DNA from: Phalacrocorax aristotelis
Taxonomy: Eukaryota > Chordata > Aves > Suliformes > Phalacrocoracidae
DNA length: 64,000 nt
Assembly (NCBI RefSeq): GCF_949628215.1
Contig: NW_027441291.1
Span: 186,001 to 250,000 of the forward strand
Reading direction: 5' to 3'
Positions 1 through 64,000 of the stretch are shown piece by piece (positions within the stretch are counted from its first letter, which is position 1; every line of letters starts with the position of its first letter). The notes below the pieces were generated by a model. The model was not told the DNA's origin. It did not search any database and saw nothing but the letters and a program-made list of their open reading frames with translations. Both the position numbers and the translations under genes were made by a program.

Positions 1-3000
1 AGGGAACTAGGATGTACTGGGAGGAAACTGGAATGTCCCAGTTGACACCCACTTCCCTCCCAGTTTCCTCCCAGTATATCCCAGTTTCCTCCCAGTATAT
101 CCCAGTTTCCTCCCAGTACATCCCAGTGAATCCCAGTTCGCTCCCAGTACATCCCAATACATCGCCGTACATTCCAGTTCCGTTCCTGTACATCCCAATA
201 CATCCCCGTTCCATGCCAGTACATCCCAGTTTCCTACCAGTTCATCCCCGTACATCCCAGTTTCCTCCCGGTTCACTACCACTTCTTTCCCAGTGCCTCC
301 CAATACATCCCAGTTCCGTCCCATTACATCCCAGTACATCCCAGTTCCCTCCCAGTACGTCCCAGTTCCCTCCCAGTACATCCCAATTCCCTCCCAGTAC
401 TGGGAGGGAACTGGGATGTACTGGGAGGCACTACAATGTGCGGGGATGCCCTGGGATGTACTGTGGAGGAACTAGGAAGTACAGGCTTGTACTCGGTTGT
501 ACCAGGTGGAACTGGCAGGGATTTGGGATGTACCAGGATCTACTGGGATGTACTGGGATGTACTGGGAGGTAACTGTTGTGTACTGGGAGTGAACTGGTA
601 GGGAACTGGGATGTACTGGGAGGGAACTGGGACGTACTGTGAGGAGACTGGGATGTACTGGTATGTACTGGGAGGGAAGTGTTATGTACTGAGGGGAACT
701 GGGACGTACTGGGACGTGCTGGGAGCGAACTATGAAGTATTGGGATGTACTTAGAGGGAACTGGGATGTACTGGGAGGGAACTGGGAGGGAACTGGGAGG
801 GAACTGTGAAGTACTGGGATGTACTGGGAGGGAACTGGTATGTACTGGGAGGGAACTGGGATGTACTGGGTGGAAAGTGTTGGGAATTGGGATTTACTGG
901 GAGGGAACTGGGATGGACTGGGAGGGAACTGGGATGTAGTGGGACATACTGGGAGGGAACTGGGATGTACTGGGCTGTATTGGGAGGGAACTGTTATGTA
1001 CCGAGGGGGAACTGGGATGTACTGGGAGTGAACTGTGAAGTACTGGGATGTACTTAGAGGGAAGTGGGAGGGAACTTGGATGTAGTGGGAGGGAACTGGG
1101 GTTTACTTGGAGGAAAGTGGCATGTACTGGGATGTACTGGAATGGAACTGGGAGTGAACTGTGTGTGAACTGTGAGGGAACTGGGATGTACTGTGAGGGA
1201 ACTGGGATGTACTGGGATGTACTGGGACGGACTGGGAGGGAACTGGGATGTACTGGGAGGGATCTGGGATGTACTGGGCTGCACTGGTAGGGAGCTGGGA
1301 TGTACTGGGAGGAAACTGGAATGTCCCAGTTGACACCCACTTCCCTCCCAGTGCCTCCCAGTAAATCCCAGTTTGCTCCCAGTACATCCCAGTACATCGC
1401 AGTACATTCCAGTTCCGTTCCTGTACATCCCAATACATCCCAGTTCCGTCCCATTACATCCCAGTACATCCCAGTTCATCCCCGTACATCCCAATTCCCT
1501 CCCGGTTCACTACCACTTCTTTCCCAGTTCCGTCCCATTACATCCCAGTTCCGTCCCATTACATCCCAGCACATCCCAGTTCCCTCCCAGTACATCCCAG
1601 GTCCCTCCCAGTACATCCCAGGTCCCTCCCAGTACTGGGAGGGAACTGGGATGTACTGGGAGGCACTACAATGTGCGGGGATGCCCTGGGATGTACTGTG
1701 GAGGAACTAGGATGTACAGGCTTGTACTGGGTTGTACCGGGTGGAACTGGCAGGGATTTGGGATGTACCAGGATCTACTGGGATGTACTGGGAGGTAACT
1801 GTTATGTACTGGGAAGGAACAGGGAGGTAACTGGGATGTACTGGTAGGGAACTGGGATGTACTGGGAGGGAACTTGGACGTACTGTGAGGACACTGGGAT
1901 GTACTGGTATGTACTGGGAGGGAAGTGTTATGTACTGAGGGGAACTGGGACGTACTGGGATGTACTGGGAGGGAACTGTAAAGTACTGGGATGTACTGGG
2001 AGTGAACTGGGAGGGAACTGGTATGTAGTAGGATGTACTGGGTGGGAACTGGGATGTACCAGGATGTACTGGGATGTACTGGGAGGAAACTGGAATGTCC
2101 CAGTTGACACCCACTTCCCTCCCAATGCCTCCCAGTATATCCCAGTTTCCTCCCAGTATATCCCAGTTTCCTCCCAGTACATCCCAGTAAATCCCAGCTC
2201 GCTGCCAGTACATGCCAATACATCGCTGTACATTCCAGTTCTGTTCCTGTACATCCCAATACATCCCCGTTCCATGCCAGTACATCCCAGTTCCCTACCA
2301 GTTCATCCCCGTACATCCCAATTCCCTCCCGGTTCACTACCACTTCTTTCCCAGTTCCGTCCCATTACATCCCAGTTCCGTCCCAGGTCCCTCCCAGTAC
2401 ATCCCAGTTCCCTCCCAGTACATCCCAGTTCCCTCCCAGTACATCCCAGGTCCCTCCCAGTACTGGGAGGGAACTGGGATGTACTGGGAGGCACTACAAT
2501 GTGCGGGGATGCCCTGGGATGTACTGTGGAGGAACTAGGATGTACAGGCTTGTACTGGGTTGTACCGGGTGGAACTGGCAGGGATTTGGGATGTACCAGG
2601 ATCTACTGGGATGTACTGGGAGGTAACTGTTATGTACTGGGAAGGAACAGGGAGGTAACTGGGATGTACTGGTAGGGAACTGGGATGTACTGTGAGGGAA
2701 CTGGGACTTACTGTGAGGACACTGGGATGTACTGGTATGTACTGGGAGGGAAGTGTTATGTACTGAGGGGAACTGGGACGTACTGGGATGTACTGGGAGG
2801 GAACTGTGAAGTACTGGGATGTACTGGGAGTGAACTGGGAGGGAACTGGTATGTAGTAGGATGTACTGGGTGGGAACTGGGATGTACTGGGAGGGAACTG
2901 GGATGTACTGGGAGGGAACTGGGATGTACTGGGATGTAGTGGGAGGGAACTGGGAGGGAACTGGGATGTACTGGGAGGGAACTGGTATGTACTGGGAGGG

Positions 3001-6000
3001 AACTGGGATGTACTGGGACGTACTGGCAGGGAACTGGGATGTACTGGGAGGGGATTGGGACGGACTGGGAGGGAACTGGGATGTAGTGGGCTGCACTGGT
3101 AGGGAACTGGGATGTACTGGGAGGAAACTGGAATGTCCCAGTTGACACCCACTTCCCTCCCAGTGCCTCCCAGTATATCCCAGTTTCCTCCCAGTACATC
3201 CCAGTAAATCCCAGTTTGCTCCCAGTACATCCCAGTACATCGCAGTACATTCCAGTTCCGTTCCTGTACATCCCAATACATCCCCGTTCCATGCCAGTAC
3301 ATCCCAGTTCCCTACCAGTTCATCCCCGTACATCCCAATTCCCTCCCGGTTCACTACCACTTCTTTCCCAGTTCCGTCCCATTACATCCCAGTTCCATCC
3401 CATTACATCCCAGCACATCCCAGTTCCGTCCCAGTACATCCCAGGTCCCTCCCAGTACATCCCAGTTCCCTCCCAGTACTGGGAGGGACCTGGGATGTAC
3501 TGGGAGGCACTACAATGTGCGGGGATGCCCTGGGATGTACTGTGGAGGAACTAGGATGTACAGGCTTGTACTGGGTTGTACCGGGTGGAACTGGCAGGGA
3601 TTTGGGATGTACCAGGATCTGCTGGGATGTACTGGGAGGTAACTGTTATGTACTGGGAAGGAACAGGGAGGGAACTGGGATGTACTGGGAGGGAACTGGG
3701 ATGTACTGGGAGGGAACTGGGACTTACTGTGAGGACACTGGGATGTACTGGTATGTACTGGGAGGGAAGTGTTATGTACTGAGGGGAACTGGGACGTACT
3801 GGGATGTACTGGGAGGGAACTGTGAAGTACTGGGATGTACTGGGAGTGAACTGGGAGGGAACTGGTATGTAGTAGGATGTACTGGGTGGGAACTGGGACG
3901 TACTGTGAGGACACTGGGATGTACTGGTATGTACTGGGAGGGAAGTGTTATGTACTGAGGGGAACTGGGACGTACTGGGATGTACTGGGAGGGAACTGTG
4001 AAGTACTGGGATGTACTGGGAGTGAACTGGGAGGGAACTGGTATGTAGTAGGATGTACTGGGTGGGAACTGGGATGTACCGGGAGGGAATTGGGATGTAC
4101 TGGGAGGGAACTGGTATGTACTGGGAGGGAACTGGGATGTACTGGGATGTAGTGGGAGGGAACTGGGAGGGAACTGGGATGTACTGGGAGGGAACTGAGA
4201 TGTACTGGGAGGGAACTGGGATGTACTGGGACATACTGGCAGGGAACTGGGATGTACTGGGAGGGGATTGGGACGGACTGGGAGGGAACTGGGATGTACT
4301 GGGCTGCACTGGTAGGGAACTGGGATGTACTGGGAGGAAACTGGAATGTCCCAGTTGACACCCACTTCCCTCCCAATGCCTCCCAGTATATCCCAGTTTC
4401 CTCCCAGTATATCCCAGTTTCCTCCCAGTACATCCCAGTAAATCCCAGCTCGCTCCCAGTACATCCCAGTACATCGCAGTACATTCCAGTTCCGTTCCTG
4501 TACATCCCAATACATCCCCGTTCCATGCCAGTACATCCCAGTTTCCTACCAGTTCATCCCCGTACATCCCAATTCCCTCCCGGTTCACTACCACTTCTTT
4601 CCCAGTGCCTCCCAATACATCCCAGTTCCGTCCCATTACATCCCAGTACATCCCAATTCCCTCCCAGTACATCCCAGGTCCCTCCCAGTACATCCCAGGT
4701 CCCTCCCAGTACTGGGAGGGAACTGGGATGTACTGGGAGGCACTACAATGTGCGGGGATGCCCTGGGATGTACTGTGGAGGAACTAGGATGTACAGGCTT
4801 GTACTGGGTTGTACCGGGTGGAACTGGCAGGGATTTGGGATGTACCAGGATCTACTGGGATGTACTGGGAGGTAACTGTTATGTACTGGGAAGGAACAGG
4901 GAGGTAACTGGGATGTACTGGTAGGGAACTGGGATGTACTGTGAGGGAACTGGGACTTACTGTGAGGACACTGGGATGTACTGGTATGTACTGGGAGGGA
5001 AGTGTTATGTACTGAGGGGAACTGGGACGTACTGGGAGGGAACTGTGAAGTACTGGGATGTACTGGGAGTGAACTGGGAGGGAACTGGTATGTAGTAGGA
5101 TGTACTGGGTGGGAACTGGGATGTACTGGGAGGGAACTGGGATGTACTGGGAGGGAACTGGTATGTACTGGGAGGGAACTGGGATGTACTGGGATGTAGT
5201 GGGAGGGAACTGGGAGGGAACTGGGATGTACTGGGAGGGAACTGGGATGTACTGGGAGTGAACTGGTATGTAGTAGGATGTACTGGGTGGGAACTGGGAT
5301 GTACCAGGATGTACTGGGATGTACTGGGAGGGAACTGGTATGTACTGGGAGGGAACTGGGATGTAGTGGGAGGGAACTGGGAGGGAACTGGTATGTACTG
5401 GGAGGGAACTGGGATGTACTGGGACATACTGGCAGGGAACTGGGATGTACTGGGAGGGGATTGGGACGGACTGGGAGGGAACTGGGATGTACTGGGAGGG
5501 AACTGGGACGTACTGTGAGGTCACTGGGATGTACTGGTATGTACTGGGAGGGAAGTGTTATGTACTGAGGGGAACTGGGACGTACTGGGATGTGCTGGGA
5601 GGGAACTGTGAAGTACTGGGGTGTACTTAGCAGGAACTGGGAGGGAACTGGGATGTAGTGTGATGTACTGGGAGGGAACTGGCATGTACTGGGATGTACT
5701 GGAATGGAACTGGGAGTGAACTGTGTGTGAACTGTGAGGGAACTGGGATGTACTGGGAGGGAACTGGCATGTACTGGGATGTACTGGAATGGAACTGGGA
5801 GTGAACTGTGTGTGAACTGTGAGGGAACTGAGATGTACTGGAGGGAACTGGGATGTACTGGGATATACTGGAGGGAACTGGAATGGACTAAGAGGGAACT
5901 GGGACGTACTGGGAGGGAACTAGGACGCACTGCTAGGGAACTGGGACGGAACTGGGATGTACTGGGACGTACTGGGAGGGAACTGGGACGTACTGGGAGG

Positions 6001-6902
6001 TAACTGTTGTGTACTGGGAGTGAACTGGGAGGGAACTGGTATGTAGTAGGATGTACTGGGAGGGAACTGGGATGTACTGGGACGGAGTGGGAGGGAACTG
6101 GGATGTACTGGGATGGAACTTTGAAGTACTGGGACGTACTTAGAGGAAACTGGGAGGCAACTGGCATGTACTGGGATGTACTGGAATGGAACTGGGAGTG
6201 AACTGTGTGTGAACTGTGAGGGAACTGGGATGTACTGGGAGGGAACTGGGACGGACTGGGAGGGAACTGGGACGGACTGGGAGGGAAATGGGATGTACTG
6301 GGCTGCACTGGTAGGGAACTGGGATGTACTGGGAGGAAACTGGAATGTCCCAGTTGACACCCACTTCCCTCCCAGTGCCTCCCAGTATATTCCAGTTTCC
6401 ACCCAGTATATCCCAGTTTCCTCCCAGTACATCCCAGTAAATTCCAATTTGCTCCCAGTACATCCCAGTACATCGCAGTACATTCCAGTTCCGTTCCTGT
6501 ACATCCCAATACATCCCCGTTCCATGCCAGTACATCCCAGTTTCCTACCAGTTCATCCCCGTACATCCCAATTCCCTCCCGGTTCGCTACCACTTCTTTC
6601 CCAGTGCCTCCCAATACATCCCAGTTCTGTCCCATTACATCCCAGTACATCCCAGTTCCCTCCCAGTACATCCCAGGTCCCTCCCAGTACATCCCAGTTC
6701 CCTCCCAGTACTGGGAGGGACCTGGGATGTACTGGGAGGCACTACAATGTGCGGGGATGCCCTGGGATGTACCGTGGAGGAACTAGGATGTACAGGCTTG
6801 TACTGGGTTGTACCGGGTGGAACTGGCAGGGATTTGGGATGTACCAGGATCTACTGGGATGTACTGGGATGTACTGGGAGGTAACTGTTATGTACTGGGA
6901 AG
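1..6902. repeat. Strand-switching G/C-skewed satellite, block 1
   Basis: Tandem array of a 10-bp monomer (ACTGGGATGT) and an 11-bp monomer (ACTGGGAGGGA), usually alternating as a 21-bp composite, with many single-base variants. The array changes strand repeatedly. G-rich runs on the plus strand end at a junction containing GAATGTCCCAGTTGACACCC (near 30, 1320, 2097, 3133, 4347 and 6345), followed by ~310-370 bp of the complementary C-rich units. It then returns to the G-rich strand through the perfect palindrome CCCTCCCAGTACTGGGAGGG, centred near 398, 1633, 2461, 3477, 4710 and 6709. About 30 bp after each palindrome lies a conserved, less repetitive ~110-bp core (e.g. 427-536). Superunits are thus ~0.8-2.0 kb. 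Long reading frames here are by-products of the 21-bp period; no gene is supported. Confidence 0.95.
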
Positions 6903-6944
6903 GAACTGTGAGGGAACTGTGAGGGAACTGTGAGGGAACTGTGA
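6903..6944 (+). repeat. 11-bp repeat GGGAACTGTGA bordering the CpG island
   Basis: About four head-to-tail copies of an 11-bp unit related to the satellite B monomer (GGGAACTGTGA). It forms the exact border between satellite block 1 and the GC-rich host segment. The same unit, about eight copies, borders the second copy of the host segment at 29911-29998. Confidence 0.9.
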
Positions 6945-7670
6945 GTAGGGGGGCGGCCCCCCGGGCCCCAGCCCCCCCCCCCCATCGCCTGGGGCCAGGG
7001 CCCCGCGGCCGCCGGCCCCTTCCTCCTCTGCCCGCTCCCGTCGCGGACGGCTCGGTATGTGTCACGAGCGGCAGCCCCGTTCAGCAGCTCTCGGAGGCCG
7101 CGCGGCTCTGCCCGGCCGTGACCGGGGCCCGCAGGGGTTTCCCGCTCGCCCCGAGAAGGCGCTGGCCCCGAGCCGGCGCGTCCCGCCCCGCCCGGCCCTC
7201 GGCGCCCTCGCGAGCTGAGCGCGGCCCGGCCAGCAGGGGGCGCTGGCGCTCACCGGCTGGGCGCGGGGGCGGTGCCGGTGGGGGCCGTTCCTTCCGGCCG
7301 CCCTTTAAGGGCCGCCCCGCGGGGCTCGGGCTTCCGGTGGCGCGTGCGCGGCGCGTCGGAGCGGGGGCGGGAGCGGTGCGTGTGGCGGCCGAAGGGCCGG
7401 TGCGTGTGGCGGCCGGGTCGCGAGGCGTCCCTGTGCGGTGCCGGGGCCCCTCTGTGGCCCGGCGTGGGAAGCCCGCGGCCGGCGGAGCCTGCTCGGAGCT
7501 GGGCGGGGAGCGCCGCGGCGGTCCGGCCGCCGGCAGCCATCCCCTGCGGTGGCCGGCAGCCCCTCGGGACGCCTGGAGGCCTGGCGGTGCCCGAGCCTCG
7601 CCTGCGGCAGCCGCCTGAGAGAGCAGCGCGGCCGTGTCCGGGGGACGGAGAGCGCTGGTGGGTGAGTTCG
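6945..7670 (+). promoter_or_regulatory. CpG-island promoter and first exon of an unidentified host gene (copy A)
   Basis: Extremely GC- and CpG-rich segment. It contains a CTCF-type core at 7230-7246, a CCCTTTAAGGG element near 7302, an ETS-type CTTCCGG at 7331-7337 and, directly after it, an NRF1-like GCGCGTGCGC. A consensus splice donor GTGAGT lies at 7662-7667, so the sequence before it behaves like an untranslated first exon read on the plus strand. Open frames cross the island on both strands, as expected for stop-poor GC-rich DNA; none is credible as protein. The whole segment recurs at 29999-30720 with roughly eight substitutions per 700 bp by eye. The gene served is not recognised. 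Confidence 0.7.
7230..7246 (+). promoter_or_regulatory. CTCF core motif (copy A)
   Basis: CCAGCAGGGGGCGCTGG matches the vertebrate CTCF core consensus (CCASYAGRKGGCRSY) at every position. It sits inside the CpG island about 290 bp downstream of the satellite edge. Occupancy is inferred, not seen. Confidence 0.75.
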
Positions 7671-8343
7671 GGCAGCGGGTGGGCCTCCGTGTGAGGTGAG
7701 GCCTGGCGCGGGCCGGGGGGTATCTCCGTGCGGGTCGGGCCGGGGGCGGGGCGGGGGCCGGGCCCCGCAGAGAAGCCCCGGTCGGGCATCGTTCGCTTTT
7801 CCACAATGTAGGGCTCTCCCCGGTTATTTTTTGTGTACTATATTTTGGGTCACCTGAAAGCCTTTGGCCGGTTACGTTTGATGCGGGGAGATGGCAGGTC
7901 TGGAGCCTGAAAGATCTCTGGTGGGGGGTGGGGGAGGTATTTCTTGCCTTAAAACTCTGAGCCCACCTCGTGTGTCATGTCGTGAGTCTCGTGACTGTGG
8001 CAAATGGCTGAGTCGGGCGTTTTCTGATAACTAACTTCTGAACGCGTGCGTGTGTAGGCACGGGGAGATTTGTGCAGTGTGACGGAGCCCCTTGTGCTTC
8101 TGTGCTAATGTCTACCTGTTCTAGACCTCCAGAGTTGGAAAGCCTTTGTTTAGTGCCTAGTTGTGCCTGCGTAACAAATGTTTTAGCTGCTGATGGGTTA
8201 TACCTCTGCTGCGAACTTCTTGCTGGGTGGCTTGATTGTTTCTGGTTGTCCGTGTAAATCTAGGCAGCTATTTTCTGCCCGGTGGTGAAGCCTATCGCTT
8301 TGGATAACAAAGGGCAGGAGTGCAATAAAGAAAAAGGTGATTC
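7668..8343 (+). other. Intron-like host sequence between the CpG island and ERV1
   Basis: Sequence following the splice donor. Up to about 8180 it is co-linear with 30716-31190 in copy B; after that the copies diverge, because copy B jumps to sequence equivalent to 20598. An AATAAA occurs at 8322, just before the provirus, but nothing shows it is used. No supported gene. The last four bases (GTCT, 8344-8347) are the ERV1 target-site duplication. Confidence 0.6.
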
Positions 8344-8403
8344 GTCTTGTGAGAAACTGAACTAAGGTATTGTTTATTAAGACTTATGTTAAAGCTCAAT
8401 GTA

Positions 8404-8684
8404 AAGCATGCGAAGAATACCTCCCAGGCGTGCTTATGCAAGATAACCATCAGATGTCCAAACTTATCGACAGAGATAAGACAAGCAACCCCATATCACC
8501 AGGAAGCAGGAAACGACCCCCTAACAACAACTGAAGCATGCGAAGAATACCTCCCAGGCGTGCTTATGCAAGATAACCATCAGATGTCCAAACTTATCGA
8601 CAGAGATAAGACAAGCAACCCCATATCACCAGGAAGCAGGAAACGACCCCCTAACAACAACTGAAGCATGCGAAAAGTACCTCC
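8404..8684 (+). repeat. 130-bp duplicated U3 enhancer-like unit (2.15 copies)
   Basis: The unit starting AAGCATGCGAAGAATACC occurs at 8404 and 8534, with a third, truncated copy from 8664 (AAGCATGCGAAAAGTACC). The two full copies look identical and both are repeated in the 3' LTR (17026-17306). Direct repeats at this position in retroviral U3 commonly act as duplicated enhancers; that function is inferred. Confidence 0.9.
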
Positions 8685-8714
8685 ACTATCTCATTGAACA
8701 TGGAAGTAAAGATG

Positions 8715-8720
8715 TATAAA
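8715..8720 (+). promoter_or_regulatory. TATA box of the ERV1 5' LTR
   Basis: TATAAA inside GATGTATAAAGAGAG, just downstream of the U3 repeats and ~100 bp upstream of the polyadenylation signal, the expected order U3-R. Confidence 0.85.
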
Positions 8721-8868
8721 GAGAGACTGTTTGAACTGCTCAGTACGGCAGTTGGCGGAGCGCAGACTCCCCTGCCGTCCAGCGCTGTATTTGCTCATAT
8801 TCTACTTGCTACAATTAATAAAATTCTAATTGGATTATGATCCATTGTGGTCTAAATTTATGACAATT

Positions 8869-8886
8869 TGGTGCCGTGACTCGGAT
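8869..8886 (+). other. Primer binding site, tRNA-His type
   Basis: TGGTGCCGTGACTCGGAT begins three bases after the LTR end. It is the complement of the 3' end of vertebrate tRNA-His, the same primer type known from the HERV-H group. Confidence 0.9.
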
Positions 8887-9261
8887 AAGGAACGGTGAGC
8901 TTCTGTCCTCCGGGGAGGCGCCCCGCGGCAATCCGCGGCCCCGCGACCGACAGCTTACCTCAACCTTACCGACGAACCTAAATTCTAGAATGATGAGCAA
9001 AGGAGAAACCGGTAAAATCCCATAAAAATTCTGTGCACGGGAGTCCGGACGAAGACGCAGGGCGCGTAAGTATATGGCGAATTTGTTCGCGGGTTTACCG
9101 TTCGGGCGGGATTGGGTTTCCTGGAATATAACGAGTGAGAGGTTCGCTATATTGAACCAGGCGAGTGCGGACCCTTAAGTACTGCGTTTCCCATCTCCCG
9201 CGAGGGACTGGGCCAGGAACAAGGGGAACGAGTGAGTGCGCGCTTGTGGATATTCCAGAAG
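8887..9261 (+). other. ERV1 leader with candidate splice donors and packaging region
   Basis: Untranslated leader of ~375 bp between primer site and gag. Two good donor-like sequences are visible: CG|GTGAGC at 8894/8895 and CGC|GTAAGT at 9065/9066, the second matching the full GTAAGT consensus. One of them probably feeds the spliced env RNA. The packaging signal is expected here by position; no specific structure was established. Confidence 0.6.
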
Positions 9262-10680
9262 ATGGGGGCGAAGGGCAGCAAGCCTTCGACTCCCATGGGA
9301 AAGGTACCCACTGTACCTAAGAATACCCCTCTGGCATATATCCTAGACAATTGGAGATATTTCCCTGGAACCCTAGGGAAAGATAAACAGAAAATGATAA
9401 AATATTGTACTAGGATATGGGGAGGGAAGAAGATTTCTAAAGATGACGTTTGGCCAGTCTATGGGTCAGAAGAGGATTGGGTCAGACAACAATTAAACCT
9501 CTGGGTTAACAATAAAAAACCCCTTAACCCAGAAGAGAGTCAGTATGCGGAAGTGTGGCTAGAAAGACCGAGAGCTAGACTTTATCCACTGAATGAAGTA
9601 AAAACTGAACAAAAGAAAAAGAAGGAAGAGTTAGACGAAACCCTTCTAAGCCCCCCTCCCTATATTTCTCCTCCTGCTCCCGCAGCCCCTTCAGAGGTCC
9701 CCAGAGCACCCACTCCCCCACCAGAATCGGAACAAGGGTCTCCCCCTCCTCCTAGACGCGTAACTAGGAGTCAAAAAGGGGCAGCTCAGATGTATCCTTT
9801 AAGGGAAATGCCCATGGGGGGACCCCAACCTGTGATTGGATATATTTTTGTGCCCCTAAGTTCGGCTGACCTACGAGATTTTAAAAGAACTGAGATGGGA
9901 AACCTAATTGAAGACCCACTCGGAGTGGCAGAAAGATTAGATCAATTTTTGGGACCAAATCTTTATACTTGGGATGAGATGCAATCTATCCTTGGTCAAT
10001 TATTTACTACCGAGGAAAGAGATATGATCAGGCGAGCAGGAATGAGACTGTGGGATGCTCAGCATGCCCAGGGACCCCAAGCAGATATTAAATGGCCACT
10101 CCAAAGACCTAATTGGGATAATCAGGATCCGGTGCATAGAACTCATATGCAGGACCTGAGAACTATAGTAATTCAAGGGATTAGAGAAGCAGTACCCCGT
10201 GGCCAGAATATCAATAAAGCATTTAATGAAATACAAAAGAAAGATGAGAGCCCTACTGAGTGGCTGGAACGACTGAGGAAAGCCCTTCAGCTGTATTCTG
10301 GGGTAAATCCAGACAACCCTTTAGGGCAAGCGCTCCTCAAAACTCAGTTTGTGGCAAAATCATGGGAAGATATCAGAAAGAAGATTGAAAAGTTAGAGGA
10401 CTGGCAGAATAGAGGGTTGGATGAATTATTGAGGGAAGCTCAGAAAGTCTACGTAAGGCGGGAAGAAGAGAGCAGCAAGCGACAAGTAAAAATGATGGTA
10501 GCAGCAGTCAGAGAGGATCGCAAAGGGCGGACTGGTGAACACAGATCTGCTGGAACGAAACAAGGGAACGTGGTAGTAAAGAAGGAACAGAGATGTTGTT
10601 TTTACTGTGGAAAGAAGGGACATATAAAGACGAATTGCAGAGAAAGGATCAGGGATGAGGAAATATTAAAAACGGAATAG
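9262..10680 (+). CDS. gag: Gag polyprotein (MA-p12-like-CA-NC), ERV1
   Basis: 472 residues ending in TAG. The start is the ATG at 9262 because it gives Met-Gly with Ser at position 6, an N-myristoylation signal for membrane targeting; a GTG ten codons upstream is rejected. Matrix covers about residues 1-120 and includes the gammaretroviral WP motif (W64-P65). A proline-rich segment follows, with late-budding motif PPPY at 131-134. Capsid begins near residue 187 (GGPQPV) and contains a major-homology-like stretch around 320-345. A charged helix (about 370-415) precedes a single zinc knuckle C446-X2-C-X4-H-X4-C459. Gag would assemble immature particles at the plasma membrane. No break is seen. 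One knuckle and a PPPY argue for a gammaretrovirus. Confidence in identity is very high; processing sites are inferred. Confidence 0.96.
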   Translation: MGAKGSKPSTPMGKVPTVPKNTPLAYILDNWRYFPGTLGKDKQKMIKYCTRIWGGKKISKDDVWPVYGSEEDWVRQQLNLWVNNKKPLNPEESQYAEVWLERPRARLYPLNEVKTEQKKKKEELDETLLSPPPYISPPAPAAPSEVPRAPTPPPESEQGSPPPPRRVTRSQKGAAQMYPLREMPMGGPQPVIGYIFVPLSSADLRDFKRTEMGNLIEDPLGVAERLDQFLGPNLYTWDEMQSILGQLFTTEERDMIRRAGMRLWDAQHAQGPQADIKWPLQRPNWDNQDPVHRTHMQDLRTIVIQGIREAVPRGQNINKAFNEIQKKDESPTEWLERLRKALQLYSGVNPDNPLGQALLKTQFVAKSWEDIRKKIEKLEDWQNRGLDELLREAQKVYVRREEESSKRQVKMMVAAVREDRKGRTGEHRSAGTKQGNVVVKKEQRCCFYCGKKGHIKTNCRERIRDEEILKTE

Positions 10681-10753
10681 GAGAGTCAGGGGCTCTATAT
10701 CTTAGGGGACCGGAGTCATCATGAGCCCTTGATAAAATTAAAAATAGGTCCCC
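10678..10753 (+). promoter_or_regulatory. UAG readthrough signal with H-type pseudoknot between gag and pol
   Basis: The gag stop TAG (10678-10680) is followed by an 8-nt purine-rich spacer (GAGAGTCA), then stem 1 GGGCTC (10690-10695) pairing with GAGCCC (10723-10728), extendable by a G-U pair. The loop of stem 1 holds GGGGACC (10705-10711), which pairs perfectly with GGTCCCC (10747-10753), making stem 2. Reading frame is kept and stays open. This is the architecture of the known murine leukaemia virus readthrough element, including the 8-nt spacer; here it is read directly from base pairing. Confidence 0.88.
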
Positions 10754-13700
10754 ATAAACAAGAGTTCACCTTTTTAGTAGACACTGGGGCTGAGAAATCG
10801 ACTATTAGGCAAATACCTGAGGGATGTAAAGTTTCCCCTGAAAAGGTACAAGTAATTGGGGCAAAAGGAGAACCCTTTAAAGTAAGCAAAATCAAAAATG
10901 TGGTATTCGAAACTGAAAATAAATTTGGAATGGGTGAACTCTTGCTCGTCCCTGAAGCAGAATTTAATCTGTTAGGACGAGATTTAATTGTTGAATTGCA
11001 ATTAGAAATTAAAGTAAAAAATCAAGAGCTAACGGTGTCTGCTTATCCTTTGACCGTAGATGATCAAAAACAAATTAACCCCGATGTCTGGTACTCTCCG
11101 GATACAATAAGTAAACTGGAAATCCCACCGATTAAAATTCAAATTTCCGAACCCCACATACCTGTGAGGATAAGGCAATATCCCATATCCCTAGAAGGAC
11201 GGAGAGGATTGAAACCAGAAATTGATCGATTATTAGCACAAGGAATCTTAGAGCCTTGTATGTCACTCTTTAACACTCCCATTTTGCCTGTAAGGAAGCC
11301 AAATGGGAAATATCGGCTCGTACATGATTTAAGGGAAATAAACAAAAGAACTATCACCCGGTTCCCTGTAGTAGCAAATCCATACACACTGCTAAGCAAG
11401 CTAGGACCCCATAACTCCTGGTATAGTGTGGTTGATTTAAAGGATGCCTTTTGGGCCTGTCCACTGGCAGAAGAATGCCGTGATTATTTTGCCTTTGAAT
11501 GGGAAGACATAGAGACAGGCCGCAGACAGCAATTGAGATGGACCGTGCTCCCCCAAGGGTTCACTGAGTCCCCTAACCTGTTTGGACAGGCCCTGGAAGA
11601 GATCTTAAAAGAATACCAGGTACAAACGGGAAATGTGCTGTTACAGTATGTAGATGATCTACTCATAGCAGGGAATAATAAGAAGGATGTAAGAAAAGAA
11701 ACCATTCGACTTCTAAACTTTTTTGCACAACAGGGACTACGGGTATCACAAGAAAAGTTACAATTTGTGGAGGAAAAAGTGAAATATTTGGGGCATTATT
11801 TGTTTAACGGCAAGAAGATATTGGATCCGGAGCGCATTAAGGGAATTCTGGAATTACCTATGCCTGTCACTAAGAGGCAAATTCGACAAGCATTAGGGCT
11901 ATTTGGGTATTGTAGACAATGGATAGAGAATTACAGCTTTAAAGTTAAATTCTTGTATGAACAACTGTCTAAAGACAAAATACCCAAGTGGACCCCTCAG
12001 GATCAAGATCAGTTTATCAGCCTCAAAAGGGAGTTAAGTCAAGCACCGGTTTTAAGCCTCCCAGATCTAAAGCGGCCATTCCATTTATTCGTTAACATAC
12101 ATGAAGGAACAGCATTCGGAGTATTAACTCAGGAATGGGCGGGACAAAAGAAACCAGTAGCATACTTATCAAAGCTGTTGGATCCTGTGAGCAGGGGTTG
12201 GCCAAGTTGTTTACAAATCGTTGTTGCTGCTGCCTTATTACTTGAAGAAACGAATCGTATTACCTTCAATGGGGAAGTTGTCCTATATGCGCCTCATAAC
12301 ATAAGGGGGGTGCTTCAACAAAAAGCAGAAAAATGGCTTACAGATAGCCGACTACTAAAGTATGAGGGAATACTCATAGAATCTCCAAAACTGTCCCTAA
12401 GGACTGTCGGAGCGGTTAACCCTGCAGAATTTTTATACCCAGGGGAAAGTACTGAGTTAATACACGATTGTCTTCAAACGATTGAACAACAAACACGAAT
12501 TCGACCAGATCTAGAAGAAGAGGAATTACAACATGGAGAAATAATTTTTATAGATGGGTCATCTCGAATAGTGGAAGGTAAACGATTGTCAGGGTATGCC
12601 ATCATTAAGTTGGATAAAGGAGAATTTAGGACAATAGAATCGGGCCCCCTGAGTGCCAGCTGGTCGGCTCAAGCCTGTGAGCTGTACGCATTGTGGAAAG
12701 CCTTAGTGTCACTGAAGGGAAAGGATGGAACTATATATACAGACTCACGCTATGCGTTCGGAGTAGTACATACCTTTGGGAAAATATGGGAGGAGAGAGG
12801 ATTTGTTAACTCACAGGGAAAAGAACTGATACACCCAGAATTAATTCGGCGAGTTCTGGGGGCATTGAAAATACCAAATAAAATAGCAGTTGTACATATA
12901 AAGGGACACCAGCGAGGCACGAGTTATCAAGTTAGAGGAAATAATGCAGCTGATACAGAAGCAAAACGAGTAGCAGGCAATTATAGTACGATTTTGACTA
13001 TGCAGCAAGTACCTGTTAGTAATAATTTGAGTTTTGAGTCTGCAGAAAAGGAAAAACTAGAACAAATGGGAGCTAAGGAACAAGATGGTAAGTACATATT
13101 GCCAGATGGGAGAGAAGTCTTGCCGAAGGGCATAGCACTCGAAATCTTTTCAAAAATACACAGTAAAACACACTGGGGAACCCAGGCGTTAGTTGATCAT
13201 TTCAATCAACAGTTTGCCTGTATAAGCGTATATAACATAGCAAAGGCAGTCACTGCAGCCTGCGAGACCTGTCAAAAGGTTAATCGAAACAACATGAGAC
13301 GAAAACCTCTTGGAGGACGTTCCCCAGCATACAGACCTTTCTCACACATACAAGTGGATTTTACTGAACTACCCAGGGTAGGGCGTTACAAATATTTATT
13401 AGTGATGGTGGATCATTTAACACATTATGTTGAGGCTTTTCCTACCTCTAAAGCAACTGCTAACCAAGTTACTAAGGTATTACTTGAACATATTATATCT
13501 CGATATGGAGTACCCGATGTAATCGATTCAGACAGAGGAACACACTTTGTGTCAAAAATTGTTAGAAATCTAACAGGAAGTTTAGGTATTAAGTGGGAAT
13601 ATCATACGCCATGGCATCCACAAAGTTCGGGAAAAGTTGAAAGGATGAACGGAGAAATCAAAACTATTTTGACTAAATTAATGATAGAAACCAAATTATC

Positions 13701-14163
13701 ATGGGTTAAGTGCCTACCCATGGCACTATTAATTCTCAGAACCAGGCCCCGAGCAGATGTAGGGATATCAGCGTTTGAACTGGTGTATGGAATGCCCTAT
13801 AGAATCGAAAGTCCACAAACAAATGTTTTAATTCGAGATCATGTGATTAATGAATATGTTTCACAATTAGCAGAACATCGTAACAAGCTTTGGGAACATG
13901 GACTAATTGTGCAACGACCCCCATTGGACTTAAAAATTCACAATTTTAAACCTGGGGACTGGATATTGGTTAAAACGTGGAAAGAAGAAACCCTAAAACC
14001 CAATTGGGAGGGACCTTATCTTGTTTTGCTTACAACAGAAACAGCTGTCCGGACTGCTGAGCGTGGATGGACTCATGCCAGTCGCATTAAAGGCCCAGTG
14101 ACGAGACCCCACTGGAAAGTAATCAGTACTCCAGGTGACACCAAGATAACTCTGAAAAGATAA
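10681..14163 (+). CDS. pol: Pol (protease, reverse transcriptase, RNase H, integrase), ERV1
   Basis: 1,160 codons in the gag frame, open from the first codon after the UAG, so it is made as Gag-Pol by readthrough. In order: aspartic protease with DTGA (Asp codon 10780); reverse transcriptase with YVDD (11647-11658); RNase H with acidic residues at codons 12553, 12679, 12742 and 12952; integrase with zinc motif H13159-X3-H13171 and C13261-X2-C13270, then the catalytic triad D13357, D13531, E13639 (35 residues between the last two) and a C-terminal GPY motif at 14011. Together these copy genomic RNA into DNA and insert it. All catalytic residues are present with no frameshift, unlike the second provirus in this window. 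Integrase does not overlap env, which is unusual for a simple gammaretrovirus. Confidence 0.97.
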   Translation, partial: ESQGLYILGDRSHHEPLIKLKIGPHKQEFTFLVDTGAEKSTIRQIPEGCKVSPEKVQVIGAKGEPFKVSKIKNVVFETENKFGMGELLLVPEAEFNLLGRDLIVELQLEIKVKNQELTVSAYPLTVDDQKQINPDVWYSPDTISKLEIPPIKIQISEPHIPVRIRQYPISLEGRRGLKPEIDRLLAQGILEPCMSLFNTPILPVRKPNGKYRLVHDLREINKRTITRFPVVANPYTLLSKLGPHNSWYSVVDLKDAFWACPLAEECRDYFAFEWEDIETGRRQQLRWTVLPQGFTESPNLFGQALEEILKEYQVQTGNVLLQYVDDLLIAGNNKKDVRKETIRLLNFFAQQGLRVSQEKLQFVEEKVKYLGHYLFNGKKILDPERIKGILELPMPVTKRQIRQALGLFGYCRQWIENYSFKVKFLYEQLSKDKIPKWTPQDQDQFISLKRELSQAPVLSLPDLKRPFHLFVNIHEGTAFGVLTQEWAGQKKPVAYLSKLLDPVSRGWPSCLQIVVAAALLLEETNRITFNGEVVLYAPHNIRGVLQQKAEKWLTDSRLLKYEGILIESPKLSLRTVGAVNPAEFLYPGESTELIHDCLQTIEQQTRIRPDLEEEELQHGEIIFIDGSSRIVEGKRLSGYAIIKLDKGEFRTIESGPLSASWSAQACELYALWKALVSLKGKDGTIYTDSRYAFGVVHTFGKIWEERGFVNSQGKELIHPELIRRVLGALKIPNKIAVVHIKGHQRGTSYQVRGNNAADTEAKRVAGNYSTILTMQQVPVSNNLSFESAEKEKLEQMGAKEQDGKYILPDGREVLPKGIALEIFSKIHSKTHWGTQALVDHFNQQFACISVYNIAKAVTAACETCQKVNRNNMRRKPLGGRSPAYRPFSHIQVDFTELPRVGRYKYLLVMVDHLTHYVEAFPTSKATANQVTKVLLEHIISRYGVPDVIDSDRGTHFVSKIVRNLTGSLGIKWEYHTPWHPQSSGKVERMNGEIKTILTKLMIETKLSWVKCLPMALLILRTRPRADVGISAFELVYGMPYRIESPQTNVLIRDHVINEYVSQLAEHRNKLWEHGLIVQRPPLDLKIHNFKPGDWILVKTWKEETLKPNWEGPYLVLLTTETAVRTAERGWTHASRIKGPVTRPHWKVISTPGDTKITLKR

Positions 14164-14167
14164 CGTA

Positions 14168-14293
14168 ATGATAAGAACTTTAGTTGATTATTTTGCCGCA
14201 TTACCTTTTGGTATAAAGTGTATATTGCTGTTTATATTTGCTATAATTATCTTTTTTAATCTATTATATATGGAAGCGTACGAAGTGTGTTGA
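14168..14293 (+). CDS. Small membrane-peptide reading frame between pol and env
   Basis: 41 codons from ATG (14168), four bases after the pol stop, to TGA (14291-14293). Residues about 18-34 form an uninterrupted hydrophobic stretch able to span a membrane; the short N-terminal part carries Arg3 and Lys17, and the C-terminal part is short and acidic. No family is recognised. It is in the same frame as the Cys-rich frame that follows directly after its TGA. It could be a free-standing tiny membrane protein, the N-terminal part of a larger accessory protein whose frame is broken by the TGA, or chance. Position between pol and env argues for an accessory gene expressed from spliced RNA. Function unknown. 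Confidence 0.4.
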   Translation: MIRTLVDYFAALPFGIKCILLFIFAIIIFFNLLYMEAYEVC

Positions 14294-14575
14294 AGGAAAT
14301 TGCTAAACTTATGTAGTAACACAATATTGAATATAGAGGAAAAGCTAATAAGCACTTTAGATACACAAATTAGATGCAATCATTTGAACTGCGATTGTTA
14401 TCCATTTGCTCGTTGCAAGTGTAAGGTATGCCAGGATAAATGGTGGACACACTGTGAATATGGATACCCTCCGATAGGAGTTTGCACACAGTGTTGGAAA
14501 ATCCAAAGAACTCTCACTGAGTGGAAATTAAAAACAATTAGAGTCGGAACAAGAAATTATTCGAGGATCCCATGA
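14294..14575 (+). CDS. Cys-rich reading frame between pol and env, no in-frame ATG
   Basis: Open from 14294 (directly after a TGA) to TGA at 14573-14575, about 93 codons, with no in-frame ATG; the first near-cognate start is TTG at 14300. It encodes ten cysteines; the eight in the core are spaced C-X4-C-X-C-X5-C-X-C-X2-C-X7-C-X9-C-X2-C if the last pair is included, suggesting a metal-binding or disulfide-rich fold. The C-terminal third is basic (Lys/Arg rich). No homologue is recognised. Expression would need splicing onto an upstream start, readthrough of the TGA at 14291, or non-AUG initiation. Simple gammaretroviruses have no gene here, so an accessory role is conceivable, but decay of a former gene is equally possible. 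Confidence 0.4.
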   Translation, partial: RKLLNLCSNTILNIEEKLISTLDTQIRCNHLNCDCYPFARCKCKVCQDKWWTHCEYGYPPIGVCTQCWKIQRTLTEWKLKTIRVGTRNYSRIP

Positions 14576-14801
14576 ATGGTGGAAAGTTTTGCCAAAGGAA
14601 TAAACCCTTAGTATTATTGTTACCATTCCAACGAATCAATCCCCTTTGTGGTTGAAATTTTGGCTACAAAGTGCAGAAGGGAAGTACTAGCTGTGTCTTG
14701 CTTAGTCTCATTAGTTAAAGCTGCAAAGTGGGAGGCCTATATAAACAGGCAGAAAGCCTGAAACAGCTGTTCTCCTGAAGATTTCCCTTGCTGCCAAGAA
14801 G
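14576..14801 (+). other. Spacer upstream of env with TATA-like element
   Basis: 226-bp stretch without a supported gene. It holds a TATATAAA at 14738-14745, 57 bp upstream of the env ATG, in a context (GGCCTATATAAACAGGC) resembling a promoter, and a pyrimidine run (TTTCCCTTGCTGCC) before CAAGAAG that could serve as the env splice acceptor. Neither use is demonstrated. Confidence 0.45.
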
Positions 14802-16934
14802 ATGGTACACCCCGTGGCTCGAAGCAACCGAGTCGACGGGCGAGGCAGAGGAGGAACAAACTGTGGAGAAAAGAACCAGAACAATGAGGCGCAAGAGCAG
14901 CTATGGTCGAACTTCCCCAAGACTGGTAAAAGTGTACTTAAATTGGAAAAATTGACAGACACCCTTTTTCCTGGTATATCGTTAGTTTTATTATCGATAA
15001 TAGCCCAAACAAATGGAAAAGGAAACCCTCATGAACCCATGAATTGGACAATAATAAACATACAATATCCAAATAAGCCAATCCAAGCACAAATTATGGA
15101 GGGGGGAACAGTTAGTTTCAATATAAGTTTGCGTTACTTAATCGATGGAGAAATGGATAAGAATTGCAAGCCAATTTATATATGCCCAGCATCGAACCCT
15201 GGTAAATCATATTGTAATCGTCCAGACCATTATTATTGTGCATACTGGGGATGCGAAACATGGGCCTCTGAATGGTCTGCATCTGGAGATCAAAATCTAG
15301 AAATCAAATGGTCACCACAAATATGTCAAAAGAGAAATTGGAGCTACACAGATAGTTACTATAATGGTACATGTAATCATAAAGATATTGGATGTACAGG
15401 CATTAATATAACCATAAAAGATCCTAGTCAGGACTTCTGGCTTGTAGGAAAATTTTGGGGAATTAGATATTACGAACAAGGTGTAGATAGAGGGGGTATT
15501 TTTCAAATTATGAAGAAACCGATGCCCCACGATCCTTTGCCAATAGGACCAAATCTGGTCCTGAATCCGCTCACTTCCTCTGAAGAAAAGATGGCCCCCG
15601 TAATTGTCATAACCCCTTCCTCAGGCTCTCCTTCGAAAACAACTAATGATGCTGTGACTGAATTCTCTTTATCCAGAGATCTAGAGTTGTCAGAACCCAA
15701 GGACCCCTTATGGAATCTAATGCAAGCCTCTTATCGTGCCCTTAATGAAAGCAAACCAAATTTAACTGAAGAATGCTGGTTATGTTATAATATTAGACCA
15801 CCATATTTTGAGGCAGTTGGAAAACCAGGTATGATTCGATGGTCTAATGGTTTAAACCCACAAGAATGTCAATGGGATGACCAGAAGAATCATACGCAAG
15901 GAATTACTATTCAATTAGTAACGGGTCAGGGAAAATGTATAGGCACAGTGCCCGAAAAGTATCAGCCTTTGTGCAGCCGAATAGTCACTAACACCAATAT
16001 AGAGAAACACAAAAATAAAAAGGACAAATGGGCTATCCCGACACCAGGAGCTAAATGGGTTTGTTCAGACATCGGAATAACGCCTTGCCTATCCTTGAAC
16101 GTGTTTAATGAATCTCAGTTTTGCATACAGGTGATTATTGTTCCTCGCCTAATCTATCACACCTCTGAGGAGGTGCTACGCCACTTTGAAGGAAACCTGA
16201 ATAGACAAAAACGAGAGCCAATTACGGCAGTAACCCTAGCTACACTGCTGATAGCGGGTGGAGTTGGAGCAAGTACAGGCATAGCCTCCCTGGTAAAAGG
16301 TCAGGAGTTGCAAAATTTGCAGATGGCTGTAGATGAGGATTTAGCAAAAATAGAGCAATCTATTCAAAATTTAGCCACTTCAGTAAAATCTTTATCAGAA
16401 GTGGTGCTGCAAAATAGGAGAGGATTAGACCTATTGTTCTTAAAGGAAGGAGGGTTATGCGTAGCTCTCAATGAAGAATGTTGTTCGTTTGCTGACCATA
16501 CGGGAGTAGTCCAAGACACCATGTCTGAACTCCGGAAAAGGTTAGAACAACGTAAAAAAGATCGTGAAGCGGGCAAGTTATGGTATGAAAGCTGGTTTAA
16601 TGTTTCACCTTGGCTAACCACTTTGTTGTCTGCTTTAGCAGGACTGCTTATTATGTTGATTCTGGGACTTATATTTGGACCTTGTATATTACGCTGTATT
16701 TTACATTTTATTAAAGAACGGTTTGACCCAGCTAAATTGCTTATTTTGACTACAAGGTCTGAAGCAAAATATAAGAGTGTATCTATTAATGAAGATGACG
16801 ATTGTTGTGAATGCATTATGCCACATAAGAACTATGATTGTAATTGTGAGATATTACCTTGTGAGTGTTATGATAAATGTCGGAATTGTGGAAGAAGATT
16901 TGCCTGCAGTGCCGAAAATGAAAGTAGTGTCTAA
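14802..16934 (+). CDS. env: Envelope glycoprotein (SU-TM), ERV1
   Basis: 710 residues, ATG to TAA, unbroken. The first ~52 residues are polar and basic; the hydrophobic signal core is at about 55-68, so the leader is long for a signal peptide. Surface subunit: several N-glycosylation sites (e.g. N81, N107, N179, N315, N436), a PIGPN-type linker near 247, a proline/serine-rich segment, and CWLC at 325-328. Furin-type site RQKR at 468-471. Transmembrane subunit: hydrophobic fusion peptide from 472, heptad region, the conserved segment preceding CX6CC (C553 to C560-C561), and a membrane anchor at ~604-628. The cytoplasmic tail is ~80 residues with ten cysteines between 668 and 702, which is odd. 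CXXC plus CX6CC marks a gamma-type covalently linked Env. It would bind receptor and fuse membranes; the receptor is unknown. Confidence 0.96.
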   Translation: MVHPVARSNRVDGRGRGGTNCGEKNQNNEAQEQLWSNFPKTGKSVLKLEKLTDTLFPGISLVLLSIIAQTNGKGNPHEPMNWTIINIQYPNKPIQAQIMEGGTVSFNISLRYLIDGEMDKNCKPIYICPASNPGKSYCNRPDHYYCAYWGCETWASEWSASGDQNLEIKWSPQICQKRNWSYTDSYYNGTCNHKDIGCTGINITIKDPSQDFWLVGKFWGIRYYEQGVDRGGIFQIMKKPMPHDPLPIGPNLVLNPLTSSEEKMAPVIVITPSSGSPSKTTNDAVTEFSLSRDLELSEPKDPLWNLMQASYRALNESKPNLTEECWLCYNIRPPYFEAVGKPGMIRWSNGLNPQECQWDDQKNHTQGITIQLVTGQGKCIGTVPEKYQPLCSRIVTNTNIEKHKNKKDKWAIPTPGAKWVCSDIGITPCLSLNVFNESQFCIQVIIVPRLIYHTSEEVLRHFEGNLNRQKREPITAVTLATLLIAGGVGASTGIASLVKGQELQNLQMAVDEDLAKIEQSIQNLATSVKSLSEVVLQNRRGLDLLFLKEGGLCVALNEECCSFADHTGVVQDTMSELRKRLEQRKKDREAGKLWYESWFNVSPWLTTLLSALAGLLIMLILGLIFGPCILRCILHFIKERFDPAKLLILTTRSEAKYKSVSINEDDDCCECIMPHKNYDCNCEILPCECYDKCRNCGRRFACSAENESSV

Positions 16935-16950
16935 TAAACAATAATAGGAT

Positions 16951-16969
16951 AAAAAGAAAAAGGGGGGAT
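16951..16969 (+). other. ERV1 polypurine tract
   Basis: AAAAAGAAAAAGGGGGGAT immediately precedes the 3' LTR start at 16970. It is the purine primer for plus-strand DNA synthesis and fixes the LTR boundary. Confidence 0.93.
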
Positions 16970-17487
16970 TGTGAGAAACTGAACTAAGGTATTGTTTATT
17001 AAGACTTATGTTAAAGCTCAATGTAAAGCATGCGAAGAATACCTCCCAGGCGTGCTTATGCAAGATAACCATCAGATGTCCAAACTTATCGACAGAGATA
17101 AGACAAGCAACCCCATATCACCAGGAAGCAGGAAACGACCCCCTAACAACAACTGAAGCATGCGAAGAATACCTCCCAGGCGTGCTTATGCAAGATAACC
17201 ATCAGATGTCCAAACTTATCGACAGAGATAAGACAAGCAACCCCATATCACCAGGAAGCAGGAAACGACCCCCTAACAACAACTGAAGCATGCGAAAAGT
17301 ACCTCCACTATCTCATTGAACATGGAAGTAAAGATGTATAAAGAGAGACTGTTTGAACTGCTCAGTACGGCAGTTGGCGGAGCGCAGACTCCCCTGCCGT
17401 CCAGCGCTGTATTTGCTCATATTCTACTTGCTACAATTAATAAAATTCTAATTGGATTATGATCCATTGTGGTCTAAATTTATGACA
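16970..17487 (+). repeat. ERV1 3' LTR
   Basis: 518 bp, offset exactly 8,622 bp from the 5' LTR and identical to it as far as can be read by eye, including both 130-bp U3 units. TATAAA at 17337-17342 and AATAAA at 17439-17444, the signal that would end viral transcripts. Followed by the target-site duplication GTCT (17488-17491). Confidence 0.97.
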
Positions 17488-17491
17488 GTCT

Positions 17492-17740
17492 GCTGCAGCT
17501 CCTTGGAAACAATTCGTTCCTTATTTTCTGCCCTTGGGCAGGCGTTGTGCTTTCCAGATAATGCAGCCTCTCCTGTGCCTGTCCACGCCGTGCATTTTGT
17601 CCTGCCCTTGCTTGAAAAGGCTCTCCTTGCCTTCCTCCCCTCTGCTGCAGTTGCCTTAATCTCTCGCTGCTGCTGCTGCTGGAAGAGGGATAAAGGGAGT
17701 GTTGTCGATCGGGTTGTTAAAAGCTTTTTCGCGGGCTGTA
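17492..17740. other. Unique host sequence downstream of ERV1
   Basis: About 250 bp of moderately GC-rich single-copy-looking DNA with a short GCTGCTGCTGCTG run near 17668. It has no counterpart in copy B. No supported gene. Confidence 0.5.
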
Positions 17741-18850
17741 ACGCGCGGGAAAGGGGGGCCGGGGGGGAGGATCAGTTTGCGGGGAAAATGGGAAACCAAC
17801 ATCACCTTCCCCTCCTACGGCGCAGCCCGGCCGCACGGCTCCCCGGGGATGCCCCTGCCCGCGGGTGTACCGTGTGTGCGCCCCCCGCGTGGGGCGGGGG
17901 ACGACGACACCCCCCCACACACCGTCGGCGGCACTGGGGCAACCCCTGCCCCAGGGCTCCGCGCTCGTACCCGGCTCTCCCCGCTCCGGCACGGCACGGG
18001 GCTGGACGCACCGAGAAGACCCCGGAGCGGCTTCTCGCGTCCGGGCGAGAACAGGGCCCGGCCCCGAGCAGCAGAGCGGGCACCGCCGGTAGCTCGGAGG
18101 AGCGGGGCCGGCTCGGCTCGAGGCGTCAGAGCGAAAAGGGACGAGAACCGTCCCGGAGCGTCCGGGGGTTGGGGGGGTTGGCGGGATGGTCCGGTGGCCG
18201 GGTTCGGCTCCGTGCCGGGCCGTGGGGCAGCCGGAGCCGCGCCAGAGCAGGTGAGGAGCCGCATGGCCGGGCGCGCTGTGGGTCGGCGGGTTTGGGCTGT
18301 GGGGTCTCCCGGTCCGCGGAGCCCCCGGGGGGGCGGCGGGGTGCGGGCAGCAGCGGCCCCGGGCCGAGCGCTGTCGTGGGTCGGTGGTTGGGTTTTGGGG
18401 CCGAGCCCGTGCCCGTCCCCGGGGAGTAGGGGCAGCCCCACCCGGCTCTCGACTGCTCCTCGTCGGGGTCGGGCGGCGGCGGCGGCGACCCCGGCGGGGG
18501 CTCCTGCGGTGCCGGGCGGGTCCCCCCTTGCCCGCGAGGCAGGCAGGGACCCCGGCTGCTGCCGCCGCGGTTTGCTGGAGGCGGGCCGGGCCCGGCCCCC
18601 TGTGGGGTTGGGGTGCGGGCCCGGCGCTGCCGGGGAAACGAGGCCTGCGAGAGCAGGAAGAAAGCGCTGCCGGGCCGGCGCTGGGCTGCCCCGCCGGGGT
18701 GCGGGGCCGGGCCCGCGCAGTTCAGTTCCCAAGGCCTCCCCGACAGTGCCCGCGTGGGCCGTGGGGGTGCAGGGCTGCGGGGTGGCTGCGCTCTCCGCGG
18801 CCCTGAGCGTTGCCCGTGGGGACTGCGGAGGGGGCCGGGACGCAGCCAGG
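17741..18850 (+). promoter_or_regulatory. Second CpG-rich island (host, copy A only)
   Basis: Very high GC and CpG density over ~1.1 kb, with a splice-donor-like CAG|GTGAGG at 18250/18251. Open frames span it in several phases on both strands but consist of Arg/Gly/Pro/Ala-rich translation without conserved features, so they are treated as shadows of base composition. It may be an alternative promoter of the same unidentified gene. It is absent from copy B. Confidence 0.5.
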
Positions 18851-19130
18851 TTCAGCTGGTTTGGTCCCTGAGCGTGGAGAGCACAGCTCTTCTGTTCCTG
18901 GGCCTTGAGAGCAGGCTCCTGTGGCTGACGCCGGGGCCCTGAAACAGATCGAGTCGTGCGTTTTGAGGGCCTGAGCGAGGGGACTAAGTGGTGTGGTTTT
19001 GGGCTGAGGAGCAGAGGTCAAGTGCTGCGCTTTTGGGACTTGAGAACAGGCTCAGCAGCTGGGCTTTTTGGCTCAGAACCGGTCCCAAAGTGAGCTGGTT
19101 TGGGGGCCAAAAGCAGAAGCCGGTTTGGCT
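18851..19130 (+). repeat. Degenerate ~34-bp tandem repeat
   Basis: Recurrent blocks of the form (T/G)TTTGG..C.TGAG...AGAGCAGG.TC, about 30-37 bp apart, e.g. starting near 18857, 18890, 18960, 18997, 19029 and 19060. The copies are strongly diverged, so this is an old minisatellite; boundaries are approximate. Confidence 0.5.
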
Positions 19131-20876
19131 GCTTGTGGGGGTGGCGTGGGGGCATCGGGGGCTGCAGGGGAAAGCAAGGGTTGGGCAGGGTACGAGGACC
19201 CTCCCCGGAGGTGGGGGTCCGGTCACATCGGACCCCGAAGTTCGGGAGGCCGGCATGCACCAGAGCGAACTCGCCACCTGAGGCGGGTCTCTGGAGGAAG
19301 GGTGCTTTTTGGATCCAGCGCAGCGCACCCTCTTTGGGTCCAGCTCTTCATTCTGCGCTGCTTAGAAGAGTTATTAACCAATTAATTAAACATACAAACT
19401 AAGTCACAACAGCTCTATCGGCTCCATCGTGGTTTGGAGCTCTGAATCGGTTTCATTTGGTGTCTAACACATTTTTTCCCCGAGGAGAGGCTACGTTTCA
19501 AGTTAATTAGTTTTCTCACAAGTGTGTCAGTCGATAAAATTGAGTTACGATTATTAAAACCACAAAGGTGACAGGAGTCTCACGGATCGGGTCTATTTCT
19601 GAAAATGTATTCATCCCATGCAAATGTCATCGGGATACAGATCATCTGCACTTCATGCTCTGACAAGACAAGATGCTGAGACAGGGATGAGCTCCAAAAG
19701 GACTACTGAAAAGAAAAAAAACCCACGCACTTCATGAAGTCATGGGGGTTTTTTTTGTTTGCATTTGGGGGGGCGGGGTGGCTTTAACAAAAGAGTGCAG
19801 TGTTGGCTGGCAGCAGCCTGCAGAGCATTTTTGCTGCCTGATCTCTCCTGTTCTTCTCTTCCACTCCTCTTTCAGGGCTGTAATTGTCATTTGGATAGTT
19901 TTAGAAGAGCAGTTAAGTTCCTCGCCTGTGTCTCAATGTGCTGGTAATACCAGGAAGGTGAATGCTTGAACCGGTCGGGCGGGTGGGAATAACTTGGCTG
20001 CAGGTAGAACTTCTGAGGGAAGACCAGCAAAACCAGGAAGCAAATAGCAAGTTCCCAAAAAATGTGCGGGTGTCAAACACATACAAGTGTTATTGCCGAA
20101 TGTTTTGTTTTTGGCAATATGTTCCAAATGCCTATTTTTGGTAAACATAACTTTTCAGGAGATTCAGGGTTGTGTGTGGCAAAACATGTCCCTCTGTTTT
20201 TGTGTCCTGCCGCACAAACGGCCGGCGGCAGGGCTCTCGTTCCCCGCTCTCGCTATTGCCACAGCAGGGCTGCGATATTTAGACCTAAGGGATGGGTTTA
20301 GGAATGGAAGGAGAGAGAACGCCTGTGTTCTGTAAGGGCTATGAATGCTGACCCTTTGCCTCCGTCTGCCGCTTTTCCTGTGCGGGTGATGAAGCCGTTT
20401 TACTTTCCTCTGTTGTTCCTGGTCTAAGTAGTTGCAAGGCTGTCGCCGCTGTGGGTGTGCAATTTGTGTTGCTGTGTTTCTGTGGAGTCCTAGCTACGGC
20501 TCGCTTCTAGTGTGGCCAAGCGTCAAGGTAGGGCTTTCAGCTTAAAGCTTCAGAAGCGCTGCGTGCCGAGATGGGTGTAGGTGAAACTGCTGTTGCGCCT
20601 GCAGCTGTGCTCGCAGGGATGCTGGGTGGCTCCGCATCAAACCGGCGAGGTGCGCGTGGACCTCCGTCGGGCTGCGCCCTGGGTGCGCGAGCGTGCCGTG
20701 TTTTTGCTGTTCCGGCTTGTATGTGCGAGGGCTTAACGTTTGATTTAATGCATTTCCTTTAACGGCAGGCTGTAGTTGGGCTCTAGATGGTATTCCTACG
20801 TGGGCGCAGGAGCTGTGGAATGGTTAAGCTGTTGCTGTGCCTCCAGGTGACTTGTTCAGTAACACTGTTTTTCCAG
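19131..20876. other. Host sequence without a supported gene
   Basis: Mixed-composition, AT-richer DNA. A block at about 20598-20650 (CCTGCAGCTGTGCTCGCAGG onward) recurs at 31193-31240 in copy B, directly joined there to sequence equivalent to 8180. Otherwise no repeat, coding signal or structured RNA was recognised. Confidence 0.5.
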
Positions 20877-20936
20877 GTGCAGATGGATGAGTCGTGCAGG
20901 GCAACGGAGGAGAGCCCAGGGGAGCGCTGTAAGAAG
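20877..20936 (+). CDS. Candidate 60-bp internal exon of an unidentified host gene
   Basis: A pyrimidine-rich acceptor (CTGTTTTTCCAG, ending 20876) and a consensus donor (AAGAAG|GTGAGT, 20936/20937) bracket 60 bp, exactly 20 codons, open in the frame that gives an acidic/polar peptide with two cysteines. Splice signals are good on both sides, but there is no homology to anchor the frame or gene, and no equivalent exon lies in copy B. It could be a non-coding exon. Confidence 0.35.
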
Positions 20937-22473
20937 GTGAGTCTGTGTGTAGTACTGGAGGGAAGATGTGACTGATGGCTATAGGGCTCCATTATGGGTT
21001 TTACTCTTTTTTTTTTTTTTTTTGTGATCTGAGGGTGCTAAGCGATGAGCCGAGCGTGATGTGGGCCCTGGAGGTGAGTCAGGCAAGGTGACCGGTGCTT
21101 GGTGGGCTGGAGTAGGTGTTCTTTTTCAGGTTATTCAGGGTTTTTTCTCCTTCTCTTCACTTTCCCATCCCAAGTTGGGGCCGATTCCCTCAAACGGGGA
21201 CTTCCCCCTGTGGGGCTGCTTATGCAGCCTGGGAGCTGCTGCCTGGGCACAAAAATACCTCAAACCCCTTGACTCTGGGCCTGCAATGAGGGGTGAAAAT
21301 ACAGGAAGAATTCTGGTGGAAAGAAAACAACTTGGGGCTTCTGGGAAAGCCAACTCCAGCTGGATTTGTGCGGCTGGAAAGGAAAAAAAAAAGGGGGTGG
21401 GGGGAAGGAACAACAACCTAAAAGCACCCACCAACCATTCTCATGCACAAAACCGAAAGTGAAAATGACCATTTTTTGTAGGGCAAAAGCACAAAAAATC
21501 CCCACAGAACTCAGTAGTTTGGAAAAGCAACCCCAATTATTACATTATGTAAAGAAGGCGGGGGAAAAAAAAAGAAAACCAAACCAAAACCCGATCACAA
21601 CCCTGATGCCACATGCCTACAAGCAGTTCCTGGGGCTTATTCTGCGGGGGTGGGAACCCAACCTTGTTCCCCAGGTTTGCTGTGCTGCTTCTCCTCCCTC
21701 GAGACACTTTGCTGTTTGGTGCAGAGGCAATGAACGGCGCTGCTGGGGCTGCGAGGGGGAAAGGTGCAGAGGAATAGAAGCTCTGTGGATGCAGCCAAGT
21801 TACGGTTTCTGGATGGTATTAATCGAGAAGAGTAATTCAGATAATGCTGCTGCCCAGCGACCAGAATTGGGTACTGAGCCCGGGAGCCGTGCACGCGCGG
21901 TGGCGTCCCTGTGATCCCCATTGCTCTCTCCGCAGGTAACAGCCCTGCGATGCTGCAGTGCCTGCGAGGTGATGCCGCCGTGCTCGTTGCTGCTTCCTGG
22001 TAAGGAAAGGCCTCCTCTGCTCTTGCTGCAGCGTGGTGGTGTGTCGGACACGATTCCCTGTGTCGGGTGAGGCCTAGGGCTGCCGGCGAGGTGAGCGAGC
22101 CCCTTTGGTGGGTGCAGGGGTATCTCCTTGTGTGCCTGTACTACTGGGGCTGGTGGGATGGGAAGCTTCAAACGACCCGCCGAGGCAGGCTTCTGGTATG
22201 CTAAAGGCGAGCGGGTGAGGGCAGCCCTAGGAGTTACCCGGGAGCTGATAGAAGGGAAGAGGGAAAGGAGGAGGAGGATGATGACCTTTTCCCCCTGCAG
22301 CTTCTGGGTGCAGAAGATGGCCGACTCCCCAGCTCACCAGAGCTCCCCCTCAGCCTCCCCTGGCCCCCCTTGCCCCGTGCGCCTGCCCCCAGCTCCAGCA
22401 CGGGCGAGCTAGGCTACGTGCCTAGGAAGCCTCATCTGGTAAGAGCTGTAAGACACCCACGTATTCTCTTCAG
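20937..22473. other. Host intron-like sequence
   Basis: Contains a 17-base poly-T run near 21007, A-rich stretches near 21385 and 21565, and a block at 22228-22390 (GGGAGCTGATAGAAGGGAAG onward) that recurs at 31523-31690 in copy B. The two copies of that block differ by small indels that change reading frame, so it is not being kept as the same protein. No supported gene. Confidence 0.5.
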
Positions 22474-22583
22474 GTGGAGGACGGCCTAGAGTCTGGAGCT
22501 GCAGAAGAGGCAGGGAGGAGAGGAGGGGAAAGAAGCATCTGAACGGCTAAATTGTGCCAGCAGCGCTGAGAGCGAGAGTCGCG
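22474..22583 (+). other. Candidate 110-bp exon, copy A
   Basis: Acceptor TATTCTCTTCAG ends at 22473 and a strong donor GCG|GTGAGT follows at 22584. Every frame meets a stop inside the 110 bp, so it is either non-coding or holds a stop codon. The same exon with the same splice sites is preserved at 32356-32465 in copy B, the best sign that this locus is a real spliced gene. The gene is not recognised. Confidence 0.5.
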
Positions 22584-22619
22584 GTGAGTCCTGGGCCACT
22601 GGGGCCCCGTTGCCTCTCT

Positions 22620-22919
22620 TGTGCGTCCTGGGCCCTCCCTGTCTCTCCCCCGGCCCCCTCTCTTTCCTTACCTGCTGCAAAATTTACTTTTTTTTTTTGC
22701 GCCCCCCCCCCGCACCTTCTTTCTCCATCTCGCTCTGAGTGTCTCCCTGCCTTCCCGTCTTTTCAGTCCTCCCTCTCTCTGTCCTGTAGCCTGTGGTTCC
22801 TTTTTCTTTCTCCGCCTCTCTCTGCCTGGCTCTGGCTCCGTTTTTTTTTTTTTATTCCTCCTGCTCTGTCCTGTAGCCTGTCGGTGTTTTGTTGTTCACT
22901 GGCTCTCTTGATCTGACTC
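22620..22919 (+). repeat. Pyrimidine-rich ~85-bp tandem repeat, left part
   Basis: Plus strand is almost purely C/T with a recurrent TCCTGTAGCCTGT anchor (near 22785 and 22871, ~86 bp apart) and long poly-T runs. The array is interrupted by ERV2 and resumes at 28552. Confidence 0.7.
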
Positions 22920-22923
22920 CCTG

Positions 22924-23486
22924 TGTTACCGAAAAACGCGTTAAAATCGGAAACGACTCCTCAACACCAATTTAGTATTAAAGAGCAGGCATTCTTTATT
23001 CGTGGCGCCGGATGCACGGGGGATCGCTCCTCCTGGCGTGCGTACCTCACGCACCTTTCCCGTACAATTTGTAGATCAATGTTTTACGTATTCATACATA
23101 TTCATTATTGTCCTGTCTGCTGATTGGTACAAACTTGCTCGTTCCGTATGTAAATCGCTGCGCAGGCTCGGTTGTCCTCTTCCGTTGTTCTCTTCTGTTA
23201 CTTGGGTCGGTGGTGGTCTGTGAGTCGGTGGTCGCGATCTCCCCCTGCCGGAATTACCTTTTAGCTTCTCGGCTCTTACTCTTGGCAGTCTTGGCTAGTT
23301 TTCTCAGTCCGCTAAGTGAAACCGCGTTTTGTCATCCTTTTCTTACAGAAGCACGTTGTCTGTTGTTCTGCTGACATTAACGATCGCCTAGGGACTAAAA
23401 TGCAGATAGACAGATGCGCTGATTGGTACGCTCCATGTTCCCGTAATGGAACACCGTCTCTGGTTGATTTCATCACTTTGGTTACA
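22924..23486 (-). repeat. ERV2 3' LTR
   Basis: 563 bp; plus-strand ends TGTTACC...GGTTACA. On the minus strand it is preceded by the purine-rich tract CAGGGGAAA (23487-23495), marking the 3' LTR. It differs from the partner LTR at diagnostic sites (e.g. around 23072-23095, 23121-23131 and 23151) and lacks a short insertion found there. Confidence 0.92.
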
Positions 23487-23560
23487 TTTCCCCTGTTTGG
23501 AAGTTCTGAAATAATAATTTTCTCAATACTTCCATCCTAGATCAATAATATTCCACTATG

Positions 23561-26500
23561 TCAGTTTAGTGTTTGCTTCATGTTCTGAAATTTTTCACTT
23601 GATTGTGGTCTCCAGGGTGTATGCAGGTCCCATTTTCTACCCAAAATTTTATTAATTTGTTGAAGTACCTCTGCAAAAAAATGTGGTGCTCTATCAGAGG
23701 ACATTCCCGTTGGCACTCTAAATCTTGGTATTATTTCCTTCAGCAACGTTTTAACTACTACTCTAGCTTTGTCGGTGCAGCACGAGAAAGCTGCTGGCCA
23801 TCTAGAAAATTTGTCAATCAGCACTGACAAATACTGCTATATCTATTTTGTCTGGGTAACTCAGAGAACTTAATTTGCTAATAATTTCCGGGAGAATTTT
23901 TTGTTTTGTTACTCCTAAAGGTTGTTTCCTTTGGTTCAGGGGATTATTTCTAGGACAGATTGGACACTTAGCTACTATGGGTTTAACTATTCTTGTCATG
24001 CCTACGCACGCTACAGATGTTTTTAAACTCAAAACCGTAGCGCCTACAGCCTAATGTGTTTGCTCATGGTTTTCTTTTGCAAGTTCTGTCATAACTTGTG
24101 GGGTGGTTGTTGTTATTACTTGTTTTTCTGGTGTTACCTACCATCTCTCTGTGTTTTGTGATGCTTCCAATTGTTCTGCTAATTGCTCATCCAATTTATT
24201 ATATCTCGGTTTCAACTTTGGAATTCTGATCTGTTTTACTGGTACTAGTGCAAGGATACCTTGCTCTGCAGTCCTCTTTGCAGCTTTATCGGTCAGTCGT
24301 TTGCTTATGTTTACAGCCGTCTGGCCAAATTGATGAGCTTTGCAACGCTTTACCGCCACTTCTTTTGGTTTCTGCACGTCTTCCGGAAGTTGGAGAATTT
24401 CTTCTTTATGCTGTATTGATGATTCTTGGGCTGATGGCAGTCCTTTCTCCTTCCCAATAGCTCCATGATCGTGGATCACACCAAATGCACGTTTGGAATC
24501 AGTCTAGATATTTATCCTTTGTCCTTCTGCCATTCGCAGAGCTCGCTTCAATGCTACCAATACTGCTTTCTGTGCTGAGGTGTTTGCAGGCAGCACCCCT
24601 GACTCCATTCCCTCGGCGGCGATAACGACAGCATATCCGGCCATTCGCTTCTCTTCTCGCCCAGAGCTTCTTCCATCTGTAAACAACTCCAGATCAGGAT
24701 TTTCCCAGAGGTTTGTGTCTCAGGTCTGGTCTGCTGGAATAGACTTGTTCAATAGTTAGCAAGCGATCGTGTTCTAAATTGTCCGTAAGGTTTTCTGTTG
24801 TTAAAAACATAGCAGGATTCAGTATAGCAGTAGTCTTCGATTCCACATCGTCTTGTTCTAACAGAACAACTTGATATTTCAACATTCTGCTAAGGGATAG
24901 CCAACGACCCCCCTTTTGTTCTAAAACAGTCACCGCTATGTGCGGGACATATACTGTCATCTTCTGTCCCATTGTTAACTTTGGGGCTTCCCGGATCGGC
25001 AGCGCTGTTGTTGCTACTGCCCGTAAACACCTAGGCCATCTTTTACTCGCGTGGTCAGGTTGTTTGGAGAAGTAGCCCACAGGTCTCTTCCAGGTTCCCA
25101 GTCGCTGCGTCAGCACTCCAAGGGCTAAATGTTGTCTTTCGTGGACAAACAACTCAAAAGGTTTAGCGAAATCAGGTAGGCCTAATGCAGGGGCCATCAT
25201 CGAGGCTCTTTTCAGTTCTTTGAATGCCGTTTGGCATCCGGGCGTCCAGGTTAAATATTTATCCTTTTGAGTCTTTCAATGCCTCAAATAATGGTTTTAC
25301 ATACAGTCTATAGTTCAGAATCCAGAGCTGATGCTATTTCATTGTTTTCAGAAAAGCTCTCAGTTCCTTCGGGCTGCTAGGTTCGGGAATTTGACAAATA
25401 GTTTCTTTCTTTTCACTTTCTAATTGTCTTTGTCTTTGAGATATTTCAAATCCTAAATAAATGGCTGCTTCTTTTCCTATTTGGGTTTTGTTTCTGGAAA
25501 CTCCGCATCTTCCTTGGCCCAGAAAATTTAAAAATTTCAAAACATTTTTCTTTACTTTGTGCCGCTATCAGAATGTCATCCGCATTCTGTAACAAGATGC
25601 CTCTCCCTGGGTTCTGTTTTTTCTATATCTCTAATTTTTTTTTGCCAGCTGAGTCTCAAGTATCGTAGGACTATTTTTAAATCCTTGTGGAAGTACGGTC
25701 CATGGTAGCTGTGTCTTTCATTCTGTGGTGGGGCTTTCCCATTCCAAAGCAAATAGGCTTTGACTTTTTATGCCTGGAGGTATGCAAAAGAAGGCGTCCT
25801 TCAAATCTAGTACAGTAAACCATTTATGCTCCTCCTTTAAAAGAGGTCAGTAAAGTGTATGGATTAGCTACTACCGGATGTATATCTTGGACCACCTGAT
25901 TTATAGCCCTTAAATCGTGAACTAGCTAATACTCTTTGCCTCTAGATTTCTTTACTGGCGACACAGGAGTACTATATTCTGATTCACATTCCACTAAAAG
26001 CTCGTATTCTGAAAAATTTTATAATTAACTTCTGTAATCCTTTTCGAGCCTCTCGCTTAATAGGGTATTGTTTTTGTCTTACGGGCTTGGCTCCAGGCTT
26101 TAAGGTTACTTTTACCGGCTCTGCCCACTTAGATCGCTCCGGAGCTCCGCTCGCTCAAACCAAAGGAATTACTACGTTTTCCACTTCCTCGGGAACCTGT
26201 TCCTCCCTGGAGGAATCCTGTAACATAAACGCTCTCGCCTCTGTGGCTTTTGATTCTGGTATTAGTGATTTAATCTCTCCATCTTTAAAAGTTACTTGAG
26301 CATCTAATTGACCTAATAGATCTCGTCATAACAGAGGCAGTGGACATTCAGGCATATGCAGAAACTGGTGAGTTGCCCATTGCTTCTCCAATTTAAACTT
26401 TAATGGCTCTGAGAGGGGCTAATTTTTCTTTGCCCTGTTGCGCTAGCAACATCTACTGATTTATGATCAAATTTCTCTTCACGTGTATTCAATACCAAAT

Positions 26501-27548
26501 AAGTGGCTCCCGTATCTACCAAAAATTCTATTTCTTCATTCCGTAGCTTCAGTGTAACCAGGTGTTCAGCTAGGGTTGATTCCCCTGGTCTCCTTCATGC
26601 CAAGCTACTTCAAGCATTTAACCCAGATCTCTGGATTCAGGTTGTTCTAGTTTCTGAAGGTTGTTTTCTCTCCCCCCGCCCCCATCTGGGGCTGATTGTC
26701 TTATGAATATAGAGACCAGCTGAACTGCTTTTTCTGGTTTTTCTGGGTTCAAATGAGTATATTTTCTGGTGGTCACCTTCAGTCTTTCCATAAAGGCTGA
26801 AGGGGACTCACTTAATTCTTGTCTCACTTCATAAATTTTGACCAATTTATTGCTTTTGGCATTGCTTGTCTTACTCCAAATAAAATCTCTCTCTGACATC
26901 TAGTCAACATTCCCCTGGGTCCTGGCTGATTAGGGTCCCACTCGGGATTTGTAGATGGACAATTCTTATTCATTGTTCTCTGTAAATTCCTGTTAGCATG
27001 TGCTCCCTGCACCTGCCTTCTGGCTGTATTCCATACTATTTTCTTGTCAGTTTCATCAAGCGAAGTATCCAGTATCACAAGTAGAGCAACACTCTTTCAA
27101 GTTCTCACCACGTTTTCCTCTTTTCAGAAACATTGCCGTAGAATCTTGTGGACATACCTCACGCTGTTTCTGCTGCTCGGGATGATTCCACGGTGTAAAG
27201 AACAAATCAACATATGCCACTTCTTCCCATTTGCCTTCCCTTTTTACAAAACAACATTAACTGCAAGATGGTACGATATTGCAATGTCTCATGTTCTGGC
27301 CATTTGTGCCCACCTTCCAATTGATACGTTGGCCACCAATGATTGCAATATTCAATTAATGGTTTCCGAGTTAGTGGGTCACCGCCCCCGACGTCTTTCC
27401 AGTGCTTCAAAATACATCGCAAAGGTGTTCTCTGTGGGATAGGTTTCCTACTCAGTAATGCTCCCGTCTCCCAGTCGACTAGTAGTTGTGATAGTGCACT
27501 ATCACAAATACTAGTCAGAGGGACTCCAACCCCCGTTAGAGGTCTCAC
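23561..27548 (-). pseudogene. ERV2 gag-pol remnant
   Basis: Read on the minus strand from 27548 down. Matrix-like segment (27548-27207) with a WWP/WPE region; capsid pieces at 27078-26824 and 26899-26618 in different frames, the second carrying a major-homology-like ESPSAFMERLK stretch. Protease with DTGA around 26516-26505. Reverse transcriptase from about 26090 to 25260, in which the usual Tyr-X-Asp-Asp reads Asn-Ala-Asp-Asp (25586-25575), so the polymerase motif is damaged. A connection/RNase H part follows (25200-24694 and 24686-24504, FTDG present), then integrase pieces (24032-23814 with CPIC, and 23830-23561 containing the DR and SSEK region). Frames shift several times. Similar in order to ERV1 but clearly a different lineage. 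Not functional. Confidence 0.9.
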
Positions 27549-27947
27549 TGGAAATCTGCCACTGGGATCTGTAGCCCCCTGCTAGATATCCCTGGAGACT
27601 TCAACCCCCTGTTGAAGACTCCCCTACCCTCGGGTCCCGCTCCACAGGCTTTCGCCTAGCAGAGACTTACCAACCGAGGCACCTCTTGGCCCCGACCCTG
27701 CGTGGCTTTCGCCGCGCCTTACGGGCAGGCCTGTGGGACTCAAACCCGCTATCCTATCCTATGTGGGAAACTAATCCCACGTATTATTCTACCTAAGTTT
27801 CTTCTTCAAAGAATGCCTTGTTTACCTCAATCCAGGGGATCTTGCTCAGAATTCTCTGGCCCGGGGATCGGAAGCTCTCCCGGAGAATTCCTCGGGGCCG
27901 GCTGCAGGTCCCACGATCCCACGGATCCGTCGAGATTCAAAAGCAGG

Positions 27948-27965
27948 TTCCCACCTGGGGTGCCA
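27948..27965 (-). other. ERV2 primer binding site, probably tRNA-Arg type
   Basis: Minus strand TGGCACCCCAGGTGGGAA starts four bases after the LTR end (27970). It fits the complement of a tRNA-Arg (CCU)-type 3' end with mismatches; this assignment is from general knowledge of tRNA ends and is tentative. It is clearly different from the His primer of ERV1. Confidence 0.6.
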
Positions 27966-27969
27966 AAAC

Positions 27970-28547
27970 TGTTACCGAAAAACGCGTTAAAATCGGAAAC
28001 GACTCCTCAACACCAATTTAGTATTAAAGAGCAGGCATTCTATATTCACGGTGCCGGATGCACGGGGGATCGCTCCTCCTGGCGTGCGTACCTCACGCAC
28101 CTTTCCTGTACAATTTGTAGATGAAAATTTTACATACTCATACATAGTCATTATTGTCTTGTCTAGCGATGGGTACAAACTTGCTCGTTCCGTATGTCAA
28201 TCACTGCGCAGGCTCGGTTGTCCTCTTCCGTTGTTCTCTTCTGAGTAGGTGGTGTTACTTGGGTCGGTGGTGGTCTGTGAGTCGGTGGTCGCGATCTCCC
28301 CCTGCCGGAATTACCTTTTAGCTTCTCGGCTCTTACTCTTGGCAGTCTTGGCTAGTTTTCTCAGTCCGCTAAGCGAAACCGCGTTTTGTCATCCTTTTCT
28401 GACAGAAGCATGTTGTCTGTTGTTCTGCTGACATTAACGATCGCCTAGGGACTAAAATGCAGATCGACAGGTGCGCTGATTGGTACACTCCATGTTCCCG
28501 TAATGGAACACCGTCTCTGGTTGGTTGATTTCATCGCTTTGGTTACA
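27970..28547 (-). repeat. ERV2 5' LTR
   Basis: 578 bp, plus-strand TGTTACC...GGTTACA, followed by the CCTG target duplication. It differs from the other LTR by numerous substitutions and extra bases near 28243-28255 and 28521. Confidence 0.92.
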
Positions 28548-28551
28548 CCTG

Positions 28552-29735
28552 TTCCTGTTGTTCAGTTTCTTCTTTTTTGGCTTTGTGTGATTCTCTCTGT
28601 GATTCTGTTTTTCTCTGCCTCGCTTTTCCCAGCTCCCCGTCCCTCACTTTTAATGACCGTTATCCTTCCCCAGCACACTCTCCCTTGGTTCCCATCCTCG
28701 TTTCTGAATTCCTCCTGCTTTGCCACGTAGCCCGTGACTTTTTTCTTAATCTCTCTCTGTCTGCCTCAACGCTCCCCCCGTGCTTTTTAATTTGTCTTCT
28801 CTGCTCTGTACCCTGCTACTGTTCTTGCCTTTCTGAGTTCTTCTCTGTCCAGCTCCCTTTCCCTATTCATGAATTCCTGTTCTTCCTGCAGCCACCGCTG
28901 TTCCCTGTGACCTCCATCTCTCTCTGTCCAGCTCCCTGTCCCTAGGTTTTAATTCCTGCCTCTGCCCGCTGTAGCCTGTCTAGATGTTTCTCTCGGCCTC
29001 TCTCTCTGTCCGGCTCCCTCTCTCTGTGTTCTAATTCCACGTTCTCTGTCACGTGGACCCGTGCTATTTGTTTGTCTTCATCTCTCTCTGTCCAGCTCTA
29101 TGCTGCGACGTTTTATTTCCTCATTTCCTCCCTCTCTGTCTTTGTAGCCCATTGCTGTTGGTTTGTTTTTTTCTTTTTTTCCACTTGTTTCTTCATGTGT
29201 CTCTGTCTGCCTCCCAGTCCCTGATCTTTAATTCCTCCTTCCCTGTAGGCCGCTGTTCCTTTTTTCCATTCTACATTGTGTTCTCTTTGGTCTCGTGTTC
29301 TTATTCATTGATTCCCTCCTCGCTGCCCTGTGGCTTGTCCCCATTTTATTGTTGCTTCTCTCTCCCTCTCTCTGGCTTCTTGCCCCTGTTTTTAAAATTC
29401 CTCCCTCTCTTCTCTCTTCCCTGTAGGCCGTGTGATCTTTAGCCTTTCTCCATGTCTTTCTGCCCATCTCTCTGTGTCTATTCATTAATTCTTCCCTCTC
29501 TGCCCTGTAGCCTGTAGCTTCTGTCCTTTCTCCATCTTGCTGTCCCTGGCTCCCCCGTGACCCTATGCTAGAATTGTTTCTCTCTTCTCTCCGTACGCAT
29601 TGCGATTCCTTTTGCTCTCTGTCTCCCTTTGGTTTTTTTCTTTTTTTTTTTCTGGCTCCCTGTCCCTAATTCTTAATTCTCTGCCTTCTCGTGCCCCATG
29701 GTTTGTTCTGTGGGGTTCTCTCGCGGTTCCCTCGC
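28552..29735 (+). repeat. Pyrimidine-rich ~85-bp tandem repeat, right part
   Basis: Continuation of the array split by ERV2. Units share CTCTCTCTGTCC..CTCCCTGTCCCTA, TTAATTCCTCC and CCCTGTAGCC(TG); anchors near 29245, 29329, 29421 and 29505 are 84-92 bp apart. Units are strongly diverged. Frames of leucine/serine/phenylalanine-rich translation here are not genes. Confidence 0.75.
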
Positions 29736-29745
29736 AGTTCCCTCC

Positions 29746-29845
29746 AGTCCATACTGGGCTATATTGGTCTAGTCCATACTGGGCTATATTGGTCTAGTCC
29801 ATACTGGGCTATATTGGTCTAGTCCATACTGGGCTATATTGGTCT
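29746..29845 (+). repeat. Four exact 25-bp tandem units
   Basis: AGTCCATACTGGGCTATATT plus GGTCT, four times head to tail without visible differences (29746, 29771, 29796, 29821). The unit contains ACTGGG, the satellite core word, and it sits between the pyrimidine array and satellite-like sequence. Confidence 0.92.
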
Positions 29846-29998
29846 GTCCCGGCTTCCTCCCACTTCTTTCCCAGTGCCTCACAGTAGGTCCCGGTTCCGT
29901 CCATGGGATGAACTGTGAGGGAACTGTGAGGGAACTGTGAGGGAACTGTGAGGGAACTGTGAGGGAACTGTGAGGGAACTGTGAGGGAACTGTGAGGA
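29846..29998 (+). repeat. Short satellite remnant and 11-bp repeat bordering copy B
   Basis: 29846-29910 is a short piece of the satellite C-rich arm (CCACTTCTTTCCCAGTGCCT). 29911-29998 is eight copies of AACTGTGAGGG. The arrangement mirrors 6903-6944 beside copy A. Confidence 0.88.
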
Positions 29999-30720
29999 GG
30001 GGGGCGGCCCCCCGGGCCCCAGCCCCTCCCCCCCGCCTGGGGCCAGGGCCCCGCGGCCGCCGGCCCCTTCCTCCTCTGCCCGCTCCCGTCGCAGACGGCT
30101 CGGTATGTGTCACGAGCGGCAGCCCCGTTCAGCAGCTCTCGGAGGGCGCGCGGCTGTGCCCGGCCGTGACCGGGGCCCGCAGGGGTTTCCCGCTCGCCCC
30201 GAGAAGTCGCTGGCCCCGAGCCGGCGCGTCCCGCCCCGCCCGGCCCTCGGCGCCCTCGCGAGCTGAGCGCGGCCCGGCCAGCAGGGGGCGCTGGCGCTCA
30301 CCGGCTGGGCGCGGTGGCGGGGCCGGTGGGGGCCGTTCCTTCCGGCCGCCCTTTAAGGGCCGCCCCGCGGGGCTCGGGCTTCCGGTGGCGCGTGCGCGGC
30401 GCGTCGGAGCGGGGGCGGGAGCGGTGCGTGTGGCGGCCGAAGGGCCGGTGCGTGTGGCGGCCGGGTCGCGAGGCGTCCCTGTGCGGTGCCGGGGCCCCTC
30501 TGCGGCCCGGCGTGGGAAGCCCGCGGCCGGCGGAGCCTGCTCGGAGCTGGGCGGGGAGCGCCGCGGCGGTCCGGCCGCCGGCAGCCATCCCCTGCGGTGG
30601 CCGGCAGCCCCTCGGGACGCCTGGAGGCCTGGCGGTGCCCGAGCCTCGCCTGCGGCAGCCGCCTGAGAGAGCAGCGCGGCCGTGTCCGGGGGCCGGAGAG
30701 CGCTGGTGGGTGAGTTCGGG
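29999..30720 (+). promoter_or_regulatory. CpG-island promoter and first exon, copy B
   Basis: Near-identical to 6945-7670, keeping the CTTCCGG, the GC-box-rich body and the splice donor GTGAGT (30710-30715). Both copies could therefore be transcribed. Frames spanning the island are again attributed to base composition. Confidence 0.7.
30278..30294 (+). promoter_or_regulatory. CTCF core motif (copy B)
   Basis: CCAGCAGGGGGCGCTGG, identical to the copy A motif at 7230-7246 and in the same orientation. Confidence 0.75.
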
Positions 30721-31237
30721 CAGCGGGGGGCGGGTGTGTGTCTCCGGGCGGGGCCGGGGGGCTCCGTGCCCCGCAGAGGAGCCCCGGTCGGGCATCGTTC
30801 GCTTCCGAACAATGCAGGTCTGTCCCTGGTTATTTTCTGTGTACAGTGTTTCGGGCCACCTGAAAGCCTTTGGCCGGGTAGGTTTGGTGCGGGGCAATGG
30901 CAGGTGTGGACCCTGAAAGATCTCGGGTGGGGGGCGTGGGAGGTATTTCTTGCCTTAAAACTCTGAGCCCACCTCGTGTGTCATGTCGTGTTATCATGTC
31001 GTGAGTCTCGTGACTGTGGCAAATGGCTGAGTCGGGCGTTTTCTGATAACTAACTTCTGAACGTGTGCGTGTGTAGGCACGGGGAGATTTGTGCAGTGTG
31101 GCGGAGCCCCTTGTGCTTCTGTGCTAATGTCTACCTGTTCTAGACCTCCAGTGTTGGAAAGCCTTTGTTTAGTGCCTAGTTGTGGCTGCGTGCCTGCAGC
31201 TGTGCTCGCAGGGATGCTGGGTGGCTCCGCATCAAAC

Positions 31238-31347
31238 CGGCCGCCGGGCGGCCGGGTTGTGCCGCAGAGCATGCCGGGAGCTGTAGTCCTTGCGGCTGCC
31301 GGGCGGCCGGGTTGTGCCGCAGAGCATGCCGGGAGCTGTATTCCTGG
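31238..31347 (+). repeat. Exact-spacing 55-bp tandem duplication carrying ZNF143-type motifs
   Basis: Two 55-bp units (31238-31292 and 31293-31347). Each holds GCATGCCGGGAGCTGTA, whose complement, in the first unit ACTACAGCTCCCGGCATGC (31269-31287), matches the ZNF143/THAP11 promoter motif; the second (31324-31342) has one base altered at the ACTAC end. Present only in copy B. Confidence 0.75.
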
Positions 31348-31522
31348 CGCAGTGGCTGCCGGCCCTGTCACGTGGTTCGCCGGGCGTGGCGGGAGGCGCG
31401 GTCTTCCGGCGCTCGGGTGCCGGGCGGCCGTGGCGCGTACGGTACGCGAGGTGTATTTTTGGGGTTGGCTTCGTGTTGATTACTGGGGGCTTGCGGGTGC
31501 GGCCGCTTCCTGAGAAGCGGTG
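31241..31522 (+). promoter_or_regulatory. Copy B-specific CpG promoter-like element
   Basis: GC-rich insert with the two ZNF143-type motifs, an E-box CACGTG (31369-31374), and an ETS-type CTTCCGGC (31403-31410). The combination is typical of housekeeping promoters. It is followed by sequence shared with copy A. No start site can be fixed. Confidence 0.55.
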
Positions 31523-31905
31523 AGTTCCCCGGGAGCTGACAGAAGGGAAGAGGGAAAGGAGGAGGACGATGACCTTTTCCCCGTGCCCAGGGCGCAGATG
31601 ATGGCCGCCTCCCCGGCCCACCGGAGGTCCCGCTCAGCCTCCCCTGGCCCCCCTTGCCCCGTGCGCCTGCCCCCAGCTCCGGCACCTCCCCATAAGCGTG
31701 CTGCATAGCCTTAGGCCGCCCCCAGGCCCTGTCGTGAAGGCAGCAAGCCGTCCCTCAAGCGCACTGGATTCCCCCTTGGCGCAGGGGCCCTTAGCAGTAG
31801 CGTGGGGAGGGAGCGGTGTGTCCAGAAGCCCCTGCGGAAGGAGAGGCTTTGGCCAGGGTCGATCGACGGTAATGACGGTCGCTGTTTCTTCTTTCCCTCT
31901 CCCAG

Positions 31906-32097
31906 AGACCGTGCTGAGGACGTGGTTGTCTGTCCTTCCCCCGGGGATGCCGTTGCCTGCGGCCGTCTCAGGCTCGCGTGGCTTCTCTCTGCCCGTCCTC
32001 GCCGTCCTCGCAGCGCAGGGCCGAAAAGGGATAGACAAAGCCCTTCCCGGCTGCGGACAGGAGCTGCCTCGGCTGAAGCTGGAGACGCCAATGAAAG
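31906..32097 (+). other. Candidate 192-bp exon, copy B only
   Basis: Very good acceptor (TTCTTCTTTCCCTCTCCCAG ending 31905) and donor (AAAG|GTAAAG at 32097/32098) enclose 192 bp. Two of three frames are open throughout, so the coding frame, if any, cannot be chosen. It lies in the insert that copy A lacks. No homology recognised. Confidence 0.4.
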
Positions 32098-32355
32098 GTA
32101 AAGAAGAAGAAACTGAAGGTGCTCTGGCTGCCAGCTGCCTTCCTGCCGCAGGCAAGAGAGAGCCTGTCCATGCAGGTGGGGGAGGAAGGATCCCCCTTCA
32201 TAGCCCGCAGCGGGCCAGGCCACCAACGTGCACCGTAGGGTCTGTACGCGTAACCCGGAGTTGGGTACGGGCGTGTAGCGCACGAGCGAGCTAGGCTACG
32301 TGCCTAGGAAGCCTCATCTGGTAAGAGCTGTAAGACACCCACGTATTCTCTTCAG

Positions 32356-32465
32356 GTGGAGGACGGCCTAGAGTCTGGAGCTGCAGAAGAGGCAGGGAGG
32401 AGAGGAGGGGAAAGAAGCATCTGAACGGCTAAATTGTGCCAGCAGCGCTGAGAGCGAGAGTCGCG
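32356..32465 (+). other. Candidate 110-bp exon, copy B
   Basis: Same exon as 22474-22583 with identical splice signals and length. Stops in all frames. Preservation of both splice sites in two copies supports a real spliced, perhaps non-coding or 3'-untranslated, exon. Confidence 0.5.
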
Positions 32466-32501
32466 GTGAGTCCTGGGCCACTGGGGCCCCGTTGCCTCTC
32501 T

Positions 32502-32801
32502 TGTGCGTCCTGGGCCCTCCCTGTCTCTCCCCCGGCCCCCTCTCTTTCCTTACCTGCTGCAAAATTATTTTTTTTTGTGCCCCCCCCGCACCTTCTTTCT
32601 CCGTCTCGCTCTGAGTGGCTCCCTGCCTCCCCGTCTTTTCAGTCCTCCCTCTCTCTGTCCTGTAGCCTGTGGCTCCTTTTTCTTTCTCCGCCTCTCTCTG
32701 CCTGGCTCTGGCTCCGTTTTTTTTTTTTTTTTTTTATTCCTCCTGCTCTGTCCTGTAGCCTGTCGGTGTTTTGTTGTTCTCTGGCTCTCTTGATCTGACT
32801 C
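32502..32801 (+). repeat. Pyrimidine-rich repeat, copy B
   Basis: Counterpart of 22620-22919, with longer poly-T runs (about 20 T near 32719). Ends in the same CTGACTCCCTG that precedes the ERV2 LTR in copy A. Confidence 0.75.
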
Positions 32802-32805
32802 CCTG

Positions 32806-33061
32806 TGTTACCGAAAAACGCGTTAAAATCGGAAACGACTCCTCAACACCAATTTAGTATTAAAGAGCAGGCATTCTTTATTCGCGGCGCCGGATGCACG
32901 GGGGATCGCTCCTCCTGGCGTGCGTACCTCACGCACCTTTCCCGTACAATTTATAGATGAAAATTTCACATACTCATACATAGTCATTATTGTCTTGTCT
33001 AGTGATGGGTACAAACTTGCTCGTTCCCTATGTCAGTCACTGCGCAGGCTCGGTTGTCCTC
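32806..33061 (-). repeat. Truncated recombinant solo LTR of ERV2
   Basis: 256 bp of ERV2 LTR at exactly the same host position as the 22924 LTR, with CCTG directly before it. The first ~140 bp follow the 3' LTR variants (e.g. TTCTTTATTCG, TTTCCCGTAC); from about 32955 on the variants are those of the 5' LTR (GATGAAAATTT, ATAGTCATT, GTCTAG.GATGGG, GTCAGTCACTG). It stops abruptly at TCCTC where satellite begins. No internal ERV2 sequence follows. Confidence 0.88.
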
Positions 33062-33064
33062 CCA

Positions 33065-33130
33065 GTACAGTGCGGGGAACGGGGACGTACAGTGCGGGGA
33101 ACGGGGACGTACAGTGCGGGGAACGCGGAC
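33065..33130 (+). repeat. 22-bp repeat, three units, at the copy B/satellite junction
   Basis: GTACAGTGCGGGGAACGGGG plus AC occurs at 33065, 33087 and 33109, the third with one change. It is a diverged relative of the satellite monomers and forms the first satellite units after the truncated LTR. Confidence 0.88.
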
Positions 33131-36100
33131 GTACCAGGATCTACTGGGTTGTACTGGGAGGGAACTGGGACGTACTGGGAGGCTCTACAATGTCCTGGGA
33201 TGTCCTGGGATGTAGTGTGGAGGAACTAGGATGTACAGGCTTGTACTGGGTTGTACCGGGTGGAACTGGCAGGAATTTGGGATGTACCAGGATGTACTGG
33301 GATGTACTGGGAGGTAACTGTTATGTACTGGGAAGGAACTGGTAGGGAACTGGGATGTACTGGTATGTACTGGGAGGGAAGTGTTATGTACTGAGGGTAA
33401 CTGGGACGTACTGGGATGTGCTGGGAGGGAACTGGGAGGGAACTGGGAGGGAACTGGGAGGGAACTGGGATGTACTGGGAGGGAACTGGGAGGGAACTGG
33501 GATGTACTGGGAGGGAACTGGGATGTACTGGGATGTACTGGGATGGAACTGGGAAGTACTGGGAGGGCACTGGAATGTAATGGGATGTACTGGGAGGGCA
33601 CTGGGGTGTACTGGGAGGCACTACAATGTGCTGGGATGTCCTGGGATGTACCGTGGAGGAAGTAGGGTGTACAGGCTTGTACTGGGTTGTACCGGGTGGA
33701 ACTAGCAGGGATTTGGGATGTACCAGGATCTACTGGGATGTACTGGGATGTACTGGGAGGGAAGTGTTATGTACTGAGGGGAACTGGGACGTACTGGGAT
33801 GTGCTGGGAGGGAACTGTGAAGTACTGGGATGTACTGGGAGGGAACTGGGATGTACTGGGTGGAAAGTGTTGGGAATTGGGATTTACTGGGAGGGAACTG
33901 GGATGGACTGGGAGGGAACTGGGATGTAGTGGGACATACTGGGAGGGAACTGGGATGTACTGGGGTGTACTGGGAGGGGACTGTTATGTACCGAGGGGGA
34001 ACTGGGATGTACTGGGAGTGAACTGTGAAGTACTGGGATGTACTTAGAGGGAAGTGGGAGAGAACTGGGATTTACTTGGAGGAAAGTGGCATGTACTGGG
34101 CTGTACTGGAATGGAACTGGGAGTGAACTGTGTGTGAACTGTGAGGGAACTGGGATGTACTGGGATGTACTGGGACAGACTGGGAGGGATCTGGGATGTA
34201 CTGGGATGCACTGGTAGGGAACTGGGATGTACTGGGAGGAATCTGGAATGTCCCAGTTGACACCCACTTCCCTCCCAGTGCCTCCCAGTATATCCCAGTC
34301 TCCTCCCAGTACATCCCAGTAAATCCCAGTTTGCTCCCAGTACATCCCAGTACATCGCAGTACATTCCAGTTCCGTGCCTGTACATCCCAATACATCCCC
34401 GTTCCATGCCAGTACATCCCAGTTCCCTACCAGTTCATCCCCGTACATCCCAATTCCCTCCCGGTTCACTACCACTTCTTTCCCAGTGCCTCCCAATACA
34501 TCCCAGTTCCGTCCCATTACATCCCAGTATATCCCAGGTCCCTCCCAGTATATCCCAGGTCCCTCCCAGTATATCCCAGGTCCCTCCCAGTACATCCCAG
34601 GTCCCTCCCAGTACATCCCAGGTCCCTCCCCATTAATCCTAGGTCCCTCCCAGTACTGGGAGGGAGCTGGGATGTACTGGGAGGCACTACAATGTGCGGG
34701 GATGCCCTGGGATGTACTGTGGAGGAACTAGGATGTACAGGCTTGTACTGGGTTGTACCGGGTGGAACTGGCAGGGATTTGGGATGTACCAGGATGTACT
34801 GGGATGTACTGGGAGGTAACTGTTATGTACTGGGAAGGAACAGGGAGGGAACTGGGATGTACTGGTAGGGAACTGGGATGTACTGTGAGGGAACTGGGAC
34901 GTACTGTGAGGACACTGGGATGTACTGTAATGTACTGGGAGGGAAGTGTTATGTACAGAGGGGAACTGGTGCGTACTGGGATGTACTGGGAGTGAACTGG
35001 GAGGGAACTGGTATGTAGTAGGATGTACTGGGTGGGAACTGGGATGTACCAGGATGTACCGGGAGGGAACCGGTATGTACCGGGAGGGAACTGGGAGGGA
35101 ACTGGTATGTACTGGGAGGGAACTGGGATGTAGTGGGAGGGAACTGGGAGGGAACTGGGATGTACTGGGACATACTGGCAGGGAACTGGGATGTACTGGG
35201 ACATACTGGCAGGGAACTGGGATGTACTGGGAGGGGATTGGGATGTACTGGGAGGGAAGTTGGATGTATTGGGAGGGAAGTGTTATGTACGAAGTGGGAA
35301 CTGGGACGTACTGGGATGTAGTGGGAGTGAACTGTGAAGTACTGGGATGTACTTAGAGGGAACTGGGATGTACTGGGAGGGAACTTTGAAGTACTGGGAT
35401 GTACTTAGAGGAAACTGGGAGGCAACTGGCATGTACTGGGATGTACTGGAATGGAACTGGGAGTGAACTGTGTGTGAACTGGGAGGGAACTGGGATGTAC
35501 TGGGAGGGACTGGGAGGGATCTGGGATGTACTGGGCTGCACTGGTAGGGAACTGGGACGTATTGGGATGTAGTGGGAGTGAACTGTGAAGTACTGGGATG
35601 TACTTAGAGGGAACTGGGATGTACTGGGAGGGAACTTTGAAGTACTGGTATGTACTTAGAGGAAACTGGGAGGCAACTGGCATGTACTGGGATGTACTGG
35701 AATGGAACTGGGAGTGAACTGTGTGTGAACTGGGAGGGAACTGGGATGTACTGTGAGGGAACTGGGATGTACTGGGAGGGATCTGGGATGTACTGGGCTG
35801 CACTGGTAGGGAACTGGGATGTACTGGGAGGAAACTGGAATGTCCCAGTTGACACCCACTTTCCTCCCAGTATATCCCCGTTTCCTCCCAGTATATCCCC
35901 GTTTCCTCCCAGTATATCCCCGTTTCCTCCCAGTATATCCCAGTTTCCTCCCAGTACATCCCAGTAAATCCCAGCTCGCTCCCAGTACATGCCAATACAT
36001 CGCCGTACGTTCCAGTACATCCCAGTTTCCTACCAGTTCATCCCCTTACATCCCAATTCCCTCCCGGTTCACTGCCACTTCTTTCCCAGTGCCTCCCAAT

Positions 36101-39100
36101 ACATCCCAGTTCCGTCCCATTACATCCCAGTACATCCCAGTTCCCTCCCAGTACATCCCAGCTCCCTCCCAGTACTGGGAGGGAACTGGGATGTACTGGG
36201 AGGCACTACAATGTGCCGGGATGCCCTGGGATGTACCGTGGAGGAACTAGGAGGTACAGGCTTGTACTGGGTTGTGCCAGGTGGAACTGGCAGGGATTTG
36301 GGATGTACCAGGATCTACTAGGATGTACTGGGATGTACTGGGAGGTAACTGTTATGTACTGGGAAGGAACTGGGAGGGAACTGGGATGTACTGGGAGGAA
36401 ACTGGGACGTACTGTGAGGACACTGGGATGTACTGTTATGTACTGGGAGGGAAGTGTTATGTACTGAGGGGAACTGGGACGTACTAGGATGTACTGGGAG
36501 GGAACTGTGAAGTACTGGGATGTACTGGGAGTGAACTGGGAGGGAACTGGTATGTAGTAGGATGTACTGGGTGGGAACTGGGATGTACCAGGATGTACTG
36601 GGATGTACTAGGAGGGAACTGGTATGTACTGGGAGGGAACTGGGATGTACTGGGATGTAGTGGGAGGGAACTGGGAGGGAACTGGTATGTACTGGGAGGG
36701 AACTGGGATGTACTGGGGACATACTGGCAGGGAACTGGGATGTACTGGGAGGGGATTGGGATGTACTGGGAGGGAACTTGGATGTATTGGGAGGGAAGTG
36801 TTATGTACCAAGGGGGAACTGGGACGTACTGGGATGTAGTGGGAGTGAACTGTAAAGTACTGGGATGTACTGTGAGGGAACTGGGATGTACTGGGAGGGA
36901 ACTTTGAAGTACTGGGATGTACTTAGAGGAAACTGGGAGGCAACTGGCATGTACTGGGATGTACTGGAATGGAACTGGGAGTGAACTGTGTGTGAACTGG
37001 GAGGGAACTGGGATATTCTGTGAGGGAACTGGGATGTACTGGGAGGGACTGGGAGGGATCTGGGATGTACTGGGAGGGAACTGTGAAGTACTGGGATGTA
37101 CTGGGAGTGAACTGGGAGGGAACTGGTATGTACTGGGCTGCACTGGTAGGGAACTGGTATGTACTGGGAGGGAACTGGTATGTACTGGGAGGGAACTGGT
37201 ATGTACTGGGAGGGAACTGGGATGTACTGGGATGTAGTGGGAGGGAACTGGGAGGAAACTGGGATGTACTGGGAGGGAACTGGTATGTACTGGGAGGGAA
37301 CTGGGATGTACTGGGACATACTGGCAGGGAACTGGGATGTACTGGGAGGGGATTGGGACGGACTGGGAGGGAACTGGGATGTACTGGGCTGCACTGGTAG
37401 GGAACTGGGATGTACTGGGAGGAAACTGGAATGTCCCAGTTGACACCCACTTCCCTCCCAATGCCTCCCAGTATATCCCAGTTTCCTCCCAGTATATCCC
37501 AGTTTCCTCCCAGTACATCCCAGTAAATCCCAGCTCGCTGCCAGTACATGCCAATACATCGCTGTACATTCCAGTTCTGTTCCTGTACATCCCAATACAT
37601 CCCCGTTCCATGCCAGTACATCCCAGTTTCCTACCAGTTCATCCCCGTACATCCCAGTTCCCTCCCGGTTCACTACCACTTCTTTCCCAGTGCCTCCCAA
37701 TACATCCCAGTTCCGTCCCATTACATCCCAGTACATCCCAGTTCCCTCCCAGTACGTCCCAGGTCCCTCCCAGTACATCCCAGGTCCCTCCCAGTACTGG
37801 GAGGGAACTGGGATGTACTGGGAGGCACTACAATGTGCGGGGATGCCCTGGGATGTACTGTGGAGGAACTAGGATGTACAGGCTTGTACTGGGTTGTACC
37901 GGGTGGATCTGGCAGGGATTTGAAATGTCCTAGGATCTACTAGGATGTACTGGGAGGTAACTGTTATGTACTGGGAGGGAACTGGTATGTACTGGGAGGG
38001 AACTGGGACGTACTGTGAGGACACTGGGATGTACTGGTATGCACTGGGAGGGAAGTGTTATGTACTGAGGGGAACTGGGACGTACTGGGATGTACTGGGA
38101 GGGAACTGTGAAGTACTGGGATGTACTGGGAGTGAACTGGGAGGGAACTGGTATGTAGTAGGATGTACTGGGTGGGAACTGGGATGTACCAGGATGTACT
38201 GGGATGTAGTGGGAGGGAACTGGTATGTACTGGGAGGGAACTGCGATGTACTGGGAGGGAACTGGGATGTACTGGGATGTAGTGGGAGGGAACTGGGATG
38301 TACTGGGACATACTGGCAGGGAACTGGGATGTACTGGGAGGGGATTGGGACGGACTGGGAGGGAACTGGGATGTACTGGGCTGCACTGGTAGGGAACTGG
38401 GATGTACTGGGAGGAAACTGGAATGTCCCAGTTGACACCCACTTCCCTCCCAATGCCTCCCAGTATATCCCAGTTTCCTCCCAGTACATCCCAGTAAATC
38501 CCAGCTCGCTCCCAGTACATGCCAATACATCGCAGTACATTCCAGTTCCGTTCCTGTACATCCCAATACATCCCCGTTCCATGCCAGTACATCCCAGTTT
38601 CCTACCAGTTCATCCCCGTACATCCCAATTCCCTCCCGGTTCACTACCACTTCTTTCCCAGTGCCTCCCAATACATCCCAGTTCCGTCCCATTACATCCC
38701 AGTTCCCTCCCAGTACATCCCCGTTCCATGCCAGTACATCCCAGTTTCCTACCAGTTCATCCCCGTACATCCCAATTCCCTCCCGGTTCACTACCACTTC
38801 TTTCCCAGTGCCTCCCAATACATCCCAGTTCCCTCCCAGTACATACCAGTTCCCTCCCAGTACTGGGAGGGACCTGGGATGTACTGGGAGGGACCTGGGA
38901 CGTACTGGGAGGGAACTGGGATGTACTGGGATGTAGTGGGAGGGAACTGGGATGTACTGGGACATACTGGCAGGGAACTGGGATGTACTGGGAGGGGATT
39001 GGGACGGACTGGGAGGGAACTGGGATGTACTGGGCTGCACTGGTAGGGAACTGGGATGTACTGGGAGGAAACTGGAATGTCCCAGTTGACACCCACTTCC

Positions 39101-42100
39101 CTCCCAATGCCTCCCAGTATATCCCAGTTTCCTCCCAGTATATCCCAGTTTCCTCCCAGTACATCCCAGTAAATCCCAGCTCGCTGCCAGTACATGCCAA
39201 TACATTGCTGTACATTCCAGTTCTGTTCCTGTACATCCCAATACATCCCCGTTCCATGCCAGTACATCCCAGTTTCCTACTAGTTCATCCCCGTACATCC
39301 CAATTCCCTCCCGGTTCACTGCCACTTCTTTCCCAGTGCCTCCCAATACATCCCAGTTCCGTCCCATTACATCCCAGTACATCCCAGTTCCCTCCCAGTA
39401 CGTCCCAGGTCCCTCCCAGTACTGGGAGGGAACTGGGATGTACTGGGAGGCACTACAATGTGCGGGGATGCCCTGGGATGTACTGTGGAGGAACTAGGAA
39501 GTACAGGCTTGTACTCGGTTGTACCGGGTGGAACTGGCAGGGATTTGGGATGTACCAGGATCTACGGGGATGTACTGGGATGTACTGGGAGGTAACTGTT
39601 GTGTACTGGGAGTGAACTGGGAGAGAACTGTGATGTACTGGGAGGGAACTGGGATGTACTGTGAGGACACTGGGATGTACTGGTATGTACTGGGAGGGAA
39701 GTGTTATGTACTGAGGGGAACTGGGACGTACTGGGATGTACTCGGAGGGAACTGGGACGTACTGTGAGGACACTGGGATGTACTGGTATGTACTGGGAGG
39801 GAAGTGTTATGTACTGAGGGGAACTGGGACGTACTGGGACGTGCTGGGAGGGAACTATGAAGTATTGGGATGTACTTAGAGGGAACTGGGAGGGAACTGG
39901 GAGGGAACTGTGAAGTACTGGGACATACTGGGAGGGAACTGGGATGTACTGGGTGGAAAGTGTTGGGAATTGGGATTTACTGGGAGGGAACTGGGATGGA
40001 CTGGGAGGGAACTGGGATGTAGTGGGACATACTGGGAGGGAACTGGGATGTACTGGGGTGTACTGGGAGGGAACTGTTATGTACCGAGGGGGAACTGGGA
40101 TGTACTGGGAGTGAACTGTGAAGTACTGGGATGTACTTAGAGGGAAGTGGGAGGGAACTTGGATGTAGTGGGAGGGAACTGGGGTTTACTTGGAGGAAAG
40201 TGGCATGTACTGGGATGTACTGGAATGGAACTGGGAGTGAACTGTGTGTGAACTGTGAGGGAACTGGGATGTACTGTGAGGGAACTGGGATGTACTGGGA
40301 TGTACTGGGAGGGACTGGGAGGGATCTGGGATGTACTGGGCTGCACTGGTAGGGAACTGGGATGTACTGGGAGGAAACTGGAATGTCCCAGTTGACACCC
40401 ACTTCCCTCCCAGTTTCCTCCCAGTATATCCCAGTTTCCTCCCAGTATATCCCAGTAAATCCCAGTTTGCTCCCAGTACATCCCAGTACATCGCAGTACA
40501 TTCCAGTTCCGTTCTTGTACATCCCAATACATCCCCGTTCCATGCCAGTACATCCCAGTTTCCTACCAGTTCATCCCCGTACATCCCAATTCCCTCCCGG
40601 TTCACTACCACTTCTTTCCCAGTTCCGTCCCATTACATCCCAGTTCCGTCCCATTACATCCCAGTTCCGTCCCATTACATCCCAGTACATCCCAGTTCCC
40701 TCCCAGTACATCCCAGTTCCCTCCCAGTACTGGGAGGGAACTGGGATGTACTGGGAGGCACTACAATGTGCGGGGATGCCCTGGGATGTACTGTGGAGGA
40801 ACTAGGATGTACAGGCTTGTACTGGGTTGTACCGGGTGGAACTGGCAGGGATTTGGGATGTACCAGGATCTACTGGGATGTACTGGGAGGTAACTGTTAT
40901 GTACTGGGAAGGAACAGGGAGGTAACTGGGATGTACTGGTAGGGAACTGGGATGTACTGGGAGGGAACTGGGACGTACTGTGAGGACACTGGGATGTACT
41001 GGTATGTACTGGGAGGGAATTGTTATGTACTGAGGGGAACTGGGACGTACTGGGATGTACTGGGAGGGAACTGTGAAGTACTGGGATGTACTGGGAGTGA
41101 ACTGGGAGGGAACTGGTATGTAGTAGGATGTACTGGGTGGGAACTGGGATGTACCAGGATGTACTGGGATGTAGTGGGAGGGAACTGGTATGTACTGGGA
41201 GGGAACTGGGATGTACTGGGATGTAGTGGGAGGGAACTGGGATGTACTGGGAGGGAACTGGGATGTACTGGGACATACTGGCAGGGAACTGGGATGTACT
41301 GGGAGGGGATTGGGACGGACTGGGAGGGAACTGGGATGTACTGGGCTGCACTGGTAGGGAACTGGGATGTACTGGGAGGAAACTGGAATGTCCCAGTTGA
41401 CACCCACTTCCCTCCCAATGCCTCCCAGTATATCCCAGTTTCCTCCCAGTATATCCCAGTTTCCTCCCAGTACATCCCAGTAAATCCCAGCTCGCTGCCA
41501 GTACATGCCAATACATCGCTGTACATTCCAGTTCTGTTCCTGTCCATCCCAATACATCCCCGTTCCATGCCAGTACATCCCAGTTCCCTACCAGTTCATC
41601 CCCGTACATCCCAATTCCCTCCCGGTTCACTACCACTTCTTTCCCAGTGCCTCCCAATACATCCCAGTTCCGTCCCATTACATCCCAGTACATCCCAGGT
41701 CCCTCCCAGTACTGGGAGGGAACTGGGATGTACTGGGAGGCACTACAATGTGCGGGGATGCCCTGGGATGTACTGTGGAGGAACTAGGATGTACAGGCTT
41801 GTATTGGGTTGTACCGGGTGGAACTGGCAGGGATTTGAAATGTCCTAGGATCTACTAGGATGTACTGGGAGGTAACTGTTATGTACTGGGAGTGAACTGG
41901 GAGGGAACTGGGATGTACTGGGAGGGAACTGGGACGTACCGTGAGGACACTGGGATGTACTGGTATGTACTGGGAGGGAAGTGTTATGTACTGAGGGGAA
42001 CTGGGACGTACTGGGATGTACTGGGAGGGAACTGTGAAGTACTGGGATGTACTGGGAGTGAACTGGGAGGGAACTGGTATGTAGTAGGATGTACTGGGTG

Positions 42101-44934
42101 GGAACTGGGATGTACCAGGATGTACTGGGATGTAGTGGGAGGGAACTGGTATGTACTGGGAGGGAACTGGGATGTACTGGGATGTAGTGGGAGGGAACTG
42201 GGATGTACTGGGACATACTGGCAGGGAACTGGGATGTACTGGGAGGGGATTGGGACGGACTGGGAGGGAACTGGGATGTACTGGGCTGCACTGGTAGGGA
42301 ACTGGGATGTACTGGGAGGAAACTGGAATGTCCCAGTTGACACCCACTTCCCTCCCAATGCCTCCCAGTATATCCCAGTTTCCTCCCAGTATATCCCAGT
42401 TTCCTCCCAGTATATCCCAGTTTCCTCCCAGTACATCCCAGTAAATCCCAGCTCGCTCCCAGTACATCCCAGTACATCGCAGTACATTCCAGTTCCGTTC
42501 CTGTACATCCCAATACATCCCCGTTCCATGCCAGTACATCCCAGTTTCCTACCAGTTCATCCCCGTACATCCCAATTCCCTCCCGGTTCACTACCACTTC
42601 TTTCCCAGTGCCTCCCAATACATCCCAGTTCCGTCCCATTACATCCCAGTACATCCCAGTTCCCTCCCAGTACGTCCCAGTTCCTCCCAGTACATCCCAG
42701 TTCCCTCCCAGTACTGGGAGGGACCTGGGATGTACTGGGAGGCACTACAATGTGCGGGGATGCCCTGGGATGTACTGTGGAGGAACTAGGATGTACAGGC
42801 TTGTACTGGGTTGTACCGGGTGGAACTGGCAGGGATTTGGGATGTACCAGGATCTACTGGGATGTACTGGGATGTACTGGGAGGTAACTGTTATGTACTG
42901 GGAGTGAACTGGGAGGGAACTGGGACGTACTGGTAGGGAACTGGGATGTACTGTGAGGACACTGGGATGTACTGTTATGTACTGGGAGGGAAGTGTTATG
43001 TACTGAGGGGAACTGGTGCGTACTGGGATGTACTGGGATGGAACTGCGAAGTACTGGGATGTACTGGGAGTGAACTGGGAGGGAACTGGTATGTAGTAGG
43101 ATGTACTTAGAGGGAACTGGGATGTACCGGGATGTACTGGGAGGGAACTGGTATGTACTGGGAGGGAACTGGGATGTAGTGGGAGGGAACTGGGAGGGAA
43201 CTGGTATGTACTGGGAGGGAACTGGTATGTACTGGGAGGGTACTGGGATGTACTGGGACATACTGGCAGGGAACTGGGAGGTACTGGGAGGGGATTGGGA
43301 TGTACTGGGAGGGAACTTGGATGTATTGGGAGGGAAGTGTTATGTACCAAGGGGGAACTGGGACGTACTGGGATGTAGTGGGAGTGAACTGTGAAGTACT
43401 GGGATGTACTTAGAGGGAACTGGGATGTACTGGGAGGGAACTTTAAAGTACTGGGATGTACTTAGAGGAAACTGGGAGGCAACTGGCATGTACTGGGATG
43501 TACTGGAATGGAACTGGGAGTGAACTGTGTGTGAACTGGGAGGGAACTGGGATGTACTGTGAGGGAACTGGGATGTACTGGGATGTACTGGGAGGGACTG
43601 GGAGGGATCTGGGATGTACTGGGCTGCACTGGTAGGGAACTGGGATGTACTGGGAGGAAACTGGAATGTCCCAGTTGACACCCACTTCCCTCCCAGGTTC
43701 CTCCCAGTATATCCCAGGTTCCTCCCAGTATATCCCAGTTTCCTCCCAGTACATCCCAGTAAATCCCAGTTCGCTCCCAGTACATCCCAATACATCGCCG
43801 TACATTCCAGTTCCGTTCCTGTCCATCCCAATACATCTCCGTTCCATGCCAGTACATCCCAGTTTCCTACCAGTTCATCCCCGTACATCCCAATTCCCTC
43901 CCGGTTCACTACCACTTCTTTCCCAGTGCCTCCCAATACATCCCAGTTCCGTCCCATTACATCTCAGTACATCCCAGTTCCCTCCCAGTACATCCCAGTT
44001 CCCTCCCAGTACTGGGAGGGAACTGGGATGTACTGGGAGGCACTACAATGTGCGGGGATGCCCTGGGATGTACTGTGGAGGAACTAGGAAGTACAGGCTT
44101 GTACTCGGTTGTACCGGGTGGAACTGGCAGGGATTTGGGATGTACCAGGATCTACTGGGATGTACTGGGATGTACTGGGAGGTAACTGTTATGTACTGGG
44201 AAGGAACAGGGAGGGAACTGGGATGTACTGTGAGGGAACTGGGACGTACTGTGAGGACACTGGGATGTACTGTTATGTACTGGGAGGGAAGTGTTATGTA
44301 CTGAGGGGAACTGGGACGTACTGGGATGTACTGGGAGGGAACTGTGAAGTACTGGGATGTACTGGGAGTGAACTGGGAGGGAACTGGTATGTAGTAGGAT
44401 GTACTGGGTGGGAACTGGGATGTACCGGGAGGGAACTGGGATGTACTGGGAGGGAACTGGGATGTACTGGGAGGGAACTGGGATGTACTGGGACATACTG
44501 GCAGGGAACTGGGATGTACTGGGAGGGGATTGGGACGGACTGGGAGGGAACTGGGATGTACTGGGCTGCACTGGTAGGGAACTGGGATGTACTGGGAGGA
44601 AACTGGAATGTCCCAGTTGACACCCACTTCCCTCCCAATGCCTCCCAGTATATCCCAGTTTCCTCCCAGTACATCCCAGTAAATCCCAGCTCGCTCCCAG
44701 TACATGCCAATACATCGCTGTACATTCCAGTTCTGTTCCTGTCCATCCCAATACATCCCGTTCCATGCCAGTACATCCCAGTTTCCTACCAGTTCATCCC
44801 CGTACATCCCAGCTCCCTCCCGGTTCACTACCACTTCTTTCCCAGTGCCTCCCAATACATCCCAGTTCCGTCCCATTACATCTCAGTACATCCCAGTTCC
44901 CTCCCAGTACATCCCAGTTCCCTCCCAGTACTGG
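33131..44934. repeat. Strand-switching satellite, block 2 (same orientation as block 1)
   Basis: Same monomers, junctions and cores as block 1. Palindrome centres near 34653, 36173, 37795, 38861, 39420, 40728, 41710, 42712, 44010 and 44929; GAATGTCCCAGTTGACACCC junctions precede each by ~300-380 bp. Locally homogenised runs occur, e.g. AGTATATCCCAGGTCCCTCC units at ~34528-34650 and AGTATATCCCCGTTTCCTCC units at ~35870-35945. The first ~1.2 kb (33131-34250) lacks a palindrome and is mostly the G-rich arm. No gene. Confidence 0.95.
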
Positions 44935-47900
44935 GAGGTCCTGGGGAGGTACAGGAAAGTGGGTGTCAACTGGGACATTCCAGTTTCCTCCCAGTACATC
45001 CCAGTTCCCTCCCAGTCCATCCCAGTTCCCTCCCAGTAAATCCCAATTCCCAACACTTTCCACCCAGTACATCCCAGTTCCCTCCCAGTACATCCCAGTT
45101 CCCTCTAAGTACATCCCAGTACTTCACAGTTCCCTCCCAGTTCACTCCCAGTACAGAACAGTTACCTCCCAGTACATCCCAGTACATCCTAGTAGATACT
45201 AGGACATTTCAAATCCCTGCCAGTTCCACCCGGTACAACCGAGTACAAGCCTGTACATCCTAGTTCCTCCACAGTACATCCCTGTGCATCCCCGCACATT
45301 GTAGTGCCTTCCAGTACATCCCAGGTCCCTCCCAGTTCACTCCCAGTACACAACAGTTACCTCCCAGTACATCCCAGTACATCCCAGTAGATCCTGGTAC
45401 ATCCCAAATCCCTGCCAGTTCCACCCGGTACAACCCAGTACAAGCCTGTACATCCTAGTTCCTCCACGGTACATCCCAGGACACCCCTGCACATTGTAGT
45501 GCCTCCCAGTACATCCCAGTTCCCTCCCAGTACATACCAGTTCCCTCCCGGTACATCCCAGTTCCCACCCAGTACATCCTACTACATACCAGTTCCCTCC
45601 CAGTTCACTCCCAGTACATCCCAGTACTTCACAGTTCCCTCCCAGTACATACCAGTACATCCCAGTGTCCTCACAGTACGTCCCAGTTCCCTCCCAGTAC
45701 ATCCCAGTTCCCTCCCTGTTCCTTCCCAGTACATAACAGTTACCTCCCAGTACATCCCAGTAGATCCTGGTACATCCCAAATCCCTGCCAGTTCCACCCG
45801 GTACAACCCAGTACAAGCCTGTACATCCTAGTTCCTCCACAGTACATCCCAGGGCATCCCCGCACATTGTAGTGCCTCCCAGTACATCCCAGTTCCCTCC
45901 CAGTACTGGGAGGGACCTGGGATGTACTGGGAGGGAACTGGGATGTGCTGGGATGTAATGGGACGGAACTGGGATGTAATGGGACGGAACTGGGAAAGAA
46001 GTGGTAGTGAACCGGGAGGGAATTGGGATGTACGGGGATGAACTGGTAGGAAACTGGGATGTACTGGCATGGAACGGGGATGTATTGGGATGTACAGGAA
46101 CGGAACTGGAATGTACTGCGATGTACAGGGATGTACTGGGAGCAAACTGGGATTTACTGGGATGTACTGGGAGGAAACTGGGATATACTGGGAGGAAACT
46201 GGGAGGGAAGTGGGTGTCAACTGGGACATTCCAGTTTCCTCCCAGTACATCCCAGTTCCCTACCAGTGCAGCCCAGTACATCCCAGATCCCTCCCAGTAC
46301 ATCCCAGTTCCCTCCCAGTCCGTCCCAATCCCCTCCCAGTACATCCCAGTTCCCAGCCAGTATGTCCCAGTACATCCCAGTTCCCTCCCAGTAAATCCCA
46401 GTTCCCTCCCAGTACATCCTGGTACATCCCAGTTCCCACCCAGTACATCCTACTACATACCAGTTCCCTCCCAGTTCACTCCCAGTACATCCCAGTACTT
46501 CACTGTTCCCTCCCAGTACATCCCAGTACGTCCCAGTTCCCCTCAGTACATAACACTTCCCTCCCAGTACATAACAGTACATCCCAGTGTCCTCACAGTA
46601 CGTCCCAGTTCACTCCCAGTACTGGGAGGGAACTGGGATGTACTGGGAGGGAACTGGGATGTACTGAGATGTAATGGGACGGAACTGGGATGTATTGGGA
46701 GGCACTGGGAAAGAAGTGGTAGTGAACCGGGAGGGAATTGGGATGTACGGGGATGAACTGGTAGGGAACTGGGATGTACTGGCATGGAACGGGGATGTAT
46801 TGGGATGTACAGGAACGGAACTGGAATGTACTGCGATGTATTGGCATGTACTGGCAGCGAGCTGGGATTTACTGGGATGTACTGGGAGGAAACTGGGATA
46901 TACTGGGAGGAAACTGGGATATACTGGGAGGCATTGGGAGGGAAGTGGGTGTCAACTGGGACATTCCAGTTTCCTCCCAGTACATCCCAGTTCCCTACCA
47001 GTGCAGCCCAGTACATCCCAGTTCCCTCCCAGTCCGTCCCAATCCCCTCCCAGTACATCCCAGTTCCCTGCCAGTATGTCCCAGTACATCCCAGTTCCCT
47101 CCCAGTACATACCAGTTCCCTCCCAGTACATACCAGTTCCCTCCCAGTTCCCTCCCACTACATCCCAGTACATCCCAGTTCCCTCCCAGTACATACCAGT
47201 TCCCTCCCAGTACATACCAGTTCCCTCCCGGTACATCCCAGTTCCCACCCAGTACATCCTACTACATACCAGTTCCCTCCCAGTTCACTCCCAGTACATC
47301 CCAGTACTTCACAGTTCCCTCCCAGTACATCCCAGTACGTCCCAGTTCCCCTCAGTACATAACACTTCCCTCCCAGTACATACCAGTACATCCCAGTGTC
47401 CTCACGGTACGTCCCAGTTCCCTCCCAGTACATCCCAGTTCCCTCCCAGTTCACTCCCAGTACATAACAGTTACCTCCCAGTACATCCTAGTAGATCCTA
47501 GGACATTTCAAATCCCTGCCAGATCCACCCGGTACAACCCAGTACAAGCCTGTACATCCTAGTTCCTCCACAGTACATCCCAGGGCATCCCCGCACATTG
47601 TAGTGCCTCCCAGTACATCCCAGGTCCCTCCCAGTACTGGGAGGGAACTGGGATGTACTGGGAGGGAACTGGGACGTACTGGGAGGGAACTGGGATGTAC
47701 TGGGAGGAAACTGGGATATACTGGGAGGCATTGGGAGGGAAGTGGGTGTCAACTGGTACATTCCAGTTCCCTCCCACTACATCCAAGTTCCCTCCCAGTA
47801 CATACCAGTTCCCTCCCAGTACATCCCAGTTCCCACCCAGTACATCCTACTACATACCAGTTCCCTCCCAGTTCACTCCCAGTACATCCCAGTACTTCAC

Positions 47901-48734
47901 AGTTCCCTCCCAGTACATCCCAGTATGTCCCAGTTCCCCTCAGTACATAACACTTCCCTCCCAGTACATACCAGTACATCCCAGTGTCCTCACGGTACGT
48001 CCCAGTTCCCTCCCAGTACATACCAGTTCCCTCCCAGTACATACCAGTTCCCTCCCAGTACATCCCAGTACTTCACAGTTCCCTCCCAGTTCACTCCCAG
48101 TTCCCTCCCAGTACATCCCAGTTCCCTCTAAGTACATCCCAATACTTCATAGTTCCCTCCCAGCACGTCCCAGTACGTCCCAGTTCCCCTCAGTACATAA
48201 CACTTCCCTCCCAGTACATACCAGTACATCCCAGTGTCCTCACAGTACGTCCCAGTTCCCTCACAGTACATCCCAGTTCACTCCCAGTACACAACAGTTA
48301 CCTCCCAGTACATCCCAGTACATCCCAGTAGATCCTGGTACATCCCAAATCCCTGCCAGTTCCACCCGGTACAACCGAGTACAAGCCTGTACATCCTAGT
48401 TCCTCCACAGTACATCCCAGGGCATCCCCGCACATTGTAGTGCCTCCCAGTACATCCCAGTTCCCTCCCAGTACTGGGAGGGACCTGGGATGTACTGGGA
48501 GGGAACTGGGACGTACTGGGATGTAATGGGACGGAAATGGGATGTATTGGGAGGCACTGGGAAAGAAGTGGTAGTGAACCGGGAGGGAATTGGGATGTAC
48601 GGGGATGAACTGGTAGGGAACTGGAATGTACAGCGATGTATTGGCATGTACTGGCAGCGAGCTGGGATTTACTGGGATGTACTGGGAGGAAACTGGGATA
48701 TACTGGGAGGAAACTGGGATATACTGGGAGGCAT

Positions 48735-51700
48735 TGGGAGGGAAGTGGGTGTCAACTGGGACATTCCAGTTTCCTCCCAGTACATCCCAGTTCCCTACCA
48801 GTGCAGCCCAGTACATCCCAGTTCCCTCCCAGTCCGTCCCAGTACATCCCAGTACATCCCAGTTCCCTCACAGTACATCCCAGTTCCCTCCCAGTTCACA
48901 CACAGTTCACTCCCAGTTCCATTCCAGTACATCCCAGTACATGCCAGTTGCCTCCCAGTTTCCTCTAAGTACATCCCAGTACTTTAAAGTTCCCTCCCAG
49001 TACATCCCAGTTCCCTCACAGTACATCCCAGTACTTCACAGTTCACTCCCACTACATCCCAGTACGTCCCAGTTCCCCCTTGGTACATAACACTTCCCTC
49101 CCAATACATCCAAGTGCCCTCCCAGTACATCCCAATCCCCTCCCAGTACATCCCAGTTCCCTGCCAGTACATCCCAGTACATCCCAGTTCCCTCCCAGTA
49201 CATACCAGTTCCCTCCCAGTACATCCCAGTTCCCTCCCAGTTCCCTCCCACTACATCCCAGTTCCCTCCCAGTACATACCAGTTCCCTCCCAGTACATCC
49301 CAGTACATCCTGGTACATCCCAGTTCCCACCCAGTACATCCTACTACATACCAGTTCCCTCCCAGTTCACTCCCAGTACATCCCAGTACTTCACAGTTCC
49401 ATCCCAGTACATCCCAGTACGCACCAGTACGTCCCAGTTACCTCCCAGTTCACTCCCAGTACATAACAGTTACCTCCCAGTACATCCCAGTACATCCCAG
49501 TAGTTCCTGGTACATCCCAAATCCCTGCCAGTTCCACCCGGTACAACCCAGTACAAGCCTGTACATCCTAGTTCCTCCACAGTACATCCCAGGGCATCCC
49601 CGCACATTGTAGTGCCTCCCAGTACATCCCAGTTCCCTCCCAGTACTGGGAGGGACCTGGGATGTACTGGGAGGGACCTGGGATGTACTGGGATGTAATG
49701 GGACGGAACTGGGATGTAATGGGACGGAACTGGGAAAGAAGTGGTAGTGAACCAGGAGGGAATTGGGATGTACGGGGATGAACTGGTAGGGAACTGGGAT
49801 GTACTGGCATGGAACGGGGATGTATTGGGATGTACAGGAACGGAACTGGAATGTACGGCGATGTACTGGCTTGTACTGGGAGCAAACTGGGATTTACTGG
49901 GATGTACTGGGAGGAAACTGGGATATACTGGGAGGCACTGGGAGGGAAGTGGGTGTCAACTGGGACATTCCAGTTTCCTCCCAGTACATCCCAGTTCCCT
50001 ACCAGTGCAGCCCAGTACATCCCAGATCCCTCCCAGTACATCCCAGTTCCCTCCCAGTCCGTCCCAGTACATCCCAGTACATCCCAGTTCCCTCACAGTT
50101 CACACACAGTTCACTCCCAGTTCCATTCCAGTACATCCCAGTACATGCCACTTTCCTCCAAGTAAACCCCAGTTCCCTCCCACTACATCCAAGTTCCCTC
50201 CCACTTCCCTCTAAGTACATCCCAGTACTTCACAGTTCACTCCCAGTACATCCCAGTTCCCCCTCGGTACATAACAGTTCCCTCCCAGTACACCCCAGTA
50301 CATCCCAGTTCCCTCCCAGTATGTCCCACTACATCCCAGTTCCCTCCCAGTCCATCCCAGTTCCCTCCCAGTAAATCCCAATTCCCAACACTTTCCACCC
50401 AGTACATCCCAGTTCCCTCCCAGTACATACCAGTTCCCTCCCAGTACATCCCAGTACTTCACAGTTCCCTCCCAGTTCCCTCCCAGTTCCCTCCCAGTAC
50501 ATCTCAGTTCCCTCTAAGTACATCCCAATACTTCATAGTTCCCTCCCAGCACGTCCCAGTACGTCCCAGTTCCCCTCAGTACATAACACTTCCCTCCCAG
50601 TACATACCAGTACATCCCAGTGTCCTCACAGTACGTCCCAGTTCCCTCCCAGTACATCCCAGTATGTCCCAGTTCCCCTCAGTACATAACACTTCCCTCC
50701 CAGTACATCCCAGTTCCCTCCCAGTACATCCCAGTTCTCTCCCAGTTCACTCCCAGTACACAACAGTTACCTCCCAGTACATCCCAGTACATCCCAGTAG
50801 ATCCTGGTACATCCCAAATCCCTGCCAGTTCCACCCGGTACAACCGAGTACAAGCCTGTACTTCCTAGTTCCTCCACAGTACATCCCAGGGCATCCCCGC
50901 ACATTGTAGTGCCTCCCAGTACATCCCAGTTCCCTCCCAGTACTGGGAGGGAACTGGGATGTACTGGGAGGGAACTGGGACGTACTGGGAGGGAACTGGG
51001 ATGTACTGAGATGTAATGGGACGGAACTGGGATGTATTGGGAGGCACTGGGAAAGAAGTGGTAGTGAACCGGGAGGGAACTGGGATGTACGGGGATGAAC
51101 TGGTAGGAAACTGGGATGTACTGGCATGGAACGGGGATGTATTGGGATGTACAGGAACAGAACTGGAATGTACAGCGATGTATTGGCATGTACTGGCAGC
51201 GAGCTGGGATTTACTGGGATGTACTGGGAGGAAACTGGGATATACTGGGAGGAAACTGGGATATACTGGGAGGCATTGGGAGGGAAGTGGGTGTCAACTG
51301 GGACATTCCAGTTTCCTCCCAGTACATCCCAGTTCCCTACCAGTGCAGCCCAGTACATCCCAGTTCCCTCCCAGTCCGTCCCAATCCCCTCCCAGTACAT
51401 CCCAGTTCCCTGCCAGTATGTCCCAGTACATCCCAGTTCCCTCCCAGTACATACCAGTTCCCTCCCAGTACATCCCAGTTCCCTCCCAGTTCCCTCCCAC
51501 TACATCCCAGTACATCCCAGTTCCCTCCCAGTACATACCAGTTCCCTCCCAGTACATACCAGTTCCCTCCCGGTACATCCCAGTTCCCACCCAGTACATC
51601 CTACTACATACCAGTTCCCTCCCAGTTCACTCCCAGTACATCCCAGTACTTCACAGTTCCCTCCCAGTACATCCCAGTACGTCCCAGTTCCCCTCAGTAC

Positions 51701-54700
51701 ATAACACTTCCCTCCCAGTACATACCAGTACATCCCAGTGTCCTCACGGTACGTCCCAGTTCCCTCCCAGTACATCCCAGTTCCCTCCCAGTTCACTCCC
51801 AGTACATAACAGTTACCTCCCAGTACATCCTAGTAGATCCTAGGACATTTCAAATCCCTGCCAGATCCACCCGGTACAACCCAGTACAAGCCTGTACATC
51901 CTAGTTCCTCCACAGTACATCCCAGGGCATCCCCGCACATTGTAGTGCCTCCCAGTACATCCCAGTTCCCTCCCAGTACTGGGAGGGACCTGGGACGTAC
52001 TGGGAGGGAACTGGGATGTACTGGGATGTAATGGGACGGAACTGGGATGTATTGGGAGGCACTGGGAAAGAAGTGGTAGTGAACCGGGAGGGAATTGGGA
52101 TGTACGGGGATGAACTGGTAGGAAACTGGGATGTACTGGCATGGAACGGGGATGTATTGGGATGTACAGGAACAGAACTGGAATGTACAGCAATGTATTG
52201 GCATGTACTGGCAGCGAGCTGGGATTTACTGGGATGTACTGGGAGGAAACTGGGATATACTGGGAGGAAACTGGGATATACTGGGAGGCATTGGGAGGGA
52301 AGTGGGTGTCAACTGGGACATTCCAGTTTCCTCCCAGTACATCCCAGTTCCCTACCAGTGCAGCCCAGTACATCCCAGTTCCCTCCCAGTCCGTCCCAAT
52401 CCCCTCCCAGTACATCCCAGTTCCCTGCCAGTATGTCCCAGTACATCCCAGTTCCCTCCCAGTACATCCCAGTTCCCTCCCAGTTCCCTCCCACTACATC
52501 CCAGTACATCCCAGTTCCCTCCCAGTACATACCAGTTCCCTCCCACTACATCCCAGTACATCCTGGTACATCCCAGTTCCCACCCAGTACATCCTACCAC
52601 ATACCAGTTCCCTCCCAGTTCACTCCCAGTACATCCCAGTACTTCACAGTTCCCTCCCAGTACATCCCAGTACGTCCCAGTTCCCCTCAGTACATAACAC
52701 TTCCCTCCCAGTACATACCAGTACATCCCAGTGTCCTCACAGTACGTCCCAGTTCCCTCCCAGTACATCCCAGTTCCCTACCAGTACATCCCAGTTACCT
52801 CCCTGTTCCTTCCCAGTACATAACAGTTACCTCCCAGTACATCCCAGGGCATCCCCGCACATTGTAGTGCCTCCCAGTACATCCCAGGTCCCTCCCAGTA
52901 CTGGGAGGGAACTGGGATGTACTGGGAGGGACCTGGGATGTACTGGGAGGGAACTGGGATGTACTGGGATGTAATGGGACGGAACTGGGATGTAATGGGA
53001 CGGAACTGGGAAAGAAGTGGTAGTGAACCGGGAGGGAATTGGGATGTACGGGGATGAACTGGTAGGAAACTGGGATGTACTGGCATGGAACGGGGATGTA
53101 TTGGGATGGACAGGAACGGAACTGGAATGTACGGCGATGTATTGGGATGTACTGGGAGCGAACTGGGATTTACTGGGATATACTGGGAGGAAACTGGGAT
53201 ATACTGGGAGGAAACTGGGATATACTGGGAGGGAAGTGGGTGTCAACTGGGACATTCCAGTTTCCTCCCAGTACATCCCAGTTCCCTACCAGTGCAGCCC
53301 AGTACATCCCAGATCCCTCCCAGTCCCTCCCAGTACATCCCAGTTCCCTCCCAGTACATCCCAGTTCCCTCCCAGTTCCATTCCAGTACATCCCAGTACA
53401 TGCCAGTTGCCTCCCAGTTTCCTCTAAGTACATCCCAGTACTTTAAAGTTCCCTCCCAGTACATCCCAGTTCCCTCACAGTCCATCCCAGTACTTCACAG
53501 TTCACTCCCACTACATCCCAGTACGTCCCAGTTCCCCCTTGGTACATAACACTTCCCTCCCAATACATCCAAGTTCCCTCCCAGTACATCCCAATCCCCT
53601 CCCAGTACATCCCAGTTCCCTGCCAGTACATCCCAGTACATCCCAGTTCCCTCCCAGTACATACCAGTTCCCTCCCAGTACATCCCAGTTCTCTCCCAGT
53701 TCCCTCCCACTACATCCCAGTTCCCTCCCAGTACGTACCAGTACATCCTGGTACATCCCAGTTCCCACCCAGTACATCCTACTACATACCAGTTCCCTCC
53801 CAGTTCACTCCCAGTACATCCCAGTACTTCACAGTTCCATCCCAGTACATCCCAGTACGCACCAGTTCCCCTCAGTACATAACACTTCCCTCCCAGTACA
53901 TAACAGTACATCCCAGTGTCCTCACAGTACGTCCCAGTTCCCTCACAGTACATCCCAGTTCCCTACCAGTACGTCCCAGTTCCCTCCCAGTTCACTCCCA
54001 GTACATAACAGTTACCTCCCAGTACATCCCAGTAGATCCTGGTACATCCCAAATCCCTGCCAGTTCCACCCGGTACAACCCAGTACAAGCCTGTACATCC
54101 TAGTTCCTCCACAGTACATCCCAGGGCATCCCCGCACATTGTAGTGCCTCCCAGTACATCCCAGTTCCCTCCCAGTACATCCCAGTTCCCTCCCGGTACA
54201 TCCCAGTTCCCACCCAGTACATCCTACTACATACCAGTTCCCTCCCAGTTTACTCCCAGTACATCCCAGTACTTCACAGTTCCCTCCCAGTACATCCCAG
54301 TACGTCCCAGTTCCCCTCAGTACATAACACTTCCCTCCCAGTACATACCAGTACATCCCAGTGTCCTCACAGTACGTCCCAGTACCCTCCCAGTACATCC
54401 CAGTTCCCTCCCAGTTCACTCCCAGTACATAACAGTTACCTCCCAGTACATCCTAGTAGATCCTAGGACATTTCAAATCCCTGCCAGATCCACCCGGTAC
54501 AACCCAGTACAAGCCTGTACATCCTAGTTCCTCCACAGTACATCCCAGGGCATCCCGGCACATTGTAGTGCCTCCCAGTACATCCCAGGTCCCTCCCAGT
54601 ACTGGGAGGGAACTGGGATGTACTGGGAGGGAACTGGGACGTACTGGGAGGGAACTGGGATGTACTGGGATGTAATGGGACGGAACTGGGATGTAATGGG

Positions 54701-57700
54701 ACGGAACTGGGAAAGAAGTGGTAGTGAACCGGGAGGGAACTGGGATGTACGGGGATGAACTGGTAGGAAACTGGGATGTACTGGCATGGAACGGGGATGT
54801 ATTGGGATGGACAGGAACGGAACTGGAATGTACGGCGATGTATTGGGATGTACTGGGAGCGAACTGGGATTTACTGGGATGTACTGGGAGGAAACTGGGA
54901 TATACTGGGAGGAACCTGGGAGGGAAGTGGGTGTCAACTGGGACATTCCAGTTTCCTCCCAGTACATCCCAGTTCCCTACCAGTGCAGCCCAGTACATCC
55001 CAGTTCCCTCCCAGTCCGTCCCAGTACATCCCAGTACATCCCAGTTCCCTCACAGTACATCCCAGTTCCCTCCCAGTTCACACACAGTTCACTCCCAGTT
55101 CCATTCCAGTACATCCCAGTACATGCCAGTTGCCTCCCAGTTTCCTCTAAGTACATCCCAGTACTTTAAAGTTCCCTCCCAGTACATCCCAGTTCCCTCA
55201 CAGTACATCCCAGTACTTCACAGTTCACTCCCACTACATCCCAGTACGTCCCAGTTCCCCCTTGGTACATAACACTTCCCTCCCAATACATCCAAGTGCC
55301 CTCCCAGTACATCCCAATCCCCTCCCAGTACATCCCAGTTCCCTGCCAGTACATCCCAGTACATCCCAGTTCCCTCCCAGTACATACCAGTTCCCTCCCA
55401 GTACATCCCAGTTCCCTCCCAGTTCCCTCCCACTACATCCCAGTTCCCTCCCAGTACATACCAGTTCCCTCCCAGTACATCCCAGTACATCCTGGTACAT
55501 CCCAGTTCCCACCCAGTACATCCTACTACATACCAGTTCCCTCCCAGTTCACTCCCAGTACATCCCAGTACTTCACAGTTCCATCCCAGTACATCCCAGT
55601 ACGCACCAGTACGTCCCAGTTACCTCCCAGTTCACTCCCAGTACATAACAGTTACCTCCCAGTACATCCCAGTACATCCCAGTAGATCCTGGTACATCCC
55701 AAATCCCTGCCAGTTCCACCCGGTACAACCCAGTACAAGCCTGTACATCCTAGTTCCTCCACAGTACATCCCAGGGCATCCCCGCACATTGTAGTGCCTC
55801 CCAGTACATCCCAGTTCCCTCCCAGTACTGGGAGGGACCTGGGATGTACTGGGAGGGACCTGGGATGTACTGGGATGTAATGGGACGGAACTGGGATGTA
55901 ATGGGACGGAACTGGGAAAGAAGTGGTAGTGAACCAGGAGGGAATTGGGATGTACGGGGATGAACTGGTAGGGAACTGGGATGTACTGGCATGGAACGGG
56001 GATGTATTGGGATGTACAGGAACGGAACTGGAATGTACGGCGATGTACTGGCTTGTACTGGGAGCAAACTGGGATTTACTGGGATGTACTGGGAGGAAAC
56101 TGGGATATACTGGGAGGCACTGGGAGGGAAGTGGGTGTCAACTGGGACATTCCAGTTTCCTCCCAGTACATCCCAGTTCCCTACCAGTGCAGCCCAGTAC
56201 ATCCCAGATCCCTCCCAGTACATCCCAGTTCCCTCCCAGTCCGTCCCAGTACATCCCAGTACATCCCAGTTCCCTCACAGTTCACACACAGTTCACTCCC
56301 AGTTCCATTCCAGTACATCCCAGTACATGCCACTTTCCTCCAAGTAAACCCCAGTTCCCTCCCACTACATCCAAGTTCCCTCCCACTTCCCTCTAAGTAC
56401 ATCCCAGTACTTCACAGTTCACTCCCAGTACATCCCAGTTCCCCCTCGGTACATAACAGTTCCCTCCCAGTACACCCCAGTACATCCCAGTTCCCTCCCA
56501 GTATGTCCCACTACATCCCAGTTCCCTCCCAGTCCATCCCAGTTCCCTCCCAGTAAATCCCAATTCCCAACACTTTCCACCCAGTACATCCCAGTTCCCT
56601 CCCAGTACATACCAGTTCCCTCCCAGTACATCCCAGTACTTCACAGTTCCCTCCCAGTTCCCTCCCAGTTCCCTCCCAGTACATCTCAGTTCCCTCTAAG
56701 TACATCCCAATACTTCATAGTTCCCTCCCAGCACGTCCCAGTACGTCCCAGTTCCCCTCAGTACATAACACTTCCCTCCCAGTACATACCAGTACATCCC
56801 AGTGTCCTCACAGTACGTCCCAGTTCCCTCCCAGTACATCCCAGTATGTCCCAGTTCCCCTCAGTACATAACACTTCCCTCCCAGTACATCCAGTTCCCT
56901 CCCAGTACATCCCAGTTCTCTCCCAGTTCACTCCCAGTACACAACAGTTACCTCCCAGTACATCCCAGTACATCCCAGTAGATCCTGGTACATCCCAAAT
57001 CCCTGCCAGTTCCACCCGGTACAACCGAGTACAAGCCTGTACTTCCTAGTTCCTCCACAGTACATCCCAGGGCATCCCCGCACATTGTAGTGCCTCCCAG
57101 TACATCCCAGTTCCCTCCCAGTACTGGGAGGGAACTGGGATGTACTGGGAGGGAACTGGGACGTACTGGGAGGGAACTGGGATGTACTGAGATGTAATGG
57201 GACGGAACTGGGATGTATTGGGAGGCACTGGGAAAGAAGTGGTAGTGAACCGGGAGGGAACTGGGATGTACGGGGATGAACTGGTAGGAAACTGGGATGT
57301 ACTGGCATGGAACGGGGATGTATTGGGATGTACAGGAACAGAACTGGAATGTACAGCGATGTATTGGCATGTACTGGCAGCGAGCTGGGATTTACTGGGA
57401 TGTACTGGGAGGAAACTGGGATATACTGGGAGGAAACTGGGATATACTGGGAGGCATTGGGAGGGAAGTGGGTGTCAACTGGGACATTCCAGTTTCCTCC
57501 CAGTACATCCCAGTTCCCTACCAGTGCAGCCCAGTACATCCCAGTTCCCTCCCAGTCCGTCCCAATCCCCTCCCAGTACATCCCAGTTCCCTGCCAGTAT
57601 GTCCCAGTACATCCCAGTTCCCTCCCAGTACATACCAGTTCCCTCCCAGTACATCCCAGTTCCCTCCCAGTTCCCTCCCACTACATCCCAGTACATCCCA

Positions 57701-60366
57701 GTTCCCTCCCAGTACATACCAGTTCCCTCCCAGTACATACCAGTTCCCTCCCGGTACATCCCAGTTCCCACCCAGTACATCCTACTACATACCAGTTCCC
57801 TCCCAGTTCACTCCCAGTACATCCCAGTACTTCACAGTTCCCTCCCAGTACATCCCAGTACGTCCCAGTTCCCCTCAGTACATAACACTTCCCTCCCAGT
57901 ACATACCAGTACATCCCAGTGTCCTCACGGTACGTCCCAGTTCCCTCCCAGTACATCCCAGTTCCCTCCCAGTTCACTCCCAGTACATAACAGTTACCTC
58001 CCAGTACATCCTAGTAGATCCTAGGACATTTCAAATCCCTGCCAGATCCACCCGGTACAACCCAGTACAAGCCTGTACATCCTAGTTCCTCCACAGTACA
58101 TCCCAGGGCATCCCCGCACATTGTAGTGCCTCCCAGTACATCCCAGTTCCCTCCCAGTACTGGGAGGGACCTGGGACGTACTGGGAGGGAACTGGGATGT
58201 ACTGGGATGTAATGGGACGGAACTGGGATGTATTGGGAGGCACTGGGAAAGAAGTGGTAGTGAACCGGGAGGGAATTGGGATGTACGGGGATGAACTGGT
58301 AGGAAACTGGGATGTACTGGCATGGAACGGGGATGTATTGGGATGTACAGGAACAGAACTGGAATGTACAGCAATGTATTGGCATGTACTGGCAGCGAGC
58401 TGGGATTTACTGGGATGTACTGGGAGGAAACTGGGATATACTGGGAGGAAACTGGGATATACTGGGAGGCATTGGGAGGGAAGTGGGTGTCAACTGGGAC
58501 ATTCCAGTTTCCTCCCAGTACATCCCAGTTCCCTACCAGTGCAGCCCAGTACATCCCAGTTCCCTCCCAGTCCGTCCCAATCCCCTCCCAGTACATCCCA
58601 GTTCCCTGCCAGTATGTCCCAGTACATCCCAGTTCCCTCCCAGTACATCCCAGTTCCCTCCCAGTTCCCTCCCACTACATCCCAGTACATCCCAGTTCCC
58701 TCCCAGTACATACCAGTTCCCTCCCACTACATCCCAGTACATCCTGGTACATCCCAGTTCCCACCCAGTACATCCTACCACATACCAGTTCCCTCCCAGT
58801 TCACTCCCAGTACATCCCAGTACTTCACAGTTCCCTCCCAGTACATCCCAGTACGTCCCAGTTCCCCTCAGTACATAACACTTCCCTCCCAGTACATACC
58901 AGTACATCCCAGTGTCCTCACAGTACGTCCCAGTTCCCTCCCAGTACATCCCAGTTCCCTACCAGTACATCCCAGTTACCTCCCTGTTCCTTCCCAGTAC
59001 ATAACAGTTACCTCCCAGTACATCCCAGGGCATCCCCGCACATTGTAGTGCCTCCCAGTACATCCCAGGTCCCTCCCAGTACTGGGAGGGAACTGGGATG
59101 TACTGGGAGGGACCTGGGATGTACTGGGAGGGAACTGGGATGTACTGGGATGTAATGGGACGGAACTGGGATGTAATGGGACGGAACTGGGAAAGAAGTG
59201 GTAGTGAACCGGGAGGGAATTGGGATGTACGGGGATGAACTGATAGGAAACTGGGATGTACTGGCATGGAACGGGGATGTATTGGGATGGACAGGAACGG
59301 AACTGGAATGTACGGCGATGTATTGGGATGTACTGGGAGCGAACTGGGATTTACTGGGATATACTGGGAGGAAACTGGGATATACTGGGAGGAAACTGGG
59401 ATATACTGGGAGGGAAGTGGGTGTCAACTGGGACATTCCAGTTTCCTCCCAGTACATCCCAGTTCCCTACCAGTGCAGCCCAGTACATCCCAGATCCCTC
59501 CCAGTCCCTCCCAGTACATCCCAGTACATCCCAGTTCCCTCCCAGTACATCCCAGTTCCCTCCCAGTTCCATTCCAGTACATCCCAGTACATGCCAGTTG
59601 CCTCCCAGTTTCCTCTAAGTACATCCCAGTACTTTAAAGTTCCCTCCCAGTACATCCCAGTTCCCTCACAGTCCATCCCAGTACTTCACAGTTCACTCCC
59701 ACTACATCCCAGTACGTCCCAGTTCCCCCTTGGTACATAACACTTCCCTCCCAATACATCCAAGTTCCCTCCCAGTACATCCCAATCCCCTCCCAGTACA
59801 TCCCAGTTCCCTGCCAGTACATCCCAGTACATCCCAGTTCCCTCCCAGTACATACCAGTTCCCTCCCAGTACATCCCAGTTCTCTCCCAGTTCCCTCCCA
59901 CTACATCCCAGTTCCCTCCCAGTACGTACCAGTACATCCTGGTACATCCCAGTTCCCACCCAGTACATCCTACTACATACCAGTTCCCTCCCAGTTCACT
60001 CCCAGTACATCCCAGTACTTCACAGTTCCATCCCAGTACATCCCAGTACGCACCAGTTCCCCTCAGTACATAACACTTCCCTCCCAGTACATAACAGTAC
60101 ATCCCAGTGTCCTCACAGTACGTCCCAGTTCCCTCACAGTACATCCCAGTTCCCTACCAGTACGTCACAGTTCCCTCCCAGTTCACTCCCAGTACATAAC
60201 AGTTACCTCCCAGTACATCCCAGTAGATCCTGGTACATCCCAAATCCCTGCCAGTTCCACCCGGTACAACCCAGTACAAGCCTGTACATCCTAGTTCCTC
60301 CACAGTACATCCCAGGGCATCCCCGCACATTGTAGTGCCTCCCAGTACATCCCAGTTCCCTCCCAG
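48735..60366 (+). repeat. ~5.4-kb tandem segmental duplication inside the satellite
   Basis: 48735-54175 recurs as 54917-60366 at an offset of 6,182 bp, falling to 6,181 after a one-base deletion near 56891 and rising to 6,191 after a 10-bp unit gain near 59520. Only a handful of substitutions were seen in 5.4 kb (e.g. 49504/55684, 53067/59242 and 53978/60167), far fewer than between neighbouring superunits. Confidence 0.9.
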
Positions 60367-63300
60367 TACTGGGAGGGACCTGGGATGTACTGGGATGTAA
60401 TGGGACGGAACTGGGATGTATTGGGAGGCACTGGGAAAGAAGTGGTAGTGAACCGGGAGGGAATTGGGATGTACGGGGATGAACTGGTAGGGAACTGGGA
60501 TGTACTGGGAGGGGATTGGGATGTACTGGGAGGGAACTTGGGTGTATTGGGAGGGAAGTGTTATGTACCAAGGGGGAACTGGGACGTACTGGGATGTAGT
60601 GGGAGTGAACTGTGAAGTACTGGGATGTACTGTGAGGGAACTGGGATGTACTGGGAGGGAACTTTAAAGTACTGGGATGTACTTAGAGGAAACTGGGAGG
60701 CAACTGGCATGTACTGGGATGTACTGGAATGGAACTGGGAGTGAACTGTGTGTGAACTGGGAGGGAACTTGGATGTACTGGGATGTACTGGCATGGAACA
60801 GGGATGTATTGGGATGTACAGGAACAGAACTGGAATGTACAGCAATGTATTGGCATGTACTGGCAGCGAGCTGGGATTTACTGGGATGTACTGGGAGGAA
60901 ACTGGGATATACTGGGAGGAAACTGGGATATACTGGGAGGCATTGGGAGGGAAGTGGGTGTCAACTGGGACATTCCAGTTTCCTCCCAGTACATCCCAGT
61001 TCCCTACCAGTGCAGCCCAGTACATCCCAGTTCCCTCCCAGTCCGTCCCAATCCCCTCCCAGTACATCCCAGTTCCCTGCCAGTATGTCCCAGTACATCC
61101 CAGTTCCCTCCCAGTACATCCCAGTTCCCTCCCAGTTCCCTCCCACTACATCCCAGTACATCCCAGTTCCCTCCCAGTACATACCAGTTCCCTCCCAGTA
61201 CATCCCAGTACATCCTGGTACATCCCAGTTCCCACCCAGTACATCCTACTACATACCAGTTCCCTCCCAGTTCACTCCCAGTACATCCCAGTACTTCACA
61301 GTTCCCTCCCAGTACATCCCAGTACGTCCCAGTTCCCCTCAGTACATAACACTTCCCTCCCAGTACATACCAGTACATCCCAGTGTCCTCACAGTACGTC
61401 CCAGTTCCCTCACAGTACATCCCAGTTCCCTACCAGTACATCCCAGTTACCTCCCTGTTCCTTCCCAGTACATAACAGTTACCTCCCAGTACATCCCAGT
61501 AGATCCTGGTACATCCCAAATCCCTGCCAGTTCCACCCGGTACAACCCAGTACAAGCCTGTACATCCTAGTTCCTCCCCAGTACATCCCAGGGCATCCCC
61601 GCACATTGTAGTGCCTCCCAGTACATCCCAGATCCCTCCCAGTACATCCCAGATCCCTCCCAGTCTGTCCCAGTACGTCCCAGTACATCCCAGTTCCCTC
61701 CCAGTACATCCCAGTTCCCTCCCAGTTCCCTCCCACTACATCCCAGTACATCCCAGCTCCCTCCCAGTACATACCAGTTCCCTCCCAGTACATCCCAGTA
61801 CATCCTGGTACATCCCAGTTCCCACCCAGTACATCCTACTACATACCAGTTCCCTCCCAGTTCACTCCCAGTACATCCCAGTACTTCACAGTTCACTCCC
61901 AGTACATCCCAGTTCCCCCTCGGTACATAACAATTCCCTCCCAGTACACCCCAGTACATCCCAGTTCCCTCCCAGTATGTCCCACTACATCCCAGTTCCC
62001 TCCCAGTCCATCCCAGTTCCCTCCCAGTAAATCCCAATTCCCAACACTTTCCACCCAGTACATCCCAGTTCCCTCCCAGTACATCCCAGTTCCCTCTAAG
62101 TACATCCCAGTACTTCACAGTTCCCTCCCAGTTCACTCCCAGTACACAACAGTTACCTCCCAGTACATCCCAGTACATCCTAGTAGATACTAGGACATTT
62201 CAAATCCCTGCCAGTTCCACCCGGTACAACCCAGTACAAACCTGTACATCCTAGTTCCTCCACAGTACATCCCAGGGCATCCCCGCACATTGTAGTGCCT
62301 TCCAGTACATCCCAGGTCCCTCCCAGTTCACTCCCAGTACACAACAGTTACCTCCCAGTACATCCCAGTAGATCCTGGTACATCCCAAATCCCTGCCAGT
62401 TCCACCCGGTACAACCCAGTACAAGTCTGTACATCCTAGTTCCTCCACGGTACATCCCAGGACATCCCCGCACATTGTAGTGCCTCCCAGTACATCCCAG
62501 CTCCCTCGCAGTACTGGGAGGGAACTGGGATGTACTGGGAGGGAACTGGGATGTACTGGGATGTAATGGGACGGAACTGGGATGTATTGGGAGGCACTGG
62601 GAAAGAAGTGGTAGTGAACCGGGAGGGAATTGGGATGTACGGGGATGAACTGGTAGGAAACTGGGATGTACTGGCATGGAACGGGGATGTATTGGGATGT
62701 ACAGGAACAGAACTGGAATGTACAGCGATGTATTGGCATGTACTGGCAGCGAGCTGGGATTTACTGGGATGTGCTGGGAGGAAACTGGGATATACTGGGA
62801 GGCATTGGGAGGGAAGTGGGTGTCAACTGGGACATTACAGTTTCCTCCCAGTACATCCCAGTTCCCTACCAGTGCAGCCCAGTACATCCCAGTTCCCTCC
62901 CAGTCCGTCCCAATCCCCTCCCAGTACATCCCAGTTCCCTGCCAGTATGTCCCAGTACATCCCAGTTCCCTCCCAATACATACCAGTTCCCTCCCAGTAC
63001 ATCCCAGTTCCCTCCCAGTTCCCTCACAGTACATCCCAGTACATCCCAGTTCCCTCCCAGTACATACCAGTTCCCTCCCGGTACATCCTGGTACATCCCA
63101 CTACATACCAGTTCCCTCCCAGTTCACTCCCAGTACATCCCAGTACTTCACAGTTCCCTCCCAGTACATCCCAGTACGTCCCAGTTCCCCTCAGTACATA
63201 ACACTTCCCTCCCAGTACATACCAGTACATCCCAGTGTCCTCACGGTACGTCCCAGTTCCCTCCCAGTACATCCCAGTTCCCTCCCAGTTCACTCCCAGT

Positions 63301-63496
63301 ACATAACAGTTACCTCCCACTACATCCTAGTAGATCCTGGTACATCCCAAATCCCTGCCAGTTCCACCCGGTACAACCCAGTACAAGCCTGTACATCCTA
63401 GTTCCTCCACAGTACATCCCAGTGCATCCCCGCACATTGTAGTGCCTCCCAGTACATCCCAGTTCCCTCCCAGTACTGGGAGGGACCTAGGATTAA

Positions 63497-63676
63497 CGGG
63501 GAGGGACCTGGGATGTACTGGGAGGGACCTGGGATGTACTGGGAGGGACCTGGGATGCACTGGGAGGGACCTGGGATGCACTGGGAGGGACCTGGGATGC
63601 ACTGGGAGGGACCTGGGATGTACTGGGAGGGACCTGGGATGTACTGGGAGGGACCTGGGATGTACTGGGAGGGACC
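63497..63676 (+). repeat. Homogenised 21-bp run
   Basis: Eight near-perfect consecutive copies of GGGAGGGACCTGGGATGTAC plus T; units three to five share the same T-to-C change (ATGCACT). Uniform compared with surrounding arrays, indicating recent local expansion. Confidence 0.88.
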
Positions 63677-64000
63677 TGGGACGGAACTGGGATGTATTGG
63701 GAGGCACTGGGAAAGAAGTGGTAGCGAACCGGGAGGGAATTGGGATGTACGGGGATGAACTGGTAGGGAACTGGGATGTACTGGCATGGAACGGGGATGT
63801 ATTGGGATGTACAGGAACGGAACTGGAATGTACTGGGATGTACTGGGAGCAAACTGGGATTTAATGGGATGTACTGGGAGGAAACTGGGAGGAAAGTGGG
63901 TGTCAACTGGGACATTCCAGTTTCCTCCCAGTACATCCCAGTTCCCTACCAGTGCATCCCAGTCCGTCCCAGTTCCCTCCCAGTCCTTCCCAGTACATCC

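What the first reader, a model, noticed from the sequence alone, without database searches (positions are those of the whole stretch)
14164..14575. Possible new accessory gene between pol and env: membrane peptide plus Cys-rich domain in one frame split by TGA
Simple gammaretroviruses run pol directly into env, but here ~640 bp separate them. The gap holds an ATG-started 41-codon frame with a clear hydrophobic segment, and in the same frame directly after its TGA a ~93-codon frame with ten cysteines and no ATG. The same-frame arrangement suggests a single membrane-anchored Cys-rich protein whose frame is interrupted (recoding, or a recent nonsense change), or two peptides, the second from spliced RNA. 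Neither half is recognised.
Basis: partly seen in the sequence, partly recalled or inferred. Interest (0 to 1): 0.88.

Follow-up and report, generated by a model that had tools for sequence, protein, structure and literature searches.

The report
Bird retrovirus with broken extra gene
Between the pol and env genes of a recently inserted retrovirus, very probably in a bird genome, lies a broken copy of a small cysteine-rich gene that is intact in a related virus, so this group of retroviruses probably carried an extra gene unlike known ones; it is not the single membrane protein split by a TGA that was first proposed.

Summary
The frames are there, in a young gamma-like provirus (8348-17487; LTRs identical over 518 of 518 bases; gag, pol and env open). 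The Cys-rich stretch is a real coding relic: a protein search found an intact 128-aa relative of unnamed origin, P0050 (E = 1.5e-32), and predicted budgerigar (P0015) and sparrowhawk (P0017) proteins begin with the same gene's start. P0050 and P0015 share nine cysteines at one spacing; P0050 has no significant match in Pfam or among solved structures. The window's copy is broken: two frame changes and a stop in its 3' half, no start codon in the Cys frame, and, if the weakly matching start region is placed correctly, two stops right after the old start codon. The relatives start at their own ATG, so one protein split by TGA is not supported. Whether the 41-codon hydrophobic frame is a gene is unresolved. 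Best reading: a lineage-specific accessory gene, probably zinc-binding, already lost in a lineage that could still insert. Function is inferred. No relative's DNA could be fetched, so no dN/dS, and whether the TGA is conserved was not tested.

The parts
8348..17487 (+). gamma-like (class I) provirus
   Evidence: identical 518-base LTRs, flanking GTCT on both sides; Pfam matches of gag, pol and env
8348..8865 (+). 5' LTR
   Evidence: 518 of 518 identical to the 3' LTR
9262..10680 (+). gag, ending in TAG, in frame with pol
   Evidence: Gag_p30 E=9.8e-31; 472 codons without internal stop, stop TAG
10681..14163 (+). pro-pol
   Evidence: RVP, RVT_1, RNase_H, rve, MLVIN_C; 1160 codons without stop
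14168..14293 (+). 41-codon hydrophobic frame, status unresolved
   Evidence: no convincing relative among the 50 fetched proteins
14311..14349 (+). probable remnant of the accessory gene's start region, with two stops right after the ATG
   Evidence: weak matches of the starts of P0050, P0015 and P0017 in this frame (E 0.64, 0.09 and 0.017 in a search of the gap alone); translation
14348..14530 (+). Cys-rich core of the broken accessory gene (ends approximate)
   Evidence: 48 of 58 residues identical to P0015; P0050 pieces placed in this frame
14530..14700 (+). rest of the broken accessory gene, two frame changes and a stop at 14609-14611
   Evidence: end approximate
14802..16934 (+). env, with a long Cys-rich tail
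   Evidence: TLV_coat E=1.8e-113; 710 codons without internal stop
16970..17487 (+). 3' LTR

Best explanation
The Cys-rich stretch is the broken copy of a real accessory gene of a group of bird gamma-like retroviruses. In intact form the gene has its own ATG in the pol-env gap and encodes about 128 residues with a nine-cysteine core. Shown: protein homology, conserved cysteine spacing in two relatives, a similar predicted start in three, and damage in this copy while gag, pol, env and both LTRs are intact. Inferred: the protein binds zinc, has no membrane segment (by eye; GRAVY -0.66), is made from a spliced RNA, and acts as an adaptor or antagonist toward a host protein. Because the parent element could still insert with the gene broken, it is more likely an auxiliary factor than an essential regulator of the Tat or Rev kind. 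The 41-codon hydrophobic frame is a separate matter.
For: P0050, 128 aa, E = 1.5e-32. Budgerigar P0015 residues 17-74, 48 of 58 identical to the window; P0050 to P0017 start 19 of 23; P0050 to P0015 41 of 70; the window's core is as similar to P0015 (82.8%) as the Env parts are (84.2%, 362 of 430); nine cysteines at one spacing in P0050 and P0015, eight of nine in place in the window. Frame changes and stops confined to this gene: at least three firm lesions, six if the start region is placed right, against none in 7026 bases of gag, pol and env. Ten Cys in such a frame: 0 of 2000 shuffles.
Against: One intact full-length relative only, of unnamed origin; P0015 and P0017 are gene predictions fused to env. 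Finch P0047, and weakly budgerigar P0014, use out-of-frame stretches of this region. The start-region match is weak, and an ungapped placement of P0050's first 16 residues prefers the Cys frame at 14321 with a low score. No dN/dS. No function, expression or fold evidence; the structure model failed (mean pLDDT 32.3). The database searches with the window's own piece found nothing.
Confidence: 0.72

Rival explanations
1. The Cys-rich protein is still made in this provirus, from a spliced RNA that enters the open Cys frame with a start codon taken from an upstream exon; the gene was remodelled, not lost.
For: The core frame is open for 93 codons, 1% of shuffles, and keeps eight of nine cysteines.
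Against: The frame changes and the stop in the 3' half remove the conserved C-terminal part; one core cysteine is displaced; no strong acceptor site was seen upstream of the core (a crude scan).
Confidence: 0.12
2. One reading: a single membrane-anchored Cys-rich protein over 14168-14575, interrupted by a TGA that is read through or is a recent nonsense change.
For: The two frames share a phase; the 41-mer is unusually hydrophobic.
Against: The three relatives start at their own ATG downstream of any such segment; the Cys frame's end at 14573 lies in a frame-shifted stretch.
Confidence: 0.05
3. The region derives from a duplication of Env's membrane segment and Cys-rich tail.
For: Weak hits of Env membrane segments and tails across 14180-14446 (E 0.009 to 0.08).
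Against: Core against Env tail scored no better than 6%, 28% and 1% of shuffled tails for three Envs; P0050's start and C-terminal parts have no counterpart in Env.
Confidence: 0.05
4. Non-coding sequence with chance frames.
For: This copy has stops and no usable start.
Against: Protein-level relatives with conserved cysteine spacing.
Confidence: 0.03

Closest known systems
Gammaretroviruses and gamma-like (class I) endogenous retroviruses
   Same: Gag_p30, TLV_coat Env, MLV-type integrase end; gag and pol in one frame parted by TAG; 4-base duplication.
   Different: An extra gene between pol and env; a long Cys-rich Env tail, where gammaretroviral tails are typically 25-35 residues (PMC9967133, passage).
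Accessory and regulatory genes between pol and env in complex retroviruses (lentiviral vif, tat and the like; positions recalled)
   Same: Genome position, small size, Cys-rich product.
   Different: No significant sequence match to Pfam or to solved structures; no arginine-rich stretch seen in P0050 (by eye).
GATA-type zinc fingers (spacing recalled)
   Same: C-x2-C-x17-C-x2-C at Cys 40, 43, 61 and 64 of P0050 (positions).
   Different: No Pfam zinc-finger match up to E = 10; further cysteines in the core.

Membership tests
Gamma-like class I provirus | Gamma-type Env and MLV-type Gag and integrase | tested here: met
   TLV_coat 1.8e-113, Gag_p30 9.8e-31, MLVIN_C 1.3e-12
Gamma-like class I provirus | gag and pol in the same frame with a stop between | tested here: met
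   TAG at 10678-10680
Gamma-like class I provirus | Simple genome, no gene between pol and env | tested here: not met
   638-base gap holding a relic homologous to P0050; the literature describes few if any accessory genes (PMC9967133, passage)
Lentiviral Tat or Vif type protein | Sequence homology | tested here: not met
   P0050: Pfam best DUF7279 E=0.19; solved structures best E=0.66, RNF216
Lentiviral Tat or Vif type protein | Transactivation, or removal of a restriction factor | not testable with these tools
   needs experiments
GATA-type zinc finger | C-x2-C-x17-C-x2-C spacing (recalled) | tested here: met
   Cys positions in P0050 and P0015
GATA-type zinc finger | Profile match | tested here: not met
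Protein with stop-codon recoding at the TGA | TGA conserved in relatives with coding on both sides | not testable with these tools
   no relative's DNA found; the genome search unanswered

The most novel reading that the evidence does not exclude
Bird gamma-like retroviruses carried a two-gene accessory module between pol and env, a small membrane peptide and a zinc-binding host antagonist, which is kept during spread between animals and discarded once a lineage multiplies within the germline.
Probability: 0.12. Interest if true: 0.85.

Novelty: new variant of a known kind. Interest (0 to 1): 0.6.

Why it matters
Retroviruses with gamma-type Env are described as having few if any accessory genes (PMC9967133, passage). 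A Cys-rich gene between pol and env, related in viruses of a parrot and a hawk and without a match to profiled families, would make at least one bird lineage of them complex. Comparing lineages that keep it with lineages that lost it would test which functions a retrovirus sheds when it becomes endogenous.

Tried and rejected
Led nowhere: scans for DNA relatives in viral contigs and genome contigs, with no locus confirmed in any; the protein search with the window's own 93-codon piece; Pfam and solved-structure searches, no significant match for the 41-mer (Pfam only), the 93-codon piece or P0050; AlphaFold of P0050 in a four-row alignment (mean pLDDT 32.3), so no fold search was run and the second job was not used. 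Comparison of the gap, gag, pol and env with the window itself found no second copy.

Rejected or put low: recoding at the TGA; a duplication of Env's tail; a chance frame. No splice acceptor was assigned; one search lists weak candidates from a crude scan. A TATA-like site was not followed up.

Literature: ten searches, of which I saw the listings, several cut at 15 to 25 rows, and passages of six papers (PMC9967133, PMC4299795, PMC4272516, PMC2717909, PMC10536682, PMC3185748). I saw no report of this gene there. Two papers on bird retroviruses with gamma-type env are not held, and subscription journals are mostly missing, so it may be described elsewhere.

Full report
Setting. The finding lies in a full-length provirus, 8348-17487. 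Its two LTRs are identical over 518 of 518 bases, GTCT stands on both sides, and a primer site follows the 5' LTR (that it fits tRNA-His is recalled). No difference between the LTRs bounds the age at about 0.9 to 1.5 million years for assumed rates of 3.3e-9 and 1.9e-9 per site and year (the rates are recalled). Gag, pol and env have no internal stop in 472, 1160 and 710 codons and are gamma-like by Pfam. A search with Env gave 49 proteins (only the 8000 candidates sharing most words were scored). The host is therefore very probably a bird, though it was not identified.

Observation. The 638-base gap, the 41-codon frame, the TGA and the 93-codon Cys-rich frame are as described. By dinucleotide shuffles the Cys count is the most unusual (0 of 2000), then the hydrophobicity of the 41-mer (0 to 0.25%), then the length of the open frame (1%).

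Finding relatives. The window's own 93-codon translation found nothing. Among the 49 Env relatives, the budgerigar protein P0015 begins with a stretch of which 48 of 58 residues equal the Cys core, before the gene prediction goes on into env; the sparrowhawk protein P0017 begins with a short start and goes on into env. A small alignment of these two pieces with the window's piece then found one protein, P0050: 128 residues, E = 1.5e-32, three member sequences, one contig of 4704 bases, source 'lgn' without organism (the search needs shared words, so others may be missed). P0050 begins MQLNIEYRKYTE, P0017 MQLNIEYRRYTE and P0015 MQPHNIKYRRYV; P0050 runs on through the Cys core to a C-terminal part that also matches the window.

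The window's copy. P0050 matches the window over 14327-14677 at 52% of 123 columns. Placing P0050 piece by piece puts the core in one frame to about 14530, the next stretch in another frame to about 14585, and the rest back in the first, with a stop at 14609-14611. These three lesions are firm. The start is less so: the starts of P0050, P0015 and P0017 match the frame of the ATG at 14311 only over short stretches (E 0.64, 0.09 and 0.017 in a search of the gap alone), and an ungapped placement prefers the Cys frame at 14321 with a low score. If the first placement is right, two stops follow the old ATG at once and a third frame change leads into the core, six lesions in all; if not, the Cys frame still lacks any ATG between the TGA at 14291 and the core. 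Against this stand none in 7026 bases of gag, pol and env. Were lesions spread evenly after insertion, the chance that all fall in these 390 bases would be about 1.5e-4 for three (my arithmetic from the lengths), 8e-6 for four and 2e-8 for six. I infer that the gene was already broken in the parent element; help in trans from other copies cannot be excluded.

The relatives' gene begins at its own ATG, so the 41-mer is not its first half, and the shared frame is best taken as chance. No recoding is needed. The 41-mer itself stays unexplained: it is unusual by shuffles, and its only hits among the 50 fetched proteins are weak ones to Env membrane segments.

Conservation. The core's identity to budgerigar (82.8%) is like that of the Env parts of the same protein (84.2%, 362 of 430). 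P0050 to P0015 is 58.6% (41 of 70), like the Env parts of P0017 and P0015 (59.6%, 229 of 384); P0017 is a stand-in, since P0050's own Env is not known. So the gene changed about as slowly as Env. Nine cysteines hold one spacing in P0050 and P0015, the two relatives that cover the core; the window keeps eight in place and has one displaced. Against: finch P0047, and weakly budgerigar P0014, use out-of-frame stretches of this region, as decayed copies or prediction errors would. Synonymous change could not be counted.

Mechanism. Inferred: a small zinc-binding adaptor acting on a host protein, made from a spliced RNA. The loss in a lineage that could still insert argues against an essential Tat- or Rev-like regulator. 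I put about 0.4 on adaptor or antagonist of a host protein, 0.2 on a transcriptional regulator and the rest on other roles. No fold supports this, as the model failed.

Literature. [quoted passage not shown] A survey of 48 birds reports beta- and gamma-related elements as the most abundant in all genomes and does not use the word accessory (PMC4272516, passages). A review describes bird elements with gamma-type pol and env in work that I could not read (PMC10536682, passage; not held). In crocodilian elements extra genes were captured from host mRNAs (PMC4299795, passages); I found no host relative of P0050 by Pfam or solved structures, but no search of host proteomes as such was made.

Noticed in passing
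14802-14850: Env begins with an arginine-rich leader (HPVARSNRVDGRGRG) before the likely signal peptide; a pattern for it is found in 10 of the 50 fetched proteins, also in Envs only about 45% identical. It recalls the Env leaders of betaretroviruses that act on RNA export (recalled).
   Followed up: partly
16750-16931: Env has a long Cys-rich cytoplasmic tail; 10 of the 50 fetched proteins have eight or more Cys in their last 45 residues. Similarity to the accessory core is not beyond shuffles for two of three Envs, 1% for the third.
   Followed up: partly
14738: A TATA-like site (TATATAAA) 64 bases before the Env ATG, possibly an internal promoter; no chance test was made.
   Followed up: no
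8404-8684 and 17026-17306: Both LTRs hold a 130-base unit in 2.2 copies, an enhancer-like duplication.
   Followed up: no
1-6700 and 33000-64000: The flanks are a degenerate minisatellite (GTACTGGGAGGGAACTGGGAT type) whose strand flips near 44.6 kb, seen in GC skew and in inverted matches.
   Followed up: no
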